From assembly GCA_028682915.1 (NCBI GenBank), contig JAJRAN010000092.1, forward strand, positions 1-41,171: a stretch of DNA of 41,171 bases. The letters are read 5' to 3'. The translations under genes and the position numbers were made by a program. The notes beneath the pieces were generated by a model. It saw only the letters and a list, made by a program, of their open reading frames with translations, was not told the origin of the DNA and made no database searches. The stretch comes from Methanomassiliicoccales archaeon. GTDB taxonomy: Archaea; Thermoplasmatota; Thermoplasmata; Methanomassiliicoccales; UBA472. Shown one piece after another: positions 1 through 41,171 of the stretch. How positions within the stretch are numbered: the stretch's first letter is position 1; each line of letters opens with the position of its first letter.

Positions 1-2
1 TC

Positions 3-521
3 GACAAGAAGGGAAGGATCCAGGGCGTCGATGGCAAGAGGGTGCGCTTCGGAGAGGAGGGCTCGACCTACGTCCTCCGCGAGAGCCAGGGAAAGGTCAG
101 GAAGGAGATATCGGTGAGCGACTCCGACCTCGCCAACATCATCCGCACCAAGGCGGCGGTATACGCGGGCTGCAACGTCCTGCTGAAGACCATCGACAAG
201 GACTTCAAGGACCTGGACAAGATCTACATCGCCGGAGGCTTCGGCAACTACATCGACATCGAGAACGCGGTGGCCATCGGCCTCCTGCCCGATCTACCCC
301 GGAAGCGCTTCGACTTCATCGGCAACGCCGCTTTGGCCGGGGCGGTGCAGACGCTGCTGTCCAAGCGGAAGAGGAAAGAGGCCCTCCAAGCCTACGAGGA
401 CATGACTTACGTGGAGCTCTCCACCTCCCAGGCCTTCTTCGACGAGTTCTCCTCCGCCTCGTTCTTGCCTCATACCGACGGGGAGCGCTTCCCCTCGGTC
501 TGGAAGAGGATGAAGGGCTAG
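3..521 (+). CDS. Corrinoid activation/regeneration protein (RACo-type ASKHA ATPase), C-terminal part
   Basis: The reading frame is open from the window edge, so only the last ~172 residues are present; the 2Fe-2S domain and most of the ATPase lie outside. The visible part has the ASKHA/DUF4445 C-terminus: the YIAGGFGNYID segment, then IGLLPDLP and the FIGNAALAGA helix. RACo proteins use ATP hydrolysis to re-reduce inactive Co(II) corrinoid in the corrinoid iron-sulfur protein of the Wood-Ljungdahl pathway. That fits, because both corrinoid protein subunits lie on the opposite strand at 4.1-6.4 kb. RACo genes occur in acs clusters of acetogenic bacteria, so the pairing supports a bacterial-type cluster here. 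The target corrinoid protein is inferred from context; activators of other methyltransferase systems share this fold. Confidence 0.85.
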   Translation, partial: DKKGRIQGVDGKRVRFGEEGSTYVLRESQGKVRKEISVSDSDLANIIRTKAAVYAGCNVLLKTIDKDFKDLDKIYIAGGFGNYIDIENAVAIGLLPDLPRKRFDFIGNAALAGAVQTLLSKRKRKEALQAYEDMTYVELSTSQAFFDEFSSASFLPHTDGERFPSVWKRMKG

Positions 522-583
522 AGCTCGATCGTACAGGACCAAATCGGAAAGCTTTAAAGTGCCCCATCAGGCTTGTCAGGAGC

Positions 584-1612
584 ATGGAGTGGAATTGCCT
601 TCCTACATGTATCGGCTCGCTTCCTCACCTCAGGGCGAAGCAAGCGGTGGACGTGGCGCTGCGCCACCTAAGCCGGATCCCTTACTGGCCACAGCTCCCG
701 ACCATCGGTTTCGAGGAGAACATGTACGCCCAGTACGCCACGCATCTCCCGGGCGTCAGCATCGACGCCCACGCCAAGAGGATCAGCGTCGACCTGGATA
801 ATTACGATCCCGAGCGCTTCTACGAGGCAGTGCTGGGCGAGGACTTCCATTATTTCGATTACCCGCGCACCTGCTTCCACGGGCTCTACGAGCTCCTCGA
901 GGAACGGGAGCTGCCGGCCGGGGCGCTCTACCTCAAAGGCCAGGTGACTGGCCCTATCAGCCTCGGCCTGCAGGTCTTCGACCAGACGGGTAAGAGCGTG
1001 ATCTACGACGAGGCGTACTCCGAGATCGTGAGGATGGGGCTCAACATGATGATGCGGCAGCAGGAGTTCATGCTCAGGGAGAAGCATCCGCGGACCATCC
1101 TGTTCTTGGACGAGCCCTCGCTCTCCCTTGTAGGGACGCCTTTCGCCGCCATCTCCAAAGAGCACGTGATCCAATGGATCGACGAGGTGCTGCAGGGTGT
1201 GACCAGCGTCAAGGCCCTGCACTGCTGCGGCAACACCGATTGGCCCATGGTCCTTTCGACGAAGATCGACATGCTCTCCTTCGACGCCTACAGCTACGGC
1301 TACACCATCGCCCTCTATCCCGACGACGTGGCGGCCTTCCTGGAGAGGGGAGGGGCCGTCGCCTGGGGAATAGTCCCCAATGACGAGGAGGGATTGACGA
1401 AGGAGACCCCGGCTAGCCTGGTGGAGCGGTTGGAGCGGGAGATGTTCAACCTGAGCTCCAGGGGCATATCCCCCGATCTTATCTTCCGGGCCGCGCTGAT
1501 CACGCCGCAGTGCGGCCTCGCCACCTTGAACGACGAGACCTTGGCCGAGAGGACCCTGCACCTGCTGGCGAAGACCTCGGAGCTGATGCGGGAGCGACAT
1601 TCTCTGAGGTAG
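584..1612 (+). CDS. Core methionine synthase (MetE C-terminal-like, UroD/MetE superfamily)
   Basis: This 342-residue protein has only the catalytic barrel of cobalamin-independent methionine synthase and lacks the N-terminal MetE half. The expected zinc ligands are visible: His213 with Cys215 in the ALHCCGNTDW segment, and Cys310 in TPQCGLAT. The barrel starts with the IGSLPH motif typical of the family. Core MetE proteins in anaerobes such as Dehalococcoides take the methyl group from the methylated corrinoid iron-sulfur protein rather than from folate. Here the gene lies between RACo and CooC and opposite the corrinoid protein genes, so methyl transfer from methyl-CoFeSP to homocysteine is the likely reaction (inference). 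The stop lies 3 bases before the cooC start, so the two are probably cotranscribed. A different methyl-acceptor thiol is possible. Confidence 0.75.
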   Translation: MEWNCLPTCIGSLPHLRAKQAVDVALRHLSRIPYWPQLPTIGFEENMYAQYATHLPGVSIDAHAKRISVDLDNYDPERFYEAVLGEDFHYFDYPRTCFHGLYELLEERELPAGALYLKGQVTGPISLGLQVFDQTGKSVIYDEAYSEIVRMGLNMMMRQQEFMLREKHPRTILFLDEPSLSLVGTPFAAISKEHVIQWIDEVLQGVTSVKALHCCGNTDWPMVLSTKIDMLSFDAYSYGYTIALYPDDVAAFLERGGAVAWGIVPNDEEGLTKETPASLVERLEREMFNLSSRGISPDLIFRAALITPQCGLATLNDETLAERTLHLLAKTSELMRERHSLR

Positions 1613-1615
1613 GAG

Positions 1616-2368
1616 ATGAGCTACAGGATCGCCGTGGTGGGCAAGGGTGGCGTGGGCAAGAGCACGATATCCGCCATGCTGGTTAGAGCCCTCCATCAAT
1701 CCTCGGACAAGCTGATCATGGCGGTGGACGCCGACCCCAATGCCAATCTGGGCGAGAAGCTCGGCGCAAGGCCGGAGCATACTATCGGGGAGCTCCGGGA
1801 GCAGCTGCTCAAGAAAGCGGATGAGATCCCTCCCGGCCAGAGCAAGCAGGAGTACGTCGAGTACCAGATGCGCCTGGCGACCGTCGAGGGCCCCGGCTTC
1901 GACCTGCTCACCATGGGCCGTCCGGAGGGGCCAGGGTGCTATTGCTACATCAACAACATATTGCGCACCTTCCTGGACCTGGCCATGGAAAAGTATGATT
2001 TCGTGGTCATCGACAACGAGGCAGGGATGGAGCACCTGTCGAGGAGGACCACAATGAGCATGGACGTCCTACTCCTGGTCACGGACCCGACCAAGGTCGG
2101 GGTGGAGACCGCCTCGAGGCTCCTCGCCTTGGCGAAGGAGATGGGCCTGGAGGCCAAGAAGAAGGTCCTGATCATCAATGGGATGAGGGAAGCCCTGCAT
2201 GACGTGGTGCAGCAGGAGGTCGAAAGGATCGATGTTGACGAGGTCGTACGCATCCCCTTCAGCGACGACTTGCTGAACTTCTCCACCGAGGGCCTGTCCA
2301 TCTGGGAGTTGAGCGAGGCCGATCATGCCTACAAGGCCCTCGCCACTGCGGCGGCTAGGATCATCTGA
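1616..2368 (+). CDS. cooC: CooC-type nickel-insertion ATPase for CO dehydrogenase (copy 1)
   Basis: This is a 250-residue MinD/SIMIBI P-loop ATPase. The deviant Walker A GKGGVGKST is at residues ~9-17 and the switch aspartate at DADPNANLG. The CooC-specific metal-binding Cys-x-Cys is in GPGCYCYINN, and a Walker B-like FVVIDNEAGMEH follows. CooC dimerises around the CxC pair and drives ATP-dependent nickel insertion into the C-cluster of CODH. It is 3 bases downstream of the methionine synthase gene and within 8 kb of the CODH-ACS fusion gene, its probable client. A second paralogue lies at 22.4-23.2 kb, so the two may serve different sites (C-cluster and A-cluster); that split is inference. 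Confidence 0.9.
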   Translation: MSYRIAVVGKGGVGKSTISAMLVRALHQSSDKLIMAVDADPNANLGEKLGARPEHTIGELREQLLKKADEIPPGQSKQEYVEYQMRLATVEGPGFDLLTMGRPEGPGCYCYINNILRTFLDLAMEKYDFVVIDNEAGMEHLSRRTTMSMDVLLLVTDPTKVGVETASRLLALAKEMGLEAKKKVLIINGMREALHDVVQQEVERIDVDEVVRIPFSDDLLNFSTEGLSIWELSEADHAYKALATAAARII

Positions 2369-2432
2369 GAGATTCTTAGAGATATTCGCATCTCGCCCCT
2401 TGGATGCTTAGAGCGCGTCACCTGGCGAAATC

Positions 2433-2490
2433 AAAAATAAAAAAAAGGGGTGGTCACTGAGGGACCCGGGATGACCGTTCCGTCCCTCAG
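2433..2490 (-). terminator. Hairpin plus T-run terminator behind the aldehyde dehydrogenase gene
   Basis: A perfect 9-bp stem (CTGAGGGAC at 2457-2465 pairing with 2482-2490) has a 16-base loop. Read on the minus strand it is followed by a T-rich run (complement of 2433-2446). It sits between the convergent cooC and aldehyde dehydrogenase genes. It best fits the minus-strand transcript; the plus side has only a short T5 stretch. Confidence 0.6.
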
Positions 2491-2515
2491 CGCTTTAATG
2501 GATTTTTAGCTAGAC

Positions 2516-3973
2516 TCACTTCCCGTACTTGGCCCAGTAATCGGCGAAGAGCGCCTCGTCGGTGGGGATCGGCTTGGGGGTGGGCAGGATGCGCGAGACC
2601 CAGGTGAGGTTCACGAACATCCTGGCGTTGACGTTCTCGGTGGTTATGTTGCGTCCCCAGGTGCCGCAGGAGAGCGAGAGCGTGAATGGCAGGCCGTTGC
2701 GCGGGCCACCGGCGCCCTCGTTCATGTTCTGGTTCACCATGACCCTCCCGGTCTTGGTGTTGAATGCCAGGTCCTCCACGTGCTTGTCGTTCTTGGTGTG
2801 GATGCCACAGCTGTGCCCCAGTCCCTGGTACCCGGTGATCTTGTTGACCCAGTCGACGGCGTTCTTGAACGGGTCGTGGTACTTGTAGAGGGCTAGGACG
2901 ACGGACAGCTTCTCCCCGGAGAAGGGGTGCTCGGGGCCGGCCCCGTTCTCTTCCACCACCAGATATGTCTTCCCCTCGGGAAGGTCGATGTTGGCGAGCT
3001 TGGCGATGTGACCAGCAGACTTGGCGATTACGTCCAGGCTTGGGATCGCCCCTCCGGTTGGCCACATGACCTTCTGCAGGCGGGCCTTCTCCTCGGGGGT
3101 GCACACGTACGCGCCCATCTTCTCCATCTTCTCGACCAGGGGCTTGTAGATGGACGCGTGGGCGACGATGGCGTTGTCGGCAAGGCAGCTGGTGGCGTAG
3201 TCGAACAGCTTGCCGCGGGTGATCATGAGGGCAGCGTCATCGAGGTCTGCGGTCTCATCCACCACGTGCACGGTGTTGCCGACCCCCACACCATACGCGG
3301 GGGTTCCGGAGCTGTACGCGGACCTGACCATGTCGACGCCGCCGGTGGCGACGACCAGGTCGGACTGGCGCATGAGCTCCTGGGTCTTGGCGATCGATGG
3401 CTTCTGGATGATCTGTATGAGGTCCTCGGGCACGCCGATGGCCCTGCAGCCGTTGCGCATGAGGTTGACGGCCAGCTCGGAGGACTTCTGGGTCTTGGGG
3501 TGGGCGGCGACGATGATGGCGTTCTTGCCCTTCAAGGCGCACAGCGCCTTCATGGGCGGCGTCGCGTCCGGCCCGGTGGACGGTATGATGGCGGCCACGA
3601 CGCCAACGGGCTTCGCGATCTTGACCAGCTGCTTGACAGGGTCCTCCTCGACGATCCCGACGGTCCTGATGCTCTTCATGTCCTGGATGGTGCCGGTGAC
3701 GCGCAGGCGTATCTTGGTTATCTTGTCCTCGACGTTGCCGAACCCTCCCTCCTCGACAGCGAGCTTGGCGAGGGCCTCCTTCTCCTTCACCACGGCCCAC
3801 CCGATGGCCATGACAAGCATGTCCGCTTGGGCCTGGTCGTAGTGCTCGATGGCCTTCATGGCTTGACGCGCCTTCGCCATCATCTCCGAGATCTCTGGCT
3901 TCGGATCGGGTTTCGGCTCAGGTGGCTTTGCAGCCGCTGGAGCGGCAGGGGCAGTAGTCGGTTGATTTGTCAT
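2516..3973 (-). CDS. CoA-acylating aldehyde dehydrogenase (EutE/SauS-like)
   Basis: This 485-residue protein has the acylating aldehyde dehydrogenase fold and would interconvert acyl-CoA + NAD(P)H with aldehyde + CoA. The probable catalytic cysteine is Cys263 in YATSCLADNAIV. The family C-terminal motif (LSCGTWGRNITTENVNARMF) is clear. Residues ~1-28 form a Pro/Ala/Lys-rich tail (TAPAAPAAAKPPEPKPDPKP) that precedes the globular domain and looks like a disordered linker. It lies 189 bases behind acsC on the same strand, so acetyl-CoA from the CODH-ACS system is an obvious substrate and acetaldehyde the product. Relatives act on sulfoacetaldehyde or succinate semialdehyde, so the substrate is inferred from context. 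Start ATG at 3973. Confidence 0.82.
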   Translation of the reverse strand: MTNQPTTAPAAPAAAKPPEPKPDPKPEISEMMAKARQAMKAIEHYDQAQADMLVMAIGWAVVKEKEALAKLAVEEGGFGNVEDKITKIRLRVTGTIQDMKSIRTVGIVEEDPVKQLVKIAKPVGVVAAIIPSTGPDATPPMKALCALKGKNAIIVAAHPKTQKSSELAVNLMRNGCRAIGVPEDLIQIIQKPSIAKTQELMRQSDLVVATGGVDMVRSAYSSGTPAYGVGVGNTVHVVDETADLDDAALMITRGKLFDYATSCLADNAIVAHASIYKPLVEKMEKMGAYVCTPEEKARLQKVMWPTGGAIPSLDVIAKSAGHIAKLANIDLPEGKTYLVVEENGAGPEHPFSGEKLSVVLALYKYHDPFKNAVDWVNKITGYQGLGHSCGIHTKNDKHVEDLAFNTKTGRVMVNQNMNEGAGGPRNGLPFTLSLSCGTWGRNITTENVNARMFVNLTWVSRILPTPKPIPTDEALFADYWAKYGK

Positions 3974-4162
3974 GAGCGCATCAAGTGAAAACTGCCTACT
4001 TAACCCTTATCTACTGAGCTTGCATGGAATGACGGAGAATTTCACGCCGAACGCAGGAAGAACGCATAATTCCCGTAAAAAATCCCAATCTCCTCCACGC
4101 CGTTAATTCCGTACTACCATGGCTTCCATCCCTCTACCACCGACGTCCCTAGGTCGCGCTGG

Positions 4163-5491
4163 CTAGCTTAGATTCTTCAGGAACTTGGGTATCCCCGACG
4201 ATTCCTTCGGTCCAACGACGACCCTCATCCCGCTCAGCTCCTGAAGCTTCCCGCTCATCCTCGACACCATGCCCGGCATCACGAGGACCTCGGACCCGCT
4301 CCTCTCCTTGGCAGCCGATGACTCGAGCGCCTTGACCACGATCTCGGGTGTCAGCTTGCCGGCGGAGAACGCGGTCATCACGCTCAGCCCTTCCGAGTCC
4401 ACCACCAGCAGCCAGGCCGGTACCTTCGACTTCTCTATGTCCGCCAGGACCGTGAAGTAGGTGAGGGAGAAGTTGGTGGTGAAGAGGATGGGCGCGCCCT
4501 CCTTGGCCCCGTTCACCGGATACAGGCCCGGCTTGACCTGGATCGGGACCTGCGGGTCGGTGTAGATGTTCTGTCGTAGCACGAAGAGAGGCAAGGCCTG
4601 CGCCTCGGAGATGTCATCGAAGATCACCAGGCTGCCGTACTTCATCACCGCGAGCATGCCCTTGAGCACTGCCTCCTCGCCCTTGCCCGCGTCGACGAGG
4701 ATGGGATATCCCAGCCCCCGGAATAGCTTCTTCACGGAGAGCTTGCGGACCTTGCTGCAGCCCTCGAGCTGGTCCTTCAGGCTCTTGGAGCCTAGGTCGA
4801 GGACCAGGTCCTCCAAGCCCGTCGCCTTGGCCTTGGCCGCCAGGTCCGCCATCTCGTTCAGGTCCTTTGCCCCGGTCAATGCCATCGGGCAGCCCAAGGT
4901 CCTGGCCACCGACGCCATCTCGGCCAAGTTCCGCTGGTCGGCCCCGTAGAGCAAGGGCCTCCTCGCCGCCACCTTGGAGGCGGCGACCTTCATGCGCTCG
5001 GGGGAGCTGGATACGAGCACCAGGGGCAGGTCGCAGGCCGAGGCGGCCTCCTCGACGGCCGATGCGAACTTGGACGGATCACCCGAATCGTCCTTGACGG
5101 CGATGGAATCGAAGCCGAGGGTCTGGCCGACGCGCTCGAATCGCACCGATCTGATGGCCTCGACCCTTCCTCGTACCTCATCCTTGGGCAGCTGATCCGA
5201 AACCGCGACCGCGAACGCCGTGGGATGGAAGAACTTCTTTTCGTGGCGGTAGATCTCGGTCTCGTCCCCCATCTCTATCGCCCTCTGCCCCGAACCGAAC
5301 CTGACCAGGCGGATGGGTGGGGCGGAGGAGGCGGCCAGGGCGGCCTTGCCCTCCTCGGAGACGAACGGGCAATCCTCCAGCTTGGCCTTGGAATTGGCCA
5401 GCTGCATGGCGAACGCCAGGCAGGTGGGGTAGTTGCACTTGCCACAGTTCTTCTTGGGCAGGTGCTTGAAGATCTCGATGGCGGTCGGCAT
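4163..5491 (-). CDS. acsC: Corrinoid iron-sulfur protein large (gamma) subunit, AcsC/CdhE
   Basis: This 442-residue protein begins with the cluster-binding motif NCGKCNYPTCLAFAM and a fourth cysteine in EDCPF (residues ~16-41). That arrangement holds the low-potential 4Fe-4S cluster that reduces the corrinoid. It is followed by a TIM barrel and a C-terminal cobamide-binding domain. The subunit carries the methyl group from the methyl-pterin methyltransferase to acetyl-CoA synthase. Its start is 1 base from the acsD stop, so the subunits are translated together. Length agrees with bacterial AcsC and archaeal CdhE. The neighbouring small subunit and synthase are bacterial-type, so the symbol acsC is used here. 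Confidence 0.95.
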   Translation of the reverse strand: MPTAIEIFKHLPKKNCGKCNYPTCLAFAMQLANSKAKLEDCPFVSEEGKAALAASSAPPIRLVRFGSGQRAIEMGDETEIYRHEKKFFHPTAFAVAVSDQLPKDEVRGRVEAIRSVRFERVGQTLGFDSIAVKDDSGDPSKFASAVEEAASACDLPLVLVSSSPERMKVAASKVAARRPLLYGADQRNLAEMASVARTLGCPMALTGAKDLNEMADLAAKAKATGLEDLVLDLGSKSLKDQLEGCSKVRKLSVKKLFRGLGYPILVDAGKGEEAVLKGMLAVMKYGSLVIFDDISEAQALPLFVLRQNIYTDPQVPIQVKPGLYPVNGAKEGAPILFTTNFSLTYFTVLADIEKSKVPAWLLVVDSEGLSVMTAFSAGKLTPEIVVKALESSAAKERSGSEVLVMPGMVSRMSGKLQELSGMRVVVGPKESSGIPKFLKNLS

Positions 5492-5492
5492 T

Positions 5493-6446
5493 TTAGACCC
5501 CCCCGCTCAGGCCGTCGATGGCCCTGCGCACGATGCCCGCGGAGCTGGGCGAGCGCATGATCAGGACGTCCGCGCCGGAGACCAGCGCCGCCAGGCCGGT
5601 GGTGGCCTCCCACCAGACGGCCCTCTCCTCCAGCCCGTCGTGGCCCTCCAGCTCCTCGCTCGCCTCCTTGGCCTTCCACGCCGAGGTGGTGTCGCAGATC
5701 AGCGGCACCTGGAGCATGGAGTCGCCCATCAGGGCCGCCAGGCGAATCCGCTCCATTACCGAGTACGAGTACTCCAGCCCCATCCCCAGCGCGGCGAACA
5801 GAGGGTCGAGGACGATGCGGTCCTTCCGGGTCCCGAAGTCGATCAGGAGGATGTTTATCTGCTTGCTCAGGTTGACGTCCAGATTGGCGAAGGATATGAT
5901 GGAGTGGTCGTTGGCCATGGCCGCCGCGGAGACGCTCTTGTAGGCCGATTCCTCCGCCTGGCCCAGGAGCAGCCGCTCCTTCGGGGCGGCGTTGCTCACC
6001 ACCTCCATCACCTTGGCGTCCTTCTCTTCGTGGCCGGAGCCATAGACGATGAGGGGCACGTCCACCGCCCTCAGCACCTTGAGGACGGTCTGCGCCGCCT
6101 CCTCCGGGGAGCGGTCCAGCTCCTCCGGGTTCGTCGAGTGAAGCTTGAGGCATATCAGGTCGGCGCCGCGCGATATCCAGGCCTTGGCCCAGGTGACGGG
6201 GTCCTCGCAATCCGCTTGGAATTCCTTCCGCACCTGCTCGGGCAGCTCTTCCAGGTAATCCAGCACCTCTCCGGCGATCAGCGGGCGATTGACCATGGCG
6301 CCCTCGTAAGAAAGGAAGGGCATCCCGGTCTCGCCGCCGATCGCCAGCTTCTTGGCTCGGGAGCCTCCCTCGTCCGCGGTAGCGCCCAGGCTCACGACGC
6401 CGATCTTGCCCGTCCACTTCTCCTTGGTTACTGGTACCTCTGTCAT
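5493..6446 (-). CDS. acsD: Corrinoid iron-sulfur protein small (delta) subunit, AcsD/CdhD
   Basis: This 317-residue TIM-barrel protein matches bacterial AcsD in length and in remembered segments such as VNRPLIAGEVLD, GADLICLKLHSTNPEE, LLLGQAEE, YKSVSAAAMA and MERIRLAALMGDSML. Archaeal CdhD is usually longer (over 400 residues), so the bacterial length is notable. It pairs with AcsC to form the heterodimer that shuttles the methyl group. The gene lies 16 bases behind the CODH-ACS fusion gene and 1 base before acsC, in one operon. No folate or pterin methyltransferase (AcsE/MtrH type) is visible in this window, so the methyl donor is encoded elsewhere. Confidence 0.93.
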   Translation of the reverse strand: MTEVPVTKEKWTGKIGVVSLGATADEGGSRAKKLAIGGETGMPFLSYEGAMVNRPLIAGEVLDYLEELPEQVRKEFQADCEDPVTWAKAWISRGADLICLKLHSTNPEELDRSPEEAAQTVLKVLRAVDVPLIVYGSGHEEKDAKVMEVVSNAAPKERLLLGQAEESAYKSVSAAAMANDHSIISFANLDVNLSKQINILLIDFGTRKDRIVLDPLFAALGMGLEYSYSVMERIRLAALMGDSMLQVPLICDTTSAWKAKEASEELEGHDGLEERAVWWEATTGLAALVSGADVLIMRSPSSAGIVRRAIDGLSGGV

Positions 6447-6462
6447 CTCCTCACCTCGAGCG

Positions 6463-9400
6463 TCATTGTAGCAGCGGGGGCATCCTCAGCGCGGGATGGT
6501 CCACCTTGGCCATCCACTCCACCAGGCCTTCCGCCGTTTCGGTGACCGTCTCGTCCGCGATCTTGTCCACGAAGTCCGGCTCGCCCAGCTCCTCGGCCCT
6601 CCTCTTGAGCGCATCCTGCATCTGGGTCTTGAGATCCTTCGGCATCCAGGCGATGCGCAGGAACCCGCCGTCCGCGGATATGAACTTCTTGGATAGTATG
6701 TACTTGCGCCCCACGCCGATGAAGCCCGGGGTCTGCTTTCCCCCTCCGATGCTACCGGCCAAGGTGGAGAACTTCATCCCCACCGGGGTCATGCCAGGGT
6801 ACTCGCGGTTGACTAGGATGACCGCCTGAGCGTCCGCGGTCATGGCCACGATGACCTCGAAGCAGCCGCAGGAGGTCATGGGGTCCTCCATCATGGTGTA
6901 GGCGTTGAACCTCTCCAGCTTGCCGCGTGTCAGCTCGCGCACGGCCCGGTTCACGCCTTCCCATTGTCCTTTGGTGGCGTCGATGACCTCTCCCTTGGGG
7001 ACGGGCTGGTTCGGTCCGGTGGGCGCAATCTCCTTGGCGGCCTTGGCGTCGAGCCAATTGATCGCGCCGCACAGGCCGAGGCGCTCCGGGGTGATAATGC
7101 ATATATGGTCTGGAGCGAAGGACTGACAGAGCGAGCAGGTGAACATCGTCTCCACCGCCTCGTCGGTAAGTCCGGCCAGGCGCTGGTCCCTCTGCCTGTA
7201 CTTCTCCTGCGCCATGGGAAGAAGCTCGGTCGCCTTGGCCTCGTCGGTGATGATGGTGACCTGGACCCTGGACACGATGTTGCTGAACTCCGCCTTGATC
7301 TTGGTCACTAGGATGTCTCCGAAGTGCTTGAAACGCAACCCCGCGCGAACTGAGCTCTTGGAGAGCCTCACCCAGATGGTGTTCCTCTGGCCAGTGTGCC
7401 AAGCCCCCTCGGCGAAGTTCACGAACTGATGGATCCTGCGCTCCAGGACAGTTTCGAAGTCCTCTTGCATCTTCTTGCCGTAGACGTCCACCAGTATGAC
7501 CAAGGGCGTCCTTGCGCCCTCCGGCATCTGGTCCACGTCCTTGCCTATGATTGTGATCCTCCCATCCTCCACCTGGTCCTCGGGGAGCATGCGCAGCAGC
7601 TCGAAGGCCAGGGTCTTGGCTGCGCCTCCCACCTCCACGTATGTGTCGGGCCTACGGACGGTCTCTCCCTCGAAGGCCGGCCCGTACGCCACTGGGATGT
7701 CCACGTGCGCCAACCTGACCTGGATGCCGCGCAGCTCGATGGCCGTCTGGACCATCTTGCCGTAATCTGGCTGGGAGATGAATCTCTCGGGGATCGGCTC
7801 GACCTCCTGGTCGGTGATGGTGGGCGAGCCGTTGAGCAGCACCGCGAACTCCGCCGCGGCCTTGATGGAATCGATGGGGCCGAGCTGGAGCACGAACACC
7901 TTCGGCCTCCTCTGCAGGTACTTCTGCAGTCGCTCGCGGTCGCCCTTCTGCACGTTGCCGAAGGTCAGCGCGGCGCGTATCGCGAAATTGAGAGCATGTA
8001 TCACCTGGGTGAACTCGCCCACCGGGTAGAGCATGACGTCGAGGCCCACCTTCACCCCCTGGTCCTGAAGCTGGCGGACGGTGTCGAAGGAGGCGATGAT
8101 GAGCATTCCCTTGGACTGGCAGTCGCGCACGACCTTGAGAAGGGCCTGGGGGTCGCTCGCGCTCCCCACCAAGACTGCGCATCCAGGAATGGTGTCGTCC
8201 ACGAACGCCACCCCCAGCTCGCGCAGGACCTTGTCGGGGATGAAGCCGCAATAGTCGGTGCCCTCGTACGGCCTCTCGGTAGGAATGTACTTCAAGGCCT
8301 CGATCACCTCGGCCGCCACCATGACCGCCTCCCCGGCGGCCAAGGCGTTGTCGTAGGTGGCCTCCTCCCTGATCAGGGAACGGGCCTGGCCCAGTACCCC
8401 CGGCATGTCCGTGAGTCGGCGCACCTCCTTCCCCTGCCAGGCAAGGACGGCGGGGAGCGAGTAGCCGGTCTCGGGGAACTCCACCTTCTGATCGTAGCCG
8501 TAGCGCTCTATAGCCACCGAGAGGAGCTGGTCCGCGAATCCCGTGGCGATGATGGCGCCGTCGATCGCCTTGGAGTAGAGCTGCCGCGCCTTGAGCGGTG
8601 CGCCCTTCTCCGCCTGGTAATGGTTCTCCAGCTTGAGCTTCCAGCGCCGGCGCTCTATCTCGTTCAGCAGCTTCCTGGCCGCGAGCTCGGGGACCGGCTC
8701 GAAGAAGAACCTGCCACCGAAGACGTCCTGGGTGGTGTTGGTGAGCACCTCCGTCACCAGGTCCGAGCCGTAGATGTAGTTGATCGTGCCCACGTGCACC
8801 GGCAGTCCGAACGCCACCGCCCACGTGCCGATGGACACGGCCTTCTCGTGGTTGGCCTCGGGGGCGCTTACCGCGAAGGGGATGGAATTAACATCCACCC
8901 CGAAATGATTGGCCAGCTCCGTGGCCAGGTTCATGGCCCGGGTGTTGTCGACGCAGGACCCCATGTGCCAGATCGGCGGAAGGTCGACATCGTTGGCCTG
9001 GGACAGCTCCTCCAGGAACGCCTTGAGGCCAGGTCCCGCGTACAGCTCCGTGGCCGCCGAGGAGAGGAACCCGTTCTTGGCGAAGGCGCCCGCGGAGCAT
9101 CCGGTGGCCAGGACCAGCACGTCGTTACGGAGCAGCTCCTGCGCGATGGCCAAATGATCGTAGTCCTGCTCGGAGCGCTGGTTGTTGCAGCCGGCCATCA
9201 GGGCTATGCCCCTGACCCTTCCCGCCTTCAGCGCGTGGACCAGGTGCATCCATGGGTCCTCCGGCGCCAGCTTGGACAGGAGCTCTTCCACCTGCTCCAG
9301 CGAGAAGCCGGCGATGACCTCGGAGCGGACGTCGGGGATGCTGACCTTGGCCGGGTCCCGGCGCTTGAAGGCCTCGATGGCCATCCTGATGATGGTGCGG

Positions 9401-10539
9401 GCGCTCTCCTCGGCGTCCTCCTCCCGGAACTGGATGTGGGTGTCGTAGGGGATGTGGACGTTGGCCATGGTGGTGACCATCTCGGTGTTCACGCACTGGC
9501 ATATCTCGGACAGGGAGGGCATGATGCACTGGTAATCGGCGACGAGCAGGTCCACGGCGCCGGTGGCCAATGCCAGCTCCTGCGAGGCGAAGTTGGCGGC
9601 CATGCTGACGCCCTTGCGCATCAATGCCTCGTTCCCGGTGCAGCATATGCCCACGATGTTGATTCCCGAGGCGCCTGCCTGCCTGGCATCGTCCTCCATC
9701 TTCTTGGCGACGTCCACCACCACCTCCGACAGCACCGGGTTGTGCCCGTGGATGGCGATGTTGACCGCCTCGGCCTTCAAGGTGCCGAGGTTGGCCTGGG
9801 TGCGCACCAGGCGCGGGGTCCCGAACAATATGTCCGAGAGGTCGGTGGACAGCTGCATGCCGTCGTAGTCGGCGACGGCGCAGGCCACGCCCCCGAAGAT
9901 GAGGGGTATGGGGTCAGCGTCGCATCCGAGCGAGGTCCGGTGCATGACATCCGCCACCGCGTGGTCGATGTTATTCGGCAGCAGGCCGAAGGATGCCAGC
10001 ATCTCCTTGCGCTTGGGAGTTATGGTCGATGTGGTGAATCGTAGAGGGACGTTGGAGAATCGGGCGAAGTCCTCGAGGGCCTCGTTGACCACCGCCCTGG
10101 CCAATTCCTCCTTGGTACTGTTGGATGAATCGATCCCCAACCTGCGGGCGACCCGCTTCAGCTTATCCAGGTCCTTAATGGAATAGGTCCCCGCCTTGCC
10201 TTCCAGGACCTTGACCAGGGTCTCGGCGATGTGCCGCCCGTGGCCGGAATGGGCCGCGGCCCCGCCGGCGATGTGGCGGATCAGGTTCCTCGCCACGATG
10301 GTGTAGACCCTCGCCCCGCAGATGCCTTTGTCAGGCCCGTCGCGGAGAGGATTGATGCGGCAAGGCCCTTGCAGGCAATGGTCGCAGCAGACCCCGAGCT
10401 CGCCGAACGTGCATTGGGGCTGCATTTTCTCGTACCTGTCCCAGGCGGTCTCGATATGGTTCGCTGCGGCGATCTCGATGCCCTGCTTGGCGCCTGGGTC
10501 GCAGGTCTTGCCCTTCCTATGCGCCTTCTTGGAAGCCAT
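6463..10539 (-). CDS. Fused CO dehydrogenase-acetyl-CoA synthase (CooS/AcsA joined to AcsB)
   Basis: This is one 1358-residue polypeptide with two complete enzymes. Residues 1 to ~640 are a CooS/AcsA-type Ni-CODH. Cys43 and Cys51 fit the D-cluster, and Cys52, Cys55, Cys60 and Cys74 fit the B-cluster. C-cluster ligand motifs appear in order: HGHNPV, GICCTGNE, DYQCIMPS, GCNNQRS, GCSAGAF and MGSCVDN. From residue ~645 to the end is a bacterial-type acetyl-CoA synthase that keeps the N-terminal CODH-docking domain absent from archaeal CdhC. Its A-cluster cysteines are Cys1135, Cys1138, Cys1147 and Cys1157 with CGC at 1224-1226; the intervals equal those of Moorella AcsB (506, 509, 518, 528, 595-597). 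It would reduce CO2 to CO and join CO, methyl and CoA. No stop or frameshift separates the halves. First gene of the acs operon. Confidence 0.97.
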   Translation of the reverse strand: MASKKAHRKGKTCDPGAKQGIEIAAANHIETAWDRYEKMQPQCTFGELGVCCDHCLQGPCRINPLRDGPDKGICGARVYTIVARNLIRHIAGGAAAHSGHGRHIAETLVKVLEGKAGTYSIKDLDKLKRVARRLGIDSSNSTKEELARAVVNEALEDFARFSNVPLRFTTSTITPKRKEMLASFGLLPNNIDHAVADVMHRTSLGCDADPIPLIFGGVACAVADYDGMQLSTDLSDILFGTPRLVRTQANLGTLKAEAVNIAIHGHNPVLSEVVVDVAKKMEDDARQAGASGINIVGICCTGNEALMRKGVSMAANFASQELALATGAVDLLVADYQCIMPSLSEICQCVNTEMVTTMANVHIPYDTHIQFREEDAEESARTIIRMAIEAFKRRDPAKVSIPDVRSEVIAGFSLEQVEELLSKLAPEDPWMHLVHALKAGRVRGIALMAGCNNQRSEQDYDHLAIAQELLRNDVLVLATGCSAGAFAKNGFLSSAATELYAGPGLKAFLEELSQANDVDLPPIWHMGSCVDNTRAMNLATELANHFGVDVNSIPFAVSAPEANHEKAVSIGTWAVAFGLPVHVGTINYIYGSDLVTEVLTNTTQDVFGGRFFFEPVPELAARKLLNEIERRRWKLKLENHYQAEKGAPLKARQLYSKAIDGAIIATGFADQLLSVAIERYGYDQKVEFPETGYSLPAVLAWQGKEVRRLTDMPGVLGQARSLIREEATYDNALAAGEAVMVAAEVIEALKYIPTERPYEGTDYCGFIPDKVLRELGVAFVDDTIPGCAVLVGSASDPQALLKVVRDCQSKGMLIIASFDTVRQLQDQGVKVGLDVMLYPVGEFTQVIHALNFAIRAALTFGNVQKGDRERLQKYLQRRPKVFVLQLGPIDSIKAAAEFAVLLNGSPTITDQEVEPIPERFISQPDYGKMVQTAIELRGIQVRLAHVDIPVAYGPAFEGETVRRPDTYVEVGGAAKTLAFELLRMLPEDQVEDGRITIIGKDVDQMPEGARTPLVILVDVYGKKMQEDFETVLERRIHQFVNFAEGAWHTGQRNTIWVRLSKSSVRAGLRFKHFGDILVTKIKAEFSNIVSRVQVTIITDEAKATELLPMAQEKYRQRDQRLAGLTDEAVETMFTCSLCQSFAPDHICIITPERLGLCGAINWLDAKAAKEIAPTGPNQPVPKGEVIDATKGQWEGVNRAVRELTRGKLERFNAYTMMEDPMTSCGCFEVIVAMTADAQAVILVNREYPGMTPVGMKFSTLAGSIGGGKQTPGFIGVGRKYILSKKFISADGGFLRIAWMPKDLKTQMQDALKRRAEELGEPDFVDKIADETVTETAEGLVEWMAKVDHPALRMPPLLQ

Positions 10540-10613
10540 CCTATGCTCGACCTCTGGGATTGATGGGGCACGGCTTCAAGCCCGTGCATCATCGGCTTTC
10601 GAAATGGATGCGG

Positions 10614-10621
10614 TTATAAAA
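10614..10621 (+). promoter_or_regulatory. TATA-like box upstream of the DUF1028 gene
   Basis: TTATAAAA lies 56 bases before the ATG at 10677 and predicts transcription start near 10645. It is in the 137-base gap between this gene and the divergent CODH-ACS operon; no equally clear TATA box is seen for the minus strand. Confidence 0.4.
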
Positions 10622-10676
10622 TGGTTGGCCTGGAGTCAGGGTATGCCCTCCCCCCGAACGGAATGGATTTAATCCC

Positions 10677-11624
10677 ATGAGGTCAATCCTCGCTAATGTG
10701 GCGCCGCCGAGCCGCTCACGTCCAGTCCATACCTATTCCATAGTCGCCAGGGACCCCTCGACCGGGGAGATGGGCGTGGCGGTGCAGTCCCATTGGTTCT
10801 CGGTGGGGACCGTGGTCACGTGGGGCGAGGCGGGGGTCGGGGTGGTGGCCACGCAGGCCTTCTCCAACCCTTCCTTCGGGCCCAAGGGGCTGCAGCTCAT
10901 GAGGGACGGGGACGGAGCGGAGAAGGCCCTCAGATCGCTGCTCAAGCAAGACCAGGGAAGGGACCTGCGCCAGGTGGCCCTTCTGGACGGCAAGGGGGGC
11001 GTGGCCGCCCACACCGGGAAGAGATGCATCCCCTGCGCCGGGCATCTGGTGGCCGCCGATTCCTCCGTGCAGGCGAACATGATGCTCAACGAGCAGGTGT
11101 GGCCGGAGATGGCCAAGCGCTTCCACCTATGGAAGGGGTCCCTGGCCGAACGCCTGCTGGCGGCCCTGGAGGCGGGCGAGGAGGCGGGCGGGGACATCCG
11201 AGGCAAGCAATCGGCGGCGCTTCTCGTGGTAAGGGGCCAGAGCACAGGACGCCCCTGGGAGGACCGGACGGTGGACCTGCGGGTGGACGACTCCAGGGAG
11301 CCCCTCGAGGAGCTGAAGCGCCTGCTCAAGGTGCATCGCGCCTACCAGCACATGAACATGGGGGACGAGGCCATGGAGAGGGACGACATGCCTTTGGCCA
11401 TGAAGCACTATTCGACGGCCGAGAAGCTGTTCCCCCGCAACCTAGAGATGAGGTTCTGGCACGCGGTGACGCTGGCCAACAACGGCAGGCTCGAGGAGGC
11501 TCTGCCCCTCTTCCAGAAGGTATTCGCCCATGATCCAGACTGGAGGGAGCTCTCGGTCAGGCTGGCCCGGATAGGGATGCTGAAGGTCGATGAAGTGGGT
11601 CTGAAGAGGATAACCAGAGGTTAG
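10677..11624 (+). CDS. DUF1028 family Ntn-hydrolase-like protein with C-terminal TPR region
   Basis: This 315-residue protein begins with the DUF1028 signature (HTYSIVARDPSTGEMGVAVQ) and continues with the family segments GVVATQAFSNPSFGPKGL and ADSSVQANMM. DUF1028 proteins have an N-terminal-nucleophile hydrolase fold and no settled substrate. Residues ~225-300 form helical repeats resembling two TPR units (YQHMNMGDEAMERDDMPLAM and the NNGRLEEALPLFQKVF helix), probably for protein contact. The natural start may be the ATG at 10677, which adds ~17 residues before the conserved HTYSI. It is divergent from the CODH-ACS operon and 78 bases before a permease gene. No link to carbon fixation is evident. 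Confidence 0.82.
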   Translation: MRSILANVAPPSRSRPVHTYSIVARDPSTGEMGVAVQSHWFSVGTVVTWGEAGVGVVATQAFSNPSFGPKGLQLMRDGDGAEKALRSLLKQDQGRDLRQVALLDGKGGVAAHTGKRCIPCAGHLVAADSSVQANMMLNEQVWPEMAKRFHLWKGSLAERLLAALEAGEEAGGDIRGKQSAALLVVRGQSTGRPWEDRTVDLRVDDSREPLEELKRLLKVHRAYQHMNMGDEAMERDDMPLAMKHYSTAEKLFPRNLEMRFWHAVTLANNGRLEEALPLFQKVFAHDPDWRELSVRLARIGMLKVDEVGLKRITRG

Positions 11625-11701
11625 AGCATCCTCCTCTTTCGGCTTGGGCCCCGATCTGACCGAGCAATGTTCATAAAGTCACGGCTCCAAAACGCTCACT
11701 C

Positions 11702-12937
11702 ATGGAGCTTCGCCGCGCTCTAACGCTCTTCGACGCCTTCGCCATTGGCCTCGGCGCGATCATCGGAGCCGGGATATTCGTGGTCACGGGCGTGGCGGCC
11801 AACATGGCGGGCCCCGCGCTCCTCCTGTCCTTGGTGATAGGGGCGGTCGTCTCCGCCTTCACCGCGATGAGCTTCGCCGAGCTGGCCATGAGGATCCCCA
11901 AAGAGGGGGGAGGATACGAGTTCGCTCACCAGCTAGTCTCCCCGTTCGGAGGGTTCGTGTCCGGATGGATGTGGCTCATGTCGAACGTCCTGAGCGGGAC
12001 TGCGGTGGCCATCGGGTTCGCCAGCTACCTAGCAGTCTTCATCCCTTTGCCCGTGAACATCGTGGCCGCGGCCGCCTGCCTCGGGGTGATGGCGGTCAAC
12101 CTCTGGGGGGTAAAGGAATCCACCACCATCAACGACCTGTTGGTGGTCTTCAAGGTCGGGGTGCTGATGGTCTTCGTGGCCATTGGGGTCATGTTGGTCC
12201 ACCCTGAGAACTTCGTCCCCTTCGCCCCCAACGGGTACTGGGGGGTCATGCAGGGGGCGGCGATCATCTTCTTCGCCTACTCCGGGTTCGGGAGGATCGC
12301 CATGGTCAGCGAGGAGGTCATCGACCCGAAGAGGACGGTGCCGAAGGCCATCTTCCTGGCTTTAGCCACCTCTACCATCATCTACATGCTGGTCGCCGGC
12401 GTCTCCGTCGGCATGATCGGCTATCAGGGCCTGGCAGGGTCCGCATCGCCCCTGTCGACGGCGGCGTCACTCGAAAGCCCCCTCCTATCAAAGTTCGTTG
12501 GCATCGCGGCCATAGCAGCGACGTTGAGCGTGCTCCTCACCACCCTCCTAGGGATGTCGAGGCTGTCCTTCGCCATGTCCCGGAACGGAGACCTGCCCAA
12601 AGCCCTCACGAAGCTGCATCCCAGGACCAGGACCCCGGTGGTTGCCATCGTCCTTTTCGGCGGCCTCATGGCCATTTTCTGCTTATTCTCCAACATCCTG
12701 TTCGCTGCGGCGCTCTCGAACTTCGGCTCCCTACTGTACTACGCCTTGGTCAACGCGTCCGCAATCAAGATGCCACGTCCCTCCTACCCCCGCGTCATCC
12801 CGGTCCTAGGTCTGGTGAGCTGCCTGGCCCTAATGCTCTTTCTGGGGCTGGACGCCTGGCTCTTCGGGGCGCTCGGCCTGGTCGTCGTGGTGGTCCTATT
12901 CATAAGCCGGAATCGATGGATCTCACCCGCAAAATGA
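11702..12937 (+). CDS. APC-family amino acid permease
   Basis: This 411-residue integral membrane protein has about 12 hydrophobic segments. The first helix has the APC-type unwound substrate site (FAIGLGAIIGAGIFVVTG), followed by the conserved ELAMRIPKEGGGYEF loop between helices 2 and 3. It would import or exchange an amino acid or polyamine across the cell membrane; the substrate cannot be read from sequence. A TATA-like ATAAAG about 30 bases before the ATG suggests its own promoter. It converges with the biotin carrier gene, whose stop is 9 bases away. Confidence 0.88.
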   Translation: MELRRALTLFDAFAIGLGAIIGAGIFVVTGVAANMAGPALLLSLVIGAVVSAFTAMSFAELAMRIPKEGGGYEFAHQLVSPFGGFVSGWMWLMSNVLSGTAVAIGFASYLAVFIPLPVNIVAAAACLGVMAVNLWGVKESTTINDLLVVFKVGVLMVFVAIGVMLVHPENFVPFAPNGYWGVMQGAAIIFFAYSGFGRIAMVSEEVIDPKRTVPKAIFLALATSTIIYMLVAGVSVGMIGYQGLAGSASPLSTAASLESPLLSKFVGIAAIAATLSVLLTTLLGMSRLSFAMSRNGDLPKALTKLHPRTRTPVVAIVLFGGLMAIFCLFSNILFAAALSNFGSLLYYALVNASAIKMPRPSYPRVIPVLGLVSCLALMLFLGLDAWLFGALGLVVVVVLFISRNRWISPAK

Positions 12938-12945
12938 TGGAGAGC

Positions 12946-13503
12946 TCATTCGATGACCAACAAGACCTTCCCGCCGTCCACGGTCTCGCCTGGCTTGGCC
13001 TTTATCTCCTTCACGGTACCGGCCACGCCCGCTAGTATCTCGTTCTCCATCTTCATGGCCTCGAGGATGGCCACGAGGGTGTTCGGCTCGACCTTTTCGC
13101 CCACCTTGACCTTGACGGAGATGAGCTTCCCTGGCATGGGGGCGGATATGTTGCCCGCCTCCTCCTTTCCCGAGGAGCTGGTCTCTTCCTCCTCGGAGTA
13201 GGACTCGCCCTTCTCCAGCTCGATGATGGGCTCTACCCTGGCCTTGACGGTGCGCCCACCCATGCCGAGCTCCGCCCCCTCCTCCAATGAGCCATCGAGG
13301 CTGATGGCCAGGAACTCCCCGTTGATGAGGAAGCCGCCCTCCTTGGGGACGCATTTGTAGGTGGACTCGCCCACGGTGACGCGGTAGTCGCCGCCGTTCT
13401 TCTCCACCATGACCTCGTGCTCCTGCCCGTTGAGGTGGACCTTGATCTTCAAAGGATCCAGCCCCCCCCGTTCACCGATTCGCGGCGGGCCGCCATCTTC
13501 CAC
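12946..13503 (-). CDS. Biotin carboxyl carrier protein (1.3S-type subunit)
   Basis: The C-terminal ~70 residues are a biotinyl domain with the attachment lysine in EAMKMENEI and the flanking ISAPMPGKLISVKV strand. Residues ~100-118 are an acidic, Ser-rich linker, and the N-terminal part (IKVHLNGQEHEVMVE) resembles carriers of decarboxylase and transcarboxylase systems. The start is uncertain: GTG at 13503 follows a GAGG and gives 185 residues but overlaps the previous gene by 55 bases. A TTG at 13452 would overlap the upstream stop by a few bases and start at the first conserved residues, which I consider at least as likely. The carrier moves a carboxyl group between the two carboxyltransferases encoded just upstream. 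Confidence 0.88.
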   Translation of the reverse strand: MEDGGPPRIGERGGLDPLKIKVHLNGQEHEVMVEKNGGDYRVTVGESTYKCVPKEGGFLINGEFLAISLDGSLEEGAELGMGGRTVKARVEPIIELEKGESYSEEEETSSSGKEEAGNISAPMPGKLISVKVKVGEKVEPNTLVAILEAMKMENEILAGVAGTVKEIKAKPGETVDGGKVLLVIE

Positions 13504-14939
13504 ATGTCGACCTCGCCGCCCTGAGCGCTCTTCTTGGCCTTGCTACGCTTCTCCGCCTGAGCCACGAAGAGGGCGGCTATGGCGGCGATCTCCCGGGCGT
13601 TCGTGCCCTTCTCCATCATCTCCCTCTCCTTGAAGAAGTCGATGGCGACCTGCGGGAAGAGCGCGTAGGAGAGCACGTCCTCCTCTCCCCTGGCATACTG
13701 CTTGACCTCGGCCGCGAGCCTCTCGAACTCGGGCGGGAGCAGGTCCGCTGGCCTCACCGTGATGGGCTTCTCGTCGCCGATGATCTTCTTCCTTATCTCG
13801 GCGGAGATGGGGGCCGGGGTCTTGCCGTACATGCCCCGAACCAGGTTCTTGGTCTCGTTGGTACAGGACTTGTACCTCTGGCCCGTGATGACGTTTAGGG
13901 TGGCTTGGGTGCCCACTATCTGCGAGGTGGGCGTCACCAGTGGCACGTAGCCAAGGTCGGCGCGCACCCTCGGCACCTCCTCCAGCACGTCGTGGATCTT
14001 GTGCTCCTGCTTCGCCTCCTTGAGCTGGGTGGCGAAGTTGGACATCATTCCACCGGGTATCTGGAATATGAGCACGTCCGTGTCGATGGCGGTGGTCTTG
14101 GACTCGAAGTCGTGGTACTTCTTTCGCACCTCGTTGAAGTACTCTGAGATCTCCGCCAGCTTCTTGAGGTCCAGGCCGGTGTCGTATTCCGTCCCGCGCA
14201 GCATGGCCACCAGGGATTCCGTCGGCGGCTGCGAGGTCCCCATGGAAAGCGCCGAGATGGCCGTGTCCACGATGTCCACGCCGGCCTCTATGGCCTTCAG
14301 GTACGACGTGAGCGCCATCCCCGAGGTCATGTGCGAGTGCAGGTGGATGGGCACGGAGGTCTCCTCCTTGAGCCCCTTGACCAGGTCGTAGGCGTCGTGC
14401 GGCGAGATCAGGCCGGCCATGTCCTTGATGCAGATGGTGTTGGCCCCCATCTCCTCCAGCTTGCTGCCCAGCTTGACGAAGCCCTCGATGGTGTGCACCG
14501 GGCTGATGGTGTAGGAAATGGAGGCCTCGAGCGCCGCCCCGAGCCGCTTGACCGTCCTCATGGCCATCTCCATGTTTCGGGTGTCGTTGAGCGCATCGAA
14601 GACGCGGAACACGTCGATCCCTCGGGCGTGCGCCCTCTCGATGAACTTTATCAACACATCATCGGAATAGTGCCGGTATCCGACGATGTTCTGCCCTCGG
14701 AGCAGCATCTGCAAATGCGTGTTGGGCATTACCTTGCGCAGCTTGGAGATGCGCTCCCACGGGTCCTCCTTGAGGAAGCGCAGGCAGGTGTCGAAGGTCG
14801 CCCCGCCCCACATCTCCACGCTCCAGTAGCCTATCTCGTCGATGAGCGGGGCGATGGGCAGCATGTCCTCGGTGCGCATGCGGGTGGCCAGGAGGGACTG
14901 GTGAGCGTCCCTGAGCATGGTGTCGGTTACCTTGACCAT
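13449..14939 (-). CDS. Pyruvate/oxaloacetate carboxyltransferase subunit (PycB/OadA/5S type)
   Basis: This 496-residue protein has the HMGL-like TIM barrel of biotin-dependent carboxyltransferases. Hallmarks are the N-terminal DTMLRDAHQSLLATRM, GGATFDTCLRFL, the metal/lysine-site region CIKDMAGLI, and HLHSHMTSGMALTSYLKA. The C-terminal PYC_OADA domain follows, but the protein ends before any biotin domain, which is the separate downstream gene. It transfers carboxyl between carboxybiotin and pyruvate/oxaloacetate. It lies 9 bases behind the 12S-like gene. In pyruvate carboxylase it would need a biotin carboxylase partner, and none is present here; with the adjacent 12S-like subunit a transcarboxylase role is plausible. 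Confidence 0.92.
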   Translation of the reverse strand: MVKVTDTMLRDAHQSLLATRMRTEDMLPIAPLIDEIGYWSVEMWGGATFDTCLRFLKEDPWERISKLRKVMPNTHLQMLLRGQNIVGYRHYSDDVLIKFIERAHARGIDVFRVFDALNDTRNMEMAMRTVKRLGAALEASISYTISPVHTIEGFVKLGSKLEEMGANTICIKDMAGLISPHDAYDLVKGLKEETSVPIHLHSHMTSGMALTSYLKAIEAGVDIVDTAISALSMGTSQPPTESLVAMLRGTEYDTGLDLKKLAEISEYFNEVRKKYHDFESKTTAIDTDVLIFQIPGGMMSNFATQLKEAKQEHKIHDVLEEVPRVRADLGYVPLVTPTSQIVGTQATLNVITGQRYKSCTNETKNLVRGMYGKTPAPISAEIRKKIIGDEKPITVRPADLLPPEFERLAAEVKQYARGEEDVLSYALFPQVAIDFFKEREMMEKGTNAREIAAIAALFVAQAEKRSKAKKSAQGGEVDMWKMAARRESVNGGGWIL

Positions 14940-14948
14940 CTTCTCACC

Positions 14949-16514
14949 TCACAACGGCATGTTCCCATGCTTCTTGGCGGGCCTGGCCTCGCGCTTGCGT
15001 TCCAGCGTCCTCAGGGCATGGATGAGCTTGATCCTGGAGTCCTTGGGCTCGATCACGTCGTCCACGTAGCCTTTCTCGGCGGCGACGAAGGGATTGGCAT
15101 GCGATTTGTTGTACTCGGCGACCAGCTCCTCCCTCTTCGCCTGGGGGTCGTCGGCCATGATCAGCTCCTTCTTGTAGACGATGTCGATGGCCGTGCTGGG
15201 GGACATGACGGCGATCTCCGCCGTGGGCCAGGCCAGGGTGATGTCGGAGCGTATGTGCTTGGAGGCCATGACGCAATATGCTGGCCCTATGGCCTTCCTC
15301 ACGATCAGCGTGACCTTGGGGACGGTGGCCTCGCAGTAGGAGTACATCAGCTTGGAGGCGTTGCGCACGATGCCGCCCGCCTCCTCCTCCACGGAGGGCA
15401 GGTATCCAGGCACATCGACCAGCGTGATGATCGGAAGGTTGAAGGAGTCGCAGAAGCGCACGAACCGCGCCGCCTTGATGGAGGAGGCGTTGTCCAGGGT
15501 GCCAGCGAGCACCGAGGGGTGATTGGCCACCAACCCCACCGGCTGACCGTCCAGCCGGGCGAAGCCCACGATGACGTTCCTGGCGAACTCCTCCTGGACC
15601 TCCAGGAACTCGCCGTCGTCGAAGACCTTGCGTATGACCGAAATCATGTCCAAGGGCTTCATCGGGTCCTCGGGCACGATGCTGTTGAGCGTCTCCTCGA
15701 CCCGGTCCACTGAGTCCTTGGTCTGGGAGCGTGGCGGCGACTCCAAGTTGTTGGAGGGAAGGTAGGAGACCAGCCTCTTCAGGGTGCGTATGCTCTCCGC
15801 CTCGTCCTTGGAGGTGAAATGCGCGGCGCCGCTTTTCATCGAATGGACCGCGGCGCCGCCGAGCTCCTCATAGTCGACGTCCACGTTCTGCACCAACTTC
15901 ACCACATCCGGACCGACCATGAACATCTGGCTCGTTCCCTTGACCATGAAATTGAAATCGGCGAGGCCGGGCGAGAAGACCGCGGTTGCCGCGCAAGGTC
16001 CCATGACCATGGAGATCTGGGGCACGACCCCGGAGGCGATGGCGCTGCGGAAGAACATCTCCGAGTAACCGGCAAGGGCGTCCATGCCCTCCTGGACCCG
16101 GGCGCCCCCAGAGTCATAAATGCCGATGACCGGGCTGCCGTTCTTCACGGCCAGATCGACCACCTTGCATATCTTCATGGCGTGCATCTTGCCCACCGAG
16201 CCGGCGAAGACGGTGAAGTCCTGGGCGAAGAGGTAGACTTGCCGGCCTTCGATGGTGCCATGTCCCGTGACCACCCCGTCGCCAGGGATGTGGACGCGCT
16301 CCATGCCGAAGTCGTGGCACTGGTGGGTGAGGAAGGCGTCCAGCTCCACGAAGCTCCCTGGGTCGAGGATGGCCTCGATGCGCTCTCGGGCGGTCATCTT
16401 GCCTTGCTTGTGCTGCCTCTCGATCCGCTCGCTGCCGCCGCCGACCCGCGACTTGCGCTTCAGCTCCTTGAGCTCCTTTATGTCCTTGCGCTCCCCGTTC
16501 TTCTCGTCCGCCAT
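14949..16514 (-). CDS. Acyl-CoA carboxyltransferase (PccB/MmdA/12S type)
   Basis: This 521-residue protein has the crotonase-fold tandem domains of biotin-dependent acyl-CoA carboxyltransferases. The N half includes MTARERIEAILDPGSF, the first oxyanion region DSGGARVQEGMDAL and the ELGGAAVHS strand. The C half includes LVDVPGYLP with a second oxyanion region, and the family C-terminus KKHGNMPL. Members act on propionyl-/methylmalonyl-CoA as a carboxylase beta subunit, a decarboxylase alpha subunit or the transcarboxylase 12S subunit. The neighbours (5S-like subunit, biotin carrier, biotin ligase) argue for one biotin-dependent complex. A methylmalonyl-CoA substrate is likely but not proven from sequence. 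Confidence 0.92.
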   Translation of the reverse strand: MADEKNGERKDIKELKELKRKSRVGGGSERIERQHKQGKMTARERIEAILDPGSFVELDAFLTHQCHDFGMERVHIPGDGVVTGHGTIEGRQVYLFAQDFTVFAGSVGKMHAMKICKVVDLAVKNGSPVIGIYDSGGARVQEGMDALAGYSEMFFRSAIASGVVPQISMVMGPCAATAVFSPGLADFNFMVKGTSQMFMVGPDVVKLVQNVDVDYEELGGAAVHSMKSGAAHFTSKDEAESIRTLKRLVSYLPSNNLESPPRSQTKDSVDRVEETLNSIVPEDPMKPLDMISVIRKVFDDGEFLEVQEEFARNVIVGFARLDGQPVGLVANHPSVLAGTLDNASSIKAARFVRFCDSFNLPIITLVDVPGYLPSVEEEAGGIVRNASKLMYSYCEATVPKVTLIVRKAIGPAYCVMASKHIRSDITLAWPTAEIAVMSPSTAIDIVYKKELIMADDPQAKREELVAEYNKSHANPFVAAEKGYVDDVIEPKDSRIKLIHALRTLERKREARPAKKHGNMPL

Positions 16515-16559
16515 GGCCGCCTCTCACCACCGTTTTCGTTATGAATCTTCGAATTCGTA

Positions 16560-17333
16560 TTAATCCTTTCTTAATGTTATTCCATCCAGTTCTTCGCTAT
16601 TCGTTGTCCGGATGCTGGTTTCGTTGACCCAAGACAGTCTCAGCACCAACCCCTCGTCGCTCCTTATCACCAAAGCACCATCTGGCGCGAGGTATAAGGC
16701 CTTGCCCCTGAAGGTCTCCTTCCCCACCCTGGCCTCGATGCACCTCCCCAGGGTGCAGGAGCGGTGCACGTACTCGTCCTCGTTGAGGTCGCCCTCCTTC
16801 ACCTCCTTATAGAAGGATCTCAGCCTCAGCAGCAGGCTCTCCAGCAGTGCGTCCATGTCGGCCTCCCGCCCCAACAACGCTTTGAGCGAGGTGGCCTCTG
16901 GCTCCCTGATACCCTCTGGCATCGAGTTCACGTTCAATCCGATCCCAAGCACGATGAAGTCGAGGTACGCCCCCTTGCTCACGCCCTCCACCAGGATGCC
17001 GCCGACCTTCTTCCCCTGGACCATCAGGTCGTTGGGCCATTTGAGCTGGACGTCGATCCCGCACGCCTCCTCGATCGCCTGCGCCACGGGGACGCAGGAG
17101 AAGACCGTCATCTTCAGGAGGTCCGCGCTCCGCATCCTCGGTCGCAGCAATATGGACAGATAAAGGCCGCCTTCCGGGGAGGACCAGCCTCTCCCCATCC
17201 GGCCTTTGCCCGTGGTCTGGCTCTTCGCCAGGACTACGAGCCCCTCCTCCTCGCCCTCCCTGCCCAAGCTCTTGGCTAACTCGTTGGTGGACGTCACCTC
17301 CCCCAGCCTCAGGACCCGGCGACCGACGACCAT
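16560..17333 (-). CDS. birA: Biotin-protein ligase (BirA catalytic type)
   Basis: This 257-residue protein has the BPL fold without a DNA-binding domain. The ligase motif is a variant GKGRMGRGWSSPEGGLYLS at residues ~43-61, followed by LKWPNDLMVQGKKVGGILVE and the C-terminal domain with a beta-strand barrel. It activates biotin with ATP and attaches it to the carrier lysine. It is the first gene of the biotin module, 46 bases before the 12S-like gene, so enzyme and client are co-expressed. Absence of an N-terminal winged helix means it should not repress biotin synthesis genes as E. coli BirA does. Confidence 0.93.
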   Translation of the reverse strand: MVVGRRVLRLGEVTSTNELAKSLGREGEEEGLVVLAKSQTTGKGRMGRGWSSPEGGLYLSILLRPRMRSADLLKMTVFSCVPVAQAIEEACGIDVQLKWPNDLMVQGKKVGGILVEGVSKGAYLDFIVLGIGLNVNSMPEGIREPEATSLKALLGREADMDALLESLLLRLRSFYKEVKEGDLNEDEYVHRSCTLGRCIEARVGKETFRGKALYLAPDGALVIRSDEGLVLRLSWVNETSIRTTNSEELDGITLRKD

Positions 17334-17352
17334 TCTCGTATCACTTCCCGGA

Positions 17353-18288
17353 TTACAGCTCGATGCGCTTGAACCCCACCAGCTGGAACTTGCCCTTAAG
17401 CTTGGAGATGTGTGCCTCGGTCTTCGCCCTCAAGGTCTCGAGGTCGCCGCCCTGGTAGCCGCTGATGTCGGCGACCGCGGACAAGGACATAGTTTCGTAG
17501 TACACGAGCACCTTGGTCTTCACCGACAGCAGGTTGATGTCGTGGGCGGCCATGGAGCTCGCTATCTCGTAAATGGCCCCGGGCTTGTCAGGTATGATGA
17601 AATCGAACTGCACCAGGTCCACGCCGCTCTTGAGCGGGCTGATGGACATCACCCACGAGTCCTGGTCGGCGACCATTATGACCGGGGAGCCGTCCCCGAC
17701 CCCTTCCAAGGCCTGAAGGAACTCGGCCGGGATCTCGAACTCGCCCTCACGGATGACGCTGGGCGCCTTCTGCGTCTTCTTGACGGCTCGCGCCCTCACG
17801 CTCGAGCCAGGGGCGATGATGCCCTTGGTGTAGCGCTCGCTGATCTTGGAGCCCTCGATTACCATGGAGTCGATCTTGGAGAGGACGGAGGACTTCTGCT
17901 TTTTCAGGGCGTCGAACTCCTCGCGCAGGCCGCTGGAATCGCCGTAATAGGAGAGGTCCACCATCATCTTCCAGACCATGCATACGTCGGAGATCATGCT
18001 CAAGCTCACGGAATTCAGTATGTCGATGTTCCTCTCGCCCAAGAACTTCGCCGCCTGGGCGCAGGCTCCAGGGACGTCGACGAGGTAGAAGGTGAGGTTG
18101 CATATCTCGCGGTAGTTCTCCGGCCCGATGGTGGAGAGGACGATCTCGTAGCTCGCCTTGCCTTCATGATCGTACTTGAATAAGGTGCTGAACACCTGGC
18201 TACCGTCCACCAACCCCAGCGGCCGGCCGATCCTCTCGCTTATCCTGACCTTATTCCCGTGGAGCCTGCCGAAGTCATAGATCTGCAT
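17353..18288 (-). CDS. ACT-domain protein of unknown function
   Basis: This 311-residue protein has at least two ACT-like regulatory units: residues ~62-100 (ICNLTFYLVDVPGACAQAA with ERNIDILNS) and ~225-270 (FDFIIPDKPGAIYEIASSMA with HDINLLSVKTKV). The 'PG' turn at the start of the first helix is the usual ligand-binding element. Between them is a Lys/Ser-rich segment (~130-175) and a strand-rich part with an SPVIMVADQDSW stretch. ACT domains bind amino acids or other small ligands and regulate partner enzymes or transcription. No catalytic or DNA-binding domain is recognised. It lies 20 bases upstream of birA on the same strand and could be cotranscribed with the biotin module. Confidence 0.6.
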   Translation of the reverse strand: MQIYDFGRLHGNKVRISERIGRPLGLVDGSQVFSTLFKYDHEGKASYEIVLSTIGPENYREICNLTFYLVDVPGACAQAAKFLGERNIDILNSVSLSMISDVCMVWKMMVDLSYYGDSSGLREEFDALKKQKSSVLSKIDSMVIEGSKISERYTKGIIAPGSSVRARAVKKTQKAPSVIREGEFEIPAEFLQALEGVGDGSPVIMVADQDSWVMSISPLKSGVDLVQFDFIIPDKPGAIYEIASSMAAHDINLLSVKTKVLVYYETMSLSAVADISGYQGGDLETLRAKTEAHISKLKGKFQLVGFKRIEL

Positions 18289-18427
18289 TATCCCGACCAG
18301 AGCGCTGCAAGGAACTGATGCTTGATAAACATTGTCATGCCTCTAAAAGCGGCGCCACCAGATGGGCGCGCCGTCATATCCCGAGGGAGCCCCGTAACCA
18401 ACAAAGGTCGGAGCCGCAAGAACAAAC

Positions 18428-18480
18428 TTTAATATATCTGGATGCTCGTGCCGCCTGAGTAATAGGTAGAGCAATACCTA
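18428..18480 (+). promoter_or_regulatory. Promoter and PadR-like operator of the efflux operon
   Basis: A TATA-like element TTTAATATAT (18428-18437) predicts transcription start near 18461. Just downstream is a perfect inverted repeat TAGGTA-n6-TACCTA (18463-18480). Its position would block transcription when bound. The PadR repressor encoded as the second gene of the operon is the obvious ligand (inference). AAGGGG (18494-18499) forms the ribosome binding site before the ATG at 18504. Confidence 0.6.
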
Positions 18481-18503
18481 GTATACATCTACTAAGGGGT
18501 CCG

Positions 18504-19979
18504 ATGAACCAGACCGTTCAGCACGAGAGGCTCAGCCTCAAGGGAAACGGCATAATCCTCGCCATACTGGCGGCGATGGCCATGATGGTGATGTTCATCG
18601 AGATCATGCTGGTCCCAGCGCTGCCCCACATCGCCATGGAGTTCCCCCAGGACAGCGAATGGGTCTCCTGGGTTCTCTCGGCGTACCTCCTCAGCGGCGC
18701 GGTCGCCACCCTCCTCCTGGGAAGGTTCGGGGACATCTACGGCAAGAAGAGGGTGATGATGTTCGCGCTCACGGTCTACATCATCGGCCTGATCGGGTGC
18801 GCCATCTCCTGGTCGATGGGCTCGCTGATCTTGTTCCGCGCGGTCCAAGGCGTGGGCATGGGGGTGTTCGTGCTCGCCTTCGGGATAATAAGGGACACAT
18901 TCCCCAGACGATTGGTCCCTGTGGCGATCGGAATTGTCAGCGCAATGTTCTCCGTAGGAGTCAGCATCGGTCTCTTGGCCGGTGGCTATATCGTTTCCAG
19001 GCTCTCCTGGAGGGACGCGTTCTACATCGTAATTCCACTGATGACCGTCCTCACCCTGCTCGTGTGGCGGCTGGTGCAGGACAACAACGAAGTAAGAAAG
19101 AAGGAGAAGATCGATCTGCCTGGCGCTGCCCTCATCAGCGGCGGCGTGCTCGCTTTGCTTCTCGGCCTGACCCAAGGGCAAGAGTGGGGTTGGACCGACC
19201 CGGTCATACTGGGCCTCTTCGCCACCTCCGCCATCCTCATCGCGACCTTCGTCTGGTGGGAGATAAGGGGAACGAAGACCCCGATCGTCTCCATAAAGCT
19301 CATGCGGGTCAGGGGTATCGCGGGAGCGAATTTCGCTGCCCTGTTCGTGGGTATGTCCATGTTCCTCATCTTCCAGACATTACCGTTCTTCCTCATGTCA
19401 CCCGAAGAGGTCGGAGGGTTCGGGATAAGCGATTCATTCATGATCGGCGTGTATATGTTCCCGAGCGCCATCGCCCAGCTGATCTTCGCACCTCTGGCTG
19501 GTAAGTGGTCCAAAAGGTTCGGTGCGGACAAGATACTCATCTCTGGGCTGCTCATACTCTTCGTCGGAATGATGATGATGATTCTTTGGCACAGTACGTT
19601 GGTCCAAGTCATGCTCAGCGTCTTCGTCACAGGTATGGGCCTTGGCTTCGCCATGGTATCTCTGATCAACGTGGTGGCGATGGCCTCGCCCCGCTCCGAA
19701 TTCGGAGTCGCCTCAGGGATGAACACGCTCTTCCGTGTGGTGGGTGGGTCGATTGGGCCGGTTCTGGCGAGCGTCATCGTCACATCCTTCTTGGTCAGCT
19801 ATACTCCACCTGGCAGTCCATTCCCCATAGAAATCCCAGGAGTGGAAGGATATATGTTCGTTTTCCTGCTGGGCGGCGTATTGGCCTTGATCGGTGCGGT
19901 CGTCTGTGTAATCATGAGGCCGGGTCACGGCCTCAGTTACGAAGAGGAACATCCGATGATGGTGGAGGGCGAGGCATGA
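18504..19979 (+). CDS. MFS drug efflux transporter, 14-helix DHA2/EmrB type
   Basis: This 491-residue protein has about 14 hydrophobic segments. It has the loop 2-3 motif LLLGRFGDIYGKKRVMMF and the helix 4-5 region MGMGVFVLAFGIIRDTFPRR. Length and helix number fit the DHA2 family of drug:proton antiporters, which export hydrophobic toxic compounds across the cell membrane. It is the first gene of a four-gene run; its stop overlaps the start of the PadR regulator (ATGA). The upstream palindrome and embedded repressor suggest drug-inducible expression. The substrate is unknown. Confidence 0.9.
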   Translation: MNQTVQHERLSLKGNGIILAILAAMAMMVMFIEIMLVPALPHIAMEFPQDSEWVSWVLSAYLLSGAVATLLLGRFGDIYGKKRVMMFALTVYIIGLIGCAISWSMGSLILFRAVQGVGMGVFVLAFGIIRDTFPRRLVPVAIGIVSAMFSVGVSIGLLAGGYIVSRLSWRDAFYIVIPLMTVLTLLVWRLVQDNNEVRKKEKIDLPGAALISGGVLALLLGLTQGQEWGWTDPVILGLFATSAILIATFVWWEIRGTKTPIVSIKLMRVRGIAGANFAALFVGMSMFLIFQTLPFFLMSPEEVGGFGISDSFMIGVYMFPSAIAQLIFAPLAGKWSKRFGADKILISGLLILFVGMMMMILWHSTLVQVMLSVFVTGMGLGFAMVSLINVVAMASPRSEFGVASGMNTLFRVVGGSIGPVLASVIVTSFLVSYTPPGSPFPIEIPGVEGYMFVFLLGGVLALIGAVVCVIMRPGHGLSYEEEHPMMVEGEA

Positions 19980-20509
19980 TTGGGAAAGGTTACGTCTACA
20001 AAGGCAATCGGATAAGCAGCTCGCAATTCCTCATGCTCATCTTCCTTCGAAAGAGCCCTATGTATGGATATGAGGTGCTGAAGGCGATGCGCGAGGAGTT
20101 CTCCGGCCTCTGGGAGCCACAGACCGGTGCCGTGTATCCTGCCCTGAAGAAGCTGGAGGAGCATGGTCTGTTGCGCTCAGAGCCCCGCGAAGGTAAGGAC
20201 TACTACCATATCACGGATGAGGCAAGGAATTGGCTGGAGGAGAGATTGGCCAGCATGTCCAACGAGGTGCTTTTCATGTCCCGTTATTTCCAGGTCATAA
20301 GCGATGCGGCCACGGAGACGCGGCCTATTGGAGAGGGCACATCAAACAGGCCCGGCCTCCCCCCGCACATCCTTTACCTAGTGGGCGAGGAGATAGAACC
20401 TCATGATAAATTGAAGCACCTCCGCAAGGTGCGGGAGATGTTGGCAAATGGTCTAGCCGACATGGACAAGGAGATCGAAAGATTGGATAGCAAGCTCAAG
20501 GAGGAATGA
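19976..20509 (+). CDS. PadR-family transcriptional repressor
   Basis: This 177-residue protein has the PadR winged helix at residues ~14-85: QFLMLIFLRKSPMYGYEVLK, WEPQTGAVYPALKKLEEHGL and YYHITDEARNWLEERL. The C-terminal helical part (~130-177) is rich in Lys/Glu and serves dimerisation. The ATG at 19976 overlaps the MFS stop codon (ATGA), so translation is coupled; the frame is open further upstream but that part only shadows the MFS gene. PadR proteins bind hydrophobic drugs and release palindromic operators. The repeat at 18463-18480 is a good candidate for autoregulation of the whole efflux operon. Confidence 0.9.
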   Translation: MIGKGYVYKGNRISSSQFLMLIFLRKSPMYGYEVLKAMREEFSGLWEPQTGAVYPALKKLEEHGLLRSEPREGKDYYHITDEARNWLEERLASMSNEVLFMSRYFQVISDAATETRPIGEGTSNRPGLPPHILYLVGEEIEPHDKLKHLRKVREMLANGLADMDKEIERLDSKLKEE

Positions 20510-20510
20510 G

Positions 20511-21518
20511 ATGGCAGCCATAATCGAGGTCAAGGACCTGGTAAAGGTCTTTGATGGGAAGATACGCGCCGTTGACGGCATCACCTTCGATGTCCAGGAG
20601 GGCGAGATATTCGGGTTCCTAGGTCCTAATGGAGCGGGAAAGAGCACGACCATCAATATGCTGGTCACCTTGCACAGGCCGACGAGCGGCCTCGCCAAGG
20701 TGATGGGAATGGATGTGGTCAAGGAAGCCACCAAGGTCAGGAGGGTGATTGGCCTGGTCCCCCAGGACCTGACCGTGGACGATGACCTTTCTGGCAGGGA
20801 GAACATGATCCTACAGGCCGACCTCTACAACGTCCCGAAGAAGGACGCGGTCGAAAGGATCAACGAGTTGCTAAAGCTGGTGAAGCTCGAGGATGCGGCC
20901 GACAGGATGGTCAAGACCTACTCTGGCGGGATGCGCAAGCGCTTGGAACTGGCAGAGGGTCTGATCCATCGCCCCAAGATCCTATTCCTTGACGAGCCCA
21001 CCCTTGGCCTGGACATCCAGACCCGCACCATCATGTGGGAGCACATTCGGAAGCTGAAGCAGGAGCACAACATGACCGTTTTCATGACCACCCACTACCT
21101 GGAGGAGGCCGATAGCCTTTGCGACCGCATCGGCATCATCGACAACGGCCGCATCATGGCCCTGGACACACCTGCCACGTTGAAGCGCTCCCTGGGCGGG
21201 GACGTCATCCAGATGTCCATCGACGACGCTCGGGACTTCACCCCCCAGATCCAAGGCGTGCCTGGCATTGTGGAGGTGAAGAAGGAAGGCTCAGAGTATC
21301 GCGTCAAAGTGATCAAGGGCGACACCGCCATGCCTGCCGTACTGAAGGCCATCATCGAGGCGGGCGGGACTGTGAGCTCCGTTTCCCTGCAGAGGCCGAA
21401 CATGGACCAGGTGTTCCTGGAATACACAGGCCGGTCGTTAAGGGATGCTGAGCAGGCGGAGAACAGCAACAGAGGCGAAAGAATGGCCCGTGCAATGGCG
21501 GCTCAAAGGAGGCGCTAA
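20511..21518 (+). CDS. ABC transporter ATP-binding protein (DrrA-like drug efflux)
   Basis: This 335-residue ATPase has Walker A GPNGAGKST, Q-loop LVPQDLTVDDDLSGREN, signature YSGGMRKRLELAEG, Walker B ILFLDEPTLGLD and the switch histidine in MTTHYLEEAD. A C-terminal extension (~230-335) with a DUF4162-like strand domain and a basic tail (RMARAMAAQRRR) is typical of DrrA-type exporters. It pairs with the ABC-2 permease 2 bases downstream to export a drug or lipid. Start ATG lies 1 base behind the PadR stop. Confidence 0.93.
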   Translation: MAAIIEVKDLVKVFDGKIRAVDGITFDVQEGEIFGFLGPNGAGKSTTINMLVTLHRPTSGLAKVMGMDVVKEATKVRRVIGLVPQDLTVDDDLSGRENMILQADLYNVPKKDAVERINELLKLVKLEDAADRMVKTYSGGMRKRLELAEGLIHRPKILFLDEPTLGLDIQTRTIMWEHIRKLKQEHNMTVFMTTHYLEEADSLCDRIGIIDNGRIMALDTPATLKRSLGGDVIQMSIDDARDFTPQIQGVPGIVEVKKEGSEYRVKVIKGDTAMPAVLKAIIEAGGTVSSVSLQRPNMDQVFLEYTGRSLRDAEQAENSNRGERMARAMAAQRRR

Positions 21519-21520
21519 AC

Positions 21521-22342
21521 ATGATGCGTGAAATGTGGGCCCTTTATGTCAGGGAGATGAAGCACTGGTATCGGATCAAAATCCAGATCTTCATGGCCCT
21601 GATCCAGCCAATCGTTTGGCTTGGACTATTTGGCCAATCCTTCAATATTACTGGATTCTTTCCTCCTGTTCCAGGGTTCGACCCTAGCACGTTCCTCTCT
21701 GGCGCTCCAGACTACTTCTCCTATATGGCCACAGGAATGCTTTCAGTCATCGCGCTGTTCACCACCATGTTCGCAGGCATGTCCCTGGTCTGGGACAGAA
21801 GGTTCGGGTTCCTGACCAAGCTGAGGGTCTCGCCCATAGCAAGGGGCATCGTTCCTGTTTCCCGCATGAACTCGGCGGTGACCCGTGCGATAATCCAAGC
21901 ACTAATCGTCCTGCTAATCGCCCTCGGCTTCGCCTACATACCCGGTCTTATCGGGTTGACGCTCAGTCCGGAGTTCAACTTGATAGATCTGCTCGGAATG
22001 GTCCTGGCATTGGTCCTTCTCGCCGTGGGGTTCGCCTGTTTGTTCATCTCTGTGGCGTTGGCAGTGGAGAATCAGGACACGCTATTCGGTCTGATCAACC
22101 TGCTCAACCTACCAGTGATGTTCGCCTCAGCGGCCCTTTTGCCTCTCGCCTTCATGCCGGACTGGCTTCAGGCCGTTGCCAAGGTCAATCCACTGACCTG
22201 GGCAGCGGACGCCTGCAGGACATTTGCCTTCCACAACGCCAATCCCATATTCCCCGTGTGGCAGGAGATCCTGTTCCTCGGCATCTTCGCGGCGATAATG
22301 ATCGGCGTCAGCGTGTTCGCGGCACGGAAGCTGTTGAAGTGA
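21521..22342 (+). CDS. ABC-2 type permease (DrrB-like)
   Basis: This 273-residue membrane protein has six hydrophobic segments. It has an ABC-2 amphipathic entry (MWALYVREMKHWYRIKIQIF), a LVWDRRFGFLTKLRVSPI cytoplasmic coupling segment and a NLPVMFASAALLPLAFMP loop typical of drug/antibiotic exporters. It would form the channel with the ATPase encoded immediately upstream. It is the last gene of the efflux operon, followed by a hairpin terminator at 22357-22374. Confidence 0.92.
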   Translation: MMREMWALYVREMKHWYRIKIQIFMALIQPIVWLGLFGQSFNITGFFPPVPGFDPSTFLSGAPDYFSYMATGMLSVIALFTTMFAGMSLVWDRRFGFLTKLRVSPIARGIVPVSRMNSAVTRAIIQALIVLLIALGFAYIPGLIGLTLSPEFNLIDLLGMVLALVLLAVGFACLFISVALAVENQDTLFGLINLLNLPVMFASAALLPLAFMPDWLQAVAKVNPLTWAADACRTFAFHNANPIFPVWQEILFLGIFAAIMIGVSVFAARKLLK

Positions 22343-22356
22343 GCCGATAAACCATC

Positions 22357-22374
22357 TAGGGGCGAACCCCCCTA
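22357..22374. terminator. Hairpin between convergent efflux and cooC genes
   Basis: Stem TAGGGG pairs with CCCCTA around a 6-base loop, followed on the plus strand by a T-rich stretch (22380-22396). It lies in the 47-base gap between two convergent genes and could serve both. Confidence 0.5.
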
Positions 22375-22389
22375 AACCCATTCTTCATT

Positions 22390-23184
22390 TTATCTTACCA
22401 CTAGCTTGGCCTTCAATGCGGAGACCGCGGCCTTCACATCATCGATCCCCTTGGCATCGAAGACCGCGACCCCCTCGAGGTCCGCCTTGACCAGGTTGTC
22501 GTTGCGGGGGATCTCGCCCAGTTGCTCCAGGCCCATTTCCCTTAGCTTGGCGGAGACCACCTGGGACTCCTCCGGTGAGGCGATCTTGTTTGAAACCGCC
22601 ACCAGCTTCTTGATCTTCAGGTCCTCCGCCAATCTCTTGATCGAGGCCGCGGTTTCCAAGGAACGTGCTCCCGGCTCGACCACGATCAGCATAGCGTCGA
22701 CCGATCTCGCCGTCCCCCTCCCGAGGTGCTCCAGCCCCGCTTCCATGTCCATGAAGACGACCTCGTCCTCCTCCAGCAGCAGGTGGTCCATGACCCGGCG
22801 CAACAGCGTCGATTCCGGGCAGTAGCATCCGTTCCCGCCCTTCTGTATCGTCCCGAGCACAAGCACCTCGACCTTGTCCGGGCCTTCCACCGAGAGAGAT
22901 TCCGTAAGATCGCCCACCTCCGGGTTCATCTTGAACATCCCGCCATATCCGGAGCCAGGCTTCACCCCGGTCCGTTCCTCTATCAGGTCGAGCATGGTGG
23001 AGAGGGGCTTCATCCTCTCCCTATCCTTCCGAGGGATGCCGACCGCTACCGCGAGCGAGGGCGAGGGATCCGCGTCCACGACCAGGACCTTGACGCCGTC
23101 CCGCGCCAGCATCCTGGCGAGCAAAGCCACCACGGTGGTCTTGCCCACCCCCCCCTTTCCGGAGACCGCTATCTTCAGCGGCAT
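22390..23184 (-). CDS. cooC: CooC-like nickel-insertion ATPase (copy 2)
   Basis: This 264-residue MinD/SIMIBI ATPase has GKGGVGKTT at residues ~9-17, DADPSPSLAVA, the CooC-type metal pair in GNGCYCPESTL and a Walker B-like VVFMDMEAGLEHLGRG. It starts 1 base behind the CooT-like gene, whose product also handles nickel, so this is a CODH (or ACS) maturation pair. It differs clearly from copy 1 at 1.6-2.4 kb (different length, different residues around CxC), so it is not a recent duplicate. Which metal centre each serves cannot be told from sequence. Confidence 0.88.
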   Translation of the reverse strand: MPLKIAVSGKGGVGKTTVVALLARMLARDGVKVLVVDADPSPSLAVAVGIPRKDRERMKPLSTMLDLIEERTGVKPGSGYGGMFKMNPEVGDLTESLSVEGPDKVEVLVLGTIQKGGNGCYCPESTLLRRVMDHLLLEEDEVVFMDMEAGLEHLGRGTARSVDAMLIVVEPGARSLETAASIKRLAEDLKIKKLVAVSNKIASPEESQVVSAKLREMGLEQLGEIPRNDNLVKADLEGVAVFDAKGIDDVKAAVSALKAKLVVR

Positions 23185-23376
23185 TCAATCCCTCACGAAG
23201 ACGATGCCATGGCTCAGGAAGTTGGCCTCTTTGAACCGCACGTTCTTCAGCTCGACCCTCTCCCCGACGATGTTGGTGCAGGTCACAACGCCATCGATGG
23301 TGACGATGCGGGCCACGTCCTTCAGCACCTCTCGCACCTCATCGCCCTCCTCGAGGAAAACGACCGCCTCGCACAT
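23185..23376 (-). CDS. cooT: CooT-family nickel-binding protein
   Basis: This 63-residue protein starts MCEAVVFL and continues with the CooT-like strands EVREVLKDVARIVTIDGVVTCTNIVGERV. The N-terminal Met-Cys pair is the nickel site in CooT of Rhodospirillum rubrum. CooT is a small dimeric nickel protein for CODH maturation. The gene abuts cooC copy 2 (stop 23185, next start 23184) and they must be cotranscribed. Family length is normal. Confidence 0.85.
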   Translation of the reverse strand: MCEAVVFLEEGDEVREVLKDVARIVTIDGVVTCTNIVGERVELKNVRFKEANFLSHGIVFVRD

Positions 23377-23421
23377 GGTCCCCTTGACGAAATAGGCGGG
23401 TACTTAACCCTTTTGAAAATC

Positions 23422-23871
23422 TCAGAGCTTGGTCTGGGCCGGATCGCCCTTGACCACTTCTAATTGTACCGGCTCGATGCCCTCGGCGTTGAAGATGTAT
23501 CTGACTGGGACGCTCCGCTTCAGGCCGGTCCTATAGCCGCAGCTGCGGCATTTGTAGCCCAAGGTCACCTTCCCGTCGAAGATGGTCCGGTTCTGGATCT
23601 TGCGCATCCTTTTCTTTCCGCATACGGGGCAGGGGGCGTTACGGCTCCTGGCCTCAAGCTCACGGGTCTGGATTTCCACCTTGGCCAGCTTGGTGATCAG
23701 CGTAATCCTTCGCACGCGCTCCTCGGACGCCGCATACTCGGGGTCCATCTTCTTCAGCTTGGCGTTGACCAGCTCGGTGAGCCTGGCCTGGGAGATGACC
23801 GTCTTCTGCTCTCGGAGGGCCTCCTTGATGGCCAAGGCCAAGATGTCGGCCTTGGGTATCTTGTAGGTCAT
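23422..23871 (-). CDS. Zinc-ribbon protein of unknown function
   Basis: The 149-residue protein starting at ATG 23871 has an N-terminal helical half (IPKADILALAIKEALREQ; ISQARLTELVNAKLKKMDPE; ERVRRITLITKLAKVEIQT) that could form a small winged-helix-like domain. A C-terminal treble-clef or zinc ribbon follows, with CPVCGKKR and, ~27 residues later, CRSCGYRTG. The frame is open up to a GTG at 23964, but that stretch includes an AT-rich promoter-like segment (TATTAATA ~22 bases before the ATG) and has no conserved look. I do not recognise the family; a nucleic-acid-binding role is only a guess from the fold. It lies 46 bases upstream of cooT on the same strand. Confidence 0.65.
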   Translation of the reverse strand: MTYKIPKADILALAIKEALREQKTVISQARLTELVNAKLKKMDPEYAASEERVRRITLITKLAKVEIQTRELEARSRNAPCPVCGKKRMRKIQNRTIFDGKVTLGYKCRSCGYRTGLKRSVPVRYIFNAEGIEPVQLEVVKGDPAQTKL

Positions 23872-24002
23872 CTCCCCTTGGATGCATCTATTAATACAGA
23901 TAATTTTCCAATTGCCCGCTGGCCCGACCCTTAGCCAATTGCCAGCACGCCTCACATAATCCACATATAGAGACCCTGACCATCGCTAATCGGGTGTCTG
24001 CG

Positions 24003-25343
24003 ATGCGTAGATGCAAGGTTATCATCATGGGTGCGGCGGGACGCGATTTCCACAACTTCAACACCTTCTTCAGGGACAACGACAGGTACGAGGTGGTGGC
24101 GTTCACCGCCACGCAGATCCCCAACATCGAGGAGCGCCTGTACCCCTCGGATCTCGCGGGCAAGATGTACCCCCAAGGCATTCCCATACACTCCGAGGAC
24201 GAGCTGCCCGAGCTGATCAGGGAGCACGGCGTTGAGCAGGTGATCTTCGCCTACAGCGACATCTCGCACGTGGAGCTGATGCACAAGGCCTCGATGGTGC
24301 TCGCCTGCGGAGCCGACTTCCGGTTGATGGGGAACTCGCGCATCGTGCTCAAATCCATCGTCCCGGTGATCGCGGTTTGCGCCGTGCGCACCGGTTCCGG
24401 CAAGAGCCAGACCACGAGGAAGATCTGCAAGATCCTTCGGTCCCAGGGCCTCAGGGTGGTGGCGGTGCGGCACCCGATGCCATATGGCGACCTCTCCCTG
24501 CAGGCCATCCAGAGGTATGCCACCTACGATGACATGGACAGCTATGACTGCACCATCGAGGAGAGGGAGGAGTACGAGCCGCTCATCGACAACGGCATTG
24601 TCGTTTACGCGGGCGTGGACTACGAGCACATATTGCGGGAGGCGGAGAAGGAGGCGGACGTCATCGTCTGGGACGGCGGAAACAATGACATGTCCTTCTA
24701 TGCGGCCGACCTCTACATCGTCATGGCCGATCCGCACCGGCCCGGCCACGAGATGCTCTACCATCCCGGGGAGGCGAACGTGCGCCGGGCGGACGTGGTG
24801 ATAATCAATAAGGTCCAAACCGCCGACCGCCAGAACATCCTCACGGTCAAGGAGAACGTCGCCAAGATGAATCCCAGGGCGGTGATAATCGAGGCCGCGT
24901 CCCCCATATCAGTGGATGACCCGAGCCTGATCAAGGGCAAGCGGGTCCTGGTGGTCGAGGACGGGCCAACCCTCACCCATGGCGAGATGACCTATGGAGC
25001 TGGGACCATCGCCGCCGAGGACTTCGGGGCGGCGGAGATAGTCGATCCCCGACCCTTCGCGGTCGGCTCCATTTTGGCTATCTATGCCAAGTACAAGCAC
25101 GTGAAGAATCTTCTGCCGGCGATGGGGTACAGCCGTGAGCAAATTCAGGAGCTCGAGGAAACCATCAGGAGAATAGATTGCGATACGGTCGTAGCCGGCA
25201 CACCAGTTGACCTCAGAAGGGTGATCAAAGTGGACAAACCGATCGTGAGGGTCCGTTATGAGCTGGACGAGATCGGGCATCCCAGCTTGGCAGAGCTGAT
25301 AACCGAAAGGCTTGGTCCTAGGCTGCAAGGCAGAACTGGATGA
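24003..25343 (+). CDS. COG2403-type P-loop GTPase (annotated in relatives as cyclic 2,3-diphosphoglycerate synthase)
   Basis: This ~446-residue protein begins with a Rossmann-like domain (KVIIMGAAGRDFHNFNTFFR; YEVVAFTATQIPNIEERLYP) and then a P-loop domain: CAVRTGSGKSQTTR at ~residues 125-140, a Walker B-like DVIVWDGGNNDMSF and a VVIINKV nucleotide-specificity motif. The family is widespread in archaea; many members are named cyclic 2,3-diphosphoglycerate synthase, though the activity is not assured for this subfamily. ATG 24003 is chosen because a TATA-like CATATAG at ~23965 places the transcript start near 23991; a GTG at 23994 is in frame. The gene stands alone, divergent from the zinc-ribbon gene and before tRNA-Leu. 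Confidence 0.85.
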   Translation: MRRCKVIIMGAAGRDFHNFNTFFRDNDRYEVVAFTATQIPNIEERLYPSDLAGKMYPQGIPIHSEDELPELIREHGVEQVIFAYSDISHVELMHKASMVLACGADFRLMGNSRIVLKSIVPVIAVCAVRTGSGKSQTTRKICKILRSQGLRVVAVRHPMPYGDLSLQAIQRYATYDDMDSYDCTIEEREEYEPLIDNGIVVYAGVDYEHILREAEKEADVIVWDGGNNDMSFYAADLYIVMADPHRPGHEMLYHPGEANVRRADVVIINKVQTADRQNILTVKENVAKMNPRAVIIEAASPISVDDPSLIKGKRVLVVEDGPTLTHGEMTYGAGTIAAEDFGAAEIVDPRPFAVGSILAIYAKYKHVKNLLPAMGYSREQIQELEETIRRIDCDTVVAGTPVDLRRVIKVDKPIVRVRYELDEIGHPSLAELITERLGPRLQGRTG

Positions 25344-25399
25344 GTATCGGCCTATTGTTGAGAAAGCGTGAAATATCAAGCAAGGGATGATGAGCCAAA

Positions 25400-25486
25400 G
25401 CGGGGGTAGCCAAGCCTGGCCAACGGCGCAGGACTTAAGATTCTGTCCCTAGCGGTTCAAGGGTTCAAATCCCTTCCCCCGCACCA
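25400..25486 (+). tRNA. tRNA-Leu (anticodon UAA)
   Basis: Acceptor stem GCGGGGG (25400-25406) pairs with CCCCCGC (25476-25482), followed by discriminator A and an encoded CCA (25484-25486). The anticodon arm CAGGA-CTTAAGA-TTCTG gives anticodon TAA. The T arm AAGGG-TTCAAAT-CCCTT and a long class-II variable region confirm leucine. No intron is seen. The AT-rich accessory island begins directly behind it. Confidence 0.95.
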
Positions 25487-25601
25487 TCATATGGGGGTTA
25501 TAGATATTATTCAGAAATGTCCTCTAAATAATAGGGCCAGATTCTCTCTATAATTTAATATATAATAAATTATTTTATTAGTCTGTTTAGGAGGTGTCGG
25601 T

Positions 25602-25640
25602 TCGTCCTTCGTTGTCGTGGGATGCCGTGAGGTTCAGGCT
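25602..25640 (+). repeat. Degenerate direct repeat R1
   Basis: It consists of TCGTCCTTCGTTGTCG followed by the core GGATGCCGTGAGGT (25620-25633) and TCAGGCT. The first part matches R2 at 14 of 16 bases and the core is identical to R2. It lies immediately upstream of the duplicated-domain protein gene. Confidence 0.7.
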
Positions 25641-25673
25641 GCGATAGCAAACTGGAATCTTCACTATTCCTCA

Positions 25674-26882
25674 ATGCCAACCCTTATTAGGGGATTGGAG
25701 CCAAGTATTTTCGGTCGGATGATGTTTGGGCAGGATCAACCTTTGGGGCTGTCAGAGGAGGAGAAGAAGGAACAGACCAGAAGGAAGAGACCGAATTACG
25801 ACTCTAGAAATCAGCTAGCTTTCGACATCTTGGCGGAGTTCGGAACAATCACTTCTCACGCGATTTCTGAAATCACGGGAGGGAAGAATGAGGAGATTAT
25901 TGTAAGGACCGAGACACGAAATGCCATATTGGCTTCGATTCTGAACATCAAGAATCGAATGGCACCGGAGAACTGCAATCGGATCATACTATCCTATATC
26001 ACCTGCTGGCCCAATCACATTATGGGTTTGGACCAAAGAGTAGAGACAACTCCGAACGGAGGTAGATGGATGGCAATCACCTGCCCTTGGTCTAGAGCCA
26101 CGAACGCGCTCTGCTGTAAAACGGGCATGTTTGCTAGCACTGCAACGGAACTTCTTACGCCGGGATACTTCGCATTGAACACAAAAAGGTTGTCTCGAGG
26201 AGATGGAACATGTGAAGTGATTATTGCCAAGAACGGAATGGATCCATATCAGATTCTGAATGAACCATGCATCTACGAACCTTTGCCTCCGTCGTTGGAT
26301 TTGGAGGAGATGGTCCTATGGAACCATTCATACATGGGTGGTATGTGGACCCTATTGTTGAAGAGCATGCTGGAAGAGTTCGACCGCGATATTGTCATGA
26401 ACGCTCTTACCTCGAAATTCAAGGAGATTGCGAGGGATTTTTCTAAAAGGATAATTAGGGAATATGGAATTTCTATCGAGGACCTGGATTCTGTGGTGGA
26501 AGGGTTCGATTCTTTTCATTCAGGCTTCTTGAAGAAGAGCAGACATAAGAGGACCACAGACGGATTCACGATTACGACTGATGAATGTCCTTACTCCGGT
26601 GAGCCTTACGAGGTGTGCGTACTCTTCCAATCGTTCTATGATGGACTCATAGCGGAAATAGATTCAGAAGTCACGATGAAATGCTCATCGAGTATGACCA
26701 AGGGCGACAAGACCTGCCATTGGGCGATAAGGAAGAAGGAGGAGGCCAAGGGACAGAAATCTAAGGAGGAACCATCTCAGGACAATCCCATCAAGCGTCT
26801 GACTAACAAGTTTATAGATGGGGAAATCACCGAAGAGGAATTTAGGAAGAAACTCTCGGTGTTGAAGGAACTCAAACTCTAG
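25674..26882 (+). CDS. Unknown protein with a duplicated three-cysteine domain and C-terminal SHOCT-like tail
   Basis: The ~402-residue protein (ATG 25674; the frame extends to GTG 25617 but that stretch is repeat R1) has no signal peptide. Two halves carry the same pattern with identical spacing: CPWS-x6-C...GDGTC in the first and CPYS-x6-C...GDKTC in the second, i.e. Cys, Cys 10 later and Cys 33 after that, with the Gly-Asp pair also in register. This indicates an ancient tandem duplication of a metal- or cofactor-binding domain. The pattern loosely recalls V4R or thiazoline-carboxylate hydrolase-like folds, but I cannot assign it. The last ~30 residues (NPIKRLTNKFIDGEITEEEF and on) look like a SHOCT motif. 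The gene is AT-richer than its surroundings and flanked by repeats R1 and R2, so it is probably acquired. Confidence 0.65.
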   Translation: MPTLIRGLEPSIFGRMMFGQDQPLGLSEEEKKEQTRRKRPNYDSRNQLAFDILAEFGTITSHAISEITGGKNEEIIVRTETRNAILASILNIKNRMAPENCNRIILSYITCWPNHIMGLDQRVETTPNGGRWMAITCPWSRATNALCCKTGMFASTATELLTPGYFALNTKRLSRGDGTCEVIIAKNGMDPYQILNEPCIYEPLPPSLDLEEMVLWNHSYMGGMWTLLLKSMLEEFDRDIVMNALTSKFKEIARDFSKRIIREYGISIEDLDSVVEGFDSFHSGFLKKSRHKRTTDGFTITTDECPYSGEPYEVCVLFQSFYDGLIAEIDSEVTMKCSSSMTKGDKTCHWAIRKKEEAKGQKSKEEPSQDNPIKRLTNKFIDGEITEEEFRKKLSVLKELKL

Positions 26883-26922
26883 TCGTCGTTCGTCGTCGCC
26901 GTGGATGCCGTGAGGTCCGAGT
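26883..26922 (+). repeat. Degenerate direct repeat R2
   Basis: It consists of TCGTCGTTCGTCGTCG and then the core GGATGCCGTGAGGT (26903-26916), in the same orientation as R1 and 1283 bases from it. It starts directly behind the stop codon of the duplicated-domain gene and separates it from a convergent gene pair. Confidence 0.7.
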
Positions 26923-26939
26923 TATAGGTTGGTAAAAAA

Positions 26940-27161
26940 TCATAAATCATATTCGAACTGGACTAGCCTGCAATTTTTACAGCGTAATGCTCTTGGACTT
27001 ACGTAGCTTTTCCACCATCGTTGAGCCTTAACAAGCGGAATCAGATCGTCTTTCGTTCCACCCTGAGAATGAGCCCAACATATTCCTGAGGGATAGGCGC
27101 CATCCATCGGCGCATAGAGAAATCCTTCCTCCATCTCCATCCCGCACTTAGGGCACTTCAT
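26940..27161 (-). CDS. Small zinc-ribbon protein, DUF6487-like
   Basis: This 73-residue protein has an N-terminal CPKCGMEMEEGFL and a C-terminal CKNCRLVQFEYDL. The four cysteines would hold one zinc. The pattern 'CPxCGxxMExGxL ... CxxC' is like DUF6487/PF20097 domains, whose function is unknown. The start at 27161 abuts the stop of the upstream gene (27162), so both are one transcript. The pair lies between repeats R2 and R3. Confidence 0.65.
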   Translation of the reverse strand: MKCPKCGMEMEEGFLYAPMDGAYPSGICWAHSQGGTKDDLIPLVKAQRWWKSYVSPRALRCKNCRLVQFEYDL

Positions 27162-27695
27162 TCAGCTCGTCCCTGGATGCTGAGCGAGGTATTGGTCGAT
27201 CTTCTGCAATTGGAGCAAAGATATGTCCATCGTCGCATTCTTCTGCCAGGTGTACCCAGGGAAAGATTGTGTTTGCACCCATGCCGTTACATAGCCCCTT
27301 ACGAATATTACTCCTGGCAATGATGATCCTTGCGGGTAGTAAATTGCCATATCTCCCAGAGAAATATTATCATAGCTACCCGCGACACCAGAGCGCCACC
27401 TAATGAATGCATTATGGCTATCGTTCGTTGAGTTGAACACGTCGATTCGGAGATAGAGGGCAATAGTGTCATTGCCGAGATTCGCATGGCAGATCGAGCT
27501 TTCATTCACCTGGTCCATAGGGAATTGAGAGGCACCGTCCCATTGCCATCCTGGCCCGAGGTCGCTCGACTGAAGGGCCATCTGCTCGGCGGGAGAAGTT
27601 TCTGGAGGTTGATTAGATAGAACGTAAATACCTGAGGCCAAAACGGTGATTGCCACAATCAAAGCCGCAGCAATCTTTTGACGCTTTGTAATCAT
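27162..27695 (-). CDS. Membrane-anchored extracellular protein of unknown function
   Basis: This 177-residue protein has a basic start (MITKRQK) and a single hydrophobic segment at residues ~8-27 (IAAALIVAITVLASGIYVL) that acts as a signal anchor. No lipobox is seen. The outside part is rich in Asn/Ser/Thr with several N-x-S/T sites (NESS, NSTNDS, NISL, NATMD), as in archaeal surface proteins, and ends LLQLQKIDQYLAQHPG. I do not recognise the family. It is cotranscribed with the downstream zinc-ribbon gene and sits in the cassette-like island. Confidence 0.6.
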   Translation of the reverse strand: MITKRQKIAAALIVAITVLASGIYVLSNQPPETSPAEQMALQSSDLGPGWQWDGASQFPMDQVNESSICHANLGNDTIALYLRIDVFNSTNDSHNAFIRWRSGVAGSYDNISLGDMAIYYPQGSSLPGVIFVRGYVTAWVQTQSFPGYTWQKNATMDISLLQLQKIDQYLAQHPGTS

Positions 27696-27740
27696 CCAAC
27701 TCCCTTATCGCATTCGGGTCCAGGATATTTAGAACTTGCA

Positions 27741-27765
27741 GGGGTCCGTGAGGTTAGGGCTAACT
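27741..27765 (+). repeat. Degenerate direct repeat R3
   Basis: CCGTGAGGT (27746-27754) followed by TAGGGCT matches R1 (CCGTGAGGTTCAGGCT) at 14 of 16 bases; the left part of the repeat is not conserved. It has the same orientation as the other copies. A bulged hairpin (27798-27818) lies ~40 bases downstream. Confidence 0.5.
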
Positions 27766-27827
27766 CAATTATTTTGTAAGTGCAATGGGTTTGCCCGGGC
27801 TGGCAAGACTGCCTAGCCATCAGGTCG

Positions 27828-28133
27828 TTAGTAAGATTCAATAAGATCTTTTTGTGCATTTACTGAGTTGAAACCTTTTTCCTTCTTTTTCACTTGGCTC
27901 ATGAACGCATCTTTTCCCTCAATATAAGTTCCAATGCCCTTTCCATCCTTTTGTTCATAAAATCGCATATTGCCGATACCGCAAGGAGTAATTTCACCAC
28001 ACCAATTGCAACGAACCGTTGTTCCCACGAGTGTGGAAGTGAAAAAGGCCTTAGCCGTATCAAATTGAATCCGCGAATTAGCCCACTGGTCACATACTGT
28101 ACACCGGATTTCACAAGGTGTTAAATCGGTCAT
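27828..28133 (-). CDS. Small zinc-binding protein of unknown function
   Basis: This 101-residue protein has two Cys-x2-Cys knuckles: CTVC near residue 11 and CNWC near residue 42, plus single cysteines at 7 and 51. The pattern suggests a zinc ribbon. The C-terminal half is Lys/Gly-rich without known motif. No neighbour suggests a role; it is the only gene between repeats R3 and R4. Base composition is AT-rich like the rest of the island. The existence of the gene is supported mainly by the metal-binding pattern. Confidence 0.5.
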   Translation of the reverse strand: MTDLTPCEIRCTVCDQWANSRIQFDTAKAFFTSTLVGTTVRCNWCGEITPCGIGNMRFYEQKDGKGIGTYIEGKDAFMSQVKKKEKGFNSVNAQKDLIESY

Positions 28134-28170
28134 TAGGCGGGGGAAATCTCAAAAACATATATCAAACTGC

Positions 28171-28203
28171 TTGTTGTGATGGATGCCGTGAAAGTAACGA
28201 GCT
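28171..28203 (+). repeat. Degenerate direct repeat R4
   Basis: It has TTGTTGTGAT then GGATGCCGTGA (28181-28191) and AAGTAACGAGCT, in the same orientation as R1-R3. It marks the change from the AT-rich island to GC-rich sequence and lies just beyond the shortened 3' end of the GNAT gene. Confidence 0.6.
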
Positions 28204-28261
28204 GTGAGCGATGCTGAGACGCCAGAATTTCGTCCCCCATCCTGCTGGATATGTCAGGATC

Positions 28262-28639
28262 TCACATCGCCCCCGCTGCTTCCCTCCATGCATTGGAAGA
28301 AACGTCGATCGAGGTCGAGCCAGTAGCGTCCAGCACTTTCGCGACCGCCTCATAGCCATAGCCCTTCCCCCGCTCCTCCCGGACAAGGTAATATTCGATT
28401 ATGTTGAGCGGATCGGACTTGCGGCTCACCAACGAGTATCCGATGACCTTGCCACGGACCTCGAAGAGGAACGCCACGGAATCGGAGCGCAAATGCCGTC
28501 GCATCCTATCCTTCAGCTGCTCGATATCGACGCCTTCGTCTTGCCGTTGCTCTTGGCTGCGTTGAAGGCTCATGGCCGCAAGCGCGTCCAGGTCATCCTC
28601 CGATCCGCGCCGAAGGCGAATTCTCTCTTCCTCGACCAT
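28262..28639 (-). CDS. GNAT-family acetyltransferase, apparently shortened at the C-terminus
   Basis: This 125-residue protein has GNAT elements in order: RLRRGSEDDLDALAAM, a FLFEVRGKVIGYSLV strand pair, and the acetyl-CoA site YYLVREERGKGYGYEAV (R-x2-G-x-G variant). The end (IDVSSNAWREAAGAM) stops where relatives usually continue with an 'Asn-x2-Ala-x2-Phe-Trp ... Gly-Phe' helix and strand. A GTKFWR segment occurs in another minus-strand frame just downstream, so a frameshift or island insertion may have removed the natural end. It might still be functional. Substrate unknown. Confidence 0.6.
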   Translation of the reverse strand: MVEEERIRLRRGSEDDLDALAAMSLQRSQEQRQDEGVDIEQLKDRMRRHLRSDSVAFLFEVRGKVIGYSLVSRKSDPLNIIEYYLVREERGKGYGYEAVAKVLDATGSTSIDVSSNAWREAAGAM

Positions 28640-28753
28640 GCGGTAAGAATGCCATCAGGGCATATAGCATCTCTTGATGCCCCGATTGTGCTCTGAGTGG
28701 CAAGATCGTCAATGCCACTCACTTGGCCACTTCGACAACGCAACAACATTTCG

Positions 28754-29803
28754 TTATTTCGCTGTCTTCTCAGCCACGACCTTGAGGCTCTCCACGGGGA
28801 GGCCCTTGTACTGCTTCTTGCTGATCCCTTTGTTCTCGATGACATTCTTGATCCGAAAGCCGGCAGTGGTGATGAGGCCCAGATAATCGTTTTTGAGGAT
28901 CGCTCCTCCTACACACCCAGATATGAGGTCCTCGTCTGCTCTTTGCGCCTCCGTGAGCTCTTTGAGTAGAACCATGTCGGACAGGTACATCTTACCACCT
29001 GTTTTGAGCACCCGGTACGCCTCCTTGAAAGCTTTCGATTTGTCCGGTACCAAGTTGATCACGCAATTGCTCATCACTATGTCAATGGACCCATCAGTTA
29101 TCGGAAGGTCCTCGATATCCCCATACCTGAACTCTACATTTGTGAAGCCGTTCTTCGTGGCATTCTTTCTAGCTTTGTTGATCATTTCTTCTGTGAAGTC
29201 TACCCCTATCACCTTCCCGTTCTTGCCGACCCTATTGGCGGCTAGGAAAGCGTCCATACCCGCCCCGCTCCCAAGATCCAGTACGGTGTCTCCCTTTTTC
29301 ATATCGCCCAAAGCTCCAGGGTTCCCACATCCCAGACCGAGATTCGACTCCGGAACCGAGCTCAATTCCTTTTTCGAATAGCCGAGGGTTGCCGAGATTT
29401 GCATCGGGGTTTGCACCTTATCCCCACAGCAATCGGAGCTGCAGCTACAAGAACCGCCATCCACGGCGATCTTGCTATATTTCTTCTTTACGATCCGCTT
29501 GATCTCCTTGCCAGAAAGCTTTGGAGCTTCACAACATTGGTCCTTCTCTTCAATTCCCCAGGCGATAAGCTGGTCCCGGGTCTCATCATCTTTTATGCTA
29601 TAGATCAAATTCCGACCCTTTTTCTTGGATTTTACTATTCCTGCTTCTGAGAGCACTTTCAAATGGCGAGAGATGGTGGTCTGGTCTTTATTCGCCTCAG
29701 TGAACTCGCAAGCGCATCGTTCGTTCTTTATAAGAAAGCCGACAATCGTCAATCTGGTCTCGTCACCGAGGGCCTTGAATACCTTTGCTTTGTCCGCGAT
29801 CAT
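28754..29803 (-). CDS. arsM: ArsR-ArsM fusion: arsenic-responsive regulator joined to arsenite S-adenosylmethionine methyltransferase
   Basis: The 349-residue protein starts with an ArsR/SmtB winged helix: VFKALGDETRLTIVGFLIKN, a CACEF metal-site segment and TTISRHLKVLSEAGIV. It continues with a Cys-rich linker (CSCSSDCCGD) into ArsM, with SAM motif VLDLGSGAGMDAF and the hallmark As(III)-binding cysteines Cys247 (SNCVINL) and Cys297 (SGCVGGA). It would methylate arsenite and probably sense it. ATG 29803 is preferred: the frame continues to 29842, but those codons (MHTYVYMYIYARN) are only the translation of the AT-rich palindrome at 29811-29840. The gene stands alone, with no arsB/acr3 nearby. 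Confidence 0.9.
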   Translation of the reverse strand: MIADKAKVFKALGDETRLTIVGFLIKNERCACEFTEANKDQTTISRHLKVLSEAGIVKSKKKGRNLIYSIKDDETRDQLIAWGIEEKDQCCEAPKLSGKEIKRIVKKKYSKIAVDGGSCSCSSDCCGDKVQTPMQISATLGYSKKELSSVPESNLGLGCGNPGALGDMKKGDTVLDLGSGAGMDAFLAANRVGKNGKVIGVDFTEEMINKARKNATKNGFTNVEFRYGDIEDLPITDGSIDIVMSNCVINLVPDKSKAFKEAYRVLKTGGKMYLSDMVLLKELTEAQRADEDLISGCVGGAILKNDYLGLITTAGFRIKNVIENKGISKKQYKGLPVESLKVVAEKTAK

Positions 29804-29810
29804 GTTCCTT

Positions 29811-29840
29811 GCATATATGTACATATATACATATGTATGC
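29811..29840 (-). promoter_or_regulatory. Imperfect palindrome before arsM, probable ArsR operator
   Basis: A 30-base ATATGTACATATATACATATGT-like stretch is symmetric at 22 of 30 positions and includes the perfect palindromes TGTACA and ACATATGT. It lies 8-37 bases before the arsM ATG, overlapping any start-proximal promoter. The ArsR domain of the encoded protein is the likely ligand (inference). Confidence 0.5.
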
Positions 29841-29946
29841 ATCTCCGAAGGTAGGAGCCTTAAATAATTGGTTTGACTGGGGATTACAATTTCTTATTGT
29901 ACACCTTCAATCAGATCTGGAAGCTGAGGAGGAATTGGAAATAGGA

Positions 29947-29965
29947 AATGAAAAGAGGTTTCATT
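29947..29965 (-). terminator. Hairpin behind the heliorhodopsin gene
   Basis: A perfect 7-bp stem AATGAAA / TTTCATT with a 5-base loop lies 18 bases after the heliorhodopsin stop. The following minus-strand sequence is T/C-rich but has no long T run, so this is only a candidate terminator. Confidence 0.35.
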
Positions 29966-29982
29966 GTGTTTGAGCTTGTGCA

Positions 29983-30810
29983 TCACGCCCTAGCCTGGAT
30001 TCCGAAGAATAATGTCCATGCCAGCAAGGACTTGGACACCAAGCTTAGGATGATGTAGCCCCTCTCTCCGGTAAGGTAGTCCGCCCACCTGCCCTTCTTC
30101 CTGTACTGCAGGACCATGTTGATCGGGAAGCTGATCCAGAACAGCACAAGGGTGGCGGTAGCGATGTACACAAAGTCTGGGATGTTGCCAGAGTTATCCA
30201 TCGCTGCCCCGAAGAAGTACATGAGCACGGCGACCCAGGCGATTGCACCGACGATAGAACCGAAAATGAAATTCGTCCAATCCGTCTTCTTCGTGTACTG
30301 ATTCTGCAACTCCATGGACAGGCCGAACAGGTTCATGGCGGCATTACAGCCAATTAGCAGGATGATCGCAGCCGCATCGTTGAGCCCGCTCAGGAGAGCG
30401 ATAATCACGATCATCAACGATGAAGATATGGCGTACTCGTACCATCGGGCCGGGTTCATGCCCTTGCTCAGGTTCCTGACGTACCATTTGTAGCCGAAGG
30501 TGGCCACCGAGTAATGGGCGATCGCCGACATGAACATGAAAGCCGCAATCATCGGTCCCAGGGGTACCTCGAATAGGGTTGCTTGGTTAGGAATCGGCCC
30601 AACTCCCTCCTGGAACTTGAAGAAGTTGGTGGTGATAGGCACCCAGACCTCCTCGGTCAGAGCAAGCATGATGATACCTTGGATCAGATGCAAAGTACCC
30701 ATCACCAGGTTCCATTTCTTCAATTTTAAGTATTTCGGATCGCTAGGATTCGCCTCAACATTGGTTCCCTCAACCAAATACTCACCTTGGGGGAGATTTA
30801 AAGGCACCAA
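29983..30810 (-). CDS. Heliorhodopsin
   Basis: This 275-residue protein has seven hydrophobic segments and the heliorhodopsin signature. The retinal lysine is Lys260 in LVSKSLLAW (helix 7) and the counterion is Glu125 in ARWYEYAISSSLM (helix 3). His41 (GTLHLIQG) and His99 (AIAHYSV) correspond to His23 and His80 of the 48C12 protein. Heliorhodopsins are light-sensing retinal proteins with inverted topology (N-terminus inside) and mostly no pumping activity; their role is debated. No retinal synthesis gene is in the window. The start is weak: TTG 30810 or GTG 30807, the latter giving 274 residues. A TATA-like element (30844-30854) precedes it, and it is divergent from the YkgJ-like gene. Confidence 0.95.
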   Translation of the reverse strand: MVPLNLPQGEYLVEGTNVEANPSDPKYLKLKKWNLVMGTLHLIQGIIMLALTEEVWVPITTNFFKFQEGVGPIPNQATLFEVPLGPMIAAFMFMSAIAHYSVATFGYKWYVRNLSKGMNPARWYEYAISSSLMIVIIALLSGLNDAAAIILLIGCNAAMNLFGLSMELQNQYTKKTDWTNFIFGSIVGAIAWVAVLMYFFGAAMDNSGNIPDFVYIATATLVLFWISFPINMVLQYRKKGRWADYLTGERGYIILSLVSKSLLAWTLFFGIQARA

Positions 30811-30820
30811 TATTTAGCTG

Positions 30821-30884
30821 TTCGCACATTCAATCAAATCGAACGATATAATTGTCTGAGTGCGAAGCGACGAAGTATATAATC
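30821..30884. promoter_or_regulatory. Divergent promoter region of heliorhodopsin and YkgJ-like gene with an inverted repeat
   Basis: TTCGCAC (30821-30827) and its exact complement GTGCGAA (30860-30866) flank the heliorhodopsin TATA-like box (30844-30854). A second TATA-like box for the plus-strand gene, GTATATAAT, is at 30875-30883 and predicts a start near 30905. The arrangement fits a shared operator. Confidence 0.45.
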
Positions 30885-30914
30885 TAAGCTGATCGCTTGT
30901 TAGGGAGAAAGGAA

Positions 30915-31304
30915 ATGAGGTGCGCTAGGTGCGGGGACTGCTGCAAGGAGACCTCGATGGAGCTCTCCGAAGAGGACATCCTCAGGTTGATCGGCCTTGG
31001 TTTTAAAAGGGAGAACATATGCGTAATCGGCGAGGACGGCCTAGCGAGATTGCGGAATATCAAAGGCCAATGCGTTTTCCTGTCTAAGGACGCGAAGACC
31101 TGCACGGTCTACAGGAATCGCCCTAAAGGGTGCATGATCTACCCTGTAAACTGCGATCATGAGGGCGAGGTCTTCGTGGATGAATTCTGCAGGGCGAGGG
31201 GGACAATTTCTAAATCGGAACTCCGGCGAAAAAGCCGCACGATAAAGAAGCACCTGGATATAATCGATGAGGAAGCAAAAATACGCAAACGTTCGCCTGA
31301 ATGA
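30915..31304 (+). CDS. YkgJ-family cysteine-cluster protein
   Basis: This 129-residue protein has the YkgJ pattern: CARCGDCCKETSMEL at the start, GQCVFLSKDAKTCTVYRNRPKGCMIYP in the middle and a late cysteine in DEFC. Such proteins are thought to bind zinc or an Fe-S cluster; function is unknown. The ATG at 30915 follows GGGAGAAAGG and lies ~10 bases behind the predicted transcript start; a TTG at 30897 is in frame but would precede it. It is divergent from heliorhodopsin, so shared control is possible. Confidence 0.8.
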   Translation: MRCARCGDCCKETSMELSEEDILRLIGLGFKRENICVIGEDGLARLRNIKGQCVFLSKDAKTCTVYRNRPKGCMIYPVNCDHEGEVFVDEFCRARGTISKSELRRKSRTIKKHLDIIDEEAKIRKRSPE

Positions 31305-31359
31305 ATCGTCGTCGGTCCTAATATCCATAGATAGAAAAATGAAGGGAAGGCCGCCCCCA

Positions 31360-31869
31360 TTACCAAGAATTGTGGTGGATTCTATTCTGTTGGAATCGGT
31401 CCACGTGTGCGGTGTCCTTCGCCGGGTAGCCCAATGGGATGAGGCAGAGGGGGGTGATGTGGTCAGGGAGCCCGAAGTGCTTCTTGAACGCCTGCACCCT
31501 CTCCGGGATGGGGTAGATGCCGGTCCAGACCGAGCCGACGCCTAATTCGCGAGCAGCCAGGAGTATGTTCTGAGCGGCTGCGGAGCAGTCCTGTACCCAG
31601 AAGCCAGGGTATTTCTCCTTGGTGGCATCGCCGCAGACCAGTATGGCCACCTGGGCCTCCTTGCACATCTTGGCGTTGGGGTTTATGCCGGTTATGCTGT
31701 CGAGCTTCTTCCGGTCATCGATGACCAGGAACTGCCATGGCTGCTCGTTCCCCGCCGAGGGCGCGGACATGGCCGCGCGGAGCAGCTCCTCGATGACCCC
31801 CTTGGGGATGGGTTTGTCCAAGTAGCTTCGTACGCTCCTTCTGGTTCGGATAGCCTCCGACGTGTTCAT
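31360..31869 (-). CDS. Nitroreductase-family flavoprotein
   Basis: This 169-residue protein has the FMN-binding nitroreductase fold: RTRRSVRSYLDKPIP at the start (phosphate-binding arginines), AMSAPSAGNEQPWQFLVI, and AAAQNILLAARELGVGSVWTG with the Gly-rich FMN segment, then LIPLGYPAKD. It reduces nitro, quinone or other electron-poor substrates with NAD(P)H; the true substrate is unknown. Length is at the short end of the family. It lies 43 bases before the radical SAM gene on the same strand. Confidence 0.9.
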   Translation of the reverse strand: MNTSEAIRTRRSVRSYLDKPIPKGVIEELLRAAMSAPSAGNEQPWQFLVIDDRKKLDSITGINPNAKMCKEAQVAILVCGDATKEKYPGFWVQDCSAAAQNILLAARELGVGSVWTGIYPIPERVQAFKKHFGLPDHITPLCLIPLGYPAKDTAHVDRFQQNRIHHNSW

Positions 31870-31911
31870 CGTCAGCCCGATGAGATGCCGTCCGAGAAAA
31901 CCCTTTCGATT

Positions 31912-33387
31912 TCACCTTCGAGAGAGCGATGCCTGCACCGGGGGATTGATGGCCTCTTGCCCTTCCCTCTTGGTATGGAACGGTCTGACCCCATCCCTGA
32001 GCTGGGCGCGTACATTGGGGTTGAAGAGGTTGGTGAATACCACCCTCCTGGCAGTATTGTTGCGCCAGAGCACCTTAAGGAACTCCGCCACGCCGTCGCG
32101 GCTCCACCACCCCCTCAGCCATTCCGAGTAGGCTTCGTCCACCAGGCCTTGAAGGCGCTCCTGGTCGAAGGGGCTGGTGCGATACTCGTAGATGCGGTGA
32201 TTGGTCTTCCATTCCTCCGGGCCTATCAGCCCCTGGTGGCACATGTCGTTCCAGATCTCGGTGCCTACCAGGCAGTCGAGGATGTTCACCTGCACCGCGT
32301 GCGGCCTGCTGCCCCGGATGAAATCGATGGTCTTGGCCACGTCCTCCTGCCGCTCCACCGGCGCCCCGATGATGTAGGAGGTGATTACCAGCATGCCAGC
32401 GTCCTTGGCGTTGGCGACGGCGGTCGCGGTCTTCTCTGGGGTGATGTGCTTCTTGTAATACTCCAGCGTGCGCGAGGAGGCGCTCTCCGCCCCGAAGTAG
32501 ATGACATCGAACCCCGCGCCCTTCATGGCGCGCATGAGCTCTTTGGAGGCCGAGTCCACCCTCCCCTCGCAATAAAGAGCCATGCGTATCCTCCTTTCCC
32601 TTATGAGCTCGCAGATGCGCTCCGCCCGTTTAGGGTTGTGAGTGAAATTGTCGTCCACGAACACGCAGCTCTCATAGCCCTCGGAGTAGATCGATTCCAG
32701 CTCCTCGACCACGTTCTCCGGGCTCCGGGGGCGCCATCGATTCAGGGAGAAGGCCGCGCAGGAGCAGTAGGTGCACCTGAAGGGGCATCCGCGCGAGGAG
32801 GAGATGGTGGTGAACTTGCCGAAGGTCAGGGGCACCCCGGCGTGCGTGTATCCGTACTTCAGATCGCCGAGCATGCGGCGGTCGGGGAAGGGAAGGCCGT
32901 CCAGGTCGTCGACTAGGCAGATCGGCCTCTCGACCAGCCCCTCCCCCTTGAGATAGCAAATGCCCTCGACGTCGGAGGGGTCCGTCCCCCCCTCCAGATG
33001 ATCAAGCAGTTTGACCAAGGATCGCTCGGCCTCCCCGCGGATGATATAATCGATGGATTCGTAGCTGCGGAGTATGTTCTCGGTGGCGAAGGTGGCGTGA
33101 TACCCTCCTAGCACGATGACGCTCTCGGGCAGCGCCGCACGTACCTTTTCCAGCACATTGACGGCCTCGAGGAAGGTGTGGGTGGAGCAGTTCAGCCCGA
33201 CCACATCAGGCCCCTCCTTGATGATCCGAGAGACGAGCGATTCCATGTCCATATCAGCGCAGAAGGCGTCGCAGACCACCACATCGTCCCCCCGCTCCTC
33301 TCTCAGGCTGGATGCGAGGTAGAGCAAGCCCAGGGGAGGCCACTTCTCCGTAGTCTTGCCAGGCGGGGTGGAAAGGAACACCTTCAT
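31912..33387 (-). CDS. B12-binding-domain radical SAM protein
   Basis: This 491-residue protein has an N-terminal cobalamin-binding-like Rossmann domain (residues ~1-135; PPLGLLYLASSL, VVGLNCSTHTF, VIVLGGYHATF) and a radical SAM core with cluster motif CPFRCTYCSC at ~residue 195, then FVDDNFTHN and GAESASSRTL. The cobalamin 'DxHxxG' motif is not visible, so B12 may not be bound. Relatives do methylations and ring rearrangements in lipid, cofactor or tetrapyrrole pathways. ATG 33387 fits the family start; a GTG at 33402 is in frame. It is followed by the nitroreductase gene. Confidence 0.87.
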   Translation of the reverse strand: MKVFLSTPPGKTTEKWPPLGLLYLASSLREERGDDVVVCDAFCADMDMESLVSRIIKEGPDVVGLNCSTHTFLEAVNVLEKVRAALPESVIVLGGYHATFATENILRSYESIDYIIRGEAERSLVKLLDHLEGGTDPSDVEGICYLKGEGLVERPICLVDDLDGLPFPDRRMLGDLKYGYTHAGVPLTFGKFTTISSSRGCPFRCTYCSCAAFSLNRWRPRSPENVVEELESIYSEGYESCVFVDDNFTHNPKRAERICELIRERRIRMALYCEGRVDSASKELMRAMKGAGFDVIYFGAESASSRTLEYYKKHITPEKTATAVANAKDAGMLVITSYIIGAPVERQEDVAKTIDFIRGSRPHAVQVNILDCLVGTEIWNDMCHQGLIGPEEWKTNHRIYEYRTSPFDQERLQGLVDEAYSEWLRGWWSRDGVAEFLKVLWRNNTARRVVFTNLFNPNVRAQLRDGVRPFHTKREGQEAINPPVQASLSRR

Positions 33388-33419
33388 CTGATTCCGTCCC
33401 ACACTTCCAAAGGAGCCGC

Positions 33420-34397
33420 CTAGCTTGAACCTTGCGCCTCGCTGCCTAGATTGCCTAGCTCCTTGACGCGGTGCACGGCGGCGATGACCTCGTTAGGGCG
33501 CGTGAACATGGGCATGTGCCCAGTGTCCTTGAGCAATACCAGCTCGGCGCCCGGGACCTCGTGACTCAAGCGCAGGCACTGCGCCTCAGGCGGGACGTTC
33601 CGGTCCTTCTCTCCCACCACCATCACCATTGGCAGCCTGATACCCGCGTAGCTGCCTTCGACCGCTCGAAGCGTCCTCCCGACGCATTCCAGGTCCACAG
33701 CCTCCGCCCGGAGCGAGGAGGGTCTGAGGGCGAGGGCGATCCCTGCCTTGCGATAGTCCTTAGGAACCGGGTCAGGGGCGAAGGTGAACTTGAGCAGCCA
33801 GCGCCCGATCAGGCCGCCCAAGGGCAGGAACAGGAGCCAGATCAGCGCGGTGCCCAGGTACCTCCTTCCCAGGGCACGATACAAGCCCATGACCGGGACC
33901 TCCTTTCCCTCGAACGAATGCACCACCCCTGAGAGGACGACCAGACCGGAGACGTCCTCCGGGTGCCTCACGGCCATGTCCATCAGCACCGCTCCGGCCG
34001 AGGAGTGCCCCACCACGACCGGTCTCTCCAGGCCCAGGCTTTTCCAGGCCTCGCGCACCAGGTCGCCATGGACTGCGCAGCTCTCCTGCTTCCCTGGAGC
34101 CTTCTGGCTGTACCCGTGCCCGGGCCTATCGAAGGCCAGGACCCTGAAGTCTTTGGAGAGCTCATCCATGATGGAAAGGCGGAAGTCGTTCGAGGAGCCG
34201 TTGCTGCCATGCAGCAGGACCACTGGAGGTCCGGAGCCTTTCTGGCAATAATGCAGCTTCGTTCCCTGGACCTCGACGAACTCGCACGCCCTGGGCAGCC
34301 GTTTTTTGTTGATGGAGAGGACCAAGGTCGAGGTCAGCAGAAGAAGGGTGATTATGGCCAAGGGTACGAGCACGAGCCAGAGAGCGTCCACGTCCAC
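33420..34397 (-). CDS. Membrane-anchored alpha/beta hydrolase
   Basis: This 325-residue protein has one N-terminal hydrophobic helix (LWLVLVPLAIITLLLLTSTL) and then an alpha/beta-hydrolase domain: VVLLHGSNGSS oxyanion region, nucleophile elbow GHSSAG, acid in GEKDRNVP and catalytic His in DTGHMPMF. The lid region (~165-230) is hydrophobic, which suggests a lipid or hydrophobic substrate. GTG 34397 is chosen because a TATA-like box at 34457-34464 predicts transcription start near 34434, after the in-frame TTG at 34448. It shares that box region with the divergent persulfide dioxygenase gene. Substrate unknown. Confidence 0.78.
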   Translation of the reverse strand: MDVDALWLVLVPLAIITLLLLTSTLVLSINKKRLPRACEFVEVQGTKLHYCQKGSGPPVVLLHGSNGSSNDFRLSIMDELSKDFRVLAFDRPGHGYSQKAPGKQESCAVHGDLVREAWKSLGLERPVVVGHSSAGAVLMDMAVRHPEDVSGLVVLSGVVHSFEGKEVPVMGLYRALGRRYLGTALIWLLFLPLGGLIGRWLLKFTFAPDPVPKDYRKAGIALALRPSSLRAEAVDLECVGRTLRAVEGSYAGIRLPMVMVVGEKDRNVPPEAQCLRLSHEVPGAELVLLKDTGHMPMFTRPNEVIAAVHRVKELGNLGSEAQGSS

Positions 34398-34510
34398 GAA
34401 TGCATTTCTTCGGATTTCAATCTGATTGAGCGTCGGGCCGAAGCTCAATTGCCAACATATTTATGGATTCGGCTCCAAAGCACGCTCGCATGGCCTAGGG
34501 GGCGGCAGGG

Positions 34511-35875
34511 TTGATAGTCGAGAGGATCGAGTCGGAGGGGCTGGCGCATTTCTCCTACATCGTGGTCGAAGGGAGCAAGGCCTTCGTGGTGGACCCGCGC
34601 AGGGACTGCGAGGTCTACCTCGCGATCGCCCGAAGGGAAGGGGCGCGCATCACCCATGTCTTCGAGACGCACAGGAACGAGGACTACGTCATCGGGTCCA
34701 TGGAGGTATCGGAGAGGACAGGGGCCATCGCCTGCCACGGCCCAGGCCTGGATTTCGATTATGGCGAGACGCTCGAGGATGGTCAGGTCTTCGCCTTCGG
34801 TGATCTGGAGCTCACGGCCCTCCATACCCCTGGCCACACCGATGAGAGCATGTCCTATGTGCTGGTGGACAAGGGCTCAGGCTATGATGCGGTTGCGGTG
34901 TTCACAGGCGACGCGCTGTTCGTGGGGGACGTGGGCCGTACCGACCTGCCCGGTCCGGACAAGCGGGAGCGGCTCTCGCATGCCCTCTTCCACAGCCTGC
35001 ACGACAGGCTCATGACCCTGGGCGACGGGACGATAGTCCACCCTGGCCACGGGGCCGGGTCGGTCTGCGGAGGGGACATCAGCGAAAGGGCCTTCAGCAC
35101 CATCGGGCTGGAGAGGCTGCAGAACCCCCTGCTCCGCCTGACGGAGGAGGAATTCGTCAAGGACAGGATGGGGCAGAGGCTCGACCGCCCGCCCTACTTC
35201 CGGCGCATGGAGTCCATGAACCTCCATGGGCATCCGGCCATGAGCGGCCTTCCGGAGCCGATCCCGCTCTCTCCCAAGGGGTTCAAGGCGGCCTTGGACA
35301 GGGGCGGATCGCTGTTGGACCTGAGGACGCCCGACAGCGTCTCTGGAGCATACATCAAGGGCGCTACGTCAATATGGCTCGATGGGCTGGCTGCCTATGT
35401 CGGTTGGCTTATGCAGTACGACGCCCCCATCTACCTCGTGGTGGAGGACCCCCTCCAAGTGGAGAGGGCCGTTCGCATCCTGGTGCGGATGGGTTACGAC
35501 AACGTCGCGGGCTATCTGAGGGGAGGCATGTCCCAATGGCTCCGCGAGGGCCACCCCTACGAGGTCCTCCCGACCCTGAACGTACATCAGACGAGGGACC
35601 TGGTCAAACAGGGAAAGGCGGTGATCCTCGACCCCCGTCCTGGCCATGAGTGGGAGGAGGTCCGGGTCCCGGGAGCCATGCACGTCTTCGTGGGCGAGCT
35701 CCAGTCCAGGCTTTCGGAGGTCCCCAGCTTCACCAAGGTGGCGTGCATGTGCAGCGCCGGGTTCAGGGGCAGCATGGCCGCGGTCATGCTCCGAAATCTG
35801 GGCTACGAGAACGCCTTCAACGTTCTGGGAGGGATAGGCGCTTGGAAGGCGGCAGGCTACGAGACGGAGGAATGA
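34511..35875 (+). CDS. Persulfide dioxygenase-like metallo-beta-lactamase protein with two rhodanese domains
   Basis: In this 454-residue fusion, residues ~1-245 are an ETHE1-like MBL domain. The mono-iron facial triad of ETHE1 is kept as His54, His109 and Asp134, but the classical HxHxDH motif reads HRNEDY (Asn56, Tyr59), so a second metal site is lost. The first rhodanese domain (~255-355) lacks a catalytic cysteine. The second (~360-454) has Cys414 in CMCSAGFRGS. Together they fit sulfur-transfer and glutathione- or protein-persulfide oxidation, or a related thiol reaction; oxygen dependence would be odd in a strict anaerobe. The start is a TTG preceded by GGCGGCAGGG, with a TATA-like box 50 bases upstream. 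Confidence 0.85.
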   Translation: MIVERIESEGLAHFSYIVVEGSKAFVVDPRRDCEVYLAIARREGARITHVFETHRNEDYVIGSMEVSERTGAIACHGPGLDFDYGETLEDGQVFAFGDLELTALHTPGHTDESMSYVLVDKGSGYDAVAVFTGDALFVGDVGRTDLPGPDKRERLSHALFHSLHDRLMTLGDGTIVHPGHGAGSVCGGDISERAFSTIGLERLQNPLLRLTEEEFVKDRMGQRLDRPPYFRRMESMNLHGHPAMSGLPEPIPLSPKGFKAALDRGGSLLDLRTPDSVSGAYIKGATSIWLDGLAAYVGWLMQYDAPIYLVVEDPLQVERAVRILVRMGYDNVAGYLRGGMSQWLREGHPYEVLPTLNVHQTRDLVKQGKAVILDPRPGHEWEEVRVPGAMHVFVGELQSRLSEVPSFTKVACMCSAGFRGSMAAVMLRNLGYENAFNVLGGIGAWKAAGYETEE

Positions 35876-35898
35876 GACGTCGAGGCCAGGTCACGCTG

Positions 35899-35962
35899 GT
35901 TATTAACTATCAGGAGCGACCAGATAAGCGAGTTAATAACAAATGATATAAATGTTAATAAC
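35899..35962 (+). promoter_or_regulatory. Three phased operator-like sites before the metal importer operon
   Basis: The 9-mer GTTAATAAC occurs at 35932-35940 and 35954-35962, and its complement GTTATTAAC at 35899-35907. Spacing is 33 and 22 bases, multiples of 11, so all face one side of the helix. The last copy ends 21 bases before the znuA start codon at 35984. They fit a metalloregulator (Zur-, MntR- or DtxR-like); the protein is not encoded here. Confidence 0.55.
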
Positions 35963-35983
35963 TTACCAATTCCCCGCAGTTAG

Positions 35984-37345
35984 ATGAAGGGCAGCTCGAA
36001 ACCGTTCCCAAGGACCCTGGCGGCCATGCTCACCGTGGCGGTCGTCATCATTGCCAGCGCAGCGGCCTTCGTCCTCTTCGTCCCTCAGGGCGACACCTCA
36101 GGGAAGCTCCAGGTCGTCGCCACGTTCTATCCCTTGTACTACCTGACCAGCCAAATAGCGGGCGACCGGGCGGACGTCCACACCCTCATCCCGGACAACT
36201 TGGAGCCCCACTCCTGGGAGCCGACGCCCTCGGACCTGATCGAGGTCAGCGAGGCCCAGGTCCTAGTGTTCAATGGGGTGGGGTTCGAGCCTTGGATGGG
36301 GGATTTCCTCGCGGCCGTGGACAATCCTGACCTAGTCAAGGTGGACACGAGCGTGGGCGTGTCGCTGATACCTTCCGACACGGTGGTCGAGGCTTACAAG
36401 GAAGCCACCGCCCTCCTGAGCACTGGCCCCAATTACTCCTTGGCCGCCTCTGCCGCGCCCGGCTCGGCGTCGACCGTGCAATGCGCCTCCGAGGTACTAC
36501 TGGTGAACATGACGTCCCTCGAGGGAGGGATGGGAGGCTTCTTCGCGCTTCACGTCTCGGTGGTAGGCGACTATCGTCTCTTCGTGACCGAAGACGTCGA
36601 ATTCGCTCTGATGTATGCGAACGGCACGGCCGTAAGCGCGGAGCTGGAGAATGGAGCGATCACCTGGTACCAGGGCTTCTCCTCCTCGAAGTTCTATGAG
36701 CTACAGGAGGATACGACGTACCTAGTAAGCTTCGTGCCCGGGCAGGTCGAGGCTACGAAGCTGGTGGTTGTGCAAGCCAGCGGAGGAACCGGGGCGGACC
36801 AGGACGGCCATGAGCACGGGTCCCAGGACCCCCACTTCTGGATCGACCCCCTTAGCGCCAAGGTCCAGGTCCAGAACATCCTGCTCGCGTTCAACCAAGT
36901 GGACCCTGGGAACTCGACATACTATTCGCAGAACGCCGGAGCCCTCCTCGTGCGCCTAGACAAGCTGAACCAGGACTTCGTGGATGGTCTGGCCAACAGG
37001 ACGAAGAACACCATAATCACCACTCACGAGGGCTTCAACTACATGGCGTTCCGGTATGGGTTCGAGGCCTACGCGGCCATCGGCATCTCCGCCGACCAAC
37101 AACCCAGCCCGCAGGACATGGCCAGGCTGGCGGGTATGGTGGAGGATTTGAATCTGCACTACGTTTTCTCGGAGCCCACCTACCTGGACTCGGTGATGGA
37201 GATAATCGCCGGCGAGACGGGAGCCCAGGTCCTGGTATTGGACGGGCTCCATGGCCGGACGGGCGTGCACAAGGGCATGGACTACTTCGAGATCATGTAC
37301 GCCAACCTGGAGAACCTGAGGATCGGATTGGAGGTGGCTCAATGA
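35984..37345 (+). CDS. znuA: Zinc/manganese ABC transporter substrate-binding protein with an inserted domain (ZnuA-like)
   Basis: This 453-residue protein has an N-terminal hydrophobic anchor (LAAMLTVAVVIIASAAAFVL). Metal-site residues are His76 (LEPHSWEP), His284 (DPHFWIDP) and His348 (TTHEGFNY), plus a likely acidic ligand near LVLDGLHG. In ordinary ZnuA the gap between the first and second ligand regions is short and His-rich. Here about 115 residues (~150-265) are inserted, with strand-like, Ser/Ala/Glu-rich sequence followed by a short DGHEHGSQ. The insert resembles a small beta domain of unknown function. The start is 21 bases after the third operator-like site. It overlaps znuC by 4 bases (ATGA). 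Confidence 0.85.
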   Translation: MKGSSKPFPRTLAAMLTVAVVIIASAAAFVLFVPQGDTSGKLQVVATFYPLYYLTSQIAGDRADVHTLIPDNLEPHSWEPTPSDLIEVSEAQVLVFNGVGFEPWMGDFLAAVDNPDLVKVDTSVGVSLIPSDTVVEAYKEATALLSTGPNYSLAASAAPGSASTVQCASEVLLVNMTSLEGGMGGFFALHVSVVGDYRLFVTEDVEFALMYANGTAVSAELENGAITWYQGFSSSKFYELQEDTTYLVSFVPGQVEATKLVVVQASGGTGADQDGHEHGSQDPHFWIDPLSAKVQVQNILLAFNQVDPGNSTYYSQNAGALLVRLDKLNQDFVDGLANRTKNTIITTHEGFNYMAFRYGFEAYAAIGISADQQPSPQDMARLAGMVEDLNLHYVFSEPTYLDSVMEIIAGETGAQVLVLDGLHGRTGVHKGMDYFEIMYANLENLRIGLEVAQ

Positions 37346-38175
37346 GCTATTCGGTAGGAAATGAAGCTTTGAAGGAGAAGGTGGTCGAGGTCATCGATGT
37401 CACGGTTCGGATCAACAATCTCATAGTCCTCGACAAGGTGTCCGTGGACGTGGACAGGGGCGACGTCCTCGGCATCGTGGGCCCGAATGGCGGTGGGAAG
37501 ACCACGCTCTTGAACGCGGTCCTCGGCCTCATCCCCATCGAGTCTGGCCAGATCCGCCTTTTCGGCACCGACATCCGCCGGTTCAAGGATTTCCATAAGG
37601 TGGGATACGTGGCTCAGAACGCCATCCAGTTCGACCCCATATTCCCGGCTACGGTGCGGGAGATCGTATCCTTGGGATGCTTGAACCGCGCCCGCCTGGG
37701 AAGGAGGCTTGGCAAGGAGCAGAACGAGGAGGTGGAGAAGGCCATCGACCTGATGGGGCTGAGGAACGTGGCGGACCGCAAGATAAGCGACCTGTCGGGC
37801 GGGCAGAAGCAGCGGATCTTCATCGCCAAGGCCCTGGTCAGAAAACCGAAGCTCCTCCTCCTCGATGAGGCCACAGCGGGCTTGGACCAATGCATGCAAG
37901 ACCATTTCCACAACCTGCTCCGCTTCCTGAAATCGGAGTATGGCATATCGGTGATGACCGTGAATCATGATCTTTCCGGCGTGATCTGCCAGGCGAACAA
38001 GCTGGCCGTGGTGAACCGTCAATTGCATTACACCCCCATCACACCAGGGCTCGACCCTTCCAAGATGTTGCAGGACGCCTACGGGGAGCATTTCACGTTC
38101 ATTTTCCACCACGATCACCAGACCTGCCAGGCCCCGGAGGCGAGTACGATCACCATCAAGGAAGGGGGCAGCTAA
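37342..38175 (+). CDS. znuC: Zinc/manganese ABC transporter ATP-binding protein (ZnuC-like)
   Basis: This 277-residue ABC ATPase has Walker A GPNGGGKTT, Q-loop VAQNAIQFDP, signature LSGGQKQRIFIAKAL, Walker B LLLLDEATAGLD and the switch His in TVNHDLS. The C-terminal tail has a His/Cys cluster (FIFHHDHQTCQ) that could bind metal. It drives import of zinc or manganese. It overlaps the substrate-binding gene and is followed 2 bases later by the permease. Confidence 0.92.
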   Translation: MSYSVGNEALKEKVVEVIDVTVRINNLIVLDKVSVDVDRGDVLGIVGPNGGGKTTLLNAVLGLIPIESGQIRLFGTDIRRFKDFHKVGYVAQNAIQFDPIFPATVREIVSLGCLNRARLGRRLGKEQNEEVEKAIDLMGLRNVADRKISDLSGGQKQRIFIAKALVRKPKLLLLDEATAGLDQCMQDHFHNLLRFLKSEYGISVMTVNHDLSGVICQANKLAVVNRQLHYTPITPGLDPSKMLQDAYGEHFTFIFHHDHQTCQAPEASTITIKEGGS

Positions 38176-38176
38176 G

Positions 38177-39085
38177 ATGTTGGACATCGGGGGCCTCTTC
38201 GCCTACGAGTTCTTCCAGAGGGCGTTCCTGGCGGGTATTTGCTCCGCCCTCCTCTGCGCCGCGCTCGGCGTGTTCATCGTCCTAAAACGGGCTTCGCTTA
38301 TCGGAGAGGGAATCGCCCATCTCTCCTTCGGCGGCATCGCCATAGGCCTGGTGCTCGCGGTCTATCCCCTCTACACGGCACTGATCCTTGCCCTTGTGGG
38401 AACACTGCTGATCTCATTGCTCAACCGGAGCAAGATAGTCTACTCGGAGACGGCAATAGGCCTGATGTTCTCGGCAGGTTTGGCAATCGGGGCGGTGCTC
38501 GCATCCGTGGGCGGGGGGTTCAGCGTCGATCTCTTCGCGTACCTCTTCGGAAGCCTGCTCACGGTCAGTCCCCAGGACCTGCAGATAATCGTGCTGCTGA
38601 CGCTGATAGCGCTCATCTTCATTGGCGTGTTCTACAAAGAACTGGTGCTGATGACCTTCGACGAGCGCAGCGCCCACCTTTCCGGCGTTCCCGTCGTCGC
38701 CTTCGAGGTCGCCTTCAACGTCCTGGTGGCGCTGGCGGTCGTGGCTTCGATCAAGATCGTCGGGGCTCTCCTCGTTTCAGCGCTCCTCATCACCCCCGCC
38801 GCGTCCGCGATGCAGCTGTCCGGGTCCTTCAAGGGTACGATGCTCTCCGCCTTCGTCCTGGGCCTGTTCTCGGTGATGGCGGGGATGCTCGTCTCCTTCT
38901 ACTTCGACCTTGCCACCGGAGGGGCGATCGTCCTCATCGGGCTGCTGGTGTTCGGCGTCTGCGTGGCGGTGAGGAAGCTCTTCAAGCTCGGAAAGAGAGA
39001 GTTGGCGCCCGATACGATCTGCGCCCACGGGATGCAGGAGACGCGCTTCGAGGCCAAAGACGGTTCAGGGGAAAAAGATGTCTAA
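38177..39085 (+). CDS. znuB: Zinc/manganese ABC transporter permease (ZnuB-like)
   Basis: This 302-residue membrane protein has about eight hydrophobic segments and the ABC-3 family sequence (FIVLKRASLIGEGIAHLSFGGIAIG; GALLVSALLITPAASAM). It forms the transmembrane channel of the metal importer. It begins 2 bases after the ATPase gene, with GGGGG just upstream as ribosome site. The C-terminal ~30 residues are hydrophilic and poorly conserved. Last gene of the operon. Confidence 0.92.
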   Translation: MLDIGGLFAYEFFQRAFLAGICSALLCAALGVFIVLKRASLIGEGIAHLSFGGIAIGLVLAVYPLYTALILALVGTLLISLLNRSKIVYSETAIGLMFSAGLAIGAVLASVGGGFSVDLFAYLFGSLLTVSPQDLQIIVLLTLIALIFIGVFYKELVLMTFDERSAHLSGVPVVAFEVAFNVLVALAVVASIKIVGALLVSALLITPAASAMQLSGSFKGTMLSAFVLGLFSVMAGMLVSFYFDLATGGAIVLIGLLVFGVCVAVRKLFKLGKRELAPDTICAHGMQETRFEAKDGSGEKDV

Positions 39086-39207
39086 TCTATCGTGAAATGG
39101 AGGAAACCCTCGAAAAATTAACACCCCCTCCCCAGTAAAAACCACCAAAAACCCAAATAATGTGGAAAATAGTTGCATATTTTTGAAAAATAGTATAATC
39201 TAATAGT

Positions 39208-39270
39208 GTGAAATGTAAAAACGTTCCATCTTAACACTCATATAAAGTTCTCAGTGGAACATCGTTTCAC
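39208..39270 (+). promoter_or_regulatory. Nested inverted repeats around the TATA box of the methyltransferase gene
   Basis: GTGAAA (39208-39213) and GTTCCA (39223-39228) are repeated as complements TGGAAC (39255-39260) and TTTCAC (39265-39270). The TATA-like CATATAAAG (39239-39247) is in the centre. A second TATA-like TTATATAT follows at 39288-39295. A repressor binding here would cover the promoter. Confidence 0.45.
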
Positions 39271-39327
39271 CTGGCACAAGACAAGAGTTATATATCGAAA
39301 ATGACACTCAAGAGACGGGGATTCCAA

Positions 39328-40446
39328 ATGGGCTATGAAGAGAGTTTTCCACCCATGGATATGAAGTGGCATGCGAATGCCACTAAGCGCTTTGCGAGCC
39401 CCTTCGTGGACAACCCACATGACCGGATTGACGTGGACCCGATTATTTTATCCCACGCCGCCGTCGCATGCGGGTATACCATCAGGGACTTCTATGAGAA
39501 ACCGGAGTTGGGAATACACTGCGTCGGCTACATCTCCCAGCTCTACGACCTGCTGCCGGTGACGCACTGGTTCTACTCGATGCCGTGGACGCGCGAGCTA
39601 GGGCTGAAGCTCCAATACAAGGAGACCCTACCGCCAATCTCCACCGGACCGATTCTATCCGAACCAGGCGATGTCGACAAGCTACGTGTCATGGACAAGG
39701 AAGAGCTGAAGAAGAACTTCACACAACAAGAGTTCTACCGCATCTATGACTACGTGGCCAAGAACCTGCCAATGACTCTGGTGCCGATCTCATACGGTTT
39801 CGACCTTGTGGGAGCGGCTGCAGAGCTGGTTGGGGTCGAGAACTTCATCATGTGGACCTTCACGGAGCCAGAAGCGGCGAAGAAACTCGTTAAGATCTAC
39901 ACCGACACCTCGGTCAATGGCGCGGCCGCGCTTGCAGACAAGTACGGCATGGCCATGTTGATCGTCGGGTCCGTGTTGGCCAACAACGATATCTTCTCCG
40001 ATGACGCCGTCGAGGAGTACTCCGCCAAGATGATGAGGTACTATGTCGACCAGGCTTTCAGGAAGGGAGCGGGCCCGCAGGTCTTCTACCACCTGTGCGG
40101 TAACCACGAGACGGACTACAAGGTGTTCAAGGACAACCTTATCTGGTCTCCGTTCACCGTGTTCCACATCGGGTACAAGGGCAAGAACGTCTTCCCATCC
40201 AAGCTCCTGAAGGAGGAGTATGGGCAGAAGGCGACACTCATGGGCTCGGTCGACACCAAGCTCATGATCAACCCGAACCCGGTCTCGGTGTACAACCAGG
40301 CGAAGGAGCAGCTCCTCGGAGGCCGCGATGCGCCGAAGGGCTACATCCTGGGCAACTCTTGCGAATGCCCGCCATACACATTACCGGGCCAAATGCTCGC
40401 GTTGGTGAAGGCGGCTAGGGACTTCGGTACCTACGGGTCATGGTGA
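39328..40446 (+). CDS. UroD-family corrinoid methyltransferase (MtaA/MtbA-like)
   Basis: This ~372-residue TIM-barrel protein of the uroporphyrinogen-decarboxylase superfamily has the zinc/thiol methyltransferase ligands His-x-Cys (YHLCGN, His255/Cys257) and a C-terminal NSCECPP (Cys345/Cys347) instead of decarboxylase residues. Such proteins move a methyl group between a corrinoid protein and a thiol (coenzyme M) or pterin. The acceptor is unknown here; no corrinoid protein gene is adjacent in the window. ATG 39328 has GGGG 7 bases upstream; ATG 39301 is also in frame. The downstream gene is 10 bases away. The nested repeats upstream suggest substrate-dependent regulation. Confidence 0.82.
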   Translation: MGYEESFPPMDMKWHANATKRFASPFVDNPHDRIDVDPIILSHAAVACGYTIRDFYEKPELGIHCVGYISQLYDLLPVTHWFYSMPWTRELGLKLQYKETLPPISTGPILSEPGDVDKLRVMDKEELKKNFTQQEFYRIYDYVAKNLPMTLVPISYGFDLVGAAAELVGVENFIMWTFTEPEAAKKLVKIYTDTSVNGAAALADKYGMAMLIVGSVLANNDIFSDDAVEEYSAKMMRYYVDQAFRKGAGPQVFYHLCGNHETDYKVFKDNLIWSPFTVFHIGYKGKNVFPSKLLKEEYGQKATLMGSVDTKLMINPNPVSVYNQAKEQLLGGRDAPKGYILGNSCECPPYTLPGQMLALVKAARDFGTYGSW

Positions 40447-40456
40447 GGTGAGACAA

Positions 40457-40921
40457 ATGGATATCAAAGCATCAGACCAGGTCAAGGAGACCGTCGCGAA
40501 GAGGGGCCTGAAGGTCGATGACGTCATGGATGTCATCAAGACCGCTGAGGGAGGAAACAAGAAGGCAGTGGACAAGAACACTGGCAAGATCCTTGCCAAG
40601 AAGGTCATCAACAACGTGACCGTCTACGCCGACTACAACGTGGAGAAGGGGATCCTGAAGTCTCACGCCAACGTGAACTCCGCCTACTCCCACCGCATGA
40701 CCCTCGGCAAGATTGTCAACGCCACCGAGCCGTCCAACTGGACGTGTGCGCACTGCAATGCCCCGGCTTTCCTAGGGACCGCAGAGATGACCTACATGGG
40801 CGTCTCGAGGAATGGGCCAGCGGTCGTCTGCCCGAAGTGCGGCGACGTCTGGGTCGAGGAATACCTCGCCACCAAGACATTGGCGGCTGCAGAAGGGCTC
40901 TTCGAGAAGAAGAAGGCATAA
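40457..40921 (+). CDS. Rubredoxin-like zinc-ribbon protein of a methyltransferase operon
   Basis: This 154-residue protein has an N-terminal alpha/beta part (KASDQVKETVAKRGLKVDDV, KILAKKVINNVTVYADYNVE) and a C-terminal Cys4 site: WTCAHCNAPAF and CPKCGDVWVEEYL. It resembles small proteins (DUF7479-like) found beside corrinoid methyltransferase genes in anaerobes and thought to have a redox or metal role. ATG 40457 is preceded by GAGGTG; GTG 40448 is in frame. It is cotranscribed with the methyltransferase and followed by a strong terminator. The function is inferred from context only. Confidence 0.65.
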   Translation: MDIKASDQVKETVAKRGLKVDDVMDVIKTAEGGNKKAVDKNTGKILAKKVINNVTVYADYNVEKGILKSHANVNSAYSHRMTLGKIVNATEPSNWTCAHCNAPAFLGTAEMTYMGVSRNGPAVVCPKCGDVWVEEYLATKTLAAAEGLFEKKKA

Positions 40922-40931
40922 ACGCTACAAA

Positions 40932-40963
40932 GGCCGCGAATGCGGCCATCCTTATCTTTTTTT
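40932..40963 (+). terminator. Stem-loop and T-run behind the methyltransferase operon
   Basis: GGCCGC-GAAT-GCGGCC forms a perfect 6-bp stem with a tetraloop, then a seven-T run (~40957-40963). It lies 11 bases after the stop and resembles an intrinsic terminator, ending the two-gene operon. Confidence 0.75.
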
Positions 40964-41059
40964 ATCTCTCGTGCCATAGCCGTGGCTAGGCCGTCCCGCC
41001 GGTCCCTTCGAAAGGTTTAATGGTGCCCGATGCGCTCAGGGGCCAAGCCAGGTGTAGAG

Positions 41060-41171
41060 ATGAGCGAGAAGATAGGTGAGACCAACAGCCTCTGCCCAGA
41101 ATGTCTCAAGACCATTCCCGCGGTCAAGATCGCCGAGAACGACAAGATCTACCTCGTCAAGAAATGCCCGG
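41060..41171 (+). CDS. Probable radical SAM tetraether-lipid synthase (Tes-like), N-terminal fragment
   Basis: Only the first ~37 residues are in the window. They have the pattern SLCPECLKTIPAVK, then KIYLVKKCP, which is the N-terminal metal-binding motif (two cysteines, ~30 residues, Cys-Pro) of large radical SAM proteins such as Tes, which joins archaeal diether lipids into tetraethers. The fragment cannot separate Tes from related radical SAM proteins with the same N-terminus. ATG 41060 follows GGTGTAGAG. Confidence 0.65.
   Translation, partial: MSEKIGETNSLCPECLKTIPAVKIAENDKIYLVKKCP

Follow-up and report, generated by a model that had tools for sequence, protein, structure and literature searches.

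A single-chain CO dehydrogenase/acetyl-CoA synthase encoded in a Methanomassiliicoccales archaeon and its relatives

Known CODH/ACS systems and the fused frame

The bacterial class 1 carbon monoxide dehydrogenase/acetyl-CoA synthase (CODH/ACS) of Moorella thermoacetica and Carboxydothermus hydrogenoformans (PDB 1oao, 1mjg and 7zkj) is built from two separate chains, AcsA and AcsB, whereas the archaeal protein described here, P0001, carries both enzymes at full length in one chain. The archaeal ACDS complex (CdhA, CdhB, CdhC, CdhD and CdhE; Methanosarcina) carries out the same reaction, and its CdhE and CdhD are homologous to AcsC and AcsD. CdhA bears extra E and F clusters, and CdhC is devoid of the N-terminal domain of ACS. 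Dehalococcoides mccartyi, with its incomplete Wood-Ljungdahl pathway (ACS, CoFeSP and MesB, without CODH), parallels those relatives of our organism that lack CODH, but P0001 itself keeps CODH; to our knowledge, D. mccartyi holds neither a fusion nor a CODH remnant. Our search of the accessible literature returned no description of a CODH-ACS fusion, but earlier notice is possible, for instance in the key paper of Adam et al. 2018 (PNAS) on CODH/ACS evolution or in the supplement of Inoue et al. 2019 (PMC6344411), who state that fused Ni-CODHs are catalogued there. ACS and CODH, together with MtrAH and a C1-THF pathway, have been described for the Methanomassiliicoccales MAG MALP, of the same order as our organism, and no fusion is mentioned there (Speth and Orphan 2018, PMC6147122).

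The window, i.e., the whole stretch of 41,171 nucleotides analysed here, comes from a member of Methanomassiliicoccales (Thermoplasmatota), an order of methanogenic archaea; the organism carries a bacterial-type enzyme and is not an acetogen. The fused gene and its parts are as follows.

6463..10539, minus strand: codh-acs fusion gene, 1358 aa, P0001 (ORF, Pfam, NCBIfam and PDB matches)
8632..10503, minus strand: CODH half, residues 13-636 (TIGR01702 at full length, 681 bits against an NCBIfam cut-off of 478; CODH-II alignment; ligand table; AF2/Foldseek)
8590..8631, minus strand: junction or linker, residues 637-650 (alignments; predicted to be ordered, AF2 block pLDDT about 86-92)
6466..8589, minus strand: ACS half, residues 651-1358, full-length bacterial type (NF040764 at residues 659-1356, 954 bits against an NCBIfam cut-off of 800; PDB 7zkj_B; A-cluster spacing)

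The frame runs from ATG to stop over 1358 codons with no internal stop, and about 15 residues join the two halves. Pfam places Prismane at residues 50-615, CODH_A_N at 671-752, CdhC at 948-1102 and ACS_CODH_B_C at 1114-1357, which, with the NCBIfam matches, bears out the original prediction of CODH and ACS on a single chain. The ligand sets of the B, C and D clusters had likewise been predicted to be complete, and every tested position is intact in the alignment: C43 and C51 (D cluster), C52, C55, C60 and C74 (B cluster), H264, C299, C338, C451, C481 and C529 (C cluster), as well as the acid-base pair H97 and K566. The ACS half combines the N-terminal domain (CODH_A_N) with the C-x2-C-x8-C-x9-C ... 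CGC arrangement of bacterial AcsB; its A-cluster cysteines C1135, C1138, C1147, C1157, C1224 and C1226 stand at intervals of 3, 9, 10, 67 and 2. As had been claimed, these intervals are identical to those of Moorella AcsB, in which the cysteines are numbered 506, 509, 518, 528, 595 and 597.

Against PDB 7zkj, the ACS half scored 829 bits to chain B and the CODH half 655 bits to chain A (AcsA), the latter being slightly closer to the stand-alone CODH-II (705 bits). TIGR01702 assigns the CODH half to the CooS/AcsA type; the archaeal CdhA type was rejected, with only 46 bits to TIGR00314 against a cut-off of 781. The AF2 model of residues 1-960 (pLDDT 88, pTM 0.90) has an ordered junction, and its CODH half superposes on CODH-II in Foldseek with a TM of 0.97 of the target and an rmsd of 1.5 A. 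The likeness to the bacterial class 1 complex extends from all cluster ligands and the A-cluster spacing to the AcsC and AcsD encoded alongside.

Gene neighbourhood and proposed reaction

The remaining features of the locus, and one more distant gene, are listed below.

5493..6446, minus strand: acsD/cdhD, corrinoid iron-sulfur protein small subunit, 317 aa, starting 16 bp downstream of the fusion gene (PF03599; NF003376, 344 bits)
4163..5491, minus strand: acsC/cdhE, corrinoid iron-sulfur protein large subunit, 442 aa, 1 bp downstream of acsD (PF03599 and PF04060; NF003195, 522 bits)
2516..3973, minus strand: CoA-acylating aldehyde dehydrogenase-like protein, 485 aa, 189 bp downstream of acsC (PF00171; closest NCBIfam model NF047625, below cut-off)
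1616..2368, plus strand: CooC-type nickel-insertion ATPase, 250 aa (best PDB relative CooC 3kje, E 3e-22; synteny)
584..1612, plus strand: candidate MesB-type core methionine synthase, 342 aa, P0002 (zinc set; weak NF002119 match; family definition in PMC7857596)
22390..23184, minus strand: second CooC/MinD-type ATPase (homologues adjoin CODH genes in relatives)

The CooC-type ATPase gene at 1616..2368 is a conserved neighbour of the locus in relatives, and the aldehyde dehydrogenase-like gene also adjoins it in a genome of the same genus (G002, L083). The second CooC/MinD-type ATPase may be associated with CODH in this genome. P0002 matches the methionine synthase HMM NF002119 weakly and carries the zinc set H213, C215, D234 and C310, this HCDC set being conserved in all aligned homologues. 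The MesB family has been defined and assigned to Methanomassiliicoccales, with CoFeSP as the predicted methyl donor (PMC7857596). Formate-THF ligase and MtrH are encoded in the same genome, which also holds fragments of a separate stand-alone CODH of another clade. McrA was not found in this genome itself (93.7% complete); that the organism is a methanogen is suggested by its relatives, McrA being present in 54 of the 61 genomes searched.

From the sequence we infer the activity, channelling, direction and methyl partners of P0001 as follows. The CODH half would reduce CO2 to CO at its Ni-Fe C-cluster, or oxidize CO. CO would then move by a tunnel into the ACS N-terminal domain, tethered to the CODH C-terminus through the linker, and the ACS half would combine it with CoA and a methyl group donated by the corrinoid protein AcsCD into acetyl-CoA, or run the reverse reaction. 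In this order, whose methylotrophic methanogens depend on H2, P0001 probably serves anabolism, both by making acetyl-CoA and by exchanging the corrinoid-bound methyl group with tetrahydrofolate and with the neighbouring MesB-type methionine synthase. In CODH-ACS of C. hydrogenoformans, the contact of CODH with the N-terminal domain of ACS is the same whether ACS is in its wobbly or its closed state (PMC12289521), so a tether placed there would be compatible with turnover. Fusion had been expected to fix the partners at 1:1. The pair is indeed covalently fixed, and with it co-assembly, but the ratio is not created by fusion, as bacterial complexes already have one ACS per CODH subunit (PMC12289521). 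Taken as a whole, P0001 is probably a catalytically competent single-chain CODH/ACS that interconverts CO2, methyl groups and acetyl-CoA for anabolism and also feeds the neighbouring MesB-type methionine synthase; the fusion most likely occurred early in Thermoplasmatota.

Distribution and origin of the fusion

A search for relatives with both domains on one chain, as the original prediction had proposed, yielded full-length fused frames with homologous junctions in 12 other Thermoplasmatota genomes from several families. The fusion is therefore spread through Thermoplasmatota and not peculiar to the genome of the window. P0001 lies on a single MAG contig, as might an assembly or sequencing artefact, but the recurrence of the identical architecture in these 12 genomes refutes such an origin and excludes an assembly error near 8.6 kb. 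In the bacterial sample, ACS matches came from 116 genomes of Bacillota and 78 of Actinomycetota, of which 110 and 64, respectively, were over the cut-off; none of the about 170 full-length ACS matches sampled in these two phyla was fused to CODH. Long Actinomycetota frames (896-1264 aa) were rejected as CODH fusions, the ACS being interrupted near model position 572, probably by inteins at the CGC motif and not by CODH. Among the frames of about 1000 aa that first resembled other fusions, L088 is probably merely a long open upstream frame and the remaining ones hold CODH remnants. G020 (L191) was left out: its stand-alone CODH looks degenerate, but the frame may be chimeric.

In the best tree, the separate CODH and ACS genes of L174 and Sporomusa are basal, and the split genes branch from within the fused ones, which requires at least two changes. 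This topology leaves room for several independent fusions, which we nevertheless regard as unlikely: they would need at least three changes, whereas one fusion and one separation suffice. Moreover, the split CODHs end in a tail similar to the linker of the fused L178/L179, and a tree that unites all fused rows in a single clade, and so needs a single fusion, was not rejected (AU p 0.113). Most likely, adjacent bacterial-type genes fused early in Thermoplasmatota; most parsimoniously, this happened once and was followed by one later separation.

Loss of the CODH half and alternative functions

The fused CODH has decayed to various degrees in relatives, while the ACS active site is retained. Two active-site substitutions are found in G006, and all B- and D-cluster ligands are lost from the near full-length CODH of G007/G010. 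A remnant of about 300 residues persists in genus g2 and in two further lineages (G024 and G054/G400), and in other relatives the CODH half is wholly gone. CODH activity is thus not essential in Methanomassiliicoccales, as relatives repeatedly lose this half; the dead CODH domains are still under purifying selection. A Phe-to-Gly change in the EFTQ motif of ACS shows a suggestive link with CODH loss, confounded by relatedness.

Such decay in sister lineages, together with the pieces of a separate CODH in the genome of the window, raises the question whether the CODH half of P0001 is itself already non-functional and heading for loss, with a stand-alone CODH handling CO. This seems very improbable, as none of the ligand and catalytic positions tested is altered and both halves are under purifying selection relative to the nearest fused relative (dN/dS 0.21 for CODH and 0.15 for ACS), the CODH value being equal to that of another intact fused pair, L072/L075. 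It is a more serious possibility, though on balance not a probable one, that the locus mainly cleaves acetyl-CoA, the methyl group passing via the corrinoid protein to methionine (through MesB) and folate while the fused CODH disposes of CO. With cleavage as the main task, CODH would be dispensable while ACS, AcsCD and MesB stay; indeed, in G008, a relative with a complete genome on a single contig, ACS is present and CODH is not, and most CODH-less lineages keep the A-cluster cysteines, AcsCD, CooC and MesB. This would be in line with D. mccartyi, which, without CODH, frees CO from acetyl-CoA cleavage (PMC6113397) and derives the methyl group of methionine from acetate (PMC7857596), and with the acylating aldehyde dehydrogenase gene after acsC. 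However, the CODH of P0001 is intact and conserved, as CO2 reduction needs, and formate-THF ligase could make methyl groups from formate. Both points argue against cleavage as the main task.

For the relatives, it is close to an even call whether the fused CODH ceased more than once to be an enzyme and became a structural domain devoid of metal, which selection preserves within ACS (almost the whole CODH in G007/G010, some 300 residues of it in g2, G024 and G054/G400), while the ACS freed from a fused CODH would act as a CO-releasing or CO-using interconverter of methyl groups and acetyl-CoA feeding methionine synthesis.

Models of early metabolism give CODH/ACS a central place, and the enzyme also serves as a model of how gas is channelled from one active site to another; the enzymes fused here, usually separate proteins, belong to the oldest carbon-fixation pathway. 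A natural single-chain form would supply biochemists with a CODH and an ACS in fixed covalent linkage that could be expressed and dissected. Among its relatives there is a natural series that starts with the intact fusion, passes through a CODH domain devoid of metal and ends with ACS alone, the A-cluster being kept, which poses the question of the role of ACS without a CODH partner and of the source or fate of its CO.

The fused chain and its gene neighbourhood

The single frame that the original prediction placed at 6463–10539 was confirmed: it runs on the minus strand through 1358 codons, uninterrupted from ATG to stop. The CODH model TIGR01702 covers residues 13–636 and the bacterial-type ACS model NF040764 residues 659–1356, both well over their curated cut-offs; the Pfam domain order agrees with this split, and in the family model search no single model covered both halves. 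The best solved relatives are CODH-II, a stand-alone CODH, for the CODH half (703 bits, residues 5–635) and the Carboxydothermus/Moorella ACS for the other (829 bits, residues 651–1357). As had been claimed, the ligand sets of clusters B, C and D were all found, together with the acid-base residues His97 and Lys566, and the ACS is full-length and bacterial in type, its six A-cluster cysteines lying at intervals of 3, 9, 10, 67 and 2. In an AF2 model of residues 1–960 (pLDDT 88, pTM 0.90) the junction was ordered, and the CODH part fitted CODH-II with a TM of 0.97 and an rmsd of 1.5 Å. This anatomy supports the view that the protein would work as a single-chain CODH/ACS. By cryo-EM, the CODH/ACS N-terminal domain interface shows no difference between ACS conformations (PMC12289521); hence, a tether at that place would be compatible with turnover. 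Fusion was also proposed to fix the partners at 1:1. Since bacterial CODH/ACS complexes are 1:1 already, the gain would be obligatory co-assembly rather than stoichiometry.

Genes of the window include:
584–1612, plus strand (convergent, other side of the acs genes): candidate MesB-type protein of 342 residues, no Pfam match
1616–2368, plus strand (convergent, other side of the acs genes): CooC-type ATPase, closest among solved structures to CooC (3kje)
189 bp beyond acsC, minus strand: CoA-acylating aldehyde dehydrogenase-like gene
1 bp from acsD, minus strand: acsC, corrinoid iron-sulfur protein subunit
16 bp downstream of the fusion gene, minus strand: acsD, corrinoid iron-sulfur protein subunit
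6463–10539, minus strand: fused CODH-ACS
13449–17333, minus strand: genes for an OadA/pyruvate carboxylase B-like protein, a carboxyltransferase and a biotin ligase
29983–30810, minus strand: heliorhodopsin (PF18761 match of 305 bits); the genome is presumed to be that of a methanogen

The zinc set H-C-D-C of the 342-residue neighbour (H213, C215, D234, C310) is kept in every aligned homologue and matches the positions published for the D. mccartyi core methionine synthase MesB (PMC7857596). Methanomassiliicoccales have MesB only, with the corrinoid iron-sulfur protein predicted as methyl donor (PMC7857596). The mesB-cooC pair adjoins acsC in most relatives, CODH being present or absent. In several relatives, too, the OadA/pyruvate carboxylase B-like and carboxyltransferase genes are found close to the CODH/ACS locus.

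Distribution and history of the fusion

The search for relatives with both domains in one chain, suggested as a check, returned full-length frames of 1362–1400 residues in 12 further Thermoplasmatota genomes (G005, G006, G007, G014, G023, G025, G028, G285, G076, G133, G100 and G421, locus L003). An assembly error as the source of the fusion was therefore rejected. Other Thermoplasmatota carry separate, adjacent CODH and ACS genes (loci L011, L174, L175, L176, L185). ACS matched in 116 of 399 Bacillota and 78 of 297 Actinomycetota genomes, none of them CODH-fused, and no fusion appeared among the ACS loci of other bacterial phyla sampled from one homologue search. The fused chain was undescribed in the literature searched; Adam et al. 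2018 and the Inoue et al. 2019 supplement lay outside its reach.

Thermoplasmatota rows fall into a single group of the ACS tree, and the bacterial row nearest to it is Sporomusa malonica. The joint CODH and ACS tree, built on 1344 columns, contains two changes between fused and separate states; the simplest account would be a single fusion early in the history of the phylum and a single re-separation, placed in the clade of L176/L175/L011/L185. In the split CODHs, the tail is similar to the linker found in the fused proteins nearest to them. The tree uniting all fused rows in a single clade was not rejected (AU test, p 0.113), so that the re-separation in particular is unproven.

Inteins were observed in two ACS genes. 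At L081:4408-8010 (G043, minus strand), an intein with a LAGLIDADG domain lies inside the A-cluster C-x2-C motif, the rest of the ACS C-terminus being in another frame, an apparent frameshift. In L176:2899-5568 (G071, minus strand), a different intein has the A-cluster CGC motif itself as its insertion point, where several ACS frames of Actinomycetota are interrupted as well.

Decay of the CODH half in relatives

The basal lineages of Methanomassiliicoccales have intact fusions; within the ACS tree, the altered forms branch among these or above them. In G006 (L073:5778-9869), which adjoins the window's lineage, the fused CODH carries C299G and K566R (C295 and K563 in CODH-II), and this 99% complete genome gave no further CODH match; the loss of a C-cluster cysteine and the lysine could represent a first step of decay. 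The 1371-residue frame of G007 has lost all B- and D-cluster ligands, the C-cluster histidine, the first two C-cluster cysteines and the lysine, and keeps the last three C-cluster cysteines. Loss of the same kind is seen in G010 and G013 of its genus, both cut by contig ends, G013 retaining one B-type and one more C-cluster cysteine. About 300 residues precede ACS in genus g2 (G003, G009, G012, G018, G019), G024 and G054/G400. Profile comparison matched the remnants of g2 (E 9e-10) and G024 (E 2e-7) to the CODH C-terminus, and that of G054/G400, more weakly, to another stretch of CODH (E 1e-4). In other relatives, including the single-contig G008, ACS stands alone.

The six A-cluster cysteines are kept in every full-length ACS row. 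Pairwise dN/dS was 0.17–0.42 in the degenerate CODH parts versus 0.06–0.16 in the ACS of the same proteins, rough values by Nei-Gojobori with dS near or over 1; these indicate relaxed selection with constraint remaining. In many of these genomes with an altered or lost CODH half, a stand-alone CODH of a different type (~40% identity) is intact. In G008, G026, G029, G043, G045 and others, ACS is present and CODH was not found, genome-wide matches being weak and hybrid-cluster-like only. The ACS EFTQ motif has Gly in place of its conserved Phe (xGTQ) in several lineages lacking CODH (rows L009/L014/L015/L016/L088/L190, G008, G004, G043, G024).

Host and direction of the reaction

The host genome, G000, comprises 1.84 Mb in 148 contigs and is 93.7% complete. 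McrA was found in 54 of the 61 genomes of the order searched and not in G000 itself, which is probably a gap. Formate-THF ligase is present in 58 of the 61, G000 among them, and G000 has an MtrH match. Hence, the host is very probably a methylotrophic methanogen with folate C1 chemistry and a bacterial-type CODH/ACS. For a basal member of the order, ACS/CODH, MtrAH and C1-THF genes were reported, the fusion being unmentioned (Speth and Orphan 2018, PMC6147122). G000 also holds a stand-alone CODH of another clade as two contig-end fragments (G000:C130:2-1012 and G000:C22:1-618). The MtrH matches of G003, G009, G012, G016 and G018 each contain one in-frame TAG and that of G025 a TGA, possibly reflecting pyrrolysine or sequence error.

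In D. mccartyi, which has no CODH, CO is released by acetyl-CoA cleavage (PMC6113397). The CODH-less relatives have likewise lost CODH and keep ACS, AcsCD and MesB; by this analogy, their most likely role would be acetyl-CoA cleavage to supply methyl groups. Both acetyl-CoA synthesis and such cleavage may be open to the window protein. Because its CODH half is intact, reversible anabolic use is favoured.
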